From contig NZ_CP042906.1 of the NCBI RefSeq assembly GCF_008728855.1, forward strand, positions 682,001 through 746,000: a stretch of DNA of 64,000 bases, written 5' to 3'. Made by a program: the position numbers and the translations under genes. Positions within the stretch are counted from its first letter, which is position 1, and the number at the start of each line of letters is the position of its first letter. The notes under the pieces were generated by a model that was not told the origin of the DNA, made no database searches, and saw only the letters and a list, made by a program, of their open reading frames with translations. Shown piece by piece: positions 1 through 64,000 of the stretch. The stretch is from Hypericibacter terrae (GTDB taxonomy: Bacteria > Pseudomonadota > Alphaproteobacteria > Dongiales > Dongiaceae).

Positions 1-1
1 C

Positions 2-118
2 GAGGCGCTCGATCTCGGCGGCGACCAGGCAGCGGGCGCCCCTTCACACTCCGAGGTCGCACGTCGCCAAGACATCGACGGGCCGCGTAGCAACAAAGCC
101 ATCCGCGACGGCCATTGA
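2..118 (+). CDS. C-terminal tail of an unidentified protein (partial)
   Basis: One frame stays open from the window edge and ends in TGA at 116-118, giving about 38 residues that end in IRDGH. The tail is hydrophilic and I recognise no domain. The FNR-like palindrome at 113-130 overlaps the stop codon. That is compatible with a gene end followed directly by the promoter of the next gene. The open frame could be chance, so this is weakly supported. Confidence 0.3.
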   Translation, partial: EALDLGGDQAAGAPSHSEVARRQDIDGPRSNKAIRDGH

Positions 119-130
119 CTCAAGTCAATG
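113..130. promoter_or_regulatory. FNR/FixK-type box upstream of the Ntn hydrolase gene
   Basis: The core TTGACTCAAGTCAA (115-128) has perfect 7-bp arms, CATTGAC and GTCAATG, around a 4-bp spacer. This fits the FNR/FixK/FnrN half-site layout TTGAN-N4-NTCAA. It lies about 108 bp before the start codon at 237, a usual distance for a Crp/Fnr activator. Binding is inferred. Confidence 0.55.
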
Positions 131-236
131 GCTTGAGAGTGTCTCTGCGATGATACTGTCGGCGGGCTTCGTAAGGATTCCTTTCACCTCGGGGGAATCC
201 GCAGGGCCCCTAGGCTGTTTTTGAGGAGCCCCTTGC

Positions 237-782
237 ATGAGTGTGATCGTCGTGGTGCGAGCGAGCGATGGACGTTCAACCTGGGTCGGCAGTGACACCC
301 TGATATGCGGTGGCAATCTCAAACAGGATTATGGACCCAAATGGGTTGTCCACGCGCCATGGGCGATAGGCGTGGCGGGGCATTTGAGGACAGTGAACCT
401 TATCGAGCAGAACATTGAAGGGCTCACGGGAAGCCTGAAGGGCGCCTATGATTTCGCGTTGCGAGCGCGCGAGATCATGAAATCCGACGGCTATCAGGGC
501 GAGCCGGACGAACGCGGTCCAGTCGCGCTCGGTGGGACGCTCATTCTCGCCAATTCGGCGGGCGCATGGGTGATCGGGGCGGATTTTTCGATCACAACGG
601 TCTCCCCAGGGACAGCGTGGGCGGAAGGAAGCGGCCGAGAGATTGCGCTGGGCGCCATCCATGCGCTGCAGTCGCTGGAGACCGTCTTCGCTCCGGACGA
701 CGTTCTCCGGCGTGCGATCGATGCGGCCATGGCGCTCGATATCAACTGCGGCGGCCATCCTTGGATCCACGAGGTCGCCTGA
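237..782 (+). CDS. proteasome-like Ntn-hydrolase family protein
   Basis: This is a 181-residue protein whose N-terminus resembles HslV and proteasome beta subunits: a hydrophobic strand (SVIVVVRASDG), then GSDT and a Lys at residue 35. Counting Ser2 as residue 1 after Met removal, Asp20 and Lys35 fall close to the catalytic Asp17 and Lys33 of HslV. Ser would then be the nucleophile instead of Thr. The length is close to HslV. No HslU-like ATPase gene is adjacent, so an HslUV protease role is not implied. GAGGAG precedes the ATG. It sits behind an FNR-like box in a stress-gene island. The substrate is unknown. Confidence 0.65.
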   Translation: MSVIVVVRASDGRSTWVGSDTLICGGNLKQDYGPKWVVHAPWAIGVAGHLRTVNLIEQNIEGLTGSLKGAYDFALRAREIMKSDGYQGEPDERGPVALGGTLILANSAGAWVIGADFSITTVSPGTAWAEGSGREIALGAIHALQSLETVFAPDDVLRRAIDAAMALDINCGGHPWIHEVA

Positions 783-878
783 GCATGCGACGGCTATTCG
801 GCCTCGTGCCGTACGCGATGTCCTCCGGTGCCAACGGTGCGATCCATGTTCACGTTGCCCCGTCGATCTGGTGTGGCT

Positions 879-2111
879 ATGCCTCGCCGGATGTTGCTCC
901 AACTTGCGGCACCGGGTATGTGGGCAATGGTCACGAAACCTGCGCAGTCGCGCACCCTTTCAAGAGAGCCGCACCCGATCCCGCGTGAAGCGCCGGGCCG
1001 TCGCGGCGATCTGGTGACGATCTGCGTGGTGGGTGATGTCATGACCGGCCGTGGCATCGATCAAATTCTTCCTCATCCCGGCAACCCCACCCTCTTCGAG
1101 CCCTATGCCGATTGCGCGGGCGACTATGTGGCGCTGGCGGAAGCGGCCCATGGGCCGATCCCGAAGCCGGTGGATTTTGCCTATGTCTGGGGCGATGCGC
1201 GGACCGAGCTGGAGCGGCGGCAGCCGCAGTGCAGGCTGGTCAACCTCGAAACAGCAGTGACGGCGAGCGCCGAGCCCATGCTCAAGGGCATCAACTACAA
1301 GATGAACCCGGCCAACATGCCCGTCCTCAGCGCCGCCGGGATCGAGGTCTGCGCGCTCGCCAACAATCATGTGCTCGATTGGGGAACATCGGGCCTGATC
1401 GACACATTGGAGAACCTGCACGCGGCTGGGATCCGCACGGCCGGCGCCGGACGCAACCGCGAAGAGGCCGGCGCGCCGGCGATTTATCCGATCCCGGGCG
1501 GCGGACGCCTGCTCGTCTTCGCCTTCGGATCGTCGACCAGCGGCATTCCGCGCAATTGGGCGGCGGCCGCAAACCGACCCGGCGTCAATCTGTTGCCCGA
1601 CCTGTCCCCACGAACCTTGAGCGCCGTCGCGAAACAGCTGCGGACGAAGCAGCGACCGGGCGACATCGTGGTGGCGTCGGTCCATTGGGGCGGCAATTGG
1701 GGTTACGAGATTGGAGCTGAGGAGACCGACTTCGCACACGGGCTGGTCGAGGAGGCCGGCGTCGATCTGGTGCATGGCCATTCCTCGCATCACGTGAAGG
1801 CGATCGAGGTCTACCGGGACCGGCTGATCCTCTATGGCTGCGGAGATTTCCTCGACGATTACGAAGGAATTGTGGGCGAGGAAGGCTATCGCGACGATCT
1901 GGTGCTGCTCTATTTCGTGAGCGTCAGGCCCTCTGACGGCGCGCTGGCCGGACTCGCGATGGTGCCCTTCCAAATCCGCAAGTTCCGTCTCAATCGCGCT
2001 TCGCCTGGCGACGCCTCTTGGCTGCGCAATGTACTGACAAGGGAAGGCCGGAAGTTCGGAACGGCTGCGGAGGCAGAGCCGGATGGCGCCTTGAGCTTGC
2101 GTTGGCGCTGA
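879..2111 (+). CDS. CapA family protein (PGA-cap metallophosphatase fold)
   Basis: The protein resembles CapA/PgsA proteins, which take part in poly-gamma-glutamate capsule synthesis or act as related phosphoesterases. Visible motifs in order are VGDVMTGRG near residue 53, NLETAVT, ANNHVLDWG, SVHWGGNWG, GHSSHHVKAIE and YGCGDFLDDY. These are the metal-binding Asp, Asn and His blocks of the calcineurin-like PGA_cap domain. The start is uncertain: GTG at 828 or ATG at 879 are possible, and the latter gives an N-terminus with Arg-Arg and a hydrophobic stretch that could be a signal. No capB or capC gene is nearby, so capsule synthesis is doubtful. The gene belongs to the same stress island as its neighbours. 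Confidence 0.8.
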   Translation: MPRRMLLQLAAPGMWAMVTKPAQSRTLSREPHPIPREAPGRRGDLVTICVVGDVMTGRGIDQILPHPGNPTLFEPYADCAGDYVALAEAAHGPIPKPVDFAYVWGDARTELERRQPQCRLVNLETAVTASAEPMLKGINYKMNPANMPVLSAAGIEVCALANNHVLDWGTSGLIDTLENLHAAGIRTAGAGRNREEAGAPAIYPIPGGGRLLVFAFGSSTSGIPRNWAAAANRPGVNLLPDLSPRTLSAVAKQLRTKQRPGDIVVASVHWGGNWGYEIGAEETDFAHGLVEEAGVDLVHGHSSHHVKAIEVYRDRLILYGCGDFLDDYEGIVGEEGYRDDLVLLYFVSVRPSDGALAGLAMVPFQIRKFRLNRASPGDASWLRNVLTREGRKFGTAAEAEPDGALSLRWR

Positions 2112-2211
2112 CGAGGACCATGGGATTCAACTTGCGGTCCCCCTCGGGCGGCCCCTGGGCCAGAGGGCCGGCCGATCGCCGTCGCCGTTCCTCGATCGGC
2201 CCCGCGCGCCC

Positions 2212-2225
2212 TTAATCTGGATCAA
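2212..2225. promoter_or_regulatory. FNR/FixK-like box upstream of the WYL-like gene
   Basis: TTAATCTGGATCAA matches the TTGAT-N4-ATCAA pattern with one mismatch in the left half-site. It lies about 166 bp before the start codon at 2391. Taken alone it is weak; its value comes from the other boxes in this island. Confidence 0.35.
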
Positions 2226-2390
2226 TTCCCTGGCCCGCCGTTTCGGCTAGCTATACCTGACTTGCAAGGCGTGAGGCTGGCTACGAGTGCCGTCAGCCGT
2301 TAGCCGTCGCGCCTCGTCCGAGCCTGGCGCGGCGATGTTCTAGACGAGGAAACGAGACCCCAAGCTCGGTGCGAGAAGGAGGGAGCTGCG

Positions 2391-2684
2391 ATGGAAGCGC
2401 ACCAGATCTGCGATGCCATTCACAAACGGCAATGCGTCCGGTTTCGATACCGTGGCGGGATTCGGACTGTCGAACCTTATGCCTATGGCGTCGGCGATGG
2501 CGGCAAGCCGCTCCTCCGCGCCTACCAAGTGTCTGGTTACAGCCAGTCGCGCGAACAGGGCTGGAAGCTGTTCCATGTCGATGAGATCAGTGGTTTCACA
2601 GTCCTGGATGACAGTTTCGAAGCCCCGCGCGCCGGCTACATGCGCAACGATCCGACCATGACCAAGATCTATTGCGAGCTCTGA
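2391..2684 (+). CDS. small WYL-domain-like protein
   Basis: The 97-residue protein starts with a short helix (ICDAIHKRQCVRFRY). Then come RTVEPYAYG, LRAYQVSGYS and GWKLFHVDEISGFTVL, the order of strands typical of the WYL/Sm-like ligand-binding fold. No DNA-binding domain is attached, so it looks like a stand-alone WYL-type module. A strong AAGGAGG lies about 9 bp before the ATG. The C-terminus (TMTKIYCEL) follows a short linker. The ligand and partner are unknown. Confidence 0.6.
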   Translation: MEAHQICDAIHKRQCVRFRYRGGIRTVEPYAYGVGDGGKPLLRAYQVSGYSQSREQGWKLFHVDEISGFTVLDDSFEAPRAGYMRNDPTMTKIYCEL

Positions 2685-2796
2685 CAGCAGAGACCTGCAG
2701 CGCGGTGTCGATGAGCATAAAGGTCGCCGCCAAGCTTCCGCCAGCCCGCCGAATGACTGCACCGGAATCAGCTTGGCGGGAACACCTTACCGCTTC

Positions 2797-3213
2797 TCAA
2801 TGAGGCCAGGGCGAGGCGGCTTCCAGGACCGCGCCGGCCAGGTCATGTGAATAGCGCGCCAAGTCATCGACCGAAAGAAGGCCAACCATGACATCCTTAT
2901 GGTTCATGACCGTCAAGCGCCGAACGTGCTTTTGCTCCATGATGCGGGCCGCTTCGGTGCAATCTTGATCCTCGAAGCAAGACGCGGCGTTACGGGACAT
3001 GATGTCTCGTGCGGTCGCAATTGCCGGATCTTGGCCACCGGCAACGGCACGACAGCAGATATCCCGGTCCGTCAAGACGCCAATGACCTTCCCGTTTTCC
3101 CAGACGGCGAGCAGTCCGATGCCCGTCTGGTCCATCTTGCGGGCGCATTCCTGAACCGTGGTGTTGGGCGCGATCGTCTCAATCTTGGTCGACATCGCTT
3201 CCTTGACAAGCAT
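2797..3213 (-). CDS. CBS domain pair protein
   Basis: This is a 138-residue protein made almost only of two CBS motifs, at roughly residues 5-60 and 72-125. Each contains a recognisable block (GVLTDRDICCRAV and GLLSVDDLARYS). Such pairs bind adenosyl ligands and act as energy or stress sensors. The start at 3213 is preferred over 3375 because AGGAGA stands just upstream and the sequence before it is unlike a CBS protein. It is divergent from the kinase-fold gene at 3494, and the shared intergenic region carries an FNR-like box. It resembles small CBS proteins found beside DUF2267 and phosphoketolase genes in alphaproteobacteria. Confidence 0.85.
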   Translation of the reverse strand: MLVKEAMSTKIETIAPNTTVQECARKMDQTGIGLLAVWENGKVIGVLTDRDICCRAVAGGQDPAIATARDIMSRNAASCFEDQDCTEAARIMEQKHVRRLTVMNHKDVMVGLLSVDDLARYSHDLAGAVLEAASPWPH

Positions 3214-3380
3214 GGCTACGTCTCCTCTGTCAGGATTGACGCTGCTGACAACTTGATTGGCATACTTTCTTCGCCAACCTCCGTCAGAATTGGGTGAACC
3301 CAAGAAAGCCGCATTGACACAGATCAGAACGGGGCTTCGATGCCGGACACGATCGTACGGACCGTGATGTGACAAGGCTG

Positions 3381-3394
3381 TTGACCCTCGTTAA
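3381..3394. promoter_or_regulatory. FNR/FixK-like box in the divergent CBS/kinase intergenic region
   Basis: TTGACCCTCGTTAA fits TTGAC-N4-GTCAA with one mismatch. It lies about 100 bp before the start at 3494 and about 170 bp before the divergent start at 3213, so it could serve either gene. Confidence 0.35.
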
Positions 3395-3493
3395 GGTAAG
3401 TCGCTCATGTGACTCCCTGACCGCTGCCGAGGGTCGTGCAGAGGTGATGAGAAATGGGATGTCCATGGCAGGTCTCGATGCGAGGATCTCGGC

Positions 3494-4540
3494 ATGCCAA
3501 TAGCGCCAGAGGCTTCTCAGGGCCTCGATGGCGCGCTTGCCGCCAAGGTCCGTTTCCTCCTCCAGCCGGCAAGCTACCCAGAGCCGACGCAGGAGGTAAG
3601 AGCGATCGAAACCCATATGTCCTGGGTCTTCCTGACGGATCGTTTTGCGTACAAATTGAAAAAGCCGGTGCGATTTCCGTTCCTGGATTTTTCGACGGTC
3701 GAGCTGCGCAGGCATTTCTGCGAAGAGGAGATCCGACTGAACCGGCGCCTTGCACCGCGCGTGTATATCGGGACATTGCCGCTGACCGCCGCAGAAGGCG
3801 GCGCCCTGTCGATCGCCGGGACGGGCCACGCGATCGACTGGCTCGTCAAGATGCACCGGGTGAACGCCGAGCGGATGCTCGACTATGCCATCCAGCATGA
3901 CACGGCCACGAGCGAAGACATCGATCGCCTGGCATGGCGGCTCGCCGCGTTCTATCGCGCCGCCCCGCCGGTAGAAATCACGCCACTCGAATACCGGCTG
4001 CGATTTGAGGCCGACGTGACGGGGAACTTGGAGGAGCTGAGGAAGTTCCAGGGCGTCCTGGATCCGAATGCCGTCGAGCGGATCCATTCGCGGCAGTTCG
4101 CCGTTCTCCGCGATGCATCTTGGCTCCTCGATCGACGGGTTGCCGAGCGCCGTATCATCGAGGCGCATGGCGATTTGCGGCCCGAGCATGTGCTGCTCGA
4201 GACCGACCCTCAGATCATCGATTGCCTGGAGTTCAAATTCGAGTATCGCGTGCTCGATCCGGTCGACGAGCTCGCATTTCTTGGCGTCGAATGCGAGATG
4301 CTGGGAGCAGCCGATGTCGGCATCACGGTTCTCGATCGCTATCGTCAATGTGCAAACGATGACCCGCCGTCGCGTTTGATCGACTTCTACCGGTGCTACC
4401 GCGCCTGCCTTCGGTCGAAGATCTCGATCTGGCACATCCGGGAGGCGACGGTGCGGGATCCCGCCCGCTGGCCCGCTCTGGCCAAGCGCTATCTGGCCCT
4501 TGCCGACCGCTACGCCGGGAAGCTCTTGTCAGGCTCCTGA
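3494..4540 (+). CDS. aminoglycoside-phosphotransferase-fold kinase (COG2187-like)
   Basis: This 348-residue protein has the APH/choline-kinase fold. Lys54 in FAYKLKKPV is the likely ATP lysine, HGDLRPEH (225-232) is the catalytic loop and IDCLEF (242-247) is the metal-binding segment. It matches the N-terminal half of COG2187 proteins, which often carry a second P-loop domain; that domain is absent here. The phosphorylated substrate is unknown, and drug resistance should not be assumed. GAGGA precedes the ATG. Its neighbours are the CBS gene and the accessory PRPP synthetase gene. Confidence 0.75.
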   Translation: MPIAPEASQGLDGALAAKVRFLLQPASYPEPTQEVRAIETHMSWVFLTDRFAYKLKKPVRFPFLDFSTVELRRHFCEEEIRLNRRLAPRVYIGTLPLTAAEGGALSIAGTGHAIDWLVKMHRVNAERMLDYAIQHDTATSEDIDRLAWRLAAFYRAAPPVEITPLEYRLRFEADVTGNLEELRKFQGVLDPNAVERIHSRQFAVLRDASWLLDRRVAERRIIEAHGDLRPEHVLLETDPQIIDCLEFKFEYRVLDPVDELAFLGVECEMLGAADVGITVLDRYRQCANDDPPSRLIDFYRCYRACLRSKISIWHIREATVRDPARWPALAKRYLALADRYAGKLLSGS

Positions 4541-4570
4541 TCGCATCTCACGGCGAGGACAGGACGGAGC

Positions 4571-5557
4571 CTAGCCCTCCATCAGGTTTACGAGCGATCC
4601 GCCGCTGTGGATGCGCCGGATCGCATCCGCCACAAAGGGCGTCGTGTCCAGCAGGATTACTTTGGAGCCGACGGCCTCAGGGGGAAGCCGGAAGGGGGGA
4701 ACCGTGTCGGCCACGACGATCCTCTCCAGCGTCTCTTCGCTTAAAAGGGCTTCAGCCTTGCCCATGAACAACCCATGGGTGGCCGCGGCAAGAACGCGCC
4801 GCGCGCCGTTCTCACGGCAGGCCCGCGCCGCGCGCACGATCGTGCCGCCCGTGCTGATCAGATCGTCGAAAATGATCGCGGTCCGGTCTTTCACCTCGCC
4901 CACAAGGGCGCTACCCCGGACAACGCCGCCCGCACGGTACTTCTCGACGAACGCGCTCGCGACGGGCCGGCCGATGCGCCGGCTGAGCTGAGCCTGAAAG
5001 CGCTCCGCGCGCTTGACGCCCCCGGGGTCGGGGGACACGACCGTGATGTCGCTGTCGGCGAGGGCGCCTGCAAAGTGCTGCACGAAGAGACCGGTCGCCT
5101 CCAGATGATCGGTACGGCAGCGAAAGGCGTTCTGGTACGCCATCAGATTATGCACATCGACGGTCACCACCCGATCGGTGCCGACCGCCTCGAAGAGGGC
5201 GGCGACATAGCGTGTCGTGACGGGATCGCGGGGTTGCGTTTTCCTGTCCTTCCGGGCGTAACAGAGATAGGGGATCACCGCCGTTACGCTGGCCGCGGAT
5301 GCGTCCTTCAAGGCGCCGATGAAGAACAGCAGGCGGCACAGCTTGTCGTTCACGCTCTCTTTCATATCGCTGTAAAGCGACTGAACCACGAACGCGTCCT
5401 TGTTGCGGAGGTTGGCAAGCGATCGCGCCTTATGCTCGCCATCCTCGAATTCTCGCTCTTCGTGGCGTTCGAGCAGCTGCCCGAGGTTCCGGGCCACTCG
5501 CTCGCCATAGTCGTGCGAGGCATTCAATGCAAAGAGCACGAGTTCCGCATTGACCAT
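4571..5557 (-). CDS. prs: ribose-phosphate pyrophosphokinase (accessory PRPP synthetase)
   Basis: It makes PRPP from ribose 5-phosphate and ATP. The 328-residue protein shows the ATP-binding flexible region ([11 protein letters not shown], near 96-106), DVHN near 134 and the PRPP-binding loop [10 protein letters not shown] near 230-239. Sequence around [11 protein letters not shown] differs from the usual proteobacterial housekeeping enzyme, so this is probably a second Prs. The ATG at 5557 is preceded by GGAG; a GTG lies one codon upstream. The DUF2267 gene lies 85 bp upstream on the same strand. The pair follows two FNR-like boxes, suggesting low-oxygen expression. Confidence 0.88.
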
Positions 5558-5641
5558 CACGGTTCTCCGGAATGCATGAGCCGCCGGCGCACCAGCTCAC
5601 GTCGTCGGGGCCGGAAATCAAGCTGTTGCAGCGGGCCCACC

Positions 5642-6085
5642 TTACTCGCTCGTTGGAATCGTCGGCCATAGCTGGCGCAATTCCGGCGGAAGGATCTTGA
5701 CCAGCTTGTTGAACTCGCCGGGATCCAGCCGCTGCCGCAACGCGATGAACGTGGCCCGTGCCGCCCGCTCCGGATCGATCGTCGATCCCTTGGGCAACTG
5801 ACGGCGCACATGCTCGACAAAGCCCTCGAGATGCCTCTCTTTGGTCGGTGTCCCTGCCATATGCCAGCCTTCGTAATAGGCGCCACGGACAAGCAACGGC
5901 AGCTGCGCCCCGAGATGCGTGCAGTTCTCCGGCCCGATCCGGTCGCGTAATGCATGCAAGGCCGCCTTGAGCGCCGTATAGGCGCTCTCGCGGTCTTCAA
6001 TCTCCAGCTCGTGTGTGACGATCTTCAGCCAGGCATTCGTCTCTTGAAGCGTCTTGTCGAAAACGGCTAGGCCGGTGGCGCTCAT
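5642..6085 (-). CDS. DUF2267 domain-containing protein
   Basis: The 147-residue protein matches DUF2267: an N-terminal FDKTLQETNAWL helix, YTALKAALHALRDRI, then LGAQLPLLVRGAYYEGW, and a C-terminal helical part ending LPPELRQLWP. The family is helical and its biochemical role is unknown, but it recurs in stress-response clusters with CBS and phosphoketolase genes. A clear AAGGAGG precedes the ATG. It is the likely first gene of the DUF2267-prs unit. Confidence 0.85.
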   Translation of the reverse strand: MSATGLAVFDKTLQETNAWLKIVTHELEIEDRESAYTALKAALHALRDRIGPENCTHLGAQLPLLVRGAYYEGWHMAGTPTKERHLEGFVEHVRRQLPKGSTIDPERAARATFIALRQRLDPGEFNKLVKILPPELRQLWPTIPTSE

Positions 6086-6156
6086 CGGAGCCTCCTTACG
6101 GACATGCGGAAAATCGATCGGGTGGCTCCATATGCCCTGACTTGGGCACCTTATCC

Positions 6157-6170
6157 ATGACGTGGGTCAA
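6157..6170. promoter_or_regulatory. FNR/FixK-like box upstream of DUF2267-prs
   Basis: ATGACGTGGGTCAA fits TTGAC-N4-GTCAA with one mismatch and lies about 75 bp before the start of the DUF2267 gene (minus strand). A second box lies at 6254. Confidence 0.4.
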
Positions 6171-6253
6171 TCCGAACCGACGGCCATGCCGGCCGCCGTC
6201 GGCGGGGATGGGCGCGGATTCGTGCTGGAAAGCCCCGGGAACGCCGGCTGCCG

Positions 6254-6267
6254 TTGATCCGGGTCAA
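6254..6267. promoter_or_regulatory. FNR/FixK-like box, distal, upstream of DUF2267-prs
   Basis: TTGATCCGGGTCAA fits TTGAT-N4-ATCAA with one mismatch. It lies about 170 bp before the DUF2267 start. The interval from 6086 to 6513 otherwise holds no convincing gene. Confidence 0.45.
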
Positions 6268-6513
6268 AGACAAAGTCTGGTCTTCCCCGCGAACATTGTT
6301 CATTAGAATTCGATGACGAAGACCGCTCGCCTGTCGGGAAGAAACTCAGGTGGGACGGAACGAATGTCGGTTTCGCCCCGGTTCATGCAGGCGGAGGACG
6401 GACATCACGTCCCAGCGCATCGCTGTCGGACTCGACGGCTCAGATCACGTCCGGATCCCTTCTGGGGGGTCGCGAATCAGGGGCGCGAGAAGGCTTGGGC
6501 TTTTGCTGTCCCG

Positions 6514-7233
6514 TCACCAATGCAGGATCCAGATGCCGTTGATCCGCACCCCGTGACCCTGCAGCGTGATCCGCTCGTCGTCGTCGCGGATCTTGGGCAC
6601 ACGGCCCAGACGGTGCAGCAGCAGGCCCGAATGGAGCGCGAGGGTGCCGAGCTTGTAGGGATGAAAGCTCTTGAACTTGGTCTCCTTGACCTTGTCGAGA
6701 TCGGGCTCCATGCCGAGCTGCACCATGCGCGTCACGTCGTTGGGCGTGACGTTCCAGCTGTCGAGCCCGCCGCCGGCCTTGGGCAGCACGATCGGCATGG
6801 TGAAGGAGATCGGCGGCACGCCGTCGAGCTTCCGGCCCCACGGCAGATACTGGTATTGCTGGTCGAAATGCACCGGCGCGCCCGAGGCGCGATAGATCGC
6901 CTGGCCCAGGAAGATGTGGAATCCCGGCAGCGCGAAGCGGTCGGTCAAGGTCACCGGCTCGCCGATTTCGGCCTCGATGCCGGCGCGCACCCGCTCATAC
7001 ATGGCGCCCAGCGCCTTCTTCAGCGGCTTGTTCGCCCGAGGCGAGCCCTTGACGTAGTCCTCGATTGGATTCTCCGAGCAGCAATAGTCGAGATACGCGG
7101 CGGTGCCGAGCGAGTAGAACTCGGTCACGCCCGTGGTGCCGCGCGGGATCCAGTGCTTGCGCAAGGGACCGGTGACGGCGCGATAGAGCGCCTTCGTCTC
7201 CTTCGCGTCGAACAGCGGAATGTCCTTGATCAG
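6514..7233 (-). CDS. putative 2OG-Fe(II) oxygenase-like protein, last gene of the ATP-grasp operon
   Basis: About 239 residues from the proposed start. The sequence VHFDQQYQYLPWG gives a His122-x-Asp124 pair, His201 (ALHSGLLLH) is a candidate distal iron ligand and RITLQGHGV follows near 221-229. Together these suggest a double-stranded beta-helix dioxygenase; this is inference from motifs only. No ATG, GTG or TTG lies near the apparent N-terminus (IKDIPLFDAKETKALYRAV). A CTG at 7233 overlaps the TGA of the ATP-grasp gene as CTGA, so reinitiation at CTG is proposed. It probably modifies the product of the upstream genes. Confidence 0.55.
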   Translation of the reverse strand: MIKDIPLFDAKETKALYRAVTGPLRKHWIPRGTTGVTEFYSLGTAAYLDYCCSENPIEDYVKGSPRANKPLKKALGAMYERVRAGIEAEIGEPVTLTDRFALPGFHIFLGQAIYRASGAPVHFDQQYQYLPWGRKLDGVPPISFTMPIVLPKAGGGLDSWNVTPNDVTRMVQLGMEPDLDKVKETKFKSFHPYKLGTLALHSGLLLHRLGRVPKIRDDDERITLQGHGVRINGIWILHW

Positions 7234-8111
7234 TGGCGAGATTTCAGACGTTCGACCAACGAATGCGATATGGCGCCGTTCGCGCGCGTGTCGTAGCCGT
7301 CGTAGCCCGGCATCGGGTTCGCTTCCAGACACCAGAACCTCCCTTGCTCGTCCAGCTTGAAGTCCCATCCGGCGAAGATCAGTCCGGCCTCCCGCGTCGC
7401 CCGCACCAGCTGGTCGGCGAGATCCGTCGGCACCGGGAACTCCCGGAATCGCGCGACGTCGGTGCGGTAGTCGACCGCGTCGCTCTCGATCATCTCGCCA
7501 TGCAGGGCGTCGCCCACGACATGGATGCGCAAGTCGCGCCCCACGATGCGCCGCTGCAGATGAACCGGCCCGCGCCCCGTGACGAAGCCGACGAAGTCCT
7601 CCGGCGCGACGGCGCGGGTGTCGGCGCGGATGCCCTGCACCGATTTGGCGATGGTCGGCCCCGCCGCGGCGAAGGCCGACAGGCGCTCGGCGCTGCTGGA
7701 GGTGAGGCTCGCCGGCACGGCGAAACCCTGCCGGCGCAGCCAGGCCTCGTGCAGCGGCTTGGAGCCGTTGTCGGCTGCATGGCCCGGACGGTTGATGACG
7801 ACACCCTCGCTCTGCTCGAGCCAGGCGGCGAGCCCGCCCACCAGCGACCGCCAGCGCCGCCTGACCTCGCGCTCCTCCACGACCGGCGAGAGATCGATCA
7901 GCCGGCAATAGATGGCGTCGTCGGGCGCCAGGGCCAGGCGCTCGCCGGCGAACTCGAACGAAGCGGGCTCCTGAGAGCCCAGGGGCAGGTGCCAGCTTCC
8001 TTCGACGGCGGCGCGCAGATTGAGCAGCCGCAGCTCGGCGCCCATCCCGGTGGCAGCGCGGGCGAAATGGACCAGCGTCGGGTCGCTGTCGATGCCGATT
8101 GCGGTCAGCAT
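7230..8111 (-). CDS. ATP-grasp ligase (RimK/MvdD-like)
   Basis: The 293-residue protein has an N-terminal pre-ATP-grasp region (MLTAIGIDSDPTLVHFARAA), a central Lys-containing block (GPTIAKSVQG), then HLQRRIVGRDLRIHVVGD and GWDFKLDEQGRFWCLEANP. The last two carry the metal- and ATP-binding Asp, Glu and Asn residues typical of RimK-type ligases. Such enzymes join carboxylates to amines or hydroxyls through acyl phosphates. The MvdC/MvdD branch makes side-chain lactams and lactones in graspetides. The ATG overlaps the end of the upstream gene by seven bases. The nearby Lys/Asp/Glu-rich repeat protein is its most likely substrate (inference). Confidence 0.8.
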   Translation of the reverse strand: MLTAIGIDSDPTLVHFARAATGMGAELRLLNLRAAVEGSWHLPLGSQEPASFEFAGERLALAPDDAIYCRLIDLSPVVEEREVRRRWRSLVGGLAAWLEQSEGVVINRPGHAADNGSKPLHEAWLRRQGFAVPASLTSSSAERLSAFAAAGPTIAKSVQGIRADTRAVAPEDFVGFVTGRGPVHLQRRIVGRDLRIHVVGDALHGEMIESDAVDYRTDVARFREFPVPTDLADQLVRATREAGLIFAGWDFKLDEQGRFWCLEANPMPGYDGYDTRANGAISHSLVERLKSRH

Positions 8112-8905
8112 GCGAGCGCCTCGATCAGGGCCGGTGCCACCTCTTGCCAGATCGGCAGCAGCTGGTCGACGCGGGGATAGGGATCGATGCGCGCGAGACG
8201 CGTCTGCTCGAGCCCGGCATCGAGGCCCCAGGTCACGACCAGGAATCCCAGCCCCAGATTGCGCGCGATGGCGATGCTGCGGGCTTCGAGATCGAACGCG
8301 TCGAGGGCGACGGTGGTGGAGCGCCAGGCTTGCCGCTCCACCACCACCACACGCTCATAGGCTTCGCTCTCGATCACCGGCCGCGCCCGGTAGGGCGCAT
8401 CGCCCGTGTCGGGCGAGGTCCAGCGCCGCGTGCGGCCGCGCATATCCTCGACCGCCCAGGCGCGATCGTCGGGCGGGCCGGCATCCGTCTCGTCGCGGGC
8501 ATAGAGCTCCAGCGCCATGCCGGTGCGGGCGCGCCGCTCGGTGATGGCGCCGGAATAGCACCAGCCGGCCTCGAACCCGCGCGTCGTCGGCCGGTTCAGC
8601 ACCGGGGAGCGGGCGAGCGCCCCCGCCGCCCAGAGGACCGCCAGGCTCTCGCCGCCGAGGAAGCGGGCATCGGAATCGAGATTGGGGACCGGCGGCGGCG
8701 CCGGGCGCAGCAGCATCGGCAGGTCGGGCTCGACCCGGGCGCCCTCGGCCTCGCCGAGGATGGTGAACATCCGCCCCGCATCCTCATGCGTCACCGCCAC
8801 GAGGCGGCGGTCATGGCGGCGCGCTTCCGCGGTCATCAGGGTCGCCATCGGATCGCGCGGGTCGGCGACCAGCAGCAGATCGATGCCGGCTTCCGGGCGG
8901 GACAT
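8105..8905 (-). CDS. uncharacterised protein of the ATP-grasp operon
   Basis: This is a 266-residue soluble protein that I do not recognise. The N-terminus (GIDLLLVADPRDPMATLMTAEARRHDRRLVAVTHED) looks like a Rossmann-type alpha/beta start. The middle is rich in Arg and Asp, and the C-terminus (FLVVTWGLDAGLEQTRLARIDPYP) resembles the end of a small-molecule or peptide-binding domain. It is translationally coupled to the ATP-grasp gene by overlap and starts 25 bp after the repeat-protein gene. That position suggests a substrate-recognition or partner role, which is unproven. Confidence 0.6.
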   Translation of the reverse strand: MSRPEAGIDLLLVADPRDPMATLMTAEARRHDRRLVAVTHEDAGRMFTILGEAEGARVEPDLPMLLRPAPPPVPNLDSDARFLGGESLAVLWAAGALARSPVLNRPTTRGFEAGWCYSGAITERRARTGMALELYARDETDAGPPDDRAWAVEDMRGRTRRWTSPDTGDAPYRARPVIESEAYERVVVVERQAWRSTTVALDAFDLEARSIAIARNLGLGFLVVTWGLDAGLEQTRLARIDPYPRVDQLLPIWQEVAPALIEALAC

Positions 8906-8929
8906 CAGGCTTGCCCTCGGTCGCGCGGC

Positions 8930-9457
8930 TCAGATGACCGGACCGCTCTTCAGCAGATTCTGCATCCGCTCGCCATGAACCTTGCCCACCTGGTCGATCA
9001 GGTTCCAGTTGAGGGTGGCCGGCAGGCCGTAGCGGATCATGGGGTCGCCCTGGTTCTCCGCAGCACCCAGCTTGGTGTCGCTCTTCTCCTTGAAGTCTTT
9101 TCCTTCCTTGAAGTCCTTGCCCTCCTTGAAGTCTTTCCCTTCCTTGAAATCCTTGCCCTCCTTGAAATCCTTCCCTTCCTTGAAGCCCTTGCCCTGATTG
9201 CCGCCGAGGCCGCCCAGGCCGCCGACGGTGCCGGCGAGCCCGCCGGCCTTCCAGCGATCGACGCCGTCGACGCCGCCATTCTTGCCGTCGGCCTTGCGGT
9301 CGGGCGAGGCCGCGATCGCGGCGCTGATCAGATCCTGGACCGTTTTCGCCGTGCCGCGCCGGTTCTCGCGCGCCATCTGGGTGAGGAGATCGCGGCGGTG
9401 CGTGAGGGACAGGAACGCGCCCGGCTTGGACGCTTTCGGTTTCGATCGGCGAGCCAT
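8930..9457 (-). CDS. hexapeptide-repeat protein, candidate substrate of the ATP-grasp ligase
   Basis: This is a 175-residue basic protein. Residues 1-75 are an Arg/Lys-rich, helical, leader-like region (MARRSKPKASKPGAFLSLTH). A Gly-rich linker (GGLAGTVGGLGGLGGNQG) follows, then six tandem hexapeptides: KGFKEG, four KDFKEG and KDFKEK (codons 9083-9190). The C-terminal part is a more ordinary sequence (MIRYGLPATLNWNLIDQVG). Lys, Asp and Glu side chains are the groups graspetide ligases join, so the repeats could be the modified core. A strong GGAGGGGG stands before the ATG, implying high expression. It could instead be a structural repeat protein. Confidence 0.75.
   Translation of the reverse strand: MARRSKPKASKPGAFLSLTHRRDLLTQMARENRRGTAKTVQDLISAAIAASPDRKADGKNGGVDGVDRWKAGGLAGTVGGLGGLGGNQGKGFKEGKDFKEGKDFKEGKDFKEGKDFKEGKDFKEKSDTKLGAAENQGDPMIRYGLPATLNWNLIDQVGKVHGERMQNLLKSGPVI
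9083..9190 (-). repeat. six 18-bp tandem repeats encoding KDFKEG units
   Basis: Six in-frame 18-bp units occur without interruption. They differ mainly at third codon positions (AAA/AAG, GAC/GAT, GAG/GAA, GGA/GGC/GGG), while the peptide changes only in the first unit (D to G) and the last (G to K). Synonymous drift with a fixed peptide points to selection on the hexapeptide. Confidence 0.9.
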
Positions 9458-9469
9458 GATCCCCCTCCC

Positions 9470-9838
9470 TCAGCGGCCGGTGAGCTGCTTCAGCAGCTCG
9501 CCGACATTGATGCCGTCGACGACCAGGCCCTCGACGTCGCAGTTGCGCAGCTCGACGCCGCGGAAACTGGCATTCTCCACGATGCAGCCATCGAAGCCGC
9601 AGCCCTGGAAGGTGCTGCCTTCGAAGTTGCTCTCGCTGAAGAGGCAGTTGAGATAGCGGGTTTCCGAGATGACCGAGTGATCGTGGCGGATCCGCGTCAA
9701 GGTCGAGCTCGCCATGTCGGCATTGGCGACCAGCATATTGGGCTGGATCAGCGGTTGCGGCTGGGTGGCGCCACCCGTTTTCGCACCGCGAGATCTGGCG
9801 GCGGCCCGTTTCGGCCGCAGCTTCCTGGCTGCATTCAT
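9470..9838 (-). CDS. pentapeptide-repeat protein
   Basis: The 122-residue protein has an Arg/Lys/Ala-rich N-terminus (about 30 residues), then a repeat region with the A(D/N)LXX pattern: YLNCLFSESNFEGSTFQGCGFDGCIVENASFRGVELRNCDVEG. This predicts a short right-handed quadrilateral beta helix of about two to three coils. The ATG at 9838 is chosen because GGGAGG precedes it; the longer frame up to 10039 lacks support. It is the first gene of the operon, 13 bp before the hexapeptide-repeat gene. It may be a scaffold, a second substrate or an immunity factor; the sequence does not decide. Confidence 0.75.
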   Translation of the reverse strand: MNAARKLRPKRAAARSRGAKTGGATQPQPLIQPNMLVANADMASSTLTRIRHDHSVISETRYLNCLFSESNFEGSTFQGCGFDGCIVENASFRGVELRNCDVEGLVVDGINVGELLKQLTGR

Positions 9839-9897
9839 CGTGAACCTCCCCAAAGGCGCCGAGCGACCGCTCAAAGTCCGTCTCGGTGCGGAATACA

Positions 9898-9925
9898 ATC
9901 TTATGCCGCCGCGGCGAGCTGACAA
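9898..9925 (-). promoter_or_regulatory. putative sigma70-type promoter of the ATP-grasp operon
   Basis: On the minus strand TTGTCA (9925-9920) is followed after 16 bp by TAAGAT (9903-9898), about 52 bp upstream of the ATG of the pentapeptide-repeat gene. The match is moderate. The rest of the interval 9839-10388 holds no supported gene. Confidence 0.4.
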
Positions 9926-10388
9926 CCGCATAGCGGTTAAGCCGCACCGCGGAAATGCGATCGCTCGCGGCGGCGGACATCCTTGCCGGCGCGGCGATGA
10001 CGCGCGCGCGATCGCTCCTTCTTCATCGAGCAGGCCCACGATCTTGGCGACGCGTCACAGGATCCCGATCCCGTCCGCTGTGGTCGTTCGCGCTCCGACC
10101 GCAACAGATATGGCGTCAGTTTTTTTGAATGACGCGCCAATCAAGGAACGGCACGGCTGGTCATGTCGCTTTCGGCTGCTTTCGTCCTCTTCGAAGCGAA
10201 GGAGTCGATTCCTCCCAACGAGGGCCGGTCGGCCTCGGCAGGCTGTGGTAAATCTGTGTCGGGAGGGTCGGCCCGTCCCCCTCCGGCCCCGGAACGAACC
10301 ACCCCGCCGGGGGTATTGCGCGGGTCCGCAGGGCCAGCTTTCCTGCCTCAATAATTGACCGACCCTCCGCGGCTGCAACCCACAGGCA

Positions 10389-11600
10389 ATGCGACTCATG
10401 ACCCAGACCCGGCTGATGCAAGCCCTCCCGTCCGACGCCGACCATCAGGTGACGCTGGCCAACTGGCGGCTGCCGCCCTTCAGCCGCTGGGCCTTCCACC
10501 ATGTGCGCGAGGTGCTGCCCACGGCCAATATCGCGGGCGGCGGGGCCGGCGCCGCGTTCCGACGCTCCGAGCGCAAGATCGCGCAGGTGGCGTTCCAGGG
10601 AGCGGACGGCAAGGAATGGAACATCGGCCGGCTGCTGTCCGAGACCTTCACCGACGGTTTCATCCTGCTGCAGCGCGGCCGGGTGCTGAGCGAGTGGTAC
10701 GACGCCGGCCAGACGCCGGAATCGCCGCATATCGTCTTCTCCGTCAGCAAATCGATCTCCGGCACGCTGGCCGGCATCCTCGTGGACCGCGGCCAGCTCG
10801 ATCCCGACGCCCCGGTGACGCGCTATATCCCGGAGGCGGCCGGATCGGCTTATGGCGATTGCACGGTGCGCCATGTGCTCGACATGACGGTCTCGATCGA
10901 TTTCGAGGAGAACTATCTCGATCCGCATGGCGTGTTCGGACGCTATCGGCTCGCGACCGGCTGGAACCCGCTGCCCGAGGGCACCAGGCCGACCGACCTG
11001 CGCGGCTTCCTGGTCACGTTGAAGCGCGCGCAGCGTGCCCATGGAAGTCTCTTCCACTATGTGTCACCCAACTCCGATCTGCTCGGCTGGATCCTCGAGC
11101 GCGCCTCGGGCGTGAATTACGCGCAGCTCCTGAGCGACGCGATCTGGAAGCCGATGGGCGCCGAGCAGGACGCCTATGTCACGGTCGATCGCTTGGGGGC
11201 ACCACGCTCGGCCGGCGGCATCTGCGTGACCTTGCGCGACCTGGCGCGCTTCGGCGAGATGATGCGGCTGCGCGGGCTCGTCGACGGCAGGCAGGTCGTG
11301 CCCGGCGGCTGGGTCGACGACATCACGCAGAACGGCGATCCCAAGCCCTGGCAGATTTCGGAGGCCGGCAAGCTGTTCGCGCCCAAGGGCCGCTATCGCA
11401 GCAAATGGTACATCATGGGCTATCCCTCCGGCGCCTATTGCGCGGTCGGCATCCATGGCCAGTGGATCTATGTCGATCCCGCGGCCGACATGGTGATCGC
11501 GAAGCAGTCCTCGCAGCCGCTGCCGGTCGACGTGCCGATGGACACGCTGCTGCTGGCGGGCTTCGACGCCCTCGGCCGCTGGCTCGAGAAGACCGCATGA
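10389..11600 (+). CDS. serine hydrolase of the beta-lactamase/esterase family
   Basis: The 403-residue protein has the class C beta-lactamase-like fold. Ser118-x-x-Lys121 (FSVSKSISG) is the nucleophile motif, HYVSPNSDLLGW near 223-234 supplies the Tyr, and GIHGQWIYVDP near the C-terminus is the third motif. The sequence is closer to 6-aminohexanoate-dimer hydrolase and esterase-type members than to true beta-lactamases. There is no clear signal peptide, so it is probably cytosolic. Its stop overlaps the start of the first nucleotidyltransferase gene (ATGA), so the two are co-translated. Confidence 0.85.
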   Translation: MRLMTQTRLMQALPSDADHQVTLANWRLPPFSRWAFHHVREVLPTANIAGGGAGAAFRRSERKIAQVAFQGADGKEWNIGRLLSETFTDGFILLQRGRVLSEWYDAGQTPESPHIVFSVSKSISGTLAGILVDRGQLDPDAPVTRYIPEAAGSAYGDCTVRHVLDMTVSIDFEENYLDPHGVFGRYRLATGWNPLPEGTRPTDLRGFLVTLKRAQRAHGSLFHYVSPNSDLLGWILERASGVNYAQLLSDAIWKPMGAEQDAYVTVDRLGAPRSAGGICVTLRDLARFGEMMRLRGLVDGRQVVPGGWVDDITQNGDPKPWQISEAGKLFAPKGRYRSKWYIMGYPSGAYCAVGIHGQWIYVDPAADMVIAKQSSQPLPVDVPMDTLLLAGFDALGRWLEKTA

Positions 11601-12631
11601 GCGAAGGCCGACGATCCGGTCTTCCCGATGAAGACCCGTCGGCCGCTTCGCCCGAATTGATCGTCGAGATGCGGGTCGGTTCGCATCTCTATGGCACCGA
11701 CACGCCGCGCTCCGATCTCGACATCAAGGGCGTCTATCTGCCGGCGGCGCGCGATATCTTGCTGCAGCGGGTGGCGCCTTCGCTGCTGCAGGCAGCAGCG
11801 AAGGCTCCGGGCCAGCGAAATCAGGCCGGCGACCAGGATTGCGAATATTACAGCCTGCAGCGCTATCTCGAGTTTCTGGCCGAGGGCCAGACCGGGGCCC
11901 TCGACATGCTGTTCGCGCCCGAGGGCGCGATGCTGCGGCCACCGGCGCCGCTTTGGTACGAGATCCAGGCCGCGAGCGGCCGCCTGGTGACGCGGCAGGC
12001 CGCCTCCTTCCTGCGCTATTCCCGCCAGCAGGCGGCCAAGTTCGGGATCAAGGGATCGCGCGTCGCGGCGGGACGACGGGCGCTGGCGGTCCTGTCGGCG
12101 GCCGAAGCCCGCCTCGGGACCACGGCGAGGCTCGAGGAGATCGCCGACGAGCTCGCGATCCTGGTGCAGGGCGCCGAGCATCTGGGCCTGGTCGATCTGC
12201 CGGCGCCGGGAGGCGAGGCCGTCCCGCATCTGGAGGTCTGCGGCCGCAAGATCTCCTACCGCGTGTCGATCAAGACGGCGCGCGAGATCGTGCAGAAGTT
12301 GGTCGAGGAATATGGCGCCCGGGCCCTTCAGGCCGAGCGCAACGAGGGCGTCGACTGGAAGGCGCTCTCTCATGCGGTCCGCGTCGGACGCGAAGCGGTC
12401 GAGCTGCTGCAGACCGGGCGGATCGCCTTTCCGCTGCGCGAGGCCGGCCATCTGAAGCGGATCAAGGCCGGCGAGATACCCTATCAGCTCGTGGCGGAGG
12501 AGATCGAATCCCTGCTGGTCGAGGTCGAGACCGCCGCCGCGGGTTCCCGACTGTCGCCGACGCCGGACCGCGGACTCATCGAGGAGCTGGTGAGCCGCGC
12601 CTATCGGCAGCAGATCGAGCGGGGGCCCTGA
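11597..12631 (+). CDS. nucleotidyltransferase (COG3541/YcgL-like), copy 1
   Basis: The 344-residue protein has an N-terminal DNA polymerase beta-type nucleotidyltransferase core: VGSHLYGTDTPRSDLDIKGVY, with Gly28-Ser29 and Asp40/Asp42 as the catalytic pair. Around it lie long helical segments containing QDCEYYSLQRYLEFLAEG and KFGIKGSR. The family is described as predicted nucleotidyltransferases and is placed with RNA-repair genes in comparative work. It starts inside the stop of the serine hydrolase gene, and a second family member begins 3 bp after it. The nearby Y-RNA array and TROVE gene suggest an RNA substrate (inference). Confidence 0.78.
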   Translation: MSEGRRSGLPDEDPSAASPELIVEMRVGSHLYGTDTPRSDLDIKGVYLPAARDILLQRVAPSLLQAAAKAPGQRNQAGDQDCEYYSLQRYLEFLAEGQTGALDMLFAPEGAMLRPPAPLWYEIQAASGRLVTRQAASFLRYSRQQAAKFGIKGSRVAAGRRALAVLSAAEARLGTTARLEEIADELAILVQGAEHLGLVDLPAPGGEAVPHLEVCGRKISYRVSIKTAREIVQKLVEEYGARALQAERNEGVDWKALSHAVRVGREAVELLQTGRIAFPLREAGHLKRIKAGEIPYQLVAEEIESLLVEVETAAAGSRLSPTPDRGLIEELVSRAYRQQIERGP

Positions 12632-12634
12632 CTC

Positions 12635-13432
12635 ATGGCCGGCGATCGGTATATCGACGGCGCGATGGAGCAGCGGATCCAGGCCGAGCTCGCCGGCATC
12701 GAAGCCCGCGAGCGGGTCCGGATTCTCCTGGCGGTCGAATCGGGAAGCCGTGCCTGGCGCTTTCCGTCGACCGACAGCGACTATGACGTGCGCTTTCTCT
12801 ATGTCCGCAGCCTCGAGCAATATCTCTCGATCGAGGCCGTTCGCGATGTGATCGAATGTCCGCTCGAGGGCGATCTCGATATCGGCGGCTGGGACCTGCG
12901 CAAGGCCCTGCAGCTCATGATCAAGTCGAACGCGGTCCTGATCGAGTGGCTGACCTCGCCGGTGCGCTATCGCGCGCAGACCCGGTTCGCGGAGCGGTTG
13001 CTCGAGCTGGCGCTCTCGCATTGCGATCCGGCGGCGCTGGCGCATCACTATGACCGGCTCGCGCGGTCGAGCTTCGCCGAGATCCAGTCGGCTGAGGGGC
13101 CGGCGCGGTTCAAGACCTATTGCTATGCGCTGCGGGCGGCGCTCGCCCTGGTCTGGATCCGGCAGCTCCGGCAGCCGGCGCCGATGGGCCTGCCGCGACT
13201 CCTGGCGGTCCTGCCGGCGGGATCTTCGCTGCGGCGCGCCATCGACGAGCTGGTCGCGCGCAAGGCCCAGGCGACCGAAGGCGACCTCTCTCCGCGCGTC
13301 GCCGCGATCGACGACTTCCTGGCCGAATGCCTGGAGACGGCGGCGGAGCGCCCGGCATCGATCGGCTCGCCCGCGGCGCTGGCCGACGCCAATGCTTTCT
13401 TCGCGGCCGTGTTGCTGGCCGAAGGCGCTTGA
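12635..13432 (+). CDS. nucleotidyltransferase (COG3541/YcgL-like), copy 2
   Basis: The 265-residue protein has the same core in a shorter form: LLAVESGSRAWRFPSTDSDYDVRFLYV, with the Gly-Ser motif at 37-38 and Asp49/Asp51 as catalytic acids. Then come the family blocks GWDLRKALQLMIKSNAVLIEWLTSP and FKTYCYALRAALA. It diverges strongly from copy 1, so the two are not a recent duplication and probably have different jobs or form a heteromer. The intergenic distance of 3 bp indicates one operon with the serine hydrolase and copy 1. Confidence 0.8.
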   Translation: MAGDRYIDGAMEQRIQAELAGIEARERVRILLAVESGSRAWRFPSTDSDYDVRFLYVRSLEQYLSIEAVRDVIECPLEGDLDIGGWDLRKALQLMIKSNAVLIEWLTSPVRYRAQTRFAERLLELALSHCDPAALAHHYDRLARSSFAEIQSAEGPARFKTYCYALRAALALVWIRQLRQPAPMGLPRLLAVLPAGSSLRRAIDELVARKAQATEGDLSPRVAAIDDFLAECLETAAERPASIGSPAALADANAFFAAVLLAEGA

Positions 13433-13514
13433 CGCCCGCCGCGTCTTCCCTTAGAAACCCGCTCCCGCACAGGTTGTGCGATCCATTCTTTCAGACCAGG
13501 AACCGAGACCGATC

Positions 13515-13694
13515 ATGTTCGCGACAGGGATATCGATGCTGAGGACGGCGGCGGTGAAAACCGCGATCGCCGGCGGCATGGGTCTGTTCGCGGCCAGGAT
13601 CGCGAACGGGCTGATGCCGGCCGTGGCGCATGGGAATGGCCGGATTCATGGCCATTTCAGGGCCTGGGCTTCGGATGGCGTGACGGCGATGTAG
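13515..13694 (+). CDS. hypothetical small membrane-like protein
   Basis: This is a 59-residue frame (MFATGISMLRTAAVKTAIAGGMGLFAARIANG...) with one possible hydrophobic segment and no recognised family. No strong ribosome-binding site is seen. Its only support is its position between the nucleotidyltransferase operon and a good terminator. It may be non-coding. Confidence 0.25.
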   Translation: MFATGISMLRTAAVKTAIAGGMGLFAARIANGLMPAVAHGNGRIHGHFRAWASDGVTAM

Positions 13695-13721
13695 CCCGTC
13701 ACGACAGGTCTTCGGATGAAG

Positions 13722-13770
13722 ACCCCACCCGAGCCCTCGCTTCCAGCGGGCCGCTCCGGTGGGGTTTTTT
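13722..13770 (+). terminator. rho-independent terminator
   Basis: CCCCACC (13723-13729) pairs with GGTGGGG (13758-13764), enclosing a GC-rich inner stem, and is followed directly by six T. It ends the transcription unit that starts with the serine hydrolase or the small frame after it. Confidence 0.8.
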
Positions 13771-13852
13771 ATTGCTTCGGGCGCAACCGCGGGATGCCGC
13801 GGTCGCGAAGGGGAGGGGCTGCGCGAAAGCAGGAATGAAGAGAGCAATTCTG

Positions 13853-13926
13853 GTGGTCGTAGCTCAGTGGCAGAGTGTTCCGTTGTGACCGGGAAGATAT
13901 CGGTTCGATTCCGTTCGACCACCCCA
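13853..13926 (+). tRNA. tRNA-His (GTG)
   Basis: A complete cloverleaf can be read. Acceptor GTGGTCG (13853-13859) pairs with CGACCAC (13916-13922), followed by C73 and an encoded CCA (13924-13926). The anticodon loop TTGTGAC carries GTG, and the T-loop is TTCGATT. G at 13852 supplies the G-1 that pairs with C73, the identity element of tRNA-His. It is a normal tRNA, unlike the tRNA-like elements downstream. Confidence 0.95.
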
Positions 13927-13940
13927 GACTGAGGCGATGC

Positions 13941-14180
13941 CTAGCGGCGGCGGGAAGGACGCAACCGCACGCCGAGGCCTTCGCGTTCGTTGCCGATGAA
14001 TTCGACGCCGGCCTTCTCGAGCACCGCTTCGATCGCTCTCAAGGTGCTGACGCGAGGATCGACATTGTCGCTCTCGATCATGTTGAGGGTGACGACGGAG
14101 ATCGCCGCCTTATGGGCCAGCAGGGCCTGCGTCCATTTCAGCAGGCCCCGCGCGGCCCGGATCTGCGCGCTGATGATCAT
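13941..14180 (-). CDS. small helix-turn-helix (XRE-type) regulator
   Basis: The protein is about 79 residues: IRAARGLLKWTQALLAHKAAISVVTLNMIESDNVDPRVSTLRAIEAVLEKAGVEFI. The Cro/cI-type HTH occupies most of it, and the tail (GLGVRLRPSRRR) is basic. The start at 14180 is chosen because the longer frame reads through the operator and the promoter of the Y-RNA array. Shine-Dalgarno pairing is poor. It lies divergent from the Y-RNA array, with the inverted repeat AAACTGTA/TACAGTTT in between. Autorepression and control of the array are likely but inferred. Confidence 0.75.
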   Translation of the reverse strand: MIISAQIRAARGLLKWTQALLAHKAAISVVTLNMIESDNVDPRVSTLRAIEAVLEKAGVEFIGNEREGLGVRLRPSRRR

Positions 14181-14191
14181 GAGAGAAATAT

Positions 14192-14219
14192 AAACTGTAC
14201 TGAAAGAAAAATACAGTTT
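14192..14219. promoter_or_regulatory. candidate operator between the HTH gene and the Y-RNA array
   Basis: AAACTGTA (14192-14199) and TACAGTTT (14212-14219) form a perfect 8-bp inverted repeat with a 12-bp AT-rich spacer. It stands 12 bp before the HTH start codon and overlaps the TTGACT hexamer at 14219 that could be the -35 element of the Y-RNA array. Confidence 0.6.
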
Positions 14220-14252
14220 TGACTTGACGGGACGGCAAGGAAATGACATTTT
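14219..14252 (+). promoter_or_regulatory. possible promoter of the Y-RNA array
   Basis: Two overlapping -35-like hexamers, TTGACT (14219-14224) and TTGACG (14224-14229), precede an AT-rich stretch around 14241-14252 (AAATGACATTTT) that could supply a weak -10. The -10 match is poor. Downstream, 14252-14260 can pair with the first stem strand of Y-like RNA 1. Confidence 0.3.
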
Positions 14253-14277
14253 CCGCGCCGCTTCGATGGAGGGCCTA

Positions 14278-14412
14278 CCGGCGCGGGCCGGCGTTCGAAG
14301 GGTTATCGCTTGAACTGCGGGAGTTGGGGGTTCGAGTCCCTCCGGCGGCGAGAGTTGCCGTAGCTCAATTGGTAGAGCACCGCCCTTTGACAGAAACATG
14401 CCCGCGTCGCCG
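14278..14412 (+). ncRNA. Y-RNA-like (YrlA-type) RNA 1
   Basis: The terminal stem CGGCGCGGGC (14279-14288) pairs over 10 bp with GCCCGCGTCG (14400-14409). Inside it are the shared motif CGAAGGGTTATC, a T-arm (GGGGG-TTCGAGT-CCCTC) and a 7-bp acceptor-like stem (14343-14349 with 14354-14360) closed by a GAGA tetraloop. U-A and a D-arm (GCTCAATTGGTAGAGC) follow, then ACATG at the stem. The order T-arm, closed acceptor, D-arm is a circularly permuted tRNA module, as in bacterial YrlA tRNA mimics. The Rsr/TROVE gene lies downstream. Confidence 0.8.
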
Positions 14413-14448
14413 TGAGACGACGATTGGGTAGGATGTGATTGATGGATA

Positions 14449-14586
14449 CCGGCACGGGCCGGAGCTCGAGGGTTACCTCAGGACGTGAAGGACGCGGGTT
14501 CGAATCCCGCCGCGTGCCGCAAGGCGCCGTAGCTCAGCGGTAGAGCGTCGCGCATAGGCTTCGGGCACAACATGTCCGTGTCGCCG
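14449..14586 (+). ncRNA. Y-RNA-like (YrlA-type) RNA 2
   Basis: The terminal stem CGGCACGGGC (14450-14459) pairs over 10 bp with GTCCGTGTCG (14574-14583), using two G-U pairs. The motif CGAGGGTTACC follows. The T-arm is GCGGG-TTCGAAT-CCCGC. The acceptor-like stem (14511-14518 with 14523-14529) has 7 bp with C14513 bulged and is closed by a GCAA (GNRA) tetraloop. The D-arm is GCTCAGCGGTAGAGC. An A-U pair replaces a G-C pair of RNA 1 in the terminal stem, a compensatory change that supports it. Confidence 0.8.
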
Positions 14587-14618
14587 AGGGACGACGCCTT
14601 GGAATTGAATGACGAGTG

Positions 14619-14760
14619 TCGGCACGGGCCGGTGTTCGAGGGTTATCTGCATGGTAAGCAGGTGGTCGGGGGTTCGACTCCCTCCGTTGCCGATCACGGT
14701 CGGCATCGTAGCTCAACGGTAGAGCTCCTTATCCTCGGCGAAAACATGTCCGTGTCGCCG
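14619..14760 (+). ncRNA. Y-RNA-like (YrlA-type) RNA 3
   Basis: The terminal stem CGGCACGGGC (14620-14629) pairs over 10 bp with GTCCGTGTCG (14748-14757). The motif CGAGGGTTATC follows, then T-arm GGGGG-TTCGACT-CCCTC. The acceptor-like stem (14685-14693 with 14700-14708) has 9 positions with one U-U mismatch and a six-base loop, TCACGG. The D-arm is GCTCAACGGTAGAGC. The acceptor is longer than in RNAs 1 and 2 and lacks the GNRA loop. Confidence 0.8.
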
Positions 14761-14788
14761 ATGACATGAGTTGGATTGAATGACGGAT

Positions 14789-14896
14789 ACGGCGCGGGCC
14801 GGCAATCGAGGGTTATCCCCTAACCCAGGCAGCGGGATCGGAGTCCCGCAGGCATCAAGGATGCTGCCGCCCTCGACAAAGCATGCCCGCGCCGGC
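14789..14896 (+). ncRNA. Y-RNA-like RNA 4, D-arm missing
   Basis: The terminal stem CGGCGCGGGC (14790-14799) pairs with GCCCGCGCCG (14885-14894), all ten pairs Watson-Crick. The motif CGAGGGTTATC follows. The T-like arm GCGGG/CCCGC encloses a degenerate loop, ATCGGAGT. A short hairpin GCATC-AAG-GATGC replaces the acceptor stem, and no D-arm follows. It is a reduced version of RNAs 1-3, either a shortened functional variant or a decaying copy. The intact terminal stem argues for retained protein binding. Confidence 0.65.
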
Positions 14897-14971
14897 AAGG
14901 CCTGAGAAAGCCGAGCGGCATCCTGCCGGCGCGGCAGAACGAGGACGCATTGATTTGGCACCGGAACAAAA

Positions 14972-15071
14972 CCGGCGGCGGGCCGAAGGACGAGGGTTAT
15001 CTGGTGGCGCGGGTTCGATCCCCGCACGGCATCTGATGCCGTAATCCCTCTCCATCCCATGCCCGCCGTCC
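14972..15071 (+). ncRNA. Y-RNA-like RNA 5, D-arm missing, adjacent to the TROVE gene
   Basis: The terminal stem GGCGGCGGGC (14974-14983) pairs with GCCCGCCGTC (15061-15070) with one G-U pair. The motif CGAGGGTTATC follows. The T-arm is GCGGG-TTCGATC-CCCGC, followed by a perfect 7-bp acceptor-like stem ACGGCAT/ATGCCGT with loop CTG. No D-arm follows. The 5' strand contains GGCCGAAGG, like the CGA-containing Ro-binding stem of Y RNAs. The element ends about 20 bp before the TROVE start codon, so it could also act as a 5' leader that lets the protein sense its RNA. Confidence 0.65.
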
Positions 15072-15092
15072 ATATTCTTGATGGAGGCGGGT

Positions 15093-16694
15093 ATGACCGA
15101 TTACGCACGGCTTTTCTCTTTTCGTCGGACCCCCCAGTCCGAGCCCATCCCCGGTACCGTGGCGAACACGGCCGGTGGCCATGCCTTTCCGGTCGATGAC
15201 TGGGTGCGGCTCGACCGCTTCCTGGTGCTGGGATCGGAGGGCGGCAGCTACTATGCCGGCGAGCGCCAGCTGACGCGCGAGAACGCGGAAGCCGCGATCC
15301 GCTGCATCCAGGCCGATGGCCCGCGCGCCGTTGCCCGCATCCTTGCGGTCAGCGAGAGCGGCCGCGCGCCCCGCAACGATTCGGCGATCTTCGCGCTGGC
15401 GCTGGTCATGGCGCTGGGCGACGAGGCGGCCAAGCGGGCGGCCTTCGCCGCTCTGCCCCGGGTCGCGCGGACGGGAACGCATCTGTTCCAGTTCGCCGAG
15501 ACGGTGCAGGGCCTGCGCGGCTGGGGCCGCGGCCTGCGCCGGGCGATCGCCGGCTGGTATCTGGCGCGTCCGGTGGAGGCGCTGGCCTATCAGCTGATCA
15601 AGTATCAGCAGCGCAACGGCTGGTCGCACCGCGATCTGCTGCGCCTCGCGCATCCCCTGACGGACGAGCTCGCGCGTCGCGATCTCTTCGACTGGGCCTG
15701 CCGGGGCACGGTGAGCGAGCGCCTGCCGGCGGTGATCGGGGCCGCGGCCGAGCTGGCCAAGGCACCGTCGCCGGCAGCGGCGGCGGCCCTCATCCGCGGG
15801 CATGACCTGCCCCGCGAGGCGGTGCCGACGTCGTTGCTGAACGAGCCTCTCGTCTGGCGGGCGCTCCTGGAGCGCATGCCGATGACGGCGCTGGTTCGCA
15901 ACCTGGCGAAGCTGACCACGGTCGGCCTGGTCAAGCCGTTCGGCGAGAGCCTGCCGCTGGTGTTGTCGGCGCTGGGCGATGCCGAGCGGATCCAGCGGGC
16001 ACGGCTGCATCCCTTGTCGCTGCTCCTGGCCTTGCGGACCTATTCGCAAGGCCGGGGCGATAAGGGGTCGCTGCACTGGGAGCCGGTGGGTCCGGTGATC
16101 GATGCGCTGAACGCCGCGTTCTATACGGCGTTCCGCGCCATCGAGCCGACCGGCAAGCGCGTGCTGCTGGCGCTCGACGTCTCGGGCTCGATGGGCTCGG
16201 GCCGGGTTGCCGGAAGCGCACTGACGCCGCGCGAGGCGTCGGCCGCGCTGGCGCTGGTGACGGCGGCGACCGAGGCGAACCATCACATCGTGGGGTTCGC
16301 CGCGGCCGACAAGCGCAGCTGGGAGAGCGGGACGGCGATGGCGCCGTTGTCGCTCTCTCCCTCGATGCGGCTGGACGATGCGGTCAAGGCCGTGTCGGGC
16401 CTGCCGTTCGGGCGGACCGACTGCGCGCTGCCGATGCTCTATGCGCTGGAGAAGCGGCTGGAGGTGGATGCGTTCGTCGTCTACACCGACAGCGAGACCT
16501 GGGCGGGGACCGTGCATCCCGTGCAGGCGCTTCGCCAGTACCGCGAGCAGTGCGGCATCGCCGCTAAGCTGGTGGTGGTCGGCATGGTGTCGAACGGGTT
16601 CAGCATCGCCGACCCGAACGATGCCGGCATGCTCGACGTGGTGGGTTTCGATACCGCCACGCCGGCCGTGATCGCCGACTTCATCCGGCAGTGA
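15093..16694 (+). CDS. rsr: Ro60-like TROVE/vWA RNA-binding protein (Rsr)
   Basis: The 533-residue protein is a bacterial Ro60 orthologue, a ring-shaped RNA chaperone that binds Y RNAs and works with exoribonucleases in RNA decay. The TROVE module is recognisable at the N-terminus (DDWVRLDRFLVLGSEGGSYY, ARTGTHLFQFAETVQGLRGWGRGLRRAIAGWY, HRDLLRLAHP). The C-terminal vWA domain has a complete MIDAS: DVSGS near 362, GRTD near 438 and TDSETW near 464. Length matches the Deinococcus protein (about 530). ATG 15093 is chosen because GGAGG lies 5 bp before it; 15078 and 15081 are alternatives. The five Y-like RNAs upstream are the obvious partners. Confidence 0.95.
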   Translation: MTDYARLFSFRRTPQSEPIPGTVANTAGGHAFPVDDWVRLDRFLVLGSEGGSYYAGERQLTRENAEAAIRCIQADGPRAVARILAVSESGRAPRNDSAIFALALVMALGDEAAKRAAFAALPRVARTGTHLFQFAETVQGLRGWGRGLRRAIAGWYLARPVEALAYQLIKYQQRNGWSHRDLLRLAHPLTDELARRDLFDWACRGTVSERLPAVIGAAAELAKAPSPAAAAALIRGHDLPREAVPTSLLNEPLVWRALLERMPMTALVRNLAKLTTVGLVKPFGESLPLVLSALGDAERIQRARLHPLSLLLALRTYSQGRGDKGSLHWEPVGPVIDALNAAFYTAFRAIEPTGKRVLLALDVSGSMGSGRVAGSALTPREASAALALVTAATEANHHIVGFAAADKRSWESGTAMAPLSLSPSMRLDDAVKAVSGLPFGRTDCALPMLYALEKRLEVDAFVVYTDSETWAGTVHPVQALRQYREQCGIAAKLVVVGMVSNGFSIADPNDAGMLDVVGFDTATPAVIADFIRQ

Positions 16695-16760
16695 GGAAAA
16701 CCGCCACGTCGAGGCTCAGGGCCTTGGCGTGGCGGCGCTTCGGTCTGGTAAAATGATGCC

Positions 16761-17111
16761 ATGAATACAAATGAGACCGTGACGCTCTATAGACCCGTCG
16801 GCCCGAAGGAGCTGGAGCTGATTCCGCAAGGCGGATTTCGCGCCTTCCCGGCCCGCCTGCCGGAACAGCCAATCCTCTATCCAGTTCTCACCGAGGCCTA
16901 CGCGATCAAGATCGCCAGTGATTGGAACGTCAAGGCATCGGGCGCTGGTTACGTCACGCGCTTTCGGGTTCGCAAGCCGTTCCTTGATGGTTATGAGGTG
17001 CAGAACGCGGGTGGCTCGCAGTATCAGGAGTATTGGATACCTGCTGAGGACCTGACGGTGTTCAACGAAAACATCGTGGGACTGATCGAGGTCACGGCTT
17101 CGTTCCCTTAA
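16761..17111 (+). CDS. small conserved protein of unknown function (VTLYRPVGPKEL family)
   Basis: The 116-residue soluble protein begins TVTLYRPVGPKELELIPQGGFRAFPARLPEQPILYPV and ends in strands (EYWIPAEDLTVFNENIVGLIEVTASF). I have seen close relatives annotated as ADP-ribosylation/crystallin J1; that name is recollection and says little about function. No signal peptide or membrane segment is seen. The ribosome-binding site is weak. It stands alone between the TROVE gene and the Mn riboswitch. Confidence 0.7.
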   Translation: MNTNETVTLYRPVGPKELELIPQGGFRAFPARLPEQPILYPVLTEAYAIKIASDWNVKASGAGYVTRFRVRKPFLDGYEVQNAGGSQYQEYWIPAEDLTVFNENIVGLIEVTASFP

Positions 17112-17202
17112 CTCGGGTCGCGACTCGTTCCGAGTTCCGCGGGTTCCCTGCGCCGTTCCGCCGCCAGGCAGGGTGTTGATTTTCCGGATCGGCGTCTTTA
17201 AT

Positions 17203-17365
17203 TTCCCCCGCATCCATTGGGGAGTAGCCGTCTCCGGCCTTCATCGGAGAGTTCGCGTCAACACACTTGGTGGCTCGTTTCGGCGGGCCGCCATGGCGCG
17301 AATGGCGAAGCGGGGGATCGAGACCTCGTTGCGACTGGCGAGACCTTTGGCATCGATTCCTTTCA
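17203..17365 (+). ncRNA. yybP-ykoY manganese riboswitch
   Basis: The region before the GDT1-type gene contains the class signature: TTGGGGAGTAGCCG at 17217, an internal helix region with CAACACACTTGGTGG, and the 3' element TGGCGAGACCTTTGGCA near 17337-17353. The GGGGAGUAG and GAGACC elements form the Mn-binding internal loops of this class. About 70 bp remain before the ATG, room for an expression platform. The class commonly controls Mn exporters, consistent with the gene downstream. Boundaries are approximate. Confidence 0.85.
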
Positions 17366-17435
17366 CCCGGGCCGGGCGAGGGGATGTCGGCGCCATCGGT
17401 TTTGATCTCTCGCCTGGCCCCCTGGTTATCGTTTC

Positions 17436-18008
17436 ATGGAAGCCCTGCTCGTCTCGACCGGCGTCGTCGCCATCTCGGAGATCGGCGACAAGACCCAGCT
17501 CCTGGCGTTGCTGCTCGCCACGCGCTTTCGCCGGCCGGTGCCGATCATCCTCGGCATCTTCGTCGCGACCGTGCTGAACCATGCGGTCGCGGCCCTGGCC
17601 GGCAGCTGGGTGGCTGCCACGGTCGATCCCGACTGGCTGCGCTGGGGCGTGGCGATCCTCTTTATCGCCATGGCGGGCTGGGCCCTCATTCCCGACAAGA
17701 TCGACGAGGGCGAGGTCAGGAGCTTCGGCGCCCATGGCGCCTTCCTGGCGACCACCGTCGCCTTCTTCCTGGCCGAAATGGGCGACAAGACCCAGATCGC
17801 GACGGCGGCGCTCGCCGCGCGCTTCGAGACCGTGATCCCGGTCGTCATCGGCACCACCGCCGGCATGATGCTGGCCGACGTGCCGGCCGTCCTCTGCGGC
17901 CATGCCTTCGCCCACAAGATCAATCCGCGCTGGGTCCGCTATGCGGCGGCCGCGATCTTCGCGGTGCTGGGCGTGACCATGCTGGTCGGGAAGAAACTGA
18001 TGACGTGA
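17436..18008 (+). CDS. TMEM165/GDT1 family (UPF0016) Mn2+ transporter
   Basis: The 190-residue inner-membrane protein has the two family signature motifs E-x-G-D-K-T: EIGDKTQ at residues 15-21 and EMGDKTQ near 113-119. They lie in inverted repeats of three membrane segments each, joined by a short hydrophilic loop (PDKIDEGEVRSFG). The six-helix architecture is usual for GDT1 proteins, which move Mn2+ (and Ca2+) out of the cytosol. The Mn riboswitch directly upstream supports manganese as substrate. Confidence 0.92.
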   Translation: MEALLVSTGVVAISEIGDKTQLLALLLATRFRRPVPIILGIFVATVLNHAVAALAGSWVAATVDPDWLRWGVAILFIAMAGWALIPDKIDEGEVRSFGAHGAFLATTVAFFLAEMGDKTQIATAALAARFETVIPVVIGTTAGMMLADVPAVLCGHAFAHKINPRWVRYAAAAIFAVLGVTMLVGKKLMT

Positions 18009-18021
18009 GGCGAGAGCGCGC

Positions 18022-18543
18022 TCAGCGCCGCGATTTGTCGGCCGCGCGCCAGGGCGTCATCCGGTCCTCGATCTGCTTCAGCTTCGGCTCGCGGCCCCCA
18101 TAATCCTCGAGCGCGATGAACTGCGCGACCTCGATCCCGCCCTTGGTCAGGGGAAAGATTCCGAACTCATACCGGAACTCGTCGCCATGGAGCGTGGGCA
18201 CCATCGCGTCGCCATAGACCGGGATCCGTTCGCTCCAGGCCTGCCGGTAGTAATCCAGCCAGCGATTCTCGTCGTCGGCCGCCACCAGCTCGTCGAGATA
18301 GCGGTCGGTCAGATCCATGCCCGAGGCGGCCGCGATCCGGCTGCCGATCAGCCGGTAGCGCACGCGGAAGGGCGGATCGCTCGCCTCGGCGATCAGGATG
18401 TTGGGCAGAAGGCTCTTGATCTCCGCCGGGTCGATCCGGGCCCGGTCCGGCACGGCCGCGCCGCCACGCTTGGACAGCCAGTAGTCATGGAGCTGCCTTA
18501 TCATCGGCGCGGTCGTCCGGCCGATGTCGGTCCAACTGGCCAT
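18022..18543 (-). CDS. PAS_5-type domain protein, copy A
   Basis: The protein is about 173 residues from the ATG at 18543. It begins like its neighbour (MASWTDIGRTTAPMIRQLHDYWLSKR) and carries the family blocks RIDPAEIKSLLPNILIAE, FRVRYRLIGSRI and YLDELVAADDENRWLDYYRQAW. The family is a PAS-like sensory fold common in Rhodospirillales with unknown ligand. No output domain is attached. The longer frame to 18639 lacks similarity to the paralogue, hence the chosen start. It lies downstream of copy B on the same strand. Confidence 0.8.
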   Translation of the reverse strand: MASWTDIGRTTAPMIRQLHDYWLSKRGGAAVPDRARIDPAEIKSLLPNILIAEASDPPFRVRYRLIGSRIAAASGMDLTDRYLDELVAADDENRWLDYYRQAWSERIPVYGDAMVPTLHGDEFRYEFGIFPLTKGGIEVAQFIALEDYGGREPKLKQIEDRMTPWRAADKSRR

Positions 18544-18663
18544 GCGGGCCGCATCCACCCTGGTGCCTGCGAGCCGCGGCAGGATTGCCGACGACTCGAC
18601 GTCTCTTTCCACCTTACATCCGGGACCGGTCCCGGTCATCCGGATGAAGAGGGCCGGGAGGCG

Positions 18664-19173
18664 TCAGCTCCTGGTGCTCCAGGGCTTGAGATTGTCCTCG
18701 AGCTGCCGGGTGCGCGGCTCCCGGCCGCCATAATCCTCGATGGCGATGAACTGGCGCACGGCCTCGGCCCCGAGGGTCAGGGGAAAGAGGCCGAACTCGT
18801 AGCGGAACTGGTCGCCCTGGACCGTCGGCACCACCACGGCGCCGAAGATCGGAATGCGGCGATCGCGGGCCTCGCGATAGTCGTCATGCCAGCGATTCTC
18901 AAAGTCGGTCGACAGCAATTCGTCGAGATAGCGGCCGGTGAAATCGATGCCGGTCACCTGCGTGACGCGACCGCCCACCAGGCGGTAACGGATGCGGAAG
19001 GGCGGCTCGCTCCATTCGCTGAGCAGGATGTTGGGCAACAAGAGCTTGATCTCGGCGGGGTCGATATCGGCGCGGTCGGGGACGTCGCGGCCGCGGCGCT
19101 TGGACTGCCAATAGTCGTGCAGCGCGCGCACCAGGACGGCCTGGGTCTTCTCGATCTCGCGCCAGCTCGGCAT
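18664..19173 (-). CDS. PAS_5-type domain protein, copy B
   Basis: The 169-residue paralogue of the protein encoded at 18022-18543 shares the whole architecture: MPSWREIEKTQAVLVRALHDYWQSKR, DIDPAEIKLLLPNILLSE, FRIRYRLVGGRV, and the ending FIAIEDYGGREP. The two genes are about 120 bp apart in tandem. Conserved residues cluster around DPAEI, LLPNIL and RYRL, the presumed core of the PAS fold. Function is unknown. Confidence 0.82.
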   Translation of the reverse strand: MPSWREIEKTQAVLVRALHDYWQSKRRGRDVPDRADIDPAEIKLLLPNILLSEWSEPPFRIRYRLVGGRVTQVTGIDFTGRYLDELLSTDFENRWHDDYREARDRRIPIFGAVVVPTVQGDQFRYEFGLFPLTLGAEAVRQFIAIEDYGGREPRTRQLEDNLKPWSTRS

Positions 19174-19291
19174 GGAGCGTGCCGCTTCCTTCCCCGGTGA
19201 TGGCCGTCAAGTGACCTTGTTCAGGGAAAGCCTAGCAGATCGCCGGCGCGCCGTCCGAATCCCCAGGGAGATCGGTTGGCCGACCGAAAGG

Positions 19292-19882
19292 CTAGCCCGG
19301 CTGGCTGGCCACCATGCTCGGACGCCTGGCGAAGTCGCGCGACCAGCGATCGAGGTTGGGGCAGCGCTTGCGCCAGCCGTCATTGTAGCGGAAGTCGGTA
19401 TAGGCGAGGGCGCAGGCGGTCACGATCTGGTCCATGGCCAGGGTCTTGGCGGCGATCTTGTCGATCAGCGTTTCCAGGTAATCGATCGAGCGGTCGATGC
19501 GGGTTTCCTGTTTCCGGATGAAGCCGGGGCTCTTCTCGCTCTCGGGGCGGACGATCTCCATGCGCCGCTGCAGGCCCAGCTCCATGATGCCGATGGCGAG
19601 CGAGATGCGGGTTTCCAGATCCCAGTAATCGGCCTTGGGATAGAGCGTCTCGTGGCCGGAGATGCTGTCGAAATAGCGGCAGATGATGCGGCTGTCGGCG
19701 ATCGCGCGGCCGTCGGCGAGCTCGAGCGTCGGGATCTGGCGCAGCGGGTTCTTCTGGTCCAGGAACTCGGCCGTATAGACGTCGATCGCCTTCTCCTCGA
19801 CCGGCAGGGCCAGCTCCAGCATCGTCACCTTGACCGTGCGGCCGAAGGGGCTGGTGGGACCGTTATAGAGAATCATGCTCAT
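19292..19882 (-). CDS. glutathione S-transferase family protein
   Basis: The 196-residue protein has an N-terminal thioredoxin fold (MILYNGPTSPFGRTVKVTMLEL), with the conserved cis-Pro segment RQIPTLELADGRAIADSRIICRYFD. The C-terminal helical domain ends in the usual LAYTDFRYNDGWRKRCPNLDRWSRDFARRPSM. Ser9 or Thr8 near the N-terminus is the likely glutathione-activating residue. The start at 19882 gives a normal GST N-terminus; the longer frame runs into a palindromic repeat. It follows the pxp/biotin operon on the same strand, separated by that repeat. Confidence 0.85.
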   Translation of the reverse strand: MSMILYNGPTSPFGRTVKVTMLELALPVEEKAIDVYTAEFLDQKNPLRQIPTLELADGRAIADSRIICRYFDSISGHETLYPKADYWDLETRISLAIGIMELGLQRRMEIVRPESEKSPGFIRKQETRIDRSIDYLETLIDKIAAKTLAMDQIVTACALAYTDFRYNDGWRKRCPNLDRWSRDFARRPSMVASQPG

Positions 19883-19912
19883 GGGGGCTTCCAGGAATGC
19901 TTTGAATTCTTT

Positions 19913-20050
19913 CCCCTCCCCCGGAACGGGGGAGGGTCGGGGAGGGGGCTGCTCGGTCGGCGGTGCCGATGGATGAAGCAAGGCTCGCACGCCCTGCATC
20001 TTCGATCGCGTCATCCCCCTCCCTAGCCCTCCCCCGTTCCGGGGGAGGGG
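19913..20050. repeat. paired palindromic repeat (REP-like), copy 1
   Basis: Two inverted copies (about 19913-19948 and 20015-20050) of a 36-bp element face each other across about 65 bp. Each has its own small palindrome, CTCCCCCGGAACGGGGGAG. Similar paired elements occur at 23609-23703 and 31741-31881. They lie between genes and may form large hairpins. Confidence 0.75.
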
Positions 20051-20056
20051 ATCGGT

Positions 20057-20275
20057 CTACTCGATCTCGACCGCGAGGGCGCCGGCATCCACACCCTCCT
20101 GGCCTTCGGTGATATGCACCGCCTTGACCGTGCCGCCCTCTTCGGTCGGATGCGGCACCTCGGTCTTCATCACTTCCAGGATGAAGAGCACATCGCCGGG
20201 TTTGACCTTGTCGCCGGGCTTCACCAGCACCTTCCAGACATTGCCCGGCACCATCGTCGAAATCTGCTCAGCCAT
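20057..20275 (-). CDS. biotin carboxyl carrier domain protein (AccB-like)
   Basis: The 72-residue single-domain protein has the biotinyl/lipoyl fold. It begins EQISTMVPGNVWKVLVKPGDKVKPGD and carries the attachment motif EVMKTE, with Lys37 as the biotin site, then TEEGGTVKAVHITEGQEGVDAG. It lacks the N-terminal extension of classical AccB. It is the carrier partner of the biotin carboxylase encoded at 22216-23586 and lies just after the pxpC-like gene. The cluster forms a biotin-dependent carboxylation or ring-opening system. Confidence 0.9.
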   Translation of the reverse strand: MAEQISTMVPGNVWKVLVKPGDKVKPGDVLFILEVMKTEVPHPTEEGGTVKAVHITEGQEGVDAGALAVEIE

Positions 20276-20322
20276 AGCAAAACTCCATCCCTGAAAATCG
20301 AAACGCCTGGATCCGCGCGGCC

Positions 20323-21294
20323 CTAACTTATACTCGCCGCCGTGCAGATCGCATTCAGCTTCTTGCGCAGCGCCTGCGCCTGGTCGACCGAGATCGCCTT
20401 GAAGCGGTAGACGTCGCCGGGCTTGGACTGGCCGAGCTTCCAGAAGGCGGCCGAGGGCACGGTGTAGGGGTTGATGAAGCCGCCCATGCTGGGGCCGTCA
20501 TTGACCAGGATGATCGGCGTCTGGCCGGCGAGATTGATGGCGCCCAGCGGATAGCCATGGTCGATGATGTTGGAGGGCTCCGAACCGTTCTCCGGCGCCT
20601 TCTTGTAGGCCTTCTCGGTGAAGGTCCATTGCGGCCCGTCGAGGCGGAAGCCGGTACGGTCGCTCTTGGAGGAAAGCTTCCAGTCGCTGCCGAGGAAGCG
20701 CTCCTGCCCGGCCTTGTCGATCCAGTCGTCGTTGGGGCCGGGGACCACCTCGATTTCCCAGCGCTTGTCGGCCGAGAAATGCGGTCGCGCCTCGGGCTTC
20801 ACCTTCTTGCCGACCGTGCCTTTGACGCCGGTCCCGACCGGCACCACCTGCTTCGCCTTGAGCGCGCGGCCTTCCATGCCGCCGACGCCGGCCTTGTGGA
20901 AGGTCGAGCGCGAGCCGAGCCAGGCGGGCGTGTCGATGCCGCCGGCGAAAGCGATGTAAGCGCGCACGCCCGACTTGGCGGGCCCCATGGCGAGGGTCTG
21001 GCCGGATTTGACGGCGATGCTTTCCCAGAGCGGGACGGGCTGGCCGTCGAGCTTGGCCTGCATGTCGGCGCCGGTGATCGCGATCACGCCGTCGCGCTGA
21101 AACTTGAGCGTCGGGCCCATATACTGGCATTCGAGGCCCGCGGCATCGGCCGGATTGCCGACCAGCAGATTGCCGAGGCGGAAGGACCAGCTGTCCATCG
21201 GACCGGAGGGTGGGAAACCCTGGTTCCAGAATCCGATGCGGCCGGGATAATCCTGGATCGAGGTTTCGAGACCGGGCTGGATGACTTCGAACAT
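20323..21294 (-). CDS. pxpC: 5-oxoprolinase subunit C-like (biotin-dependent carboxyltransferase family, KipA/AHS2)
   Basis: The 323-residue protein begins FEVIQPGLETSIQDYPGRIGFWNQGFPPSGPMDSWSFRLGN, the signature of PxpC/KipA and of the carboxyltransferase AHS2 domain of urea carboxylase. VNDGPSMGGFINPYTV is a further family block. With the B subunit encoded just upstream it forms the two-part carboxyltransferase-like enzyme. In the PxpABC enzyme it opens 5-oxoproline to glutamate with ATP. Linkage to biotin carboxylase and carrier genes suggests a different, carboxylation-dependent reaction (inference). Confidence 0.9.
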   Translation of the reverse strand: MFEVIQPGLETSIQDYPGRIGFWNQGFPPSGPMDSWSFRLGNLLVGNPADAAGLECQYMGPTLKFQRDGVIAITGADMQAKLDGQPVPLWESIAVKSGQTLAMGPAKSGVRAYIAFAGGIDTPAWLGSRSTFHKAGVGGMEGRALKAKQVVPVGTGVKGTVGKKVKPEARPHFSADKRWEIEVVPGPNDDWIDKAGQERFLGSDWKLSSKSDRTGFRLDGPQWTFTEKAYKKAPENGSEPSNIIDHGYPLGAINLAGQTPIILVNDGPSMGGFINPYTVPSAAFWKLGQSKPGDVYRFKAISVDQAQALRKKLNAICTAASIS

Positions 21295-21308
21295 GGCGAG
21301 GTCTCCTC

Positions 21309-22178
21309 CTAGAAGCGCTGCGTCTTGTCCAGCGTCGCGATCCAGTGCTTGTAGTTCCGGACCGAGAAACGCTGATACTCGACGACGTTGTAAACGTAAC
21401 TGCCGTCCTTCACCTGGGCCTCGACATGGAGGAACTCCTCCGGCGAGACCGGCACGAACTTCACCCGGTCGCCCGGACGGAACAGGCAGATCGACTTCTC
21501 GAACTGCGGGAAGCGCTTGGCCGTGTCCCAGATCGGGATCGGGATGCGCGCGAAGATCTGATAGCCGCCCGGCGTCGCCACCGGATAGATCGCGGTCGAG
21601 GCACCGCCCATGCCGACCGTGCCCTGGGGCGTCCAGGTGCGCGGCGGATTGTATTTCGGCGCGGTGATGACGCAGCGCGGGTCAAGCGCCATCATGAAGG
21701 GCAGGCCCGGCCAGAAGCCCAGCGAGGCGACCCAATATTCCGTGCCAGAATGGACGCGCACCAGCTGCTGTGCATCCTTCAGGCCGTTGATCTCGGCGAC
21801 GAAGTCGGGGTCGTATTTCTTCTTGGTGATCTTGTTGCAGTAATCCTCGATGCATTCCTTGGTCCAGGGATCGAGGTAGCAGGTCGGGAAATAGAACAGG
21901 CGGCTGTCGAGCTCGATATCGTCGGAGGATCCCAGCGAGCCGATCAGCGATTTCATCTCCTTGGTCAGATCCTTGAAGTCGATCTGGTCGGGATCGTAAT
22001 GGATCAGCATCGAGGCGAAGCTCGGCGCCGTCTCGATCACGCCCTTGGTCCTGCCCTGCTCGATGGCGCTGGCGAGGCCCTGAGCCATGAAATTCAGCTC
22101 GAGATTCATCTCGTTGCCGAACTCGATCAGCATATAGCGATCGCCGCCGGGCATGAATCTCGGTTCTTCGTAGATCAT
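21309..22178 (-). CDS. pxpB: 5-oxoprolinase subunit B-like (KipI/AHS1 family)
   Basis: The protein is about 289 residues. The family blocks are YMLIEFGNEMNLELNFMAQGLASAIEQ, IETAPSFASMLIHYDP and GFWPGLPFMMALDPRC, with GGASTAIYPVATPGGYQIFARIP near the C-terminus. It lacks the extended AHS1+AHS2 fusion and is followed 14 bp later by the C subunit gene. The start at 22178 is chosen because it gives the expected N-terminus; the longer frame overlaps the end of the biotin carboxylase gene with no similarity. Confidence 0.9.
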   Translation of the reverse strand: MIYEEPRFMPGGDRYMLIEFGNEMNLELNFMAQGLASAIEQGRTKGVIETAPSFASMLIHYDPDQIDFKDLTKEMKSLIGSLGSSDDIELDSRLFYFPTCYLDPWTKECIEDYCNKITKKKYDPDFVAEINGLKDAQQLVRVHSGTEYWVASLGFWPGLPFMMALDPRCVITAPKYNPPRTWTPQGTVGMGGASTAIYPVATPGGYQIFARIPIPIWDTAKRFPQFEKSICLFRPGDRVKFVPVSPEEFLHVEAQVKDGSYVYNVVEYQRFSVRNYKHWIATLDKTQRF

Positions 22179-22215
22179 CGCGAAGGACCTCCCCCTCTTT
22201 CCCTGTTTCTCTCGG

Positions 22216-23586
22216 TCATCCCTGCAGCAGCTCGGCCGCATGGGCCGGAATGAATCCGGTCCAGCAATCCCCGGCGCGGAAGGCCGGATGCGAGAGGAGC
22301 TTCTTCAGGAACGCGATATTGGTGGCCACGCCGTCGATGGTCGTGCCGTCGAGCGCCTTCAACATGCGGTCGATCGCGGCGAGCCGGTTCGGCCCATGGG
22401 CGATCATCTTGGCGATCATCGGATCGTAGTGGAAGCTGATCTGGTCGCCCTCGCGCACACCGGTATCGACCCGCAAGCCTTCGCCCGCGGGCGGCAGCCT
22501 GAAGGTCTTGAGCGGGCCGGGCGAGGGCATGAAATTCTTGGCCGGGTTCTCGGCATAGATCCGCAGCTCGACCGCGTGGCCGGTGGCCGCGATCTTTTCC
22601 TGCGTCACCTCGCGCAGGGCGTCGCCGCCGGCGAGCTTGATCTGCAGCCCGACGAGATCGAGGCCGGTGATCGCCTCCGTCACCGGATGCTCGACCTGGA
22701 TGCGGGTGTTCATCTCGAGGAAATAGTAGTTGCCGGTGACCGCGTCGACCACGAACTCGATCGTGCCGGCGCCGCGATAGCGTTCCTGGCGCACCAGCGC
22801 CACGGCGCTCTCGGCCATTTTCGAGAGAGTCTCGAGCGGCAGGTTGGGCGCGCGGCTCTCCTCGACGATCTTCTGGTAGCGGCGCTGGATCGAGCATTCG
22901 CGCTCGAACATATGGACCCCGCGCCCGTCGCCGAAACCGAACACCTGGATCTCGATATGGCGCGCCTTCTCGATCAGCTTCTCGAGATATATCGACCCGT
23001 CGCCGAAGGCCTTCTCGGCCAGGGCCTGGGTGCTGTCGACGACGGCCTTGAGATCGCCGGGATTGTCGACCCGGCGCATGCCGATGCCCCCGCCGCCGGC
23101 CGCGGCCTTGACCAGGAGCGGGAAGCCCACCGTCTGGCCGGCGGCCTCCAGCCCGTCCGGATCCCCCGGCACGAAGCGGCCCGATCCCGGCAGGACCGGC
23201 ACGCCGGCCGCCTTGGCCAACAGGCGCGCCCTCTCCTTGTCGCCCATATCGTCGATGGTCTCGGGCGTGGGCCCGATCCACACCATGCCCGCATGGGCCA
23301 CGGCCTTGGCGAAATCGGAATTCTCGGCGAGGAAGCCATAGCCGGGATGGATCGCGTCGGCGCCGGTGTCCTTGGCCGCCTTCAGGATGTTGTCGATGAC
23401 GAGATAGCTCTGCTTGGCCGGCGGCGGCCCGATCGCGACCGCCTGGTCGGCGCTCGCCACATGCAGCGATTTCGCGTCGGCCTCGGAATAGACCGCGACC
23501 GTCTTGATCCCCAGCGCCTTGCAGCTCCGGATGACACGGCAGGCGATCTCGCCGCGATTGGCGATCAGGACCTTGGTGATGGGCAC
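22216..23586 (-). CDS. biotin carboxylase (AccC-like)
   Basis: The 456-residue protein is a complete biotin carboxylase. It has KVLIANRGEIACRVIRSCKALGIKTVAVYSEAD at the N-terminus, GYGFLAENSDFA, and the ATP-grasp glycine loop AAAGGGGIGMRRV. EMNTRIQVEHPVTEAITGLDLV supplies the catalytic Glu/Asn/Arg residues. It starts with GTG and has no fused carrier domain. Because it lies inside a pxpABC operon, its partner is probably the small carrier encoded at 20057-20275 and not acetyl-CoA carboxylase. ATP and bicarbonate would carboxylate the biotinyl carrier. Confidence 0.93.
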   Translation of the reverse strand: MPITKVLIANRGEIACRVIRSCKALGIKTVAVYSEADAKSLHVASADQAVAIGPPPAKQSYLVIDNILKAAKDTGADAIHPGYGFLAENSDFAKAVAHAGMVWIGPTPETIDDMGDKERARLLAKAAGVPVLPGSGRFVPGDPDGLEAAGQTVGFPLLVKAAAGGGGIGMRRVDNPGDLKAVVDSTQALAEKAFGDGSIYLEKLIEKARHIEIQVFGFGDGRGVHMFERECSIQRRYQKIVEESRAPNLPLETLSKMAESAVALVRQERYRGAGTIEFVVDAVTGNYYFLEMNTRIQVEHPVTEAITGLDLVGLQIKLAGGDALREVTQEKIAATGHAVELRIYAENPAKNFMPSPGPLKTFRLPPAGEGLRVDTGVREGDQISFHYDPMIAKMIAHGPNRLAAIDRMLKALDGTTIDGVATNIAFLKKLLSHPAFRAGDCWTGFIPAHAAELLQG

Positions 23587-23608
23587 TGGCGTCCGGCTCC
23601 TGCGTTTG

Positions 23609-23703
23609 CCCCCTCCCTAGCCCTCCCCCGAAAGGCGGGGGAGGGGACAGGCCGGAGCAATTAATCCCCTCCCCCGCCTTTCGGGGGAGGGTTAGGGAGG
23701 GGG
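23609..23703. repeat. paired palindromic repeat (REP-like), copy 2
   Basis: Inverted copies at about 23609-23646 and 23666-23703 share the outer arm pattern CCCCCTCCCTAGCCCTCCC with copy 1 but have a different loop (GAAAGGC / GCCTTTC). The element sits between the pxpA and biotin carboxylase genes within the operon and could affect mRNA stability. Confidence 0.75.
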
Positions 23704-23729
23704 CTACGCCCCCGTATCAGCTTAGCGCA

Positions 23730-24455
23730 CTAATTCAACATCGGCTTCAGCGCATCATGCACGGCCTTCGCCAGCTCGACCGCGCCGGGCGTGTCGGAAT
23801 GGACGCAGATGCAGTCGGCGCGCATGGGGATATCGGGCCCCTCGATCGACCTGACCTTGCCCTCCTTGATCGCGCGCAAGGTGCGGGCGACCGCCTGCTG
23901 CGGATCGACCGCGTGATGCTCGCGCGTGATGATGAGCTTGCCGGTCTGGTCGTAATCGAGATCGACATAATATTCCGCGAGGAAGCTGTGGCCGCGCGCC
24001 TTGTAGATCTTCTCATGCAGCGTCCCGGCCATGCCGAGCAGCGTGACCTTGAAGGCGTCGGCCGCGTCGCAGATCGCATGCGCGGTCTCTTCGTTGCGGG
24101 CCGCCATGCCGTAGAGCGCGCCATGCGGCTTGATATGGTTGAGCTTCATGCCCTCGGCATCGAGAAAGCCCTTGAGCGCGCCCACCTGATAGATGATGGA
24201 GGCGGCCAGCTCGTCGCGGTTCATCTTCATCTCGCGCCGGCCGAAGCCCTGGAGGTCGGGCAGCGAGGGATGCGCGCCGACCTTGACGTTATGCGCCTTG
24301 GCCAGCTTCACGGTCTTGTGCATCACCAGGGGGTCCGAGGCATGAAAGCCGCAGGCCACGTTGGCGATGCTGATATAGGGCATGATGCCGGCATCGTCGC
24401 CCATGCGGTAAAGGCCGAAGGCCTCGCCCATGTCGCAGTTGATTGCCAGTCCCAT
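23730..24455 (-). CDS. pxpA: 5-oxoprolinase subunit A-like (LamB/YcsF family)
   Basis: The 241-residue protein begins GLAINCDMGEAFGLYRMGDDAGIMPYISIANVACGFHASDPLVM, the diagnostic LamB/YcsF N-terminus with metal-site Asp and His residues. HIKPHGALYGMAARN and the ending CVHSDTPGAVELAKAVHDAL also fit. It is the A subunit of PxpABC-type 5-oxoprolinase. It follows the Gfo/Idh/MocA gene by about 70 bp and precedes a repeat and then the biotin carboxylase gene. Confidence 0.93.
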   Translation of the reverse strand: MGLAINCDMGEAFGLYRMGDDAGIMPYISIANVACGFHASDPLVMHKTVKLAKAHNVKVGAHPSLPDLQGFGRREMKMNRDELAASIIYQVGALKGFLDAEGMKLNHIKPHGALYGMAARNEETAHAICDAADAFKVTLLGMAGTLHEKIYKARGHSFLAEYYVDLDYDQTGKLIITREHHAVDPQQAVARTLRAIKEGKVRSIEGPDIPMRADCICVHSDTPGAVELAKAVHDALKPMLN

Positions 24456-24524
24456 CTCTCTTCTCCTTGATCTCTGATCCCTGGATTGCCGTCGCCGGTG
24501 GCCCGGCTGTCGTTGTTCGAACCT

Positions 24525-25511
24525 TCAGAAAGCGGGTTTGACCGGGGCGCCGTCCTTCGCGGCCGACGCCACCATGGCCTCCATCACCGCCACAGTATGG
24601 ATGGCATCGCGCGGCGGCACCGGGAAGTCGGGGCCGCCGGCGCAGGCGCGCGCGAAAGCCTCGAGTTCGGCATGGAGCGTGTCGACCGGCGTCAGCGCCA
24701 CCGGCTCGGGTCTGGCGGCGCCGGCGCGCTGCAGGCTCAGCTCGTGATCGTCCACCCGCGCATAGGCGTTGGCCGCGGTGCCATAGAGATAGAAATAGCC
24801 CTGGCGCGGGCAGGCGGTGAGGGTACCGAGATAGCCGGTCTGGCCCGAGGCGAATTCGAAGAGGGCGCTGGTGGTGTCGTCGATATCGACCTTGACCGCC
24901 TGGCGCTTGGCGATACTGCGCACGCGCGCGATCGGTCCCAGCATCCATTGCAGCAGATCGATCATATGGACGCCCATGCCGGCGATGCCGCCGCCAGGGC
25001 TCTCGGCGCGGTTCGCGCGCCAGCGGTCAGGCGTGTAGCTCATGGCGCTCGGGTTCGAGAACTGCGCTTCCGCGTGCAGGAGCTGCCCGAGGCCGCCCTC
25101 GTTCACCAGCTTCCGGATCGCCAGCGCCGCCGGGGCGAAGCGCCGGTTATGGCCGACGGCGAGCACGACGCCGGCCTCCCGGCAGGCGTCGGCCGCGTCC
25201 TTGGCGGCGACGGCACTGACATCGAACGGCTTCTCGACGAACACATGCTTGCCAGCCTTGGCCGCCTGGATCACATGGGCGGCATGGAGCGAGTGGGGCG
25301 TGGTCAGGATCACCGCATCGATCGCGGGATCGGCCAGCACCGCCTCATAGGTCTCGTAAGGCTGGGCGGAGAATTTCCGCGCGAAGGCGTTGCGCTTCTC
25401 GGGGGAGCGCGAGCTGCAGGCGGTGATCCTGAGCGCGTTCGACTTGCCCTGGATCGAGCTTGCCAGCTCGTCCGACCACCAGCCCAACCCGACGGATGCG
25501 GCACGCAACAT
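24525..25511 (-). CDS. Gfo/Idh/MocA family NAD(P)-dependent oxidoreductase
   Basis: The 328-residue protein has an N-terminal Rossmann fold (MLRAASVGLGWWSDELASSI), with the conserved HVFVEKPFDVS block supplying the catalytic-site Lys. VGHNRRFAPAALAIRKLV follows, then a C-terminal beta-sheet domain with GGGIAGMGVHMIDLLQWMLG. The family oxidises or reduces hydroxyl groups on sugars, inositols and related substrates. The glycine motif is GLGWWS in place of the usual GxGxxG. It lies between the ABC permease and pxpA genes, so it probably acts on the imported compound. Confidence 0.87.
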   Translation of the reverse strand: MLRAASVGLGWWSDELASSIQGKSNALRITACSSRSPEKRNAFARKFSAQPYETYEAVLADPAIDAVILTTPHSLHAAHVIQAAKAGKHVFVEKPFDVSAVAAKDAADACREAGVVLAVGHNRRFAPAALAIRKLVNEGGLGQLLHAEAQFSNPSAMSYTPDRWRANRAESPGGGIAGMGVHMIDLLQWMLGPIARVRSIAKRQAVKVDIDDTTSALFEFASGQTGYLGTLTACPRQGYFYLYGTAANAYARVDDHELSLQRAGAARPEPVALTPVDTLHAELEAFARACAGGPDFPVPPRDAIHTVAVMEAMVASAAKDGAPVKPAF

Positions 25512-25519
25512 GGGATCCC

Positions 25520-26548
25520 TCAGTCCTTGAGGCTGGCGACGAAGCGCAGCCTTGCCTGGTCGGCGACCACGGCCAGGATCAGCAGCACGCCGATCACCAC
25601 CGTCTGCAGATAGGATTCGATCCGCGCCAGGTTCATGCCGTTCTGCACCAGGCCGATGAAGATGGCGCCCAGCACGACATTGACGAGCCGGCCCGAGCCG
25701 CCGCGCAACGAGACGCCGCCGATGACGCAGGCCGCGATCGATTCCAGCGGCATGGTGGCGCCGATATTGGCCTCGCCGGATTCGAGGCGCGCCGTCAGCA
25801 TGATACCCGAGATCGCCGTCAATCCGGCGCAGAGCACGTAAGCCATGAACAGGTTGAGGCGCGTATTGATGCCGGAGAGCCGTGAGGCCTTGATGTTGCC
25901 GCCGATCGCATAGAAATATCGGCCCATCCGCGTCCAGTTCAACAGCAGATACATGAAAAGCATGAGGGCGCCGGTGACATAGATGGGGACGGGAATCCCC
26001 AGCAGCTGGCCGAAGCCCAGGAGCTTGCCGAAGCTGTCGGGCATGCCATAGACGGGGACGCCGCCGGTGAGGAAGAGGGCGATGCCGAATCCGACCGAGG
26101 CCATGCCGATCGTCATCATGAAGGGCGAAACGTTGAAGAGGGCGACGCCGGCCCCATTGACGATGCCGATCGCGACCCCGGCGCCGACGCCGGCGAGAAT
26201 GCCGACGGTAATGGCCAGCACCACCGCGTCGGGGTATATGGCGATCATGCCCGACATGGCCATGGCGCCCACGACCGAGGTCAGGGCCAGGATGGTGCCG
26301 ACCGAGAGATCGAAGCCGCCGGTCAGGAGCGCCAGCATCTGGCCCATCGCCACCATGGTCAGGTAGGTGGATTGACGCGCGACGTTGATCAGATTCTGCC
26401 CCGACAGGAACTTGCCGGACATGAGCGTGAAGATGACGACGGCGATCACCAGCAGGAAGGGCAGCACGCCGAGGCGCACGAACGCCACCTGCATCCATTC
26501 GGTGACGCTGCGCGTCCGTTTCGCGCCTTCCACCGGCTCGGCCCCCAT
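25520..26548 (-). CDS. ABC transporter permease (ribose/RbsC-type)
   Basis: The 342-residue inner-membrane protein has about eight to ten hydrophobic segments. The family block GGFDLSVGTILALTSVVGAMAM and the C-terminal GSGRLVNVVLGAIFIGLVQNGMNL fit the BPD_transp_2 permeases of sugar-type ABC importers. ATG 26548 shares one base with the stop of the ATPase gene (TGATG), so translation is coupled. A single permease gene implies a homodimer. Confidence 0.92.
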   Translation of the reverse strand: MGAEPVEGAKRTRSVTEWMQVAFVRLGVLPFLLVIAVVIFTLMSGKFLSGQNLINVARQSTYLTMVAMGQMLALLTGGFDLSVGTILALTSVVGAMAMSGMIAIYPDAVVLAITVGILAGVGAGVAIGIVNGAGVALFNVSPFMMTIGMASVGFGIALFLTGGVPVYGMPDSFGKLLGFGQLLGIPVPIYVTGALMLFMYLLLNWTRMGRYFYAIGGNIKASRLSGINTRLNLFMAYVLCAGLTAISGIMLTARLESGEANIGATMPLESIAACVIGGVSLRGGSGRLVNVVLGAIFIGLVQNGMNLARIESYLQTVVIGVLLILAVVADQARLRFVASLKD

Positions 26549-28092
26549 CACGCCGCCTCCCTCTCGAAGAAATGTCTCAACACCTTGTCCTCGGTGATAT
26601 CGGCCCCCTGCAGTTCCGCCCGCAAGGAGCCGCGATACATGACATAGGCACGGTTGGTCAGATGCAGGATTTCCGGCAGGTCCGAGGAGATCAGCAGCAC
26701 GCCGGCCCCGGCCTGGCAGAGATCGCGGATGAACTCGTAGATCGCGACGCGGGTACCGACATCGACGCCGACCGTCGGCTCGTCGAACACGAAGAGCTTG
26801 ACCTCGCGGGTGAGCGCCTTGGCCAGCAGCACCTTCTGCTGATTGCCGCCGGAGAAATGCTCGACGGGGCGCTCGATGTTGAGCGGATGCAGCTGCAGCT
26901 TCTGTGCCAGGGTCTTCGCGACCGTCCTTTCGGCGGCTCGCTTGAGGAAGAAGGGGCCGGAGAAAGCATCGTCATGGAGCACCGGGAGCGCGATGTTCTC
27001 GCGCGCGCCGCGGCCGACAACCAGGCCCTCGGCGCGCCGGTCGGGCGGCACGTAGAAGAAGCCGCGATCGAGCATGCGGCGCGGGGTGGTGCGGGTCGTA
27101 TCCTGCCCCAGGAAGCGAACATGGCCGGACTGAATCGGCTCGATGCCGAAGCAGGCGCGCGCCACTTCCGATTTGCCGGAGCCGACCAGGCCCGCGAGCC
27201 CCACGATCTCGCCCGCCCGAACCCGGATCGACACGTCGCGCACGGTATCGGTCGCCGTGGTGAGATGCTCGACTTCGAGCAGGGTGTCGGCCGGCTTGTA
27301 GGCGACCTTGGGGAAGATCTGGCTGATCACGCGGCCGGTCATGAGCTCGACCAGCCGGCTCTCACTGGCCTGGGCCACCGGGAGGGTCGCGATATATTTG
27401 CCGTCGCGCAGGACGGTGATGCGGTCGCCGATGCGTTTGATCTCGGCCAGCCGGTGGGTGATGTAGATGACACCCACGCCCTGCGCCTTGGCCTGTGCGA
27501 TCAGGGCGAACAGGCGCGCGGTCTCGCGCTCGGTGAGCGAGGCCGTGGGCTCGTCGAGGATCAGCACCGAGAGATCCGAGCGGAAGGCTTTGGCGATCTC
27601 GACCATCTGCTGCTCGGCGCGGCTCAGATGACCGACGCGGCGAGTGGGCTTCAGCGGGAAGCCCAGCCGGTCCAGCATCTCGACCGCGCGCCGATGCATC
27701 GCGGCCTTGTCGAGGAACGGTCCCGACTTCGTCTCGGCGCCGAGGAAGAGGTTCTGCTCGACCGACATCTGCGGCACCAGGGAGAATTCCTGGAATACGG
27801 CGCTGATGCCGAGCCCGCGCGCCTGATGCACGGAGTGGAGATCGATCGGATGGCCCTTGAAGAGGATGCGCCCGCCCGTCGGCTTGTGGGCGCCGGCCAC
27901 CATCGAGATCAGGGTCGATTTGCCGGCGCCATTCTCGCCGAACAGGACATGCACCTCGCCCGCGCGCAGATCGAAATCCACGCGATCGAGGGCAAGCACG
28001 CCCGGAAACTGCTTGCTGACGGATTCGAGACGGAGCAGCGGGAGCCCGCCTTCAGGCGGGCTCCCGACCGGCTCCGCAAGTCCGATCGTCAC
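26548..28092 (-). CDS. sugar-type ABC transporter ATPase (RbsA/MglA-like)
   Basis: The 514-residue protein has two ABC domains. The first has Walker A GENGAGKST, signature LSRAEQQMVEIAKAF and Walker B LILDEPTAS. The second has GLVGSGKSEV in the degenerate Walker A, signature FSGGNQQKVLLAKAL and KLFVFDEPTVGVDVG. This fusion is typical of ribose, galactose and autoinducer-2 importers. It starts with GTG at 28092, about 45 bp after the binding-protein gene. Confidence 0.93.
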   Translation of the reverse strand: MTIGLAEPVGSPPEGGLPLLRLESVSKQFPGVLALDRVDFDLRAGEVHVLFGENGAGKSTLISMVAGAHKPTGGRILFKGHPIDLHSVHQARGLGISAVFQEFSLVPQMSVEQNLFLGAETKSGPFLDKAAMHRRAVEMLDRLGFPLKPTRRVGHLSRAEQQMVEIAKAFRSDLSVLILDEPTASLTERETARLFALIAQAKAQGVGVIYITHRLAEIKRIGDRITVLRDGKYIATLPVAQASESRLVELMTGRVISQIFPKVAYKPADTLLEVEHLTTATDTVRDVSIRVRAGEIVGLAGLVGSGKSEVARACFGIEPIQSGHVRFLGQDTTRTTPRRMLDRGFFYVPPDRRAEGLVVGRGARENIALPVLHDDAFSGPFFLKRAAERTVAKTLAQKLQLHPLNIERPVEHFSGGNQQKVLLAKALTREVKLFVFDEPTVGVDVGTRVAIYEFIRDLCQAGAGVLLISSDLPEILHLTNRAYVMYRGSLRAELQGADITEDKVLRHFFEREAA

Positions 28093-28136
28093 TTGCGGCA
28101 GGCCTTCTTTGCGTTAAGTCGTCGGCACGGGCGACG

Positions 28137-29207
28137 TCATTCGACCGTGAAGGTCGGCTTGAAGTCGTCCGGGGCCAGCGAGGAGTCGCGGTCGAAGGTC
28201 TTCACATTGGCGCTGTCGATCACATAGATCTTCGGCCCGACGCGCAGGTCGAAGTCCTTTTTCTCCAGGATACGGACGATCTGGTCGATCGCGACGCGGC
28301 CCTGGATCACGGGCGAATCGGTCGGCGCCGCCATGATGCGGCCGGACTTGATGCCCTCATAGACCGGCGGGGTGAAGTAGTAGGCGAGCACCTTCACCTT
28401 GTCCTCGAGCCCGCGGTCGCGCAGCAGGCCGATCGCGGCTTCTGCCGTCGGCGAGGTGCCGACGATGTATTTGACGTCCGGATAGGCTTCGAGGGTGTCT
28501 TCCACCAGCTTCAGCTGAACTTCCTTGCCGGTGTCGCCGTACTTGGTATCGACGACTTCGATGTCGCTGTCCTTGACGGCATCGAGGAAGCCCTTGTTGC
28601 CGTCCTCGACCCAGCCCGCGCCGGCCGGTCCCGGGAACCAGGCGACCTGCACCTTGCCCGAGCCCTTGGGATGCATCTTCGCCAGATATTCGCCGGTCAT
28701 GTAGCCCATCTGCCCGAAGGAGACGAGCGACTTGGCGGCGACGTCCGGCGAGGAGATGCCGTTGATCACGTCGATGACCGGGATGTTCTTCTTCTTGAGT
28801 TCCGAGACCAGATTGTTCAGGCCGTCGGCGGAAATGGCGCCGATGACGACGCCCTGGGCGCCGGCCGCGACGCAATCCTCGATCTGCGAGATCTGCTTGG
28901 CGAGATTGGTGTAACCGCCAGCCTCGACCAGCGTCATCTTCACACCCTGGCGCTTCGATTCGGCGAATACGCCGTAATCGACGGCCATCCAATAGGCGTC
29001 CTTCATATGCGGGAAGGAGACACAGATGTCCCACTTCTTGTCCGCCTTATCGAGCGGCGTGTAATCCGCCTCCGTATGCGGGCCTGCGAAGTCGAAACCT
29101 TTCCAGATCTGGACCGGGAACGGATACCACTCCTTCGCCATCGCCGCCGTCGACATCGCGACCGCGACGACGCCTGCCGTGAGCACGGCTAAACCTTTGC
29201 GTGTCAT
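28137..29207 (-). CDS. TorT-like periplasmic substrate-binding protein
   Basis: The 356-residue protein has a Sec signal peptide (MTRKGLAVLTAGVVAVAMSTAAMA, cleavage after AMA). The mature part resembles TorT: WYPFPVQIWKGF, KWDICVSFPHMKDAYWMAVDYG, VEAGGYTNLAKQISQIEDCVAAGAQGVVIG. TorT itself senses TMAO with TorS; here the gene is first in an ABC operon, so the protein delivers substrate to the importer. GAGG stands before the ATG. The ligand could be a methylated or cyclic amine, but the sequence does not say. Confidence 0.87.
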   Translation of the reverse strand: MTRKGLAVLTAGVVAVAMSTAAMAKEWYPFPVQIWKGFDFAGPHTEADYTPLDKADKKWDICVSFPHMKDAYWMAVDYGVFAESKRQGVKMTLVEAGGYTNLAKQISQIEDCVAAGAQGVVIGAISADGLNNLVSELKKKNIPVIDVINGISSPDVAAKSLVSFGQMGYMTGEYLAKMHPKGSGKVQVAWFPGPAGAGWVEDGNKGFLDAVKDSDIEVVDTKYGDTGKEVQLKLVEDTLEAYPDVKYIVGTSPTAEAAIGLLRDRGLEDKVKVLAYYFTPPVYEGIKSGRIMAAPTDSPVIQGRVAIDQIVRILEKKDFDLRVGPKIYVIDSANVKTFDRDSSLAPDDFKPTFTVE

Positions 29208-29339
29208 TGTTTTAAGCCTCCCTCCATGTCGTTGGACCGGCCCGTTCATTCGGCCGGCTTCAGATTGCGGGCTGATCCTTGCGCAGCGACTAGATATTGT
29301 AAAATCACAAAAACCCTGCATTTATTATCGGAAAATCAG
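29208..29339. promoter_or_regulatory. divergent intergenic region with LysR-type target
   Basis: The AT-rich stretch around 29291-29330 (TAGATATTGTAAAATCACAA and following bases) lies between the LysR gene and the ABC operon. ATTGTAAAATCACAAT-like dyads with T-N11-A spacing are possible LysR sites. No clear -35/-10 pair could be fixed. Confidence 0.35.
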
Positions 29340-30257
29340 ATGTCTATCTCGCTGCGCCAGGTCCGTTACTTCATCGCCACCGCCGAGGCCGGAAAGGTCT
29401 CCACGGCCGCCTCGGCGCTGGGCGTGTCGCAATCGGCCGTGACCGAGGCGATCAAGGTGCTGGAGCGGGAAACCGGATCCCGGTTGTTTCGCCGCTTTTC
29501 CAACGGGGTGGCGCTGACGCCGGAGGGAAACCAGTTCCTGCTCCATGCGCGCAACGTGACGGCGGCGGTGCAGGATGCGCTGCGGGCGCCGCGCCAGGTG
29601 CGGGTCGATCTGACCGGCAAGGTTTCGGTCGCGATGACTTACACGGTGGCCGGCTATTTCATGCCGGCACCGCTGGCGCGCTTCCGGCGCAGCTTTCCCG
29701 GGATCGAGATCGAGCTCCATGAGATGGATCGGCGCGAGATCGAGGCGCGGCTGGTGGAGGGCACGATGGATCTCGCCGTCATCCTCACCTCGAATCTCCA
29801 TAATGACGCCGAGATCGAGACCGAGACCTTGATCCAGTCGAAGCGGCGTCTATGGCTTCCCACCAACCATCCGCTGGCCCATACCGGCCGCGTGACCCTG
29901 GCCGACGTGGCGCCCGAGCCCTACATCATGCTGCTGATCGACGAGGCCGAGCAGACCGCGATCAGCTACTGGCACAAGCGCGGTTTCTCCCCCAACGTCG
30001 TGTTCCGCACGTCTTCGGTCGAGGCGGTGCGCAGCATGGTGGCGACCGGAGCGGGGGTCGCCATCCTCTCCGACATGGTCTATCGCCCCTGGTCGCTCGA
30101 AGGCGACCGCATCGAGGCGCGCCTGATCGACGACGATGTGCCCTCGATGAATGTGGGCCTCGCCTGGAAGCGCGGCGCCAAGCTCGATCCTTGCGCCAAG
30201 GCGCTGCGCGACTTCTGCCACATCACCTACAACTCCGCCGGCGCGATGACGGTGTGA
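29340..30257 (+). CDS. LysR-family transcriptional regulator
   Basis: The 305-residue protein has the N-terminal winged HTH (LRQVRYFIATAEAGKVSTAASALGVSQSAVTEAIKVLERETGSRLFRR) and a LysR substrate-binding domain with GKVSVAMTYTVAGYFMPAPLARFRRSFPG. The start at 29340 is chosen because the HTH begins there; the longer frame has no support. It is divergent from the TorT/ABC/pxp operon and is its most likely regulator, with the imported compound as coinducer. Confidence 0.92.
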   Translation: MSISLRQVRYFIATAEAGKVSTAASALGVSQSAVTEAIKVLERETGSRLFRRFSNGVALTPEGNQFLLHARNVTAAVQDALRAPRQVRVDLTGKVSVAMTYTVAGYFMPAPLARFRRSFPGIEIELHEMDRREIEARLVEGTMDLAVILTSNLHNDAEIETETLIQSKRRLWLPTNHPLAHTGRVTLADVAPEPYIMLLIDEAEQTAISYWHKRGFSPNVVFRTSSVEAVRSMVATGAGVAILSDMVYRPWSLEGDRIEARLIDDDVPSMNVGLAWKRGAKLDPCAKALRDFCHITYNSAGAMTV

Positions 30258-30326
30258 GGCTTCGCGGTGTTGGCCAAGCGGCGGCATTCCGTTCCTGTCA
30301 TGTTTCATGTCATCGCCGGACTTGAT

Positions 30327-31602
30327 CCACGGCTGTCCGGTTCCGGTTTCAGCTCCATTGTAGCGCCATTTGATGTGGGTTCGGAATTGGGGCGGTTTCG
30401 GGTTCGAGCAGGCGGTCGATGCGCCTGCGATGCATGAGGTTGGCGCGCACGAGGCGGGCGAAGGCCAACGGGCTGTGACCGTCCTTGATGGCTTTCTGTG
30501 CCAATCGCAACAACAGGAAAGCGATCAGGGCGACGGCGATCTGGATGCGAACGGCGTTCTCGGAAGTGCCGAGAAAGCGGGTGATTTTCAGGGTCTGCTT
30601 GACCCACCGGAAGAACAGCTCGATCGCCCAGCGGCGCTTGTAGAGGTCTGCGATCTCCTGGGCGCTGGCGTCGAGATCGTTGCACAAGATGCGCAGGATC
30701 TTGCCGGTTTCGGTCTTCACGCGGATCTCGCGGACCGGGTCTTGGAAGGGGTTTTTGCGGCTGGCGGCTTGGCGGGCCGGGAGATATCCGATCCGGTCGG
30801 AGAGAATGGCGCTGCCCCGGGGCAGGGCGTTCTCGGCGACGAGGGTCAGGGGTGTGTTGGATTTGAAGCGAGTGACGATGCGGCATCCGGCAGCGTCCAG
30901 CTTGGCCCACCAGGCATAGTCGTAATAGCCGAGGTCGAAGACATAGGTGGCGCCGGGCTCGACCGGCATGTCGTGGGCGGGGGTAATGTCGTTGACATTC
31001 GCCGCACTGACAGCGGCATAGATGGGGCGGTCGGCGTCGGGATCGTAGATCACATGCAGCTTGGCGCCGCAGACGCCGGCGCTGAAACGGGCCCAATCGG
31101 CGCTCAGACCGCTCAATCGCAAGCCAGTGGAATCGATCAGATAGGTGGTTTCGGCGATCTTGCGGCGCAGCCCGCGATGGGCCTGCTTGATCATCACGGC
31201 GAGCAACTCGGCGAACAGCCCGCTCGGCCTTATGGCATTGGCATCGGCCAGCGTCGAACGGCGAACCTCGCCCGTTCCCAGGTGATAGAGCCGCGCCGCG
31301 TGGCTCGTCAGCCCGCTCACGATCTCCCGCAGGCTCGTCGCGCCCGAAAGCTGGCCGTAGAGCAGCGCCACGAACTGGCCCTTGGTCGTCAACCGCCGCA
31401 CCCGAGCATCGCTATTGTGGGCCTCGACCAGCCGATCGAAGTCGAGCCACGCAACCTGCTTAAGAACCGAATGAAATACGCTATTCTGGTGCCGCATGGC
31501 GCTGACCCTCTGCCCGTGTCCCGAAACGTTTGCCGACGTTCAGGACCGAGTAGAATCAACGCCATGCACCGCGTCCACAAAAACTCAACCGGACAGCCGT
31601 GG
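30327..31602. mobile_element. IS4-like insertion sequence region
   Basis: The transposase gene is bounded by inverted copies of CCACGGCTGTCCGGTT at 30327-30342 and 31587-31602. The same 16-bp block recurs near 31690 and, slightly altered, near 32020 outside the element, so it belongs to a genomic repeat and may not be the true IS end. Exact ends and target duplication could not be fixed. Confidence 0.6.
30349..31497 (-). CDS. IS4-family transposase
   Basis: The 382-residue DDE transposase has the first catalytic Asp in TYLIDSTGLRLS, the second in ATYVFDLGYYDY and the Glu in YKRRWAIELFFRWVKQTLKI, the Y(2)R(3)E(6)K signature of IS4. An N-terminal DUF4372-type segment (FDRLVEAHNSDARVRRLTTKGQFVALLYGQLSG) is present. 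The frame is intact, so the element may be active. It lies between the LysR gene and bioY in a repeat-rich interval. Confidence 0.93.
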   Translation of the reverse strand: MRHQNSVFHSVLKQVAWLDFDRLVEAHNSDARVRRLTTKGQFVALLYGQLSGATSLREIVSGLTSHAARLYHLGTGEVRRSTLADANAIRPSGLFAELLAVMIKQAHRGLRRKIAETTYLIDSTGLRLSGLSADWARFSAGVCGAKLHVIYDPDADRPIYAAVSAANVNDITPAHDMPVEPGATYVFDLGYYDYAWWAKLDAAGCRIVTRFKSNTPLTLVAENALPRGSAILSDRIGYLPARQAASRKNPFQDPVREIRVKTETGKILRILCNDLDASAQEIADLYKRRWAIELFFRWVKQTLKITRFLGTSENAVRIQIAVALIAFLLLRLAQKAIKDGHSPLAFARLVRANLMHRRRIDRLLEPETAPIPNPHQMALQWS

Positions 31603-31664
31603 ACTTGATCCGGCGATCCAGGGGGGCGTGGACGCGCTGATTGTCAACACCTTGCTTGGGGCAA

Positions 31665-32045
31665 AGACTGGATCGCCGGGTCAAGCCCACGGCTGTCCGG
31701 TTGGCGCCATTGAAGGAGAATCTCGTTGCTCTGCTTTCTTCCCCTCCCCCCTTGAGGGGGAGGCTGGGTGGGGGGTGGCCACAAACTCGATGTTCGCCAA
31801 GCTCGTGTGGCTCAAGGCGCCGTCATCATCGCGTTCTTCGATCACCCCCCACCCTAACCTCCCCCTCAAGGGGGGAGGGGACAAGATGACGTGGTGAAAG
31901 GCAGAGACGTTGAAGGGGTGGACTCAGTTTCGGAGCCTCGTGTCCCGAACGAGGCCAGATGCGCATTCTGCGTTCCAAGTCCGCGCTCTAAACAATTTCG
32001 GAGAAACCTCAACCGGACAGCCATGGGCTTGACCCGGCGATGACA
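31665..32045. repeat. repeat-rich intergenic region with REP copy 3 and CGGCTGTCCGG elements
   Basis: A third paired palindrome lies at 31741-31778 and 31843-31881 with loop CTTGAG/CTCAAG. It is flanked by two more copies of the block that borders the IS (near 31690 and, inverted, near 32020). The stretch 31498-32193 has no supported gene. The repeats look like accumulated non-autonomous elements. Confidence 0.65.
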
Positions 32046-32193
32046 GCAGGAAAGCGCTGGGGAGGGGATAAGAGAAACAGCCCCCGCTTTGCCTTGCGCA
32101 TTCGCTTGCGATAAAAGGGCGGGGGCCGCCGGCCCGGGGTCTCTCGATCACCGCCGGGCGGCCATTCGTTTTGTCGAGGGAAGGAACGATCCG

Positions 32194-32793
32194 ATGCAGG
32201 CTGTCCAGACGCTGCAACCCACGCTCGCCAGCGCGTTGTGGCCCAGTTCGACCAAGAGCGGTGCGCTGCGCGCCGCGGTGCTGATGGTGCTCGGCACCGT
32301 GGCGCTCTGGCTCTCCGCCAAGATCCAGGTGCCGTTGATCCCGGTGCCGATCACGATGCAGACGCTGGTCGTGCTGGTGATCGGTGTCGCCTATGGCTGG
32401 AAGCTCGGCGGCGCCACGGTGCTGCTTTATCTCGCCGAGGGCGCGGTCGGCCTGCCGGTCTTCGCCGGCAATTGGAGCGAAGGCGGCGGTTTCCATCATC
32501 TCTATGGCCCGACGGCCGGCTATCTGGTCGGCTTCGCGGTCGCGGCCGCGATCTGCGGCGCGCTCGCCGAGCGCGGCTGGGATCGCTCGCTCCTGAAGGC
32601 GGGGGCCGCGATGGTGATCGGCAATCTCGTGATCTATGCGCTGGGCCTGACTTGGCTCGCGATCCAGATCGGCCTGGGCGACGCGCTCAAATACGGCCTG
32701 GTGCCGTTCCTCGTCGGCGATGCGCTCAAAATCGCCCTGGGGGCCTGCCTGCTGCCGGCGACCTGGCGGCTGATCGGGCGCGGCAAGAAGTGA
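32194..32793 (+). CDS. bioY: biotin transporter BioY
   Basis: The 199-residue membrane protein is the S component of an ECF-type biotin importer. Family blocks are KIQVPLIPVPITMQTLVVLVIGVAYG, LYLAEGAVGLPVFAG and GPTAGYLVGFAVAAAICGALAERGWDRS, with six hydrophobic segments. No bioM or bioN is adjacent, as in many bacteria where BioY works alone or with shared partners. The start at 32194 has AGGAA upstream. Biotin uptake fits the biotin-dependent enzymes encoded at 20-24 kb. Confidence 0.93.
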   Translation: MQAVQTLQPTLASALWPSSTKSGALRAAVLMVLGTVALWLSAKIQVPLIPVPITMQTLVVLVIGVAYGWKLGGATVLLYLAEGAVGLPVFAGNWSEGGGFHHLYGPTAGYLVGFAVAAAICGALAERGWDRSLLKAGAAMVIGNLVIYALGLTWLAIQIGLGDALKYGLVPFLVGDALKIALGACLLPATWRLIGRGKK

Positions 32794-32850
32794 CGCTATC
32801 GGCCTGAACCCGCCGCCGCGGCGGGTATCTTCACGGTTTCGTGAGCGAAG

Positions 32851-32888
32851 GCGCCGCCTGGGTTCATCCCCGGGCGGCGCTTTTCTTT
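32851..32888 (+). terminator. rho-independent terminator after bioY
   Basis: GCGCCGCC (32851-32858) pairs with GGGCGGCGC (32872-32880), closing on a short inner stem, and TTTTCTTT follows. It lies about 60 bp after the bioY stop. Confidence 0.75.
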
Positions 32889-33026
32889 GTCCGCGTACGG
32901 GGCCGCCGGAGGGGTGGAAATTCAAGGATTCCGGACCCTTGTTGTTGATCTGGCTCAATGCCCGCCTCGGCCCTGTGAATAGTCTCGGCGGCGAACTTCC
33001 GATCGCGGGTGGTTGACGGGGCCGCT

Positions 33027-33054
33027 AAATGCGAGCAATTCTCACTCTCATTCG
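33027..33054. promoter_or_regulatory. Fur-like iron box
   Basis: Read on the minus strand, the hexamers AATGAG, AGTGAG, AATTGC and TCGCAT run without a gap, similar to the repeated NATNAT hexamers of Fur boxes. It lies about 70 bp before the cupredoxin/FTR1 iron-uptake operon. Regulation by Fur or another iron regulator is inferred. Confidence 0.45.
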
Positions 33055-33118
33055 CAGGCGGCGCGCCGCCGCGGCTCCGGGGCCCGTCCCCGTTTCCCTG
33101 ATGAGGAACCGACCGATC

Positions 33119-33463
33119 ATGCGTCGCCTTGTTTTCGCCTGCCTCGCCATCCTCGCGACCCTCTCGCTGGCGGGCACCGTTCGTGCCGACGACCTGCAGA
33201 CGTTCCGCATCGAGATCAAGGATGGCGTCATCACGCCGAAACAGACCGAGGTACCGGCCAACAAGGACTTCAAGCTCGAGGTCGCCAACACCGGCTCGAT
33301 CCCGGCCGAATTCGAAAGCAAGCAGCTTCGCCAGGAGAAGGTGCTGGCGCCGGGCAAGAGCGTGACCATCACCATCCGCGGCATCGATCCGGGCGAATAC
33401 CAGTTCGTGGACGAATTCCACGAGAACGACGCGGCCGGCCAGGGCGTGATCGTCGCGAAGTAA
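33119..33463 (+). CDS. cupredoxin-domain protein of an iron-uptake pair (EfeO-like)
   Basis: The 114-residue protein has a signal peptide (MRRLVFACLAILATLSLAGTVRA) followed by a single cupredoxin-like domain: FRIEIKDGVITPKQTEVPANKDFKLEVANTGSIPAEFESKQLRQEK. The end, GEYQFVDEFHENDAAGQGVIVAK, has a His but lacks the classical Cys ligand. It matches the EfeO cupredoxin part without the peptidase-M75 domain. It is 37 bp before the FTR1 permease gene, so it probably binds or oxidises iron for that transporter. Confidence 0.85.
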   Translation: MRRLVFACLAILATLSLAGTVRADDLQTFRIEIKDGVITPKQTEVPANKDFKLEVANTGSIPAEFESKQLRQEKVLAPGKSVTITIRGIDPGEYQFVDEFHENDAAGQGVIVAK

Positions 33464-33500
33464 GAGCCGCGTCGACGCGAGACAGGACCGTGAAACCGGC

Positions 33501-34355
33501 ATGAGCGGACAATTCGGACAGATCGTATTCGTGATCTGGCGCGAGAGCGTGGAAGCGCTGCTCGTGATCGGCATCCTGCATGCCTGGCTGTCGCGTCAGA
33601 GCGATCCGGACACGGTGACGAGCGGCCGGCGCTATCTCTGGTCGGGGGTGGGGGCCGGTTTGGGCCTGGCGGTGGCGCTGGCGGGGATCCTGCTCTTCTT
33701 CGCCGAGCGATTGCCAGACGGCGCGCAGGATTACTTCATGACCGCGATGGTGCTGATCGCGGCGGCGCTCATCCTGCAGATGGTATTCTGGCTGCGCCGG
33801 CGCGGCCGCACGATGAAGGCCGACCTCGAGGCCGGACTCGACAAGGCGGCGGCCCAGGCGCGTCACTGGGGCCTGTTCGTCCTCGCCATGCTGGCGGTGG
33901 CCCGCGAGGGCAGCGAAACGGTCGTCTTCCTCTATGGCATCCTCGCCGCCGGCGTCTATGCGCTGACGCCGACGGTGACCGCGATTCTGATCGGTTTCGC
34001 CACAGCGCTCTTCACCTACTGGCTGCTGCAGCTGGGATCGAAGCGCATGTCCTGGCGGGTCTTCTTCCGCGTCACCGAGATCATGCTGCTGCTGCTGGCC
34101 TGCTCGCTGGTGATGAACGGCGCCGATCACCTGTACGGCCTGGGCATCGCGCCCGATCTCGGCGGCACCGTCTGGGACAGCTCGTTCCTGCTGGACGACG
34201 GCAGCACCTTCGGCGGGCTGGTCGCGGCCCTGACTGGCTATCGCGCGCGGCCCGATGTGCTCAGCCTCGTGGTCTTCGCCGGCTATTGGGTGCTGGTGCT
34301 CTGGGCCTTGTCGCGCGCGCGTCCAACCGCCCTGCCGAAGCCCAAGACGGCGTGA
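33501..34355 (+). CDS. FTR1-family iron permease (EfeU-like)
   Basis: The 284-residue membrane protein has the two R-E-x-x-E iron motifs: RESVE at residues 14-18 and REGSE near 135-139. They lie in two of about seven membrane helices. It moves Fe3+ across the inner membrane after oxidation. The cupredoxin gene upstream and the Fur-like box support the role. No dedicated peroxidase (EfeB) gene is present here. Confidence 0.9.
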   Translation: MSGQFGQIVFVIWRESVEALLVIGILHAWLSRQSDPDTVTSGRRYLWSGVGAGLGLAVALAGILLFFAERLPDGAQDYFMTAMVLIAAALILQMVFWLRRRGRTMKADLEAGLDKAAAQARHWGLFVLAMLAVAREGSETVVFLYGILAAGVYALTPTVTAILIGFATALFTYWLLQLGSKRMSWRVFFRVTEIMLLLLACSLVMNGADHLYGLGIAPDLGGTVWDSSFLLDDGSTFGGLVAALTGYRARPDVLSLVVFAGYWVLVLWALSRARPTALPKPKTA

Positions 34356-34377
34356 ACCCGAAGCGGGCCGGCAGCCT

Positions 34378-34620
34378 TCAGGAAAAGGCCTTGTAGGCGA
34401 TCAGCGTGAAGGTGTCGCGCACGCCCGGCAGGCGCTGGATCTTCTCGGTCACGAAATGGCCGATATCGGCGCCCTCCGCGAGGAAGCATTTGATCAGCAG
34501 GTCGTACTGGCCGGAGATCGAATGTACCTCGGACACCTGGTCGATCGATTGCACGGCTGCGTCGGCGACCTCGTAGGCGCGCCCGAGCTCTGATTTCACC
34601 ATGATGAAGATGGTCTGCAT
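34378..34620 (-). CDS. stand-alone Lrp/AsnC ligand-binding (RAM) domain protein
   Basis: The 80-residue protein consists only of the RAM domain: MQTIFIMVKSELGRAYEVADAAVQSIDQVSEVHSISGQYDLLIKCFL, then VRDTFTLIAY. It lacks the winged HTH of Lrp. Such single domains bind amino acids and can form mixed oligomers with full Lrp/AsnC proteins. It ends 22 bp from the FTR1 stop on the opposite strand. No partner regulator is nearby. Confidence 0.85.
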   Translation of the reverse strand: MQTIFIMVKSELGRAYEVADAAVQSIDQVSEVHSISGQYDLLIKCFLAEGADIGHFVTEKIQRLPGVRDTFTLIAYKAFS

Positions 34621-34717
34621 CGATCCGATCCTGCCGGCGGGATTGTTGACGGTCGGTACGCCATCGGCGCGCCGCCCTCGAGCCTAGCAGATCGGGCCGC
34701 AGGAAGGCGAGGCGGCG

Positions 34718-34897
34718 TCAATGCGAGCCGGGCATGCCGCGCCGGATCAGGCCGAATGCGAACAGGACGGCGAACAGAAACAACAGCAGCCCGAACAGAT
34801 AGATGCCGCTGTCGGCGGCATGGGCGGCGAGGAAGAGGCCGAGCAGCCCCAGCAAAGAGATGATGCCGCCGATGATCCAGTTGAGACTGCTGTCCAT
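34718..34897 (-). CDS. small two-segment membrane protein
   Basis: The 59-residue protein is MDSSLNWIIGGIISLLGLLGLFLAAHAADSGIYLFGLLLFLFAVLFAFGLIRRGM. Two hydrophobic helices are joined by a short polar turn. It resembles small cytochrome-oxidase-neighbour membrane proteins of unknown function. AAGGTCTC precedes the ATG. It lies immediately downstream of the DUF2189 gene and is probably co-transcribed. Confidence 0.7.
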   Translation of the reverse strand: MDSSLNWIIGGIISLLGLLGLFLAAHAADSGIYLFGLLLFLFAVLFAFGLIRRGMPGSH

Positions 34898-34920
34898 GAA
34901 GAGACCTTCCCGTAAATGCT

Positions 34921-35730
34921 TCAATCTTCCCAGGTGATCAGATCGCGATAGGCGTGCCAGGTGGCATGGCCGAGGATGGGCAGGGTGACCATGAGGCCCA
35001 GATAGAGCGTGGCGATGCCGGCGCCCGCGAACAGCACGATCAGCCAGGCCCACAGCGCCATGACCCAGAAGTTGCGCTTCACCGTGGCGAGGCTGAGGCC
35101 GATCGCCGAGACCACATTGATATCCCGATCCATCATGACCGGGATCGAGACCACGCTGATGGCGAACACGAAGGCCGCCAGCACCCCGCCGATCGCGCAG
35201 CCGATCAGCAGGAAGGGGATGCTCGTCGGCGACAGGAACAGATCGACGACATAGGCAGGTTCGGGGCGTGGCGGATTGCCGCTGAAAAAGAGCGCGAAGA
35301 CGATTTGCGCGAATCGCGCCCAGGCCATGAGGAACAGGGTCAGGACGAGCCCCATCGGTGCCAGGCGCGGCACATAGCGCCACCAGGCGCCGAAGGCATC
35401 GGCCGCCCTCACGCTTCCGCCCAATTCCAACCGGCGGCTGGTCTCGTAGAGGCCGACCGCCAGGACCGGCGCCACCAGCATGAAGCCCGCGGCCAGCGGC
35501 AGGATCGACCAGAAGATGTCGAGCCACCAGAAGAGCAGCGTCAGGCCGGCGCCGCCCAGCGTGAACATGAGGCCGTAGAGCAGGCCGAAACCGGGAGCCG
35601 CGAGGAAATCCTTCCAGCCGGCCGCCAGCCACGCCCAGGGGCGTTCGGGCGCCACCCGTCGGACCCGGGCGACGCTGCCGCCGGACAGCCGGATGACATC
35701 CACCTGGGGTTGTTGAGCCACTTCACTCAT
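34921..35730 (-). CDS. DUF2189 integral membrane protein
   Basis: The 269-residue protein has a soluble N-terminus and about six hydrophobic segments. Family blocks are [48 protein letters not shown] and [34 protein letters not shown], ending in [16 protein letters not shown]2189 genes commonly neighbour cbb3 oxidase genes. Here the gene is divergent from ccoN and could share the FNR box at 35859. Function is unknown. Confidence 0.87.
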
Positions 35731-35858
35731 GGCCGGTTCCTCGCCGGGAGCGGTCGTCGCGACGAGAACGGGCGGGGCCCTGGTTGCAGGCCCGACGCCG
35801 TTATCGGACGTGCGCCACCTTAAAAAATCAATCCTAGCAAGCTGCTGGCAGCCGCCCC

Positions 35859-35872
35859 TTGATCCAGATCAA
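35859..35872. promoter_or_regulatory. FNR/FixK box of the cbb3 operon
   Basis: TTGATCCAGATCAA is an exact match to TTGAT-N4-ATCAA with 7-bp arms (CCTTGAT/ATCAAGG). It lies about 115 bp before the ccoN start codon. Oxygen-dependent control of cbb3 oxidase genes through such sites is established in alphaproteobacteria. Confidence 0.85.
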
Positions 35873-35986
35873 GGAACAGGTCCGCACCCCTCCCTATTCT
35901 CTGAAAGCTACGACGAAGGCAAGGTTCAGTGTGGTCGCGAGGGGCGCCGGCTGGTGGCTTCTGTGCCTGGGTCGGGGGAGAGAAGC

Positions 35987-37438
35987 ATGGACGGCAAGAC
36001 GGCGCCGGCTTTGGCCGCCGGTTACAACGACGATGTGATCCGGGCATTCACCATTGCCACCATGTTCTGGGGCGTGGTCGCCTTTCTGCTCGGCGTGGTG
36101 ATCGCGCTGCAGTTGGCGTTCCCGGTCTTCAATCTGGGCCTGGAATGGACCAGCTTCGGCCGGTTGCGCCCGGTGCATACCTCGGCCGCGATCTTCGCCT
36201 TCGGCGGCAATGCCCTGCTCGGGACGTCGTTCTATGTGGTGCAGCGCACCTGCCGCGTCAGGCTGTTCGGCGGTGCGGCGCTCGCGAGCTTCGTCTTCTG
36301 GGGCTACCAGCTCTTCATCGTCCTCGCCGCCTCGGGCTATGTCCTGGGCATCACCGAGGGCCGCGAATATGCCGAGCCCGAATGGTACACCGATCTCTGG
36401 CTGACCCTGGTCTGGGTCGTCTATCTGGTGATCTTCGGCGGGACGATCGTGAAGCGGCGCGAGCCGCATATCTACGTCGCGAACTGGTTCTATCTCGCCT
36501 TCATCGTCACCATCGCGATGCTGCATATCATCAACAACCTGTCGCTGCCGGTGTCCTTCTTCGGGACCAAGAGCTATTCGCTCTTCTCCGGCGTGCAGGA
36601 TGCGCTGACTCAGTGGTGGTACGGCCACAATGCGGTGGGATTCTTCCTGACCGCGGGCTTCCTCGGCATCATGTATTACTTCGTGCCGAAGCAGGCGGAA
36701 CGGCCGATCTATTCCTACCGGCTCTCGATCGTGCATTTCTGGTCCCTGATCTTCCTCTATATCTGGGCCGGCCCGCATCATCTGCACTATACCGCGCTGC
36801 CCGAGTGGGCGCAGACGCTCGGCATGACCTTCTCGATCATGCTGTGGATGCCGTCCTGGGGCGGCATGATCAACGGCCTGATGACGCTCTCGGGCGCCTG
36901 GGACAAGCTGCGCACCGACCCGGTGCTGCGCTTCCTCGTGACCTCCGTCGCCTTCTACGGCATGAGCACCTTCGAGGGGCCGCTGATGTCGATCCGCGAG
37001 GTCAACGCGCTCAGCCACTATACGGACTGGACCATCGGCCATGTCCATTCCGGCGCGCTCGGCTGGGTCGCCTTCGTGTCCTTCGGCGCCGTCTATTTCC
37101 TGGTGCCGCGCCTGTGGAACCGCGAAGGCCTCTATTCGGTGAAGCTCGTCAGCTATCACTTCTGGATCGCGACCGTCGGAATCCTGCTCTACATCACCGC
37201 CATGTGGGTGTCGGGCATCATGCAGGGGTTGATGTGGCGCTCCTATGACGAGCTGGGTTTCCTGCAATATTCCTTCATCGAGACCGTCGCGGCGATGCAT
37301 CCCTTCTACATCATCCGGATGCTGGGCGGCGTGCTGTTCCTGCTGGGCGCCCTCATCATGGTCTACAATCTGCGCATGACCGTGAAATACGGTCCCGCGC
37401 GCTCGGTCGAGCCCCGGCTCGCCGCCGCCCAGGCCTGA
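35987..37438 (+). CDS. ccoN: cytochrome cbb3 oxidase subunit I
   Basis: The 483-residue catalytic subunit reduces O2 to water and pumps protons in the inner membrane. It has about twelve membrane helices and the heme/CuB ligands in [15 protein letters not shown], the [26 protein letters not shown] block and [21 protein letters not shown]. These match cbb3-type family signatures. ATG 35987 is preceded by GGGGGAGAG; the longer frame is not supported. It heads the ccoNOQP operon. Confidence 0.96.
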
Positions 37439-37449
37439 GGGAGAACGCC

Positions 37450-38175
37450 ATGCAGCTCTCCCACGCGAAAATCGAAACCAATTTCCTGCTGATGCTGGTG
37501 CTGATCCTGATCACGGTGTCGATCGGCGGCATCGTCGAGATCGCGCCGCTGTTCACGATCGAGACGACCATCGAGAAGGTGCAGGGAGTCAGGCCCTATT
37601 CGCCGCTCGAGCTCGCGGGCCGCAACATCTATATCCGCGAGGGCTGCTATCTCTGTCACAGCCAGATGATCCGGCCCTTCCGCGACGAGGCCGAGCGCTA
37701 CGGGCACTACAGCATCGCGGCCGAGAGCATGTACGACCACCCGTTCCAGTGGGGTTCGAAGCGGACCGGCCCCGATCTGGCCCGGGTCGGCGGGAAATAT
37801 TCCGACGACTGGCATCGCGCGCATCTGACCGATCCCCGCAGCGTCGTGCCGGAATCGATCATGCCGTCCTACGCCTTCCTCGAGGAGCGCGAGCTCGACC
37901 CGACCGCGATCGCGGCGCATCTGTCGACCCTGCGCGAGCTGGGCGTGCCCTATACCGACGAGATGATCCAGGACGCGGCCGCGGACATGGCGGCCCAGGC
38001 CAATCCCGACGCCGACACGACCGGACTCCTGACCCGCTACCCCAAGGCGGCCACGGGCGCCTTCGACGGCGATCCGACGCGGCTGACGGAGATGGATGCG
38101 CTGATCGCCTATCTCCAGGTGCTGGGCCGCATGGTCGATTTCGCCGACTACCGCACCGAAGACCTGAGGCAGTGA
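37450..38175 (+). CDS. ccoO: cytochrome cbb3 oxidase subunit II (monoheme cytochrome c)
   Basis: The 241-residue protein has an N-terminal membrane anchor ([28 protein letters not shown]) and a periplasmic cytochrome c domain. The heme c site is [13 protein letters not shown], and the distal Met lies in a later segment. It passes electrons from CcoP to CcoN. The gene starts 12 bp after ccoN. Confidence 0.96.
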
Positions 38176-38182
38176 GGCCGCG

Positions 38183-38377
38183 ATGACCTGGCAGGAGATC
38201 CATGACCTGTTCGCGCCGATCCGGCTGGTCTGGTTCGTCGTGATCTTCGTCGGCGTCGTCGCCTGGGCCTACTGGCCGAAGCGCCGGGCCGAGCTGGAGA
38301 AGCTCGCGCGCATTCCGCTCGAGGACGAGCTGCCGGACGATCAGCGATCGACCCCCGTGCGGGAAAGCAAGCCATGA
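38183..38377 (+). CDS. ccoQ: cbb3 oxidase subunit CcoQ
   Basis: The 64-residue single-span membrane protein (PIRLVWFVVIFVGVVAWAYWPKRRAELEKLARIPLEDE) has one helix followed by a basic then acidic cytosolic tail. It stabilises the complex in other species. It begins 8 bp after ccoO and overlaps ccoP by four bases (ATGA). Confidence 0.92.
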   Translation: MTWQEIHDLFAPIRLVWFVVIFVGVVAWAYWPKRRAELEKLARIPLEDELPDDQRSTPVRESKP

Positions 38378-39249
38378 CGAAGCGCGAGATCGATTCCATC
38401 TCGGGTCAGGAGACCACGGGCCACGAGTGGGACGGCATCAAGGAACTGAACCATCCGCTGCCGAGCTGGTGGCTCTACACCTTCTATGCGTCGATCCTGG
38501 TGGCGGTGATCTACTGGGTCCTGATGCCGGCCATTCCCTGGTTCAACGGCCATAGCAACGGCATCCTCGGATACAGCCAGCGGGCATCGCTCGACCATGT
38601 CATGGAAGCCGCGACCGCGGCGCAGGCGCAATATATCGCCCGAATCGACCAGGCGCCGTCGCTGGCGGCGATCCGGGCCGACGCCGATCTCTTCAATTTC
38701 GCCCAGGCCGGCGGCCGCGCGGTCTTCAACGAGAACTGCGCCGCCTGTCATGGCTTGGGCGGATCCGGGCGTCCGGGCGGATTTCCGACGCTCGCCGATG
38801 ACGACTGGATCTGGGGCGGCACGCTCGACGACATCGCGCAGACGGTGCGTCACGGCATCCGCAACGCCGATCCGGATTCGCGCCAGTCGGTGATGCCGAA
38901 CTTCGGCACCGACAGCATCCTGACCGCGCCGCAGATCGCCGACGTGGCGGAGTTCGTCCTGTCGCTTTCCAACCGCTCGACCGATACCGCCGCGGCCGGC
39001 CGCGGCAAGACGGTCTTCGCCGACAATTGCGCGGCCTGTCATGGCGACAACGGCCAGGGCAAGCCCGAGCTCGGCGCACCCAATCTGGCGGATGCGATCT
39101 GGCTCTATGGCGACGGCAGCAAGCTCGCGATCATGGCCCAGGTGACGAAGCCGAAAATGGGCGTGATGCCGGCTTGGGGCGGTCGTCTGTCCGAGGCCCA
39201 GCAGCGGATGGTCACGGTCTATGTGCATAGTTTGAGCGGCGGCCAGTAA
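38374..39249 (+). CDS. ccoP: cytochrome cbb3 oxidase subunit III (diheme cytochrome c)
   Basis: The 291-residue protein has an N-terminal membrane helix near residues 30-55 (WWLYTFYASILVAVIYWVLMPAIPWF) and two periplasmic heme c sites, NCAACHGLGGSG and NCAACHGDNGQG. Each is followed by a Met-containing loop (SVMPNFG, GVMPAWGG). It receives electrons from the bc1 complex and passes them to CcoO. Confidence 0.95.
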   Translation: MTKREIDSISGQETTGHEWDGIKELNHPLPSWWLYTFYASILVAVIYWVLMPAIPWFNGHSNGILGYSQRASLDHVMEAATAAQAQYIARIDQAPSLAAIRADADLFNFAQAGGRAVFNENCAACHGLGGSGRPGGFPTLADDDWIWGGTLDDIAQTVRHGIRNADPDSRQSVMPNFGTDSILTAPQIADVAEFVLSLSNRSTDTAAAGRGKTVFADNCAACHGDNGQGKPELGAPNLADAIWLYGDGSKLAIMAQVTKPKMGVMPAWGGRLSEAQQRMVTVYVHSLSGGQ

Positions 39250-39329
39250 GCCGCCAACAAGCCGACGATCTCTTTGATGTAAGACGGGCGCCTCCGAGGG
39301 GGACAGGCGGTCGTCGTTCGGGCGGGACG

Positions 39330-40796
39330 ATGACAGAGACAGCCCTTCAGGACTCCGGGACGCAGGAAAAAGTCGCCTCGCGGCGCGAGCAGCGGGCCGA
39401 GCCGCTCTATGTCGGCCGCATCCGCGTCTATCCGCGCAAGGTCCGCGGCACCCTGCGCCGTTTCAAGTCGGCCATGCTCGTCCTCCTCCTGGCGATCTAT
39501 TACGCCGCGCCCTGGCTGCGCTGGGATCGCGGGCCCGGCGCCCCGGACCAGGCGCTGCTGATCGATCTGCCGGGGCGGCGGGCCTATTTCTTCTGGGTCG
39601 AGATCTGGCCGCAGGAAGTCTATTACCTGACCGGCATCCTGGTGCTCGCGGCGCTGGGCCTGTTCCTCGCCACCAGCCTGTTCGGCCGGGTCTGGTGCGG
39701 CTTCACCTGCCCGCAGACGGTCTGGACCGATCTCTTCATGTGGGTCGAGCGGACCATCGAGGGCGATCGCAATGCGCGCATGCGTCTCGACAAATCGCCC
39801 CTCAGCCTCGGCAAGGTCGCGAAGAAGATTGCCAAGCATGGCGCCTGGCTGGTGATCGCGCTGCTCACGGGCGGCGCCTGGGCCATGTATTTCACCGACG
39901 CGCCGACGCTGGTCCGCCAGTTCTTCACGGGCGGCGCCACCGTCACAGTCTACTTCTTCGTCGGCCTCTTCACCTTCACGACCTATCTCCTGGCCGGCTG
40001 GGCGCGCGAGCAGGTCTGCACCTATATGTGTCCCTGGCCTCGCATCCAGGGCGCGATGCTCGACGAGGACAGCCTCAATGTGACCTATCGGGCCTGGCGC
40101 GGCGAACCGCGCGGCAAGCACAAGGCCGGCACGAGCTGGGAAGGCCATGGCGATTGCGTCGACTGCTTCTCCTGCGTCGCCGTCTGTCCGACCGGCATCG
40201 ACATCCGCGATGGCGCGCAGCTCGAATGCATCGGCTGCGGGCTCTGCATCGATGCCTGCAACGAGGTGATGGAGAAGGTCGGACGGCCCCGGGGGCTGAT
40301 CGACTTCGACTCCGCCCGTAACATCGCGCTGCAGAGCGCCGGCAAGCCGCCGGTGGCGTGGCGGCCCTTCCGGCTCCGCACCATCGTCTATGTCACCCTG
40401 CTGTTCCTGGTCGCCGCCGGAGTCTTCGCGGCCCTGGGCACGCGTTCCACCCTCGACATCAATGTGCTACCCGAGCGCACGCCGCTCTTCGTCCTGCTCA
40501 AGGACGGCAGCATCCAGAACGCCTACACCATCAAGATCCTGAACAAGCAGCGCCAGGCGCGCGAGTTCACGCTGGCCGTGAAGGAACATCCGGGCGCGCG
40601 GATCGAGATTGTCGGCGCCGACCCGGCGGGCGTGCTGGCGGCCAAACCCGACCATGTCGCGACCTATCGGGTGCTGGTGAGCCTGCCCCGCGCCGAGGTC
40701 GGCGAGGACAGCGAGGCGATGACCTTCGTGCTGACCGACAAGTCCAGCAGCGACACCGCCCGCCACCAGACCGTATTCAGAGGGCCCGATCGATGA
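39330..40796 (+). CDS. ccoG: cbb3 oxidase assembly protein CcoG (FixG/RdxA)
   Basis: The 488-residue membrane protein has about five helices and two 4Fe-4S ferredoxin clusters: CVDCFSCVAVCPTGIDIRDG and CIGCGLCIDACNEVM. A C-terminal periplasmic Ig-like domain follows. It reduces Cu2+ for delivery to the oxidase (established for Rhodobacter homologues). It is 80 bp after ccoP and overlaps ccoH by four bases. Confidence 0.94.
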   Translation: MTETALQDSGTQEKVASRREQRAEPLYVGRIRVYPRKVRGTLRRFKSAMLVLLLAIYYAAPWLRWDRGPGAPDQALLIDLPGRRAYFFWVEIWPQEVYYLTGILVLAALGLFLATSLFGRVWCGFTCPQTVWTDLFMWVERTIEGDRNARMRLDKSPLSLGKVAKKIAKHGAWLVIALLTGGAWAMYFTDAPTLVRQFFTGGATVTVYFFVGLFTFTTYLLAGWAREQVCTYMCPWPRIQGAMLDEDSLNVTYRAWRGEPRGKHKAGTSWEGHGDCVDCFSCVAVCPTGIDIRDGAQLECIGCGLCIDACNEVMEKVGRPRGLIDFDSARNIALQSAGKPPVAWRPFRLRTIVYVTLLFLVAAGVFAALGTRSTLDINVLPERTPLFVLLKDGSIQNAYTIKILNKQRQAREFTLAVKEHPGARIEIVGADPAGVLAAKPDHVATYRVLVSLPRAEVGEDSEAMTFVLTDKSSSDTARHQTVFRGPDR

Positions 40797-41317
40797 GCAC
40801 AATCATGCAAGGGATGCAAGGCGGAAATGGCGACGGGGGTGCCCGGCGCGGCCGCTGGATACCGTGGATCTTCGTCGCTTCCTTCGTGGTCCTGACAATC
40901 ATCCAGGGGGTGATGATCTGGTTCGCGATCGAGAGCTTCAGCGGCCTGACGGCCGAGGACGCCTATGAACGCGGGATCACCTACAACCGGACGATCGAGG
41001 CCAAGGATGCCGAGGTGGCGCTGGGCTGGCAGGTGACGCTCGAATGGCAAGTGGACAAGTCGGCGCCGGGCAAGGGACGGCTGGCGCTGCAGGTCCTGGA
41101 TCGCCTGGGCCAGCCGCTGCAGGGCGCCGAGGTCGCGGCCACGCTGCGCCGGCCCGTCGGCCCGGAGACCGCGACCCCGGTGACGCTGACGCCCGGCGCG
41201 CCGGGGACCTATGGCGCTTCGCTCCAGCTCCCCTTGCGCGGCCAGTGGGATGTCGATCTCGATATCGCGACGGCGCACTCGACCGATCACCTGACCGACC
41301 GGATCTTCGCGCCATGA
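40793..41317 (+). CDS. ccoH: FixH-family cbb3 assembly protein
   Basis: The 174-residue protein has one N-terminal membrane helix (WIPWIFVASFVVLTIIQGVMIWFAIESF) and a periplasmic beta-rich domain containing the family segment YERGITYNRTIEA. It helps assemble or stabilise the cbb3 complex with CcoG and CcoI. Its start codon overlaps the ccoG stop and its stop overlaps the ccoI start. Confidence 0.93.
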   Translation: MSTIMQGMQGGNGDGGARRGRWIPWIFVASFVVLTIIQGVMIWFAIESFSGLTAEDAYERGITYNRTIEAKDAEVALGWQVTLEWQVDKSAPGKGRLALQVLDRLGQPLQGAEVAATLRRPVGPETATPVTLTPGAPGTYGASLQLPLRGQWDVDLDIATAHSTDHLTDRIFAP

Positions 41318-43554
41318 ACAGCGGCAAGGTCGTCAGGCTCGCGACGCCCGTCGCCAATCTCGCCGTCGATGCGGCGCTGATCGACTATTCGGCCTATTGC
41401 CGCGCCGACGGCGCGGGCGGCCAGGTGCTGCATCTGATGGCCGAAGGCGTCCATTGCGGGGCCTGCGTGCAGCGCATCGAGACGACGCTGCGCCGCGAGC
41501 CCGAGGTGCGCCAGGCGCGGCTCAACCTGACCACCCGCCGACTGGTGCTGGGCTGGCAGGGGCCGGCGGCCCGCGCGAACCCCCTGGTCGCCGCTGCCGC
41601 CGAGCTGGGTTATCGCTTCATGCCCTACGATCCGACCGAGCTCGGCGATGCCGACGCCAGGTCCGAGCGGGAGCTGCTGCGCGCCATGGCGGTCGCGGGT
41701 TTCGCGGCGTCCAACATCATGCTGCTCTCGGTCTCGATCTGGGCCGGGCATGTGCAGGAGATGGGTCCGGCAACGCGAACCCTGATGCACTGGTTCTCGG
41801 CGCTGATCGCGCTCCCCACCATCGCCTATTCGATCCGGCCCTTCGCCCGGTCCGCCTGGGCCGCGCTCAGCCACGGCCGCACCAACATGGACGTGCCGAT
41901 CACTGTCGGCGTGCTCCTGACCGCCGGCATCAGCCTGTTCTCGACCATCACGCATGGCGAGCATGCCTATTTCGATTCGGCCGTCTCGCTGCTGTTCTTC
42001 CTGCTGCTGGGCCGCTATCTCGACCGGCGCGCGCGCGGCCAGGCGCGCTCGGCGGCCCAGCGCCTGCTGGCGCTGGGGGCGCAGGCGGTGACGGTGATCG
42101 CATCCTCGGGCGACCGGCGCCTGCTGCCGGTGCGCGAGGTGGTCCCCGGCATGATGCTGCTGGTGGCGGCCGGCGAACGCATCGCCGTGGACGGCCGGGT
42201 CCGGGAAGGCCGTTCCGAGCTCGACATGTCGCTGGTCACGGGCGAAACGCTGCCGGCCAAGGTCGAGCCGGGCGAGCGGGTCTTCGCCGGCACGGTCAAC
42301 CTGGCGGCGCCTTTGCGTGTGGAGGTCGCCGAGGTCGGCGAGGACACCCTGCTCGCCGGCATCGTCCGCCTCCTCGAAGCCGCCGAGCAGCGCCGCGCGC
42401 GCTATGTCTCGCTGGCCGAGCGCATTGCCCGCGCTTACACGCCGGTGGTGCATCTGGCGGCGCTCCTGACCTTCCTGGGCTGGGTCTTCCTGGTGGGCGA
42501 AGGCTGGCAGCATGCGCTCCTGATCGCGGCCTCGGTGCTGATCATCACCTGCCCCTGTGCGTTGGGGCTGGCGGTGCCGGCGGTGCAGGTGGTGGCGAGC
42601 GGCCGGCTGATGCGCCGCGGCATCCTGCTCAAATCGGCGACCGCCCTGGAGCGGCTCGCCGAAGCCGACACCGTCGTCTTCGACAAGACTGGCACCCTGA
42701 CGCTCGGCCGGCCCGAACTGGCCGACAGCGGCGGGTTCGATCCGCAGGCCTTGAAACTGGCGGCTTCGCTGGCCGCCAACAGCCGGCATCCGCTGGCGCG
42801 CGCGCTCTGCCGCGCGGCGCCCGACGTCCCCGCGGCGTCGGGTGTCGAGGAGAAGGCGGGCCTCGGCCTCCGGCTCGCCGTCAAAGGCGGGGAGATCAGG
42901 CTCGGCAGCCGGCGCTGGTGCTCGGTCGGCGAGGAGCAGCCGGGCGAGGGACCCGAGATCTGGCTGACGGAACCCGGGCGGGCGCCCTTGCGTTTTGCCT
43001 TCACGGATCAATTGCGGCCCGACGCGATCCAAACCGTGGCGGCGCTCCGCGCGCGCGGGCTGGCGATCGAGCTTCTGTCGGGCGACCGGGAGGGCACCGT
43101 GAGACAAGTGGCCGAAACTCTGGGCATCGAGGCGTGGCGGGCGGCGATGACTCCCGCCGACAAGACGGCACGGCTCGAGCAGCTGGCGCGCGACGGCAGG
43201 CGCGTGCTGATGGTGGGCGACGGCCTCAACGACGCGCCGGCGCTCGCCGCCGCGTTCGTCTCGCTTTCGCCCTCGACCGCGGCCGATATCACCCAGACCT
43301 CGGCGGATGCGGTGTTCCAGGGCGTGAAGCTCGGCGCGGTTACCGAGCTTCTGGGCGTGGCCCGGCGCTGCCGTACCCTGGTCCGGCAGAATTTCCTCCT
43401 GGCCCTGGGCTACAATCTTCTCGCGGTGCCGATGGCGGTGCTGGGGCTGGTGACGCCGCTGGTCGCCGCCATTGCGATGTCCTCGTCCTCGCTGATCGTC
43501 ACCGGGAACGCCTTGCGGCTCGGCATCGATCGGACTCGGTCCGCGCGCCGCTGA
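41314..43554 (+). CDS. ccoI: Cu-exporting P1B ATPase CcoI/FixI
   Basis: The 746-residue ATPase moves Cu+ to the periplasm for the cbb3 oxidase. It has an N-terminal heavy-metal domain with GVHCGACVQRIE (Cys48-x-x-Cys51), eight membrane helices, TCPCALG near 412-418, SLVTGETLPAKV in the actuator domain and DKTGTLT near 457 with the phosphorylated Asp. MVGDGLNDAPAL is the hinge. The long N-terminal extension before the metal motif is usual for FixI. It overlaps ccoH by four bases. Confidence 0.95.
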   Translation: MNSGKVVRLATPVANLAVDAALIDYSAYCRADGAGGQVLHLMAEGVHCGACVQRIETTLRREPEVRQARLNLTTRRLVLGWQGPAARANPLVAAAAELGYRFMPYDPTELGDADARSERELLRAMAVAGFAASNIMLLSVSIWAGHVQEMGPATRTLMHWFSALIALPTIAYSIRPFARSAWAALSHGRTNMDVPITVGVLLTAGISLFSTITHGEHAYFDSAVSLLFFLLLGRYLDRRARGQARSAAQRLLALGAQAVTVIASSGDRRLLPVREVVPGMMLLVAAGERIAVDGRVREGRSELDMSLVTGETLPAKVEPGERVFAGTVNLAAPLRVEVAEVGEDTLLAGIVRLLEAAEQRRARYVSLAERIARAYTPVVHLAALLTFLGWVFLVGEGWQHALLIAASVLIITCPCALGLAVPAVQVVASGRLMRRGILLKSATALERLAEADTVVFDKTGTLTLGRPELADSGGFDPQALKLAASLAANSRHPLARALCRAAPDVPAASGVEEKAGLGLRLAVKGGEIRLGSRRWCSVGEEQPGEGPEIWLTEPGRAPLRFAFTDQLRPDAIQTVAALRARGLAIELLSGDREGTVRQVAETLGIEAWRAAMTPADKTARLEQLARDGRRVLMVGDGLNDAPALAAAFVSLSPSTAADITQTSADAVFQGVKLGAVTELLGVARRCRTLVRQNFLLALGYNLLAVPMAVLGLVTPLVAAIAMSSSSLIVTGNALRLGIDRTRSARR

Positions 43555-43585
43555 GGGCGGCGCAGCGGCAAACGGAGATCGGCCC

Positions 43586-43789
43586 ATGGAAGGTCTCATC
43601 TATCTGATCCCCGCCGCCCTGTTTCTGGGCCTGATCGGCCTGATCGCCTTCATGTGGGCGCTCAAGAGCGGACAGTTCGAGGATCTCGATGGTGCGGCCG
43701 AGCGCATTCTGTTCGACGACGAGAATGCGCCGGCGGCCAAGCCGCTCGAGACCGACGAGGCGAAAAGCAGGACACCGCGCCGCTCCTGA
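43586..43789 (+). CDS. ccoS: cbb3 oxidase assembly protein CcoS
   Basis: The 67-residue protein (MEGLIYLIPAALFLGLIGLIAFMWALKSGQFEDLDGAAERILFDD) has one membrane helix, then the family motif SGQFEDLDGAAERIL. It is required for heme and copper insertion into CcoN. It starts 31 bp after ccoI and completes the GHIS operon. The following interval 43790-44050 shows no gene. Confidence 0.94.
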   Translation: MEGLIYLIPAALFLGLIGLIAFMWALKSGQFEDLDGAAERILFDDENAPAAKPLETDEAKSRTPRRS

Positions 43790-44050
43790 GCGTCCGTCCC
43801 TGCGCCGACCGCCTCCCCCGTGACATCCGCCGATCTTCCGGGCTAGTCTCCGGCCCGCGTCCGCGAGGGTCGAGCGGCTGCTTCCATCAGGCATCGGACG
43901 ATCTCGCCTTTCCTGACCGATCTCCACGTCGGTTCGTCGGCAATGGCCGTCGCGGGCGGATCGTCGGCGCCCGGCCGGACATGGCATGAGGAAGCGGCAC
44001 CGCAACCCCGGGACGGGTTTGGCGATGAGGTTCCCCCGAGAGAGAAGCCA

Positions 44051-46105
44051 ATGGCCCGCAATCCCCGCTACGACATCCTGTTCGAGCCCGTGAAGATCGG
44101 GCCGGTGACGGCCAGGAACCGCTTCTACCAGGTGCCGCACTGCACCGGCATGGGCGTGCAGATGCCCAAGACGCTGGCGGCCATGCGCGCCGTGAAGGCC
44201 GAGGGTGGCTGGGGCGTCGTCAACACCGAATATTGCTCGATCCATCCGACCTCCGACGACGCGCCCTACAAGTTCTGCAGCCTGTGGGATGACGACGACC
44301 GGCGCGTGATGGCGACGATCGCGGACGCCATCCATGAGCACGGGGCGCTCGCCGGCTGCCAGCTCTGGCATGGCGGCGAATTCGCGGTCAATCGCGCCAG
44401 CCGCCTGCCGCCGATCTCGGTCGATGGCGCTCCCGCCCATTATCTCTGGCCGCTGCAGACCCGTGCCATGGACCGCCAGGACATCCGCGAGCTGCGGCGC
44501 TGGCAGGGCGATGCCGCGAAGCGCGCGGTCCAGGCCGGATTCAACATCGTCTATGTCTATGCCGGCCACGCCTATCTGCCGTTCCAGTTCATCGCCAGGC
44601 GCTTCAACCATCGCGGCGACGAATATGGCGGCAAGCTCGAGAACCGCGTGCGGATGCTGCGCGAGATGATCGAGACCACGCGCGACGCGATCGGCCCGAA
44701 CGTGGCGTTGGCGATCCGCTTCGCGGTCGACGAGCTGATGGGCGATCACGGGGTCGCCGCCGGTGCCGAGGGTCGCGAGGTGGTCGAGATGCTGGCCGAG
44801 CTGCCCGATCTCTGGGACGTCAATATCAGCCAGGTCACCAACGACTCCATGAGCGCCCGCTTCGCGGAGGAGGGGTTCCAGGAGCCCTATGTCTCCTTCG
44901 TGAAGAAAGTGACCACGAAGCCGGTCGTGGGCGTCGGCCGCTTCACCTCGCCCGATACCATGGTCTCGCAGATCAAACGCGGCGTGCTCGACCTGATCGG
45001 CGCGGCGCGGCCTTCCATCGCCGATCCCTTCCTGCCGAAGAAGGTCGAGGAGGGACGCGAGGACGAGATCCGCGAATGCATCGGCTGCAATATCTGCCGC
45101 TCCTGCAACAATGAGGGCGTGCCGATCCGCTGCACCCAGAACCCGACCATGGGCGAGGAGTGGCGGCGCGGCTGGCACCCCGAGCGCGTCGCGCCGAAGC
45201 GCTCCGACAAGCGCGTGCTGATCGTCGGCGCCGGCCCCGCCGGCCTCGAATGCGCGGTCACGCTCGGCAAGCGCGGCTATGCGGTGGCGCTGGCCGACGC
45301 CGCCGACGAGCTGGGCGGGCGCATCAATGCCGAATGCAGGCTGCCGGGCCTCGGCTCCTATGGCCGCGTGCGCGACTGGCGCCTCGGCCAGCTCGCGAAG
45401 CTGCCCCAGGTCGAGCTCTATCCGGCGAGCCGGCTCGCCGCGGCCGATGTGCGCGAGTTCGGCGCCGATCATGTGGTGATCGCGACCGGATCCCGCTGGC
45501 GGCGCGACGGGGTCGGCATGGCGAGCCATGACGCGATGGTGAACGCGGATACGGCCGAGGTCTTTGCGCCCGAGGACATCATGGCGGGCGCCGTGCCGGC
45601 GGGTCCTGTCGTCGTCTATGACGAGGACCAGTATTATATGGGCGGCTGTCTCGCGATGAAGCTGGTGCAGCTGGGGCTCGAGGTGGCGCTGGTGACGCCG
45701 GGCGGCGAGGCCTCGTCCTACTGCCGCATGACCGACGAGCATGACAAGGTGCAGAAGCGCCTGCTCGATCTGGGGGTCGAGATCGTCGTCAACCGCCAGC
45801 TCGCGGGCTTCGATGGCGAGGCGGCGCATTTGGAATGCGTCTATACCGGCCGCGCCTATCGGCAGAAGGCGAAGAGCCTGGTGCTGGTGACGATGCGCCG
45901 GCCGGAGAGCGCGCTCTATGAAGAGCTCGCGGGCGACCCCGCCGCGCTGACGGCGGCCGGCATCGGCGGGCTGGCGCGGATCGGCGATTGCCTAGCGCCG
46001 GGCGCCCTGGTGCATGCGGTCCATGCGGGGCATCTTCATGCGCGCGAGTTCGACGAGCCGGCGCCGGGCGATGTGCCTTACAAGCGCGAGCGCGCGATTA
46101 TCTGA
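44051..46105 (+). CDS. trimethylamine dehydrogenase-like flavoprotein (FMN/4Fe-4S)
   Basis: The 684-residue protein has an N-terminal old-yellow-enzyme TIM barrel, a 4Fe-4S site CIGCNICRSC with a fourth Cys at IRCTQN, and a C-terminal FAD/NAD-type fold (VLIVGAGPAGLECAVTLG). RFYQVPHCTGMG carries Cys31, which is Cys30 after Met removal. This matches the cysteinyl-FMN residue of trimethylamine dehydrogenase. It would demethylate a tertiary or secondary amine and pass electrons to ETF. Substrate-specificity residues were not checked, so dimethylamine, histamine or another amine remain possible. It precedes an MttB-family gene by 65 bp. Confidence 0.88.
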   Translation: MARNPRYDILFEPVKIGPVTARNRFYQVPHCTGMGVQMPKTLAAMRAVKAEGGWGVVNTEYCSIHPTSDDAPYKFCSLWDDDDRRVMATIADAIHEHGALAGCQLWHGGEFAVNRASRLPPISVDGAPAHYLWPLQTRAMDRQDIRELRRWQGDAAKRAVQAGFNIVYVYAGHAYLPFQFIARRFNHRGDEYGGKLENRVRMLREMIETTRDAIGPNVALAIRFAVDELMGDHGVAAGAEGREVVEMLAELPDLWDVNISQVTNDSMSARFAEEGFQEPYVSFVKKVTTKPVVGVGRFTSPDTMVSQIKRGVLDLIGAARPSIADPFLPKKVEEGREDEIRECIGCNICRSCNNEGVPIRCTQNPTMGEEWRRGWHPERVAPKRSDKRVLIVGAGPAGLECAVTLGKRGYAVALADAADELGGRINAECRLPGLGSYGRVRDWRLGQLAKLPQVELYPASRLAAADVREFGADHVVIATGSRWRRDGVGMASHDAMVNADTAEVFAPEDIMAGAVPAGPVVVYDEDQYYMGGCLAMKLVQLGLEVALVTPGGEASSYCRMTDEHDKVQKRLLDLGVEIVVNRQLAGFDGEAAHLECVYTGRAYRQKAKSLVLVTMRRPESALYEELAGDPAALTAAGIGGLARIGDCLAPGALVHAVHAGHLHAREFDEPAPGDVPYKRERAII

Positions 46106-46170
46106 TCGCGCCATTCCGGTGGGGATCGCTTCGACGGGACCATGAGTTTGCTTCAGGGAGATCGGGCAGC

Positions 46171-47751
46171 ATGAGCGGAGAAATCGCGACGGGCGGGCCG
46201 GCGGCCCGCGAGGGGCGGGGCCGCGAGCATGGCGGCAAGGCGCGTCGCGAACGCCGCTCCGTGGGCGGCGGCGTCCGTCAGCTGCCCTTCAAGACGCTGC
46301 GCAACCCCTTAAAGCCGATCGAGGTCCTGTCTGAGGATCAGGTCGAGACTATCCATCTGGCCTCGCTCGAGATCCTGGAGAATATCGGCATCGAGAGCCT
46401 CCATATGGAGACGATCGATCTGTTCGAGCGCGCCGGCGCCAAGGTCGATCGCTCGACCTTGCGCGTGAAGCCCGATCGCGGCCTCATCCTGGAGGCGATC
46501 AGGACGGTCCCGCCGGAATTCACACTGCGCGCCCGCAACCCCGAGCGCGATCTCCATTTCGGCGGCAATCACCTGGTGTTCTGCGCCACCGGCGGTCCCG
46601 CCTTCGCCAGCGATCTCGATCGCGGCCGGCGCGCCGGCAACGAAGCCGATATGAAGGACTATATCCGCCTCGTCCATATGCTGAACGTGCTGCATCAGGA
46701 AGGCGGGACGGGGCTCGAGCCGACCGACCTCCCGCCCGACACGCGCCATCTCGATGTCTATGAATCGATCCTGACCCTCACCGACAAGAGCTGGCATTGC
46801 TGGGCGATCGGCGCCTTTCGCGTGCGCGACGCGATCGAGATGGCCTGCATCGCCTATCCGACGACGCGTGAGGAGCTGCTGACGCGCCCGGCCGTCATCT
46901 CCATCATCAACTCGAACTCGCCCCTGAAGTTCGACGGGCCGATGGGCGAGGGGCTCTGCGAGCTGGCGCGCACCGGACAGGCGACCGTCTGCACGCCTTT
47001 CACGCTCTGCGGCGCCATGAGCCCGGTGACGCTGGCGGGCGCTCTCGCCCAGCAGAACGCCGAGGCCCTCTTCATGATCGCGCTGACGCAGCTCGTTCGG
47101 CCGGGCTCGCCCGCGGTCTATGGCGGCTTCACCTCGAATGTCGATATGAAGTCGGGGGCGCCAGCCTTCGGCACGCCCGAATACACCAAGGCCGCCTTCG
47201 CCTCGGGACAGCTCGCGCGACGCTACAACTTCCCTTACCGCTCCAGCAATGTGAACGCCTCGAACGTGGTGGATGTGCAGGCGGCTTACGAATCCGGCAT
47301 GTCGCTCTGGGGCACCATCATGGGCGGGGTCAATCTCCTGGCCCATGCGGCCGGCTGGCTCGAGGGCGGCCTCACGGCGTCGTTCGAGAAGCTCATCCTC
47401 GATTGCGAGATGCTCCAGCTCATGCGCGAGACCCTGACGCCGATCGCGACCGACCGGGCGAGCCTGGGGCTCGAGGCGATCGCCGAGGTCGGGCCGGGCG
47501 GGCATTTCTTCGGTGTCGGCCATACGCTGGAGCGCTTCGAGCATGCGTTCTATGCACCCCTGCTCTCGGACTGGCGCAATTTCGAGACCTGGACCGATGC
47601 CGGCTCGATCGACGGCACCCACCGCGCCAACGCGATCTGGAAGGAACTGCTGCGCCAGTATCAGGAGCCGGCCATGGATCCGGCCGCGCGCGAGGCCCTC
47701 GCGGCCTATGTGGCGCGGCGCAAGGTCGAGATCGGCAGCGGGAAATATTGA
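46171..47751 (+). CDS. trimethylamine methyltransferase (MttB) family protein, non-pyrrolysine type
   Basis: The 526-residue protein is a member of the MttB superfamily. No in-frame TAG is present, so it is of the non-pyrrolysine type, whose characterised members demethylate quaternary amines such as glycine betaine. Blocks include ETIHLASLEILENIGIESL, HQEGGTGLEPTDLPPDTRHLD and NVNASNVVDVQAAYESGMSLWG. The N-terminal 45 residues are Gly/Arg-rich and probably disordered. No corrinoid protein gene lies nearby, which such enzymes need. It follows the TMADH-like gene, suggesting a methylated-amine pathway. Confidence 0.87.
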   Translation: MSGEIATGGPAAREGRGREHGGKARRERRSVGGGVRQLPFKTLRNPLKPIEVLSEDQVETIHLASLEILENIGIESLHMETIDLFERAGAKVDRSTLRVKPDRGLILEAIRTVPPEFTLRARNPERDLHFGGNHLVFCATGGPAFASDLDRGRRAGNEADMKDYIRLVHMLNVLHQEGGTGLEPTDLPPDTRHLDVYESILTLTDKSWHCWAIGAFRVRDAIEMACIAYPTTREELLTRPAVISIINSNSPLKFDGPMGEGLCELARTGQATVCTPFTLCGAMSPVTLAGALAQQNAEALFMIALTQLVRPGSPAVYGGFTSNVDMKSGAPAFGTPEYTKAAFASGQLARRYNFPYRSSNVNASNVVDVQAAYESGMSLWGTIMGGVNLLAHAAGWLEGGLTASFEKLILDCEMLQLMRETLTPIATDRASLGLEAIAEVGPGGHFFGVGHTLERFEHAFYAPLLSDWRNFETWTDAGSIDGTHRANAIWKELLRQYQEPAMDPAAREALAAYVARRKVEIGSGKY

Positions 47752-47875
47752 GCCGTCCTGCCACCGGGCGCACTTGTGGGCCGGTCCGATTTTTGATTCT
47801 CTTGAAGGGGCCCCATTGTGGGGCCGCGACTCCGGGGGCCGCTGGTGGCTCCCATGAGCGAGTGCTAACCCCGCG

Positions 47876-48478
47876 ATGGCGATGCGCCGCCTGATCAAGG
47901 CCAACGAACATCGGGTCATGCCCTGGAAGAACAGCCAGGGCATGACGGCCGAGATCGCGATCGATCCGCCGGACACGCCGCTCGACAAATCCTTCCGCTG
48001 GCGCCTGTCGCTGGCCGAGGTCAAGGCCGACGGCCCGTTCTCGATCTTCCCGGGTTATGACCGCTACATCATGCTGATGGGCGGCAACGGCATGGTGCTG
48101 CGTTTCGACAACGGGCGCGAGGAGCGCATCGACGAGCCACATGTCCCGTTCCAGTTCAGCGGCGACGATTCGGTGCGCTGCTGGCTCATCGACGGCTCGG
48201 TGCGCGACTTCAATCTGATGGTCCGGCGCGATTTCCAGGTCTCGGCCGGGATCCTCACCCTCAACCGGCGCGACCGGATGCTGCCGGCGCTCGGCCGCGG
48301 CACGACCCTGATCCTCTATGTGATCGAGGGCAACACCGTGCTCGACGACGGCACCCTGCTCGAGCCCGGCGACACCCTCATCATCAATGTGGAACTCGCC
48401 GCCAAACACGCCGTCGCCTTCGGCCGCAGCCAGTCGAAGCTCTTCATGGCCAGGCTGACACCGCGCCAGCGGACGTGA
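47876..48478 (+). CDS. HutD/Ves family protein
   Basis: The 200-residue cupin-like protein has blocks MPWKNSQGMTAEIAIDPP, FRWRLSLAEVKADGPFSIFPGYDRYIMLMGG and PFQFSGDDSVRCWLIDGSVRDFNLMVRR. HutD proteins are linked to histidine utilisation and may limit pathway flux, but their reaction is unknown. No hut genes are in this window. ATG 47876 and 47882 are both possible. A hairpin GGCCCCATTGTGGGGCC near 47799-47815 may be a weak terminator for the MttB gene. Confidence 0.85.
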   Translation: MAMRRLIKANEHRVMPWKNSQGMTAEIAIDPPDTPLDKSFRWRLSLAEVKADGPFSIFPGYDRYIMLMGGNGMVLRFDNGREERIDEPHVPFQFSGDDSVRCWLIDGSVRDFNLMVRRDFQVSAGILTLNRRDRMLPALGRGTTLILYVIEGNTVLDDGTLLEPGDTLIINVELAAKHAVAFGRSQSKLFMARLTPRQRT

Positions 48479-48497
48479 AGCGACGGGGCGCCCCATT

Positions 48498-48577
48498 GTC
48501 ATCCCCGCGAAAGCGGGGACCCAACTATAAGCTTGGCGCGCTGGATCGAGATGGGTCCCCGCTTTCGCGGGGATGAC
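48498..48577. repeat. long imperfect-spaced inverted repeat (REP-type)
   Basis: Two perfect 26-bp arms, 48498-48523 and 48552-48577, face each other across 28 bp. Each arm itself contains CCCCGC-GAAA-GCGGGG. It lies between convergent genes (HutD gene and the amidotransferase gene) and may act as a bidirectional transcription end. The sequence type is widespread in proteobacteria. Confidence 0.85.
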
Positions 48578-48586
48578 CGTAGGTGC

Positions 48587-49300
48587 CTACCCCAGCGCCA
48601 GCCAGCGGTCGCTGACGGCTTCGGCGAAGCGGCGTGCGCCGGGGGCGTTGTCGGGCCATTCGGCGCGCAGGCGCTCGAGGGTGGCCGGGGCCTTCTCGGC
48701 GCCGAGATGCTTGGTGAGGCTGGGCATGCAGAGCGCGAACCAGGTATCGGCGATCGCCGGCGTCGCCTCGAAATGGCATTGGAAGCCGTAAGCGCGCTTG
48801 CCCAGACGGAAGGCCTGGTTGCGGCAGCCGTCGCCCTTCATCAGCAGTTCGGCCTCTTCCGGCAGGTCGAACGTGTCCTCATGCCACTGCATGATGCGGG
48901 CCGTGGTCCCCAGCCCGCCGACGACCGGGTCCCTCTGTCCCTCGGGCGTCACCGCCAGATCATGGAACCCGACTTCGAGATGGGTATGGCGGCGGACCTT
49001 GCCGCCGAAGGCACGGGCCATGAGCTGGGAGCCGAGGCAGATCCCCAGCAGCCCGCGATCGGCGCGATGGAAGTCGCGCATGCTCTCCAGGATCGCCGGA
49101 AAGGCCGGCCAGTTGGCGTCGTCATTGGCATGCTGCACCCCGCCCAGCACCACCATCCCGTCATAGCCCTTCGGGCTCTCGGGCAGGGGGTCGCCGTCAT
49201 GCGGCCTGCGGATTTCGGTCTTGCCGCCCTGGGCCTCGATCCGCTCGGCGACAATGCCGGCCGTCGACAGGGAATCGTTCTGGATGATCAGGATTTTCAT
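48587..49300 (-). CDS. class I glutamine amidotransferase
   Basis: The 237-residue protein has the catalytic triad: Cys in LLGICLGSQLMARA, His in YGFQCHFEAT with the following Glu. WHEDTFDLPEEAELL is typical of GMP-synthase-like stand-alone amidotransferases. The N-terminus MKILIIQNDSLSTAGIVAERI also fits. The synthase partner is not apparent, so it may act on gamma-glutamyl or other small-molecule substrates. Confidence 0.87.
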   Translation of the reverse strand: MKILIIQNDSLSTAGIVAERIEAQGGKTEIRRPHDGDPLPESPKGYDGMVVLGGVQHANDDANWPAFPAILESMRDFHRADRGLLGICLGSQLMARAFGGKVRRHTHLEVGFHDLAVTPEGQRDPVVGGLGTTARIMQWHEDTFDLPEEAELLMKGDGCRNQAFRLGKRAYGFQCHFEATPAIADTWFALCMPSLTKHLGAEKAPATLERLRAEWPDNAPGARRFAEAVSDRWLALG

Positions 49301-49572
49301 GGCGCTCGGTTGCCTGCGGTACGGGAACAGCCAATCGCCGGTCGCCCGATAGGCCCGGGTCGTCCGGCCGGGCGCGATTATAGGGGGGCCGGGGCCCGGC
49401 GCCAGCCCGTCCCGGACTCAACCCTGCTTTGCATCGCTTGCAGGCGGATCGGCCGCTTTCGTCGCAAAGCGGCGAGAAAAGGACGGCTCTACACTCCCGC
49501 TTAACCGCAGCCCATGATAAGAACAGGACTCATTTCCGGCGAGATCGCGCCCCACCGAGTTCCCACCCCTTC

Positions 49573-50775
49573 ATGCCGACTGATATCCCCTCCGACACCG
49601 GTCCGATGTGGCTGCGTGCCGTGAGCCGACCCGGCGCGATCGTGTTCGCGATCATGTTCACGCTCGAAAGTTTCGCGCGCGGCCTGATCGCCACCCTGAT
49701 CCCGCTCCAGGCCTATTCGCTGCTGCATCACACGCGCGACGTCAGCATCCTCTACACGCTGGTCGGGATCGTCGGTCTGGCATCGAGCTTCGCCATCCCC
49801 TTCTTCATCCGCCGCTTCAAGCGGCGCTGGGTTTACACCGCCGGGATCCTGGCGCTGCTGGTTGCCGCCTTGCTGCTCGCGACGGCGACGCTGTACGGCC
49901 AGATCGGCGCCATGCTGGCGCGCGCCTTCGGTGCCGCCGCGCTCAACATCACGCTCAGCCTCTATGTGATGGATTACATCCGCCGCCGCGACCTGGTGCG
50001 CTCGGAGCCGCTGCGCCTCATGTTCAGCGCCGCCGCCTGGACGGTCGGGCCGGCCCTGGGCGTCTGGCTCTATACCGATGTCGGGCACGGCGTCGCCGAG
50101 TTCCTCTCCGCCGGTTCCTGCGCGGTGCTGCTGGTCTATTTCTGGTATCTGCGGATGAGCGAGAACCCGGCCGTGGCCGCCGCCACGCGACCGCCGCCCA
50201 ACCCGATCGCATCCATCCGCCGCTTCATCGCCCAGCCTCGCCTGCGGCTCGGCTGGTTCGTGCCCTTTGCCCGCTCCTGCTGGTGGGCCATGTATTTCGT
50301 CTATCCGCCGCTGTTCCTGGTGCAGGCCGGCAAGGGCGACTTCGCCGGTGCGCTTCTGGTCTCGCTCGGCAACGCCATGCTGTTCGTCACGCCGCTTTAT
50401 GGCCGCATGGCGCAGCGCACCGGCATCCGCCGCTGGATCATCGTCGGCTTCATCGGGCTGGGAATATTGACCACCGCGGCGGGGTTCATGCATGGCTTCC
50501 CCTGGATCGCGGCCGCTCTCCTGCTGGCGGGCTCGGCCTTCTGCTGCCTGCTCGACGCTTTCGGCAATATTCCCTATATGCGCGCCGTGCGTCCGCTCGA
50601 GCGGCCGCAGATGACGACCGTGTTCCGGACCTATATCGACCTGTCGGATCTGGCGCCGCAGGCCTTCTATTCGGTGCTGTTGACCTTCTTCGACATCCGC
50701 GCGGTCTTCTTCGCCTGCGGTCTCTTCATGTTCGTGGCCGCGGTCGTGGCGATGAAGATTCCGAAGAAGATGTGA
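49573..50775 (+). CDS. MFS transporter
   Basis: The 400-residue protein has twelve hydrophobic segments and the MFS-like loop motif FFIRRFKRRWVY after the second helix. The start at 49573 is chosen because the frame upstream has no membrane character. The substrate is unknown. The interval from 49301 to 49572 holds no supported gene. Confidence 0.85.
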   Translation: MPTDIPSDTGPMWLRAVSRPGAIVFAIMFTLESFARGLIATLIPLQAYSLLHHTRDVSILYTLVGIVGLASSFAIPFFIRRFKRRWVYTAGILALLVAALLLATATLYGQIGAMLARAFGAAALNITLSLYVMDYIRRRDLVRSEPLRLMFSAAAWTVGPALGVWLYTDVGHGVAEFLSAGSCAVLLVYFWYLRMSENPAVAAATRPPPNPIASIRRFIAQPRLRLGWFVPFARSCWWAMYFVYPPLFLVQAGKGDFAGALLVSLGNAMLFVTPLYGRMAQRTGIRRWIIVGFIGLGILTTAAGFMHGFPWIAAALLLAGSAFCCLLDAFGNIPYMRAVRPLERPQMTTVFRTYIDLSDLAPQAFYSVLLTFFDIRAVFFACGLFMFVAAVVAMKIPKKM

Positions 50776-50946
50776 GGCTCGGTGCGCCCGCGCCGCCGCT
50801 CCGCGAGGCGGTCGTCTTAGCGCAATGTTAAGGGCTTCTGGGCGACCCTGAGGGGTGCGCCCGCCCCGGACTTTGTTCGCGGAGCCCTTGGGCGGAAGCC
50901 AGATTTGCTGGGATCCCTGGCATCCCGATCACAGGAATAGATCCGC

Positions 50947-51447
50947 ATGGCCCTGCCGGCCGAACGCAAACCGGTCGCCCCACCCGACGCCCGCCCTGCT
51001 GCCGACGACGGCCGGGCCGGCGGAATCGCGGCCACCGTCAGGCGGGCCCAGGACGCGGTGGCCGAGCTCAGCGCCGATTACCAGAACTGGGCGCTCGCCG
51101 ACCTGGCCAAGGCCGAGCAGGCCCTGTCCGAGGCCCGCGCCGATCCTGCGGCGGCCCAGCCGGCCCTGCAGCGTCTCTATGGCGTCGCCCATGATATGAA
51201 GGGTCAGGGCGGGAGCTTCGGGTTTCCGTTGGTGACCCACGTGGCCCAGTCCCTGTGCCGGCTGCTGGTCGGCCCGGGCGGCAGCGCGCGCCATGTGGCA
51301 CTCCCGGCCGAGGAAGCCACCTTCGGGCTGGTCGAGGTTCATCTGAAGGCGCTTCGCCTGATCCTCGAGAAATCGGTGCGGGGCGAGGGGGGCGAGGTCG
51401 GCCAGAAGCTGGTCGCCAAGCTCCAGGCCATGGCGGGCCGCGGCTAG
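50947..51447 (+). CDS. histidine phosphotransfer (Hpt) domain protein
   Basis: The 166-residue protein has a Pro/Ala-rich N-terminal linker (about 35 residues), then a helical Hpt domain. [28 protein letters not shown] holds the phosphoacceptor His in [11 protein letters not shown]. It would accept phosphate from a response-regulator domain. The next gene encodes a hybrid kinase with a REC domain but no Hpt, so the pair could form one relay (inference). Confidence 0.85.
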
Positions 51448-51598
51448 GACCGAAACGGTCTCGTTCAGCTCTATTCCGGCTTCACCCCGTATTAACCCTG
51501 ATTACCCACCATCGGGACCGGTTTCCGCCCGCGACGGCGCTCGGGCGGACACGCCTCGATTCCCTTCGCGCGCTTCTTCGGTCGCAATCCATCCGGTG

Positions 51599-54500
51599 AT
51601 GCTCTCTTCGACGGCGGGCCAGTCCAAGCCGATATCCGCAGACCGGATCGCGCAGATCCTGGGCTACGGATTTATCTATCTCGCGCTGGCGGCCTTCAGC
51701 ATCGATCTGTCGTGCGGCAGCAATGGCGTGGCCGCGATCTGGCTTCCCAATGCGGTGGCGATGGGCTTCGTCATGCTGCGCCGGCCCTGGCAGGTCCAGC
51801 TGCCGGCCCTGGCGCTGGGCATCGCGCTGGCCGATATCCTCGAGGGCGATCCGGCCTTCGTCTCCGCGATGATGGCGCTCGTCAATACCGCCGAGATCGC
51901 GCTGGGCGCCTGGCTGATCCAGCGCTGGCTCGGCGCCGGCGACCGCTTCGCCCGGCTGCAGGAGGTCGTGCGCTTCATCCTGATCGCCGGCCTCGTGGTT
52001 CCCGTTTTCGGGGCCGCCCTCGGGGCCATGGCCGTCTATTGGGGCCTCGGCGTGCCGATGCCCGAGGTTCTGCCGGGCTGGTTCCTGACCGAGGCCATCG
52101 GCTACATCGTGCTCACGCCGATGCTGGTGCTGTGGTGGCCGCTTTGCCGGAAGACCGGCGGGCGGAAGGCATGGGCGGAACGATGGCTCCAAGGCTGGAA
52201 CCACAGGCGCGTCCTGGAGGCGGGCCTGCTCGGATCGGCGCTCTGTCTCAGCGGCTTCTGGCTGTTCAGCTCGGTCGGCTGGGCGGATGCGGCCGAGCTG
52301 CTGCCGACCTTCCTGGCGACGCCCCTGGTGCTCTGGGCTGTCATGCGTTTCGGCCGCCGCGGCGGCAGCCTCGCGACCCTGATCGTGGTCACGGCCGCCG
52401 TCGCCGGCCTCCTGGCGCATCAGACGCCGATCGACGATGCGCTGCCGGCGACTCCCAGCGACCTGCTGCTGCCGCCCCTGATGATGTGCGTGACCGCGCT
52501 GTCGGGCCTGCTGCTGGGCGCGGCCCTCGAGGAACAGAATGTCATGCGCAAGGCGCTCGAGAAGAGCGAAACGCATTTCCGCACGCTGGCCGAAGCCACG
52601 CATGTGGGCATCTACCGGACAGATGCCGCCGGGCGCTGTCTCTATGTCAATGAGGGCTGGAGCGCGATCACCGGTCGCGACGCCAAGATCTCGATGGGCG
52701 AGGACTGGTCGACGGCGCTTCATCCCGACGACCGCCGCCGCGTGATCGCGAACTGGTACGAGGCCGCCCGCAACGAAGCCACCGACTATGACGAGGAATA
52801 TCGCTGGATGCGGCCGGATGGGCAGGTGCGGCTGGTGCGGGATACCGCCCATCCGATCAAGGAAGGCGGCAAGACCACCGGCTTCGTCGGCACGGTCATC
52901 GATATCACCGACGAGCGCGCGGTGCGCGCTCAGCTCGAGGAAAGCCGCCAGCGCTTCGATCTGGCGCTGCGCGGCACCTCCGACGCGATCTGGGACTGGC
53001 ATCTGGCCACCGGCCGGCTCTGGTATGCGCCGCGTTTCACCGAGATGATGGGGTACGAACCCGCGCAGAGCCCGCAGACGATCGAGGCCTTCGAGGCCAT
53101 GGTCCATCCGGACGACAGGGCGAAACGCACGGCGATATTGACCGAGTATCTGGCCGGCGGTTTCAGCGGGCGCGGCTACACCATGGAGTACCGGCTGCGC
53201 CGGGCCGATGGCAGCTATCACTGGATGCGCACGCGCGCCCGCGCCGTGCTGGATCGGGCCGGCCGGCCCTTCCGCATCGCGGGCGCCCTCAGCGACATCC
53301 AGGAGGAGAAGCAGCGCGAGGTCGAGCTGCAGGCGGCGAAGGAGGCGGCCGAACGGGCCAATGCCGCCAAGTCCGAGTTCCTCGCGGTGATGAGCCACGA
53401 GATCCGCACGCCGATGAACGGGGTCCTCGGCATGACGGGGCTGTTGCTGGAAACCGAGCTCAGCCCGGAGCAGCGCCGCTATGGCGAGGTGATCAGGCGC
53501 TCCGGCAAGTCGCTGATGGCCCTGCTCAACGACATTCTCGATCTGTCCAAGCTCGAGGCGGGGCGGCTGGAGATCGAAACCATCGCCTTCGACCCGGCCG
53601 AGGTCGTTCGCGATGCGGTCGAGATCCATGCGGAAGCGGCCCGCGCCAAGGGCCTCGTTCTGGAATTCGAGCTGGCCGCGGGACTGCCGTCCCTGCTGAT
53701 GGGCGACCCGGCGCGGTTGCGGCAGATTCTGCTGAATCTCGTCGGCAACGCCGTCAAATTCACCGAGCGGGGACGCGTCAAGGTGGATCTCGTCCCGGGT
53801 CCCTGGAGGGGCGATGCGTGGCAGTTCCTCTTCGTCGTCAGCGACACCGGCATCGGCATGGACCAGGCGCAACTCGACCGCCTGTTCCGGAAATTCACCC
53901 AGGGCGATTCCTCCATGGCGCGCCGCTTCGGCGGCACCGGCCTCGGGCTCGCCATTTGTCGCCAGCTGGCCGAGTTGATGGGCGGAACCATCGGCGTCGA
54001 GAGCCGGCCCGGCGAAGGAAGCCGTTTCTCTCTCGCGCTGCCCTTGCGGACCGCGGACGGTACGCGGGCCTCGATGGCCGCATCCCGCGAGCCGCTCCGC
54101 TCGACGGCAGCAGGCGCCTCGCTCCTGCTGGTCGAGGACAATGAGGTCAACCAGGCCCTGGCCGTGGCGCTGCTCGCGCGCAGCGGCCATCGCGTCCATA
54201 CGGTCGACAGCGGCGTCGCGGCGGTCGCGGCCGTTCGTGACGGCGATTACGACCTGGTCCTGATGGATGTGCAGATGCCGGAAATGGACGGCATCGAGGC
54301 GACGCGGCGCATCCGGGCGCTCGAGGGCCCGAAGGCTCGCATCCCGATCGTCGCGATGACCGCCAACGCCATGATGGGCGACAGGGAGCGCTTCCTCGCG
54401 GCCGGCATGGACGACTATGTGTCGAAGCCGATCGATCGCGCGGCGCTGTTTGCCGTGATCGCCCATTGCCTCAAGCGCGCGCTGGTGACGCCGGTCGGCC

Positions 54501-54616
54501 CTGCGGTTTCCCCGGCGCCGGCCGCTGGCGGCACTCCGGCTCTCGATGCCGATCAAATGGCGGCGATCGAAGAGCTGATGAGCGATCTCGACCGTCGCGA
54601 CGGCACCGGCGGCTGA
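51599..54616 (+). CDS. MASE1-PAS hybrid sensor histidine kinase
   Basis: The 1005-residue protein has an N-terminal MASE1-type membrane region (about eight helices, residues 15-310) and two PAS/PAC blocks ([21 protein letters not shown] and [21 protein letters not shown]). A HisKA domain follows with [10 protein letters not shown] (His near 600), then an HATPase with [20 protein letters not shown]-terminal REC carries the phosphorylated Asp in [21 protein letters not shown] near 890. No Hpt or output domain is attached. ATG 51599 or GTG 51596 are possible starts. Confidence 0.92.
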
Positions 54617-54810
54617 TCGGCAAGACGACCGCCGGCCCGATCCCGGCCGTCCGGGAAAGGGGTCAACCGCAGGACCGGGCCGGAATCGGAAGGGCCACGG
54701 CACGGTCGGCGCCATGGCCCTTCGGATATTGTTCTTGTTGGTTCATCCCGCCGGATCGGTTCCCGGGGGAAGACGCGGGGATCGCCGGACGAACCGGCGC
54801 GCGCGCTGTA

Positions 54811-55005
54811 TCAGGGATTATTGGCCTGCGAGGCGATGTCACCGAGCTTACTGCTGATGACACCGAAGATGCTGTTCAGCGATCCGCCCAGCACCTGCAG
54901 GGCAATGATGGAGGCGACTGACACGAGAGCGGCGATGAGCCCGTACTCTATAGCCGTGGCACCCGACTCGTTCTTGAGGAAGTACTGCAGCGGATTGTTG
55001 GGCAT
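54811..55005 (-). CDS. Flp-type IVb pilin, copy 1
   Basis: The 64-residue prepilin is MPNNPLQYFLKNESGATAIEYGLIAALVSVASIIALQVLGGSLN. The leader is processed before GATAIEYGLI, with the conserved Glu5 and Tyr6 of the Flp motif and a hydrophobic helix. It would form Tad/Flp fibres. A second pilin gene lies upstream. No tad assembly genes are in the window. Confidence 0.9.
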   Translation of the reverse strand: MPNNPLQYFLKNESGATAIEYGLIAALVSVASIIALQVLGGSLNSIFGVISSKLGDIASQANNP

Positions 55006-55104
55006 CGCTGAAATCTCCCTTCCCGAAGGTGCCCCCGGCCCGTCCGCCGTGAGCCCCTCGAAGGGAACCCACGGCGGCGGCCGGAAGGAAGCACTAGTCA
55101 GCGA

Positions 55105-55296
55105 TTACTGCTTCGCCTTGGCGGCGGCGCTGGCGAGGTTGCTGCTGACGACCGAGAAGATGCTCGACAGCGAACCGCCGAGGGTCTGCAGAGCAACGAT
55201 CGCGGCGACCGACACGAGAGCGGCGATCAGGCCGTACTCGATCGCGGTGGCGCCCGACTCGTCATGGATGAAGTTTTGGATCGTGGTCTTCAACAT
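55105..55296 (-). CDS. Flp-type IVb pilin, copy 2
   Basis: The 63-residue prepilin has the same motif as copy 1 (ESGATAIEYGLIAALVSVAAIVALQTLGGSLSS) and an Ala/Lys-rich end. The two genes are 100 bp apart in tandem and the central helix is nearly identical, consistent with duplication. AAGGAG precedes the ATG. It is the likely first gene of the pair. Confidence 0.9.
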   Translation of the reverse strand: MLKTTIQNFIHDESGATAIEYGLIAALVSVAAIVALQTLGGSLSSIFSVVSSNLASAAAKAKQ

Positions 55297-55558
55297 GATT
55301 GGGTCTCCTTCCTGAATGTAACCCGCGATCAGGATGCCCCCAACCTCTGAAGCAAAGGTTAATCGGCGGGCATATTGGGAGACCTCAAAAGAATGGGACG
55401 GAAATACTTTCTGATCATTTAACGCGCAATCAAATAAAACTCGAGCGATCGATGGTTTCGTTGCAGCGACTTAGCGGCTCGCTTCGAGCGTCGCACAAAA
55501 AAGAGGCCGTGCGGCGGCGCCGTGCCGGGCACCGTCGAAAAAAAATCGACAGGAAAAA

Positions 55559-56764
55559 TCAGACCGGCACTTCGGCGGGAAGCCGCATGACGCGACGGAC
55601 GAACCATCCAGAACCGGCCCAGAGCAGCAGGGCGCAGACCGCCGAGACATAGCCATCGAGCGCGTAGTGCCAGCCGAGATGCACGGAGCCGAGCATGATC
55701 AGGACCGCGAAGACCGTGAACATGATCCCCATCCGTCGCGAGGTTCGCCAGCCCAGCAGCGCCAGGAGGGTCGCGATCGCAATATGCATGCTGGGCATGG
55801 CCGAGATTCCGACGCCTAGATCGAGCCGATGGAGGCTGTAGCCATCCCACAGCACCTGCTGCGTGTTGAGAGCCCACAGATCGTAGGTCTGATCGACCTG
55901 GTGCAGATAGGCCATGAGCGGTGCATAGGGGTTGGGCCCGGGAACGATACGGTCGAAATAGCAGGGGCCGGCCGACGAAAAGACGGACGCCAGCACGCCG
56001 CCGATCAGGATCCAGGACAGCGCCATCGACAAAAGGAACTGCATCCGCTGCTGCGGACCGCGCAGGGTGAAGAACTGCCAGAAGCAGGTGAACCACAGCG
56101 CGAAGAACCAGACATTGTAATTGACGTTCAGAAGCTCGGTGATCAGGGGATGTCCGAGCACGGGCTGCAGCAATTGCCAGGGGGCCACCCCGCCATGGAG
56201 CCAGCGATCCCACTGTTCCAGCCGCACATCCCAGGAGAAGGGCCGGAAGAAGGGAATGGCCGCCTTGGTCACCGAGAAGGTGCCGACGAGAAAGGGCAGG
56301 AAGCAGAGCATCGGCAGGCCCCGCGCCAGGCGGCGGGGCTGGCCCAGATTATGCCGCAGGTCGCTCAGCAGCATCATCAGGGGGCTCTTCGGCCGGACGA
56401 TCAGCGCGATATAAAGTGCGCGGCCGGCGAAGAAGAGAAACAGGGTGATCGGCAGGATGAAGGAATAGACGCCGAAATAAAGCCCGATCGACAGGATCGA
56501 CGCCGCCTCGAAATGGACCGCGATCCAGGCCCCCGCCACCGTATAGACCATGATGAGGCCGATCAGCCACGCGTCGCGACGGAAGGCCGCGGGCAGCTCG
56601 CCGACGAACTCGATCGCATAGTCGACGGCGCCCCGGCGAAGGCTTTCGGCGAGGTCGGGAAGTCTCTGCGGAAGCGTCGACAGCCAGGCAACCGTCAGGG
56701 GGCTCGGTCGCGGCAGGGCGCCGATCTCGACCGCGGATTCAGGGTTGAAGGGCTGATCGGTCAT
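55559..56764 (-). CDS. PAP2-family membrane phosphatase
   Basis: The 401-residue protein has about eight hydrophobic segments and the PAP2 motifs AMPSMHIAIATLL and GSVHLGWHYALDGY, with catalytic His residues. The first motif (KX6RP) is not obvious. The long N-terminal region of about 150 residues resembles inositol-phosphorylceramide-synthase-type PAP2 proteins. It could dephosphorylate or transfer lipid head groups. The neighbouring Flp genes and the downstream DDAH gene are probably unrelated. Confidence 0.82.
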   Translation of the reverse strand: MTDQPFNPESAVEIGALPRPSPLTVAWLSTLPQRLPDLAESLRRGAVDYAIEFVGELPAAFRRDAWLIGLIMVYTVAGAWIAVHFEAASILSIGLYFGVYSFILPITLFLFFAGRALYIALIVRPKSPLMMLLSDLRHNLGQPRRLARGLPMLCFLPFLVGTFSVTKAAIPFFRPFSWDVRLEQWDRWLHGGVAPWQLLQPVLGHPLITELLNVNYNVWFFALWFTCFWQFFTLRGPQQRMQFLLSMALSWILIGGVLASVFSSAGPCYFDRIVPGPNPYAPLMAYLHQVDQTYDLWALNTQQVLWDGYSLHRLDLGVGISAMPSMHIAIATLLALLGWRTSRRMGIMFTVFAVLIMLGSVHLGWHYALDGYVSAVCALLLWAGSGWFVRRVMRLPAEVPV

Positions 56765-56998
56765 GACCGAAGCGACCTCGATTGTCGATAAGGGACGGGC
56801 GCGGGCGCCGGCTCGGGCCTTCGATCTCGGGAAGGACGCGGCAAGGCCGCGGCCTTCCTAAAATTCGAGACGCATTCGAGCGGCCCTCCGCACCGCCTCA
56901 CTTTGCGGCAAGAGGTTGAACGATCCCTTAATTGCGAAGGAAGAGTTAATTCCTGGCGACGGCGAGGAATGGGCCGGCCGGGCGCCGCTTGCCGGAAC

Positions 56999-57877
56999 TC
57001 AGTCGCGCAGCAGCGGACGCGTCAGGCAGGTGGGACCGCCCTGGCCCTTGGCCGAAATCTCGCGGCCGGCGATGACCTCGACCCGGCATCCGGCCGCGCG
57101 CAGGCGCGCTTGCGTCTGCGGATTGCCCTTGAGCATCACGCAGTGGCGCGGCGCGATCGCCAGCACGTTGCAGCCCATGCTGTCGAACTCCGCATCCGGC
57201 ACCTCGACCAGGGTCATGCCGCGCGCGATCAGCCATTCCCGGAACGGCACCGGCATCAGCGGCGAATAGACCAGGAGCAGATCGCGGTCGAGCGGGCTCA
57301 GGATCGACATCAGGTGGAACACGTCGCCGGGCCCGCGATAATGCGGCAGCGGGACCGTCACCACCTCGACCCCGGGCCCCACCAGCGCCTGCAATTGCCG
57401 GATGCCCTCGTCGTTGGTGCGATAGCCGCGCCCGACCGCCAGGCAACGCGCGTCGAACCAGACGAGATCGCCGCCCTCGATGCGCCCCGCGCCCTCGATC
57501 CGGCCCAGGATCGGAATGCCGGCGGCCCCCAGCGCCTTGCCATGGAGCGCCGGCTCGCCCTGGCGCGCGGGCTTGCCCATGTTGCAGAGGATCAGGCCGC
57601 CCGGCGCCACGATCGCGGCGTCGCGCACATAGAGCGCATCGATGGTCAGGCTCGGATCGGCCGGCAGATGGTCGAGCGTCGCGCCCACGGATTCGAGGCA
57701 GGCCTCGAGCCGGTCATATTCGCGCGCGGCCTCGGCCATGAGCGGCGCCTCGGTATAGGCGAGCCTTTGCCACTCGGCCACGATCTTGGCCGGGCTCTGG
57801 AATGCGGCCTCGGGCCGGCGCAGCGCCACCCGCCGGATGCGGCCGAATTCGTTGAAGCCGCCGATCTGACCTGCCAT
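56999..57877 (-). CDS. dimethylarginine dimethylaminohydrolase-like amidinohydrolase
   Basis: The 292-residue protein is a five-bladed guanidino-modifying enzyme. DALYVRDAAIVAPGGLIL, RIEGGDLVWFDARCLAVGRGYRTNDEGIRQL, and GDVFHLMSILSPLDRDLLLVY with the catalytic His match the family. The C-terminal nucleophile is Cys284 in GGPTCLTRPLLRD. It would hydrolyse N-methylated arginine to citrulline and methylamine; other guanidino compounds are possible. It stands alone, between the PAP2 gene and the hybrid kinase gene. Confidence 0.88.
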   Translation of the reverse strand: MAGQIGGFNEFGRIRRVALRRPEAAFQSPAKIVAEWQRLAYTEAPLMAEAAREYDRLEACLESVGATLDHLPADPSLTIDALYVRDAAIVAPGGLILCNMGKPARQGEPALHGKALGAAGIPILGRIEGAGRIEGGDLVWFDARCLAVGRGYRTNDEGIRQLQALVGPGVEVVTVPLPHYRGPGDVFHLMSILSPLDRDLLLVYSPLMPVPFREWLIARGMTLVEVPDAEFDSMGCNVLAIAPRHCVMLKGNPQTQARLRAAGCRVEVIAGREISAKGQGGPTCLTRPLLRD

Positions 57878-57981
57878 GGACCGCGTTTCCTTGCGCTTGG
57901 AGAAAATGCGGAAGGACCCTAATGCAAACGTCTTCTCTCTTCACCTCTTCCTTGAGGGGGAGAGGATCGGGAAGAAGGCGC

Positions 57982-60945
<2,964 letters not shown>

Positions 60946-61290
60946 CCTTGGAGCCGCCTCCGATCGGCTCCCTTCCGGACAGGGAGCCCGCTGCCGCCGC
61001 CGGACCGGGAACCGGGCGAGGCAGGCTAAATCTTTCTAATAACGGGGCCTTAAGACCGCGTTAGCAGCCGCAAAACCTGGCAGGCCCCCGGAACCGCAGC
61101 CGCCCCCGGCCGTTAAATAGGTAATAATCATGTGGTTATTAAGAATTATGACAGTGTTGCCCTGCAAACTGCCACATGGGCTTGCTTGTTCGGGGTTTCA
61201 GCCTCAGATATATTGCGCCGCAACAAAGCGAATCGCCGCCGGCAACCAGGCCGGTCTGGAGCGTCGCGCGCGAGCAGAGGGTGTGGGTCG
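60946..61290. other. intergenic region without gene
   Basis: A GC-rich part (60946-61110) is followed by an AT-rich patch, 61111-61160 (TTAAATAGGTAATAATCATG and following), which could hold the promoter of the MaoC gene. The longer frame to 61132 is not supported because the MaoC fold begins at 61291. Confidence 0.4.
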
Positions 61291-61737
61291 ATGGCTGACG
61301 TGGGTAGCGGGCATTTCCTCGAGGATCTGTCGGTCGGACAGTCCGCGACCTATGCCAAGACCGTGACGGACGCCGATATCGTCCTGTTTGCGGGCATCTC
61401 CGGCGACGTCAATCCGGTCCATCTCGACCAGGATTACGCGACCGGCACCATGTTCAAGGGCCGGATCGCCCATGGCATGCTGACCGCGAGCTTCATCTCG
61501 GCCGTGCTCGGCACCAAGCTGCCGGGGCCGGGCTGCATCTATGTGAGCCAGAACCTCAAATTCAAAGCCCCGGTCCGCATCGGCGAGACAGTGCGCGCGA
61601 CCGTGACGGTCACGGCGATCGACCCGGTCCGCGCCCGGGTCACGGTCTCGACCGTCTGCAAGGTCGGCGAAACCGTCGTCATCGATGGCGAGGCCCAGTT
61701 GGTGGTGCCGCGCCGCCAGGTCCAGGCGGCCGAGTAA
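61291..61737 (+). CDS. MaoC-family (R)-specific enoyl-CoA hydratase
   Basis: The 148-residue hot-dog-fold protein has the catalytic motif FAGISGDVNPVHLDQDYA (Asp/His dyad of the hydratase 2 motif), then GRIAHGMLTASFISAVLGTKLPGPGCIYVSQNLKFKAPVRIG. The single-domain form is like PhaJ and would hydrate trans-enoyl-CoA to (R)-3-hydroxyacyl-CoA. No PHA genes are nearby. Confidence 0.9.
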   Translation: MADVGSGHFLEDLSVGQSATYAKTVTDADIVLFAGISGDVNPVHLDQDYATGTMFKGRIAHGMLTASFISAVLGTKLPGPGCIYVSQNLKFKAPVRIGETVRATVTVTAIDPVRARVTVSTVCKVGETVVIDGEAQLVVPRRQVQAAE

Positions 61738-61919
61738 CGGCGCTTTCCGGGGCCCGCTAAGGCCCTGCGGCCACGGGAAATTTCGGTCCTTTCGCCGCGG
61801 CTCGGACGAGCTCCTTCGGCCTATCCAGCCCTCAGGCGACGCGCTATCTTCGCCCGCTCTCCTGCCCCAGGCCGCCGGCCTGAAGCTGGAGTCTTGCGAC
61901 TGCCCCCGAGCCGGAACGC

Positions 61920-62981
61920 ATGCGATTATTCCGCCATCACACCGAGATTCCCGTCGAAGCGCGCCATGCCGTGGTGGCGCTGGGGAATTTCGACGGCGTC
62001 CATCGCGGCCACCAGGCGGTGATCGGCCGGGCCCAGGCCAAGGCCCGCGAGCTTGGCACCAATGCGGCGGTCCTGACCTTCGAGCCCCATCCGCGCGAAT
62101 TCTTCAAACCCGATCAGCCGTCCTTCCGCCTGACGCCCCTGCGCATCAAGGTGCGCCAGCTCGAGGCGATGGGACTCGACGATCTCTTCGTGCTGCCCTT
62201 CGGTCCGCGGCTCGCCCAGATGAGCGCCGAGGCCTTCGTGATCGAGGTGTTGATCGAGGGGCTCGCCGCCCAGCATGTGGTGGTCGGCTATGATTTCGTG
62301 TTCGGCCGCGCGCGGCGCGGCAATGCAGCCCTCCTGGCCGATCTGGGTCAGATGCATGGCTTGGGCGTGACCTCGGTCGAGGCCGCTGCCAGCGACGGCG
62401 GCGAGGTGTTCTCTTCCACCAAGGTGCGCGAGCATCTGACCGCCGGCCGGCCGATGAGCGCCACGGCGCTGCTGGGCCGGCCCTGGGAGATCGAGGGCCG
62501 CGTCGAGCATGGCGATCAGCGTGGCCGGCAATTGGGGTTTCCCACGGCCAATATCGCGATCGGCGACTATCTCCAGCCGATGCTGGGCGTCTATGCGGTG
62601 AAGGCCGGCATCGATATGGGAGCCGCGACGCGCTGGGTCGACGGCGTCGCCAATCTCGGCCGCCGGCCCACCGTCGGCGGCACGCGGGTTCAGCTCGAGG
62701 TGCATCTCTTCGACATGGCGGCCGATCTCTATGGGCGGCATCTGCGCGTCGCCTTCATCGACTTCCTGCGGCCGGAGAAGAAGTTCTCCGGATTGCCCGA
62801 GCTCAAGGCGCAGATCGCCGAGGACAGCGCCCGCGCGCGCGAAATCCTGCAGGCCTATGCGGGTCCGCAGCCCGGTGCGTCGCCCGCGGCTGCGCCGCCG
62901 ACGCCGAAAGGACCCGAGGGCGATGTCTATGACCGCGCCCTGCGTCCCAAGATCCGACCCAAGATTTCCACCAACCACTGA
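61920..62981 (+). CDS. ribF: bifunctional riboflavin kinase/FAD synthetase
   Basis: The 353-residue protein has an N-terminal FAD synthetase (VALGNFDGVHRGHQAVIGRAQ, KVREHLTAG) and a C-terminal riboflavin kinase (GRQLGFPTANIAIGDYLQPMLGVYAVKAG, GVANLGRRPTVGG). It converts riboflavin to FMN and FAD. The last 45 residues are Pro/Ala-rich and unusual compared with the family, possibly a disordered tail. It is about 80 bp before ileS, the usual ribF-ileS order. Confidence 0.95.
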   Translation: MRLFRHHTEIPVEARHAVVALGNFDGVHRGHQAVIGRAQAKARELGTNAAVLTFEPHPREFFKPDQPSFRLTPLRIKVRQLEAMGLDDLFVLPFGPRLAQMSAEAFVIEVLIEGLAAQHVVVGYDFVFGRARRGNAALLADLGQMHGLGVTSVEAAASDGGEVFSSTKVREHLTAGRPMSATALLGRPWEIEGRVEHGDQRGRQLGFPTANIAIGDYLQPMLGVYAVKAGIDMGAATRWVDGVANLGRRPTVGGTRVQLEVHLFDMAADLYGRHLRVAFIDFLRPEKKFSGLPELKAQIAEDSARAREILQAYAGPQPGASPAAAPPTPKGPEGDVYDRALRPKIRPKISTNH

Positions 62982-63062
62982 CACGCAACTGACGGATGAC
63001 CGGGGCGGGCCTGGAGCCTGCGAAGCCCCCGGCGCCACGAACGGCGATCACGCGAGGGACCG

Positions 63063-64000
63063 TTGGATTACAAAGACACCGTTTTTCTGCCGCGCACCGA
63101 CTTTCCCATGCGCGGCAACCTGCCGACCCGCGAGCCGGAGACGCTGAGGCGCTGGCAGGAGTTGAACCTGTTCCAGCGCCTGCGCGACGCGTCGCGCGGC
63201 CGGCCGCGCTTCCTGCTGCATGACGGCCCGCCCTACGCCAACGGCAACATCCATATCGGCCACGCGCTCAACAAGATCCTGAAGGACGTCGTCAACCGCA
63301 CCCAGCAGATGCTGGGCAAGGACGCGAACTACGTGCCCGGCTGGGACTGCCACGGCCTGCCGATCGAATGGAAGATCGAGGAGAAATACCGCGCCGCCGG
63401 CAGGGACAAGGACGCCGTGCCGGTGGTCGAGTTCCGGCGCGAATGCCGCGACTTCGCCGAACATTGGATCGGCGTGCAGCGCGAGGAGTTCAAGCGCCTC
63501 GGCGTCGAGGGCGACTGGGCCCATCCCTACACCACCATGGCCTTTTTCGCCGAGGCGCAGATCGTGCGCGAGATCGGCAAGTTCCTGATAAATGGGGGCC
63601 TCTTCCGCGGCTCCAAGCCGGTGATGTGGTCGGTGGTCGAGAAGACCGCGCTGGCCGAGGCCGAGGTCGAGTATCACGACCATGTCTCGAACACGATCTA
63701 TCTGCGCTTCCCGATCCTGCGCTCGGCCCTGCCGGCGCTGGCGGGGGCGGGGGCCGTGATCTGGACCACCACGCCCTGGACGATTCCGGCCAACCGCGCC
63801 ATGGCCTATGGCAATGAGATCGACTACGAGCTGATCGAAGTGGTCGCGGTCGCCGAAGGTGCCGTGGCGAAGCCGGGCGACAAGCTCCTGGTTGCCGCGG
63901 CCTTGCGCTCCGAGTTCGAGAAGGCGGCGCAGATCACGGAGGCGAAGACGCTGTGGTCGGGCAAGGGCGAGGCGCTCGCCGGCACGATCGCGCGCCATCC
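63063..64000 (+). CDS. ileS: isoleucyl-tRNA synthetase (5' part, runs off the window)
   Basis: The first 312 residues are visible: [26 protein letters not shown], the HIGH motif in [39 protein letters not shown], and the editing-domain region ([27 protein letters not shown]). It charges tRNA-Ile. The start is TTG at 63063 with GAGGGA about 5 bp upstream; no ATG is available in frame. The C-terminal KMSKS and zinc regions lie beyond the window. Confidence 0.95.

Follow-up and report, generated by a model that had tools for sequence, protein, structure and literature searches.

The window, a stretch of 64,000 nucleotides (682001-746000) from the one-contig 5.89 Mb genome of an alphaproteobacterium whose family also includes Rhodospirillaceae bacterium R-7, contains five elements (E1-E5) that lie in series on the same strand as rsr, which encodes a Ro60 ortholog, and end 25-690 bp upstream of the rsr start. 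Several lines of sequence evidence support the identification of E1-E5 as Y RNA genes: linkage to rsr, recovery by a covariance model, covariation of the stems, sub-threshold matches to the YrlA family, orthologous arrays in other genera and loss of the module from a genome of the same genus. Taken as a whole, our explanation is that the array specifies a set of Y RNAs that is switched by an HTH regulator, that the RNAs form alternative Rsr particles acting in RNA quality control and repair, and that their core is shared by common descent; judged from sequence comparison, we regard this account as very probable. The features of the module are listed in Table 1.

Table 1. Features of the rsr module, in window coordinates.
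Feature	Position	Strand	Evidence
RlaP-like nucleotidyltransferase 1 (RNA repair Pol-beta family)	11597..12631	+	PF10127 E=1.9e-9
RlaP nucleotidyltransferase 2	12635..13432	+	PF10127 E=1.8e-74
Extra tRNA-His (GTG), CCA encoded	13853..13926	+	
HTH_3 (XRE-type) regulator gene, divergent from array	13941..14180	-	PF01381 E=7.7e-9
Inverted repeat AAACTGTA-N12-TACAGTTT, putative HTH operator	14192..14219	.	-35-like TTGAC at 14224-14228
Y RNA E1	14279-14409	+	R1 101.3 bits (E=4.0e-16); YrlA 46.1 bits; fold
Y RNA E2	14450-14583	+	R1 102.9 bits (E=1.9e-16); YrlA 29.7 bits
Y RNA E3	14620-14757	+	R1 95.7 bits (E=5.1e-15); YrlA 37.1 bits
Y RNA E4	14790-14894	+	R1 52.8 bits (E=1.3e-6); folds
Y RNA E5	14974-15070	+	R1 64.0 bits (E=8.1e-9); folds
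rsr, Ro60 ortholog, intact, TROVE + vWA	15096..16694	+	PF25045 E=1.8e-65, PF05731 E=7e-45

Each element opens with a stem whose lower part carries a GGNC-CG/CAUG site, which by its sequence corresponds to the site where Ro60 binds other Y RNAs, and an upper stem follows above it. The distance from GGGC to GUUAUC is 12 nt in E2-E5 and 13 nt in E1. The first-pass annotation had described a shared 10-bp terminal stem, the motif CGA(A/G)GGGTTA(T/C)C and a 3' CATG, and direct reading located all three in every element. In E1 the Ro60-binding-type stem and GUUAUC are followed by a T arm, a 7-bp acceptor-like hairpin with a GAGA loop, the nucleotides UA and a D arm, the UA and the 4-bp D stem standing in the same register to the acceptor-like stem as in tRNA. 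The plan is repeated in E2, with a slightly irregular acceptor-like stem, and in E3, with a longer acceptor-like loop, in agreement with the initial description of a full tRNA-like module in the first three elements. E4 and E5 have the stem, GUUAUC and two hairpins, one T-arm-like (with a TTCGATC loop in E5) and one acceptor-like, and the D arm is absent from both. The order of parts in E1-E3, T arm (GGTTCGA loop), acceptor-like hairpin and D arm (GTAGCTCA...GGTAGAGC), reads as that of a circularly permuted tRNA in which a loop closes the acceptor end and the anticodon side leads into the stem of the Y RNA. With a loop sealing the acceptor end, E1-E3 could mimic a tRNA but could not be charged. 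ARAGORN calls a tRNA-Thr at 14617-14693 inside E3, a miscall of a kind also seen for Y RNAs of other genomes.

The downstream gene is an intact rsr, as expected from the proximity to an Rsr/TROVE gene noted initially. Its product aligns with human RO60 over residues 20-529 at 398 bits, with the Xenopus protein at 386 bits and with Deinococcus Rsr at 379 bits. The segment aligned to human residues 170-187 retains K170, R174 and H187, which are among the residues needed for Y RNA binding.

Twenty-two Y RNAs from other genomes, with the window sequences excluded, were used to build a covariance model (R1), which was run against the 5.9 Mb genome of the window. Five strong matches were returned, which were exactly E1-E5 (Table 1), and the next match had an E-value of 0.1. 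This recovery, together with the adjoining rsr and the orthologous arrays in related genera, upholds the Y RNA identity first assigned to the elements. The same search of the same-genus genome G014 gave no significant match. In an alignment of 22 full-length Y RNAs that included E1-E3, 94.4% of cells were paired and both sides had changed in 14 of the 22 pairs. The covariation score was 0.501, partly inflated in the lower helix because the 3' strand of that stem had been picked as the best partner, compared with 0.171 after shuffling and no more than 0.123 on sliding; in the T-arm and acceptor helices the elements had not been selected by pairing. Within the array, E1 and E4 have G-C at stem position 5 where E2 and E3 have A-U, and E4 has G-C at position 3 where E1-E3 have G-U, so that both stem substitutions reported in the first-pass annotation were correct. 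The terminal stem of E5 differs in sequence from the others with complementarity kept.

Stem and motif were also found to go together when only one of them was used for selection. Among elements picked by the sequence motif alone, 42% of stems had a partner scoring at least 8.5/10 within reach, against 8% with stems swapped between loci. Among those picked by the stem and Ro60 site alone, the motif was present in 52 of the 79 plus-strand elements and in none of the 11 minus-strand ones. Within 1.8 kb of rsr at 77 loci, the motif pair occurred 211 times on the rsr strand, 15 times on the opposite strand and 3 times inside rsr, a strand bias that excludes a chance origin. For the rsr-strand hits the GGNC-GUUAYC spacing was exactly 12 nt in 160 of 211 and 11-13 nt in 182 of 211. 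The Rfam bacterial Y RNA model named as a check in the first-pass annotation gave a divided answer: YrlA (RF02553) matched E1-E3, all below its 69-bit cut-off, and gave no match for E4 or E5.

Three other readings of the array were weighed against Y RNA genes. The T-arm and D-arm sequences are tRNA-like, and ARAGORN calls one stretch a tRNA-Thr, as would be seen if tRNA remnants without RNA function had been scattered by recombination beside rsr. The identical permuted order is nevertheless shared by every full element and recurs in other genera, and a model from other species recovers all five. Moreover, the tRNA halves score 22-23 at best against tRNAs of the same genome, and real tRNAs score 15-35 among themselves. 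Pseudogene debris lacking conserved stems, which the first-pass annotation had named as the outcome that would contradict it, can thus be ruled out and is given next to no probability, since the halves show no greater closeness to the tRNAs of the genome than those tRNAs show among themselves, and since covariation of the stems extends across genera. In some algae and archaea, tRNA genes with a circularly permuted order give rise to working tRNAs after processing. The elements would fit such genes in that the 3' half precedes the 5' half, E1 has a 7-bp acceptor-like stem, and UA and the D stem keep the tRNA register. The tRNA-like part has no anticodon stem-loop, however, and at its outer ends passes into the upper stem of the Y RNA; a loop of 4 nt in E1 and of greater length in E3 closes the acceptor end, CCA is absent, and YrlA is already known to be permuted in this way (RF02553 alignment; PMC8394870), so that working tRNAs are a scarcely credible product of the array.

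The array could instead be a structured 5' leader or attenuator of rsr, given its position immediately 5' of the gene, on the gene's strand and probably within one transcript. Against this, one complete RNA is repeated five times, the equivalent array of Chloroflexi lies mostly downstream of rsr, and an orphan copy occurs away from any rsr. We consider a leader in place of separate RNAs quite unlikely; a secondary cis role of the Y RNA array on rsr is possible.

Y RNA genes in a row beside a Ro60 gene are a known bacterial arrangement, and the array extends the known class of Rsr-linked bacterial Y RNAs and as a locus is not new in kind. In a census of 79 rsr loci of the genome collection, clear elements of the window's class were found at 57 loci with 1-8 copies each, the largest arrays being in Anaerolineae. 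Ten of these other loci have at least five, and full and short RNAs are commonly mixed, so a run of five is not unusual, and the earlier view that one with graded loss of parts is unusual is not supported. The order of full and short RNAs varies by genus; full RNAs first with short ones near rsr was rejected as a general order since Methylobacterium has the short ones first. Most RNAs of this class are missed by genome annotation, and a search at the Rfam YrlA cut-off gave no match at nine loci with some 40 elements, one of which is labelled as a nematode RNA. An orphan Y RNA on contig 28 of genome G017 (L121:4509-4580, minus strand), with no TROVE gene among the nearby ORFs seen, scores 36.3 bits with RF01656 and 28.6 bits with RF00019.

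Arrays accompanied by the same HTH gene and operator are present in Acetobacteraceae, Roseomonas, Methylobacterium and L114, a locus from a close relative of the window. In G014 (locus L039), a 5.0-kb block corresponding to 11609-16620 and comprising RlaP1, RlaP2, tRNA-His, the HTH gene, the Y RNAs and rsr is absent as one piece. Only the last 75 bases of rsr are left, indicating that the module was lost there as a unit. A second genome of the same family, G009, has the classical operon, rtcR-rsr-Y RNAs-rtcB-rtcA (the rtc genes were named by reading translations) with YrlA-type RNAs at 73.5 bits, over the cut-off. The G009 Rsr scores 44 bits against human RO60, versus 398 for that of the window. 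One family thus contains two kinds of Rsr-Y RNA system.

The window's RNAs share with YrlA a place beside rsr, a basal stem of the Rsr-binding type, more than one RNA per locus and, in E1-E3, the permuted tRNA-like module of T arm, acceptor-like hairpin and D arm. They differ in the core, which is GGGCCG-N10-GUUAUC in the window and GGCGAAUGC-N6-GGAACUAC or similar in YrlA-type RNAs such as those of G009, and in scoring below the YrlA cut-off (best 46.1 versus 69 bits). The YrlA type is exemplified by Salmonella rsr-yrlBA-rtcBA, whereas the window array has no adjoining rtcR or rtcBA and is accompanied instead by an HTH regulator and RlaP. Closer counterparts are the Y RNAs of actinophages such as Gordonia phage Cashline and Mycobacterium phage Sparky, which belong to the window's class: they contain GGGCCGGAG...GGUUACC and a permuted tRNA-like module and lie directly upstream of a Ro-like gene whose product is 50-52% identical to the window's Rsr. 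Unlike the window, the phage loci have two or three RNAs and no HTH/RlaP module. An Rsr of the window's type is encoded in 340 phage records, mostly of actinophages, and wherever such a record was read, Y RNAs of the window's class preceded the gene.

The class core, GGGC-CG-N10-GUUAUC with a 12-nt spacing, extends across about ten bacterial phyla and actinophages. Loci were found in Alphaproteobacteria, Myxococcota, Chloroflexota, Dormibacterota, Armatimonadota, Actinomycetota, Acidobacteriota, Verrucomicrobiota/Opitutae, Poribacteria and Eremiobacterota (taxa as in the sequence records), and the core is present also on a cyanobacterial plasmid and in actinophages. The Rfam consensus sequences of two animal families hold the same elements at the same 12-nt distance: GGUC-CGGaGucgaUGG-GUUAUC in nematode sbRNA (RF01656) and GGUC-CgAagguaGUGG-GUUAu in vertebrate Y RNA (RF00019). 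Both animal families resemble the window RNAs in the GGNC-CG site, the upper stem, the GUUAUC at the loop and the 3'-strand ACUUG/ACAUG, and differ from E1-E3 in having no tRNA-like module. Ro60 is the partner of vertebrate Y RNAs, and binding of Ro60 by nematode sbRNAs is disputed (PMC4726728).

When RF01656 was searched against 44 rsr-bearing genomes, 43 matches at E ≤1 were obtained, and coordinate mapping placed 39 of the 43 at the rsr locus. Three matches exceeded the curated cut-off of 38 bits, with scores of 42.9, 43.5 and 38.2. The loci concerned are L062, L066 and L114, and the score of 38.2 belongs to L114, from the close relative of the window; two elements of the window itself scored 20.9 and 19.4 bits, under the cut-off. 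RF00019 found no match in the window's genome (G000), and across 12 genomes it gave weak matches in one genome only, the best being the orphan copy at 28.6 bits. With RF00019 this weak, the link to animals rests mainly on RF01656.

The UUAUC motif is reported to be present in vertebrate Y RNAs and to be required for sbRNAs to act in DNA-replication assays, and the described Ro60 site is a seven-base-pair helix with a bulged C and a three-nucleotide bulge (PMC4726728). GUUAUC and the 12-nt spacing fall outside that site. On these comparisons we lean toward the view that a single ancestral RNA, passed on together with Ro60, gave rise to the bacterial Y RNAs of this class and to the Y RNAs and sbRNAs of animals, GUUAUC being an old inheritance. 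The likeness could have arisen by convergence if Ro60, perhaps with another conserved protein, selects the same bases. Ro60 is homologous in bacteria and animals, and convergence is conceivable because the protein reads the lower stem on both sides; only short motifs are common to the two sets of RNAs, and their loops are entirely different. However, GUUAUC and the exact 12-nt distance coincide even though they lie outside the described Ro60 site (PMC4726728), and RF01656 scores reach 43.5 bits, over the curated cut-off. We therefore hold convergence to be a doubtful explanation, albeit one with some weight. The shared core is the part of this analysis that may surprise specialists, and it contrasts with a 2015 review in which bacterial Y RNAs were considered not homologous to vertebrate ones (PMC4726728). 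If the common core holds, the puzzling UUAUC motif of animals can be studied in bacteria and phages.

Seven related loci have a counterpart of the divergent HTH gene, 61-69% identical, in the corresponding position. The sequence AAACT..AAGTTT followed by TTGAC is also kept in position at L043/L098, L045-L047 and L114, with a weaker form at L044. This conservation points to the inverted repeat as the likely operator of the HTH protein and to a single HTH-controlled promoter, likely at about 14190-14230, ahead of all five RNAs. A promoter scan of the region scored no sigma-70 consensus promoter and nothing above chance, so that the promoter assignment rests on the conserved operator. Homologs of both RlaP genes lie near rsr in L114; RlaP genes were seen next to rsr only there and in the window, and may be a local addition. 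RtcB was not found beside the array and is present as a single copy 0.9 Mb away in the window's genome. A terminator, GACCCCACC...GGTGGGGTTTTTT, lies between RlaP2 and tRNA-His (13510-13775), and a near-copy precedes a tRNA-Arg in R-7 (L042:6220-6268).

In bacteria, Y RNAs are bound by Rsr through their stem and can tether the protein to PNPase, and the tRNA-like domain of YrlA is modified by tRNA enzymes (PMC8394870). RlaP is reported to be an RNA-repair nucleotidyltransferase that acts with RNA ligases (PMC7824862). By extension, each window RNA would be held on the Rsr ring by its lower stem, and a set of alternative Rsr particles would result from the five different, interchangeable heads. 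The full tRNA mimics E1-E3 would recruit tRNA-binding partners or the exonuclease PNPase, and the short E4 and E5 may gate the Rsr ring or bind other partners. With two RlaP proteins and a spare tRNA-His, the module would most likely act under stress, in the quality control and repair of damaged RNA including tRNA, with the divergent HTH regulator as its switch. With five naturally occurring versions of one Y RNA, the operon should be useful for asking what a tRNA mimic and a short head each do on the same Rsr.

The tRNA-His of the module is a second copy, the canonical gene being located at 2.6 Mb of the window's genome. About a fifth of rsr loci (17 of 76) have five or more tRNAs, with Y RNAs beside tRNA arrays. 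These tRNA genes lie almost always on the rsr strand (315 of 317), and an array may have up to 27 genes and cover up to 19 amino acids. The lone tRNA-His of the window may be a minimal form of such an array. In Anabaena, translation stress induces an otherwise silent tRNA array that is co-regulated with rtcB (PMC10272220), which by analogy offers a cue that the window module could be linked to stress. Large tRNA arrays within about 7 kb of rsr were seen at L048, L049, L050, L054, L055, L057, L058, L073, L094, L116, L120 and others, in hosts that include Myxococcales, Chloroflexi and Dormibacterota.

On the 3' side of rsr, a gene at 16761-17111 encodes a 116-aa protein that belongs to no Pfam family. 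A homolog (73% identity) likewise follows rsr in R-7, and the gene is retained in G014 though rsr has been lost. Farther downstream, an ordinary manganese riboswitch (17207-17358, 51.6 bits) precedes a GDT1-family transporter gene.
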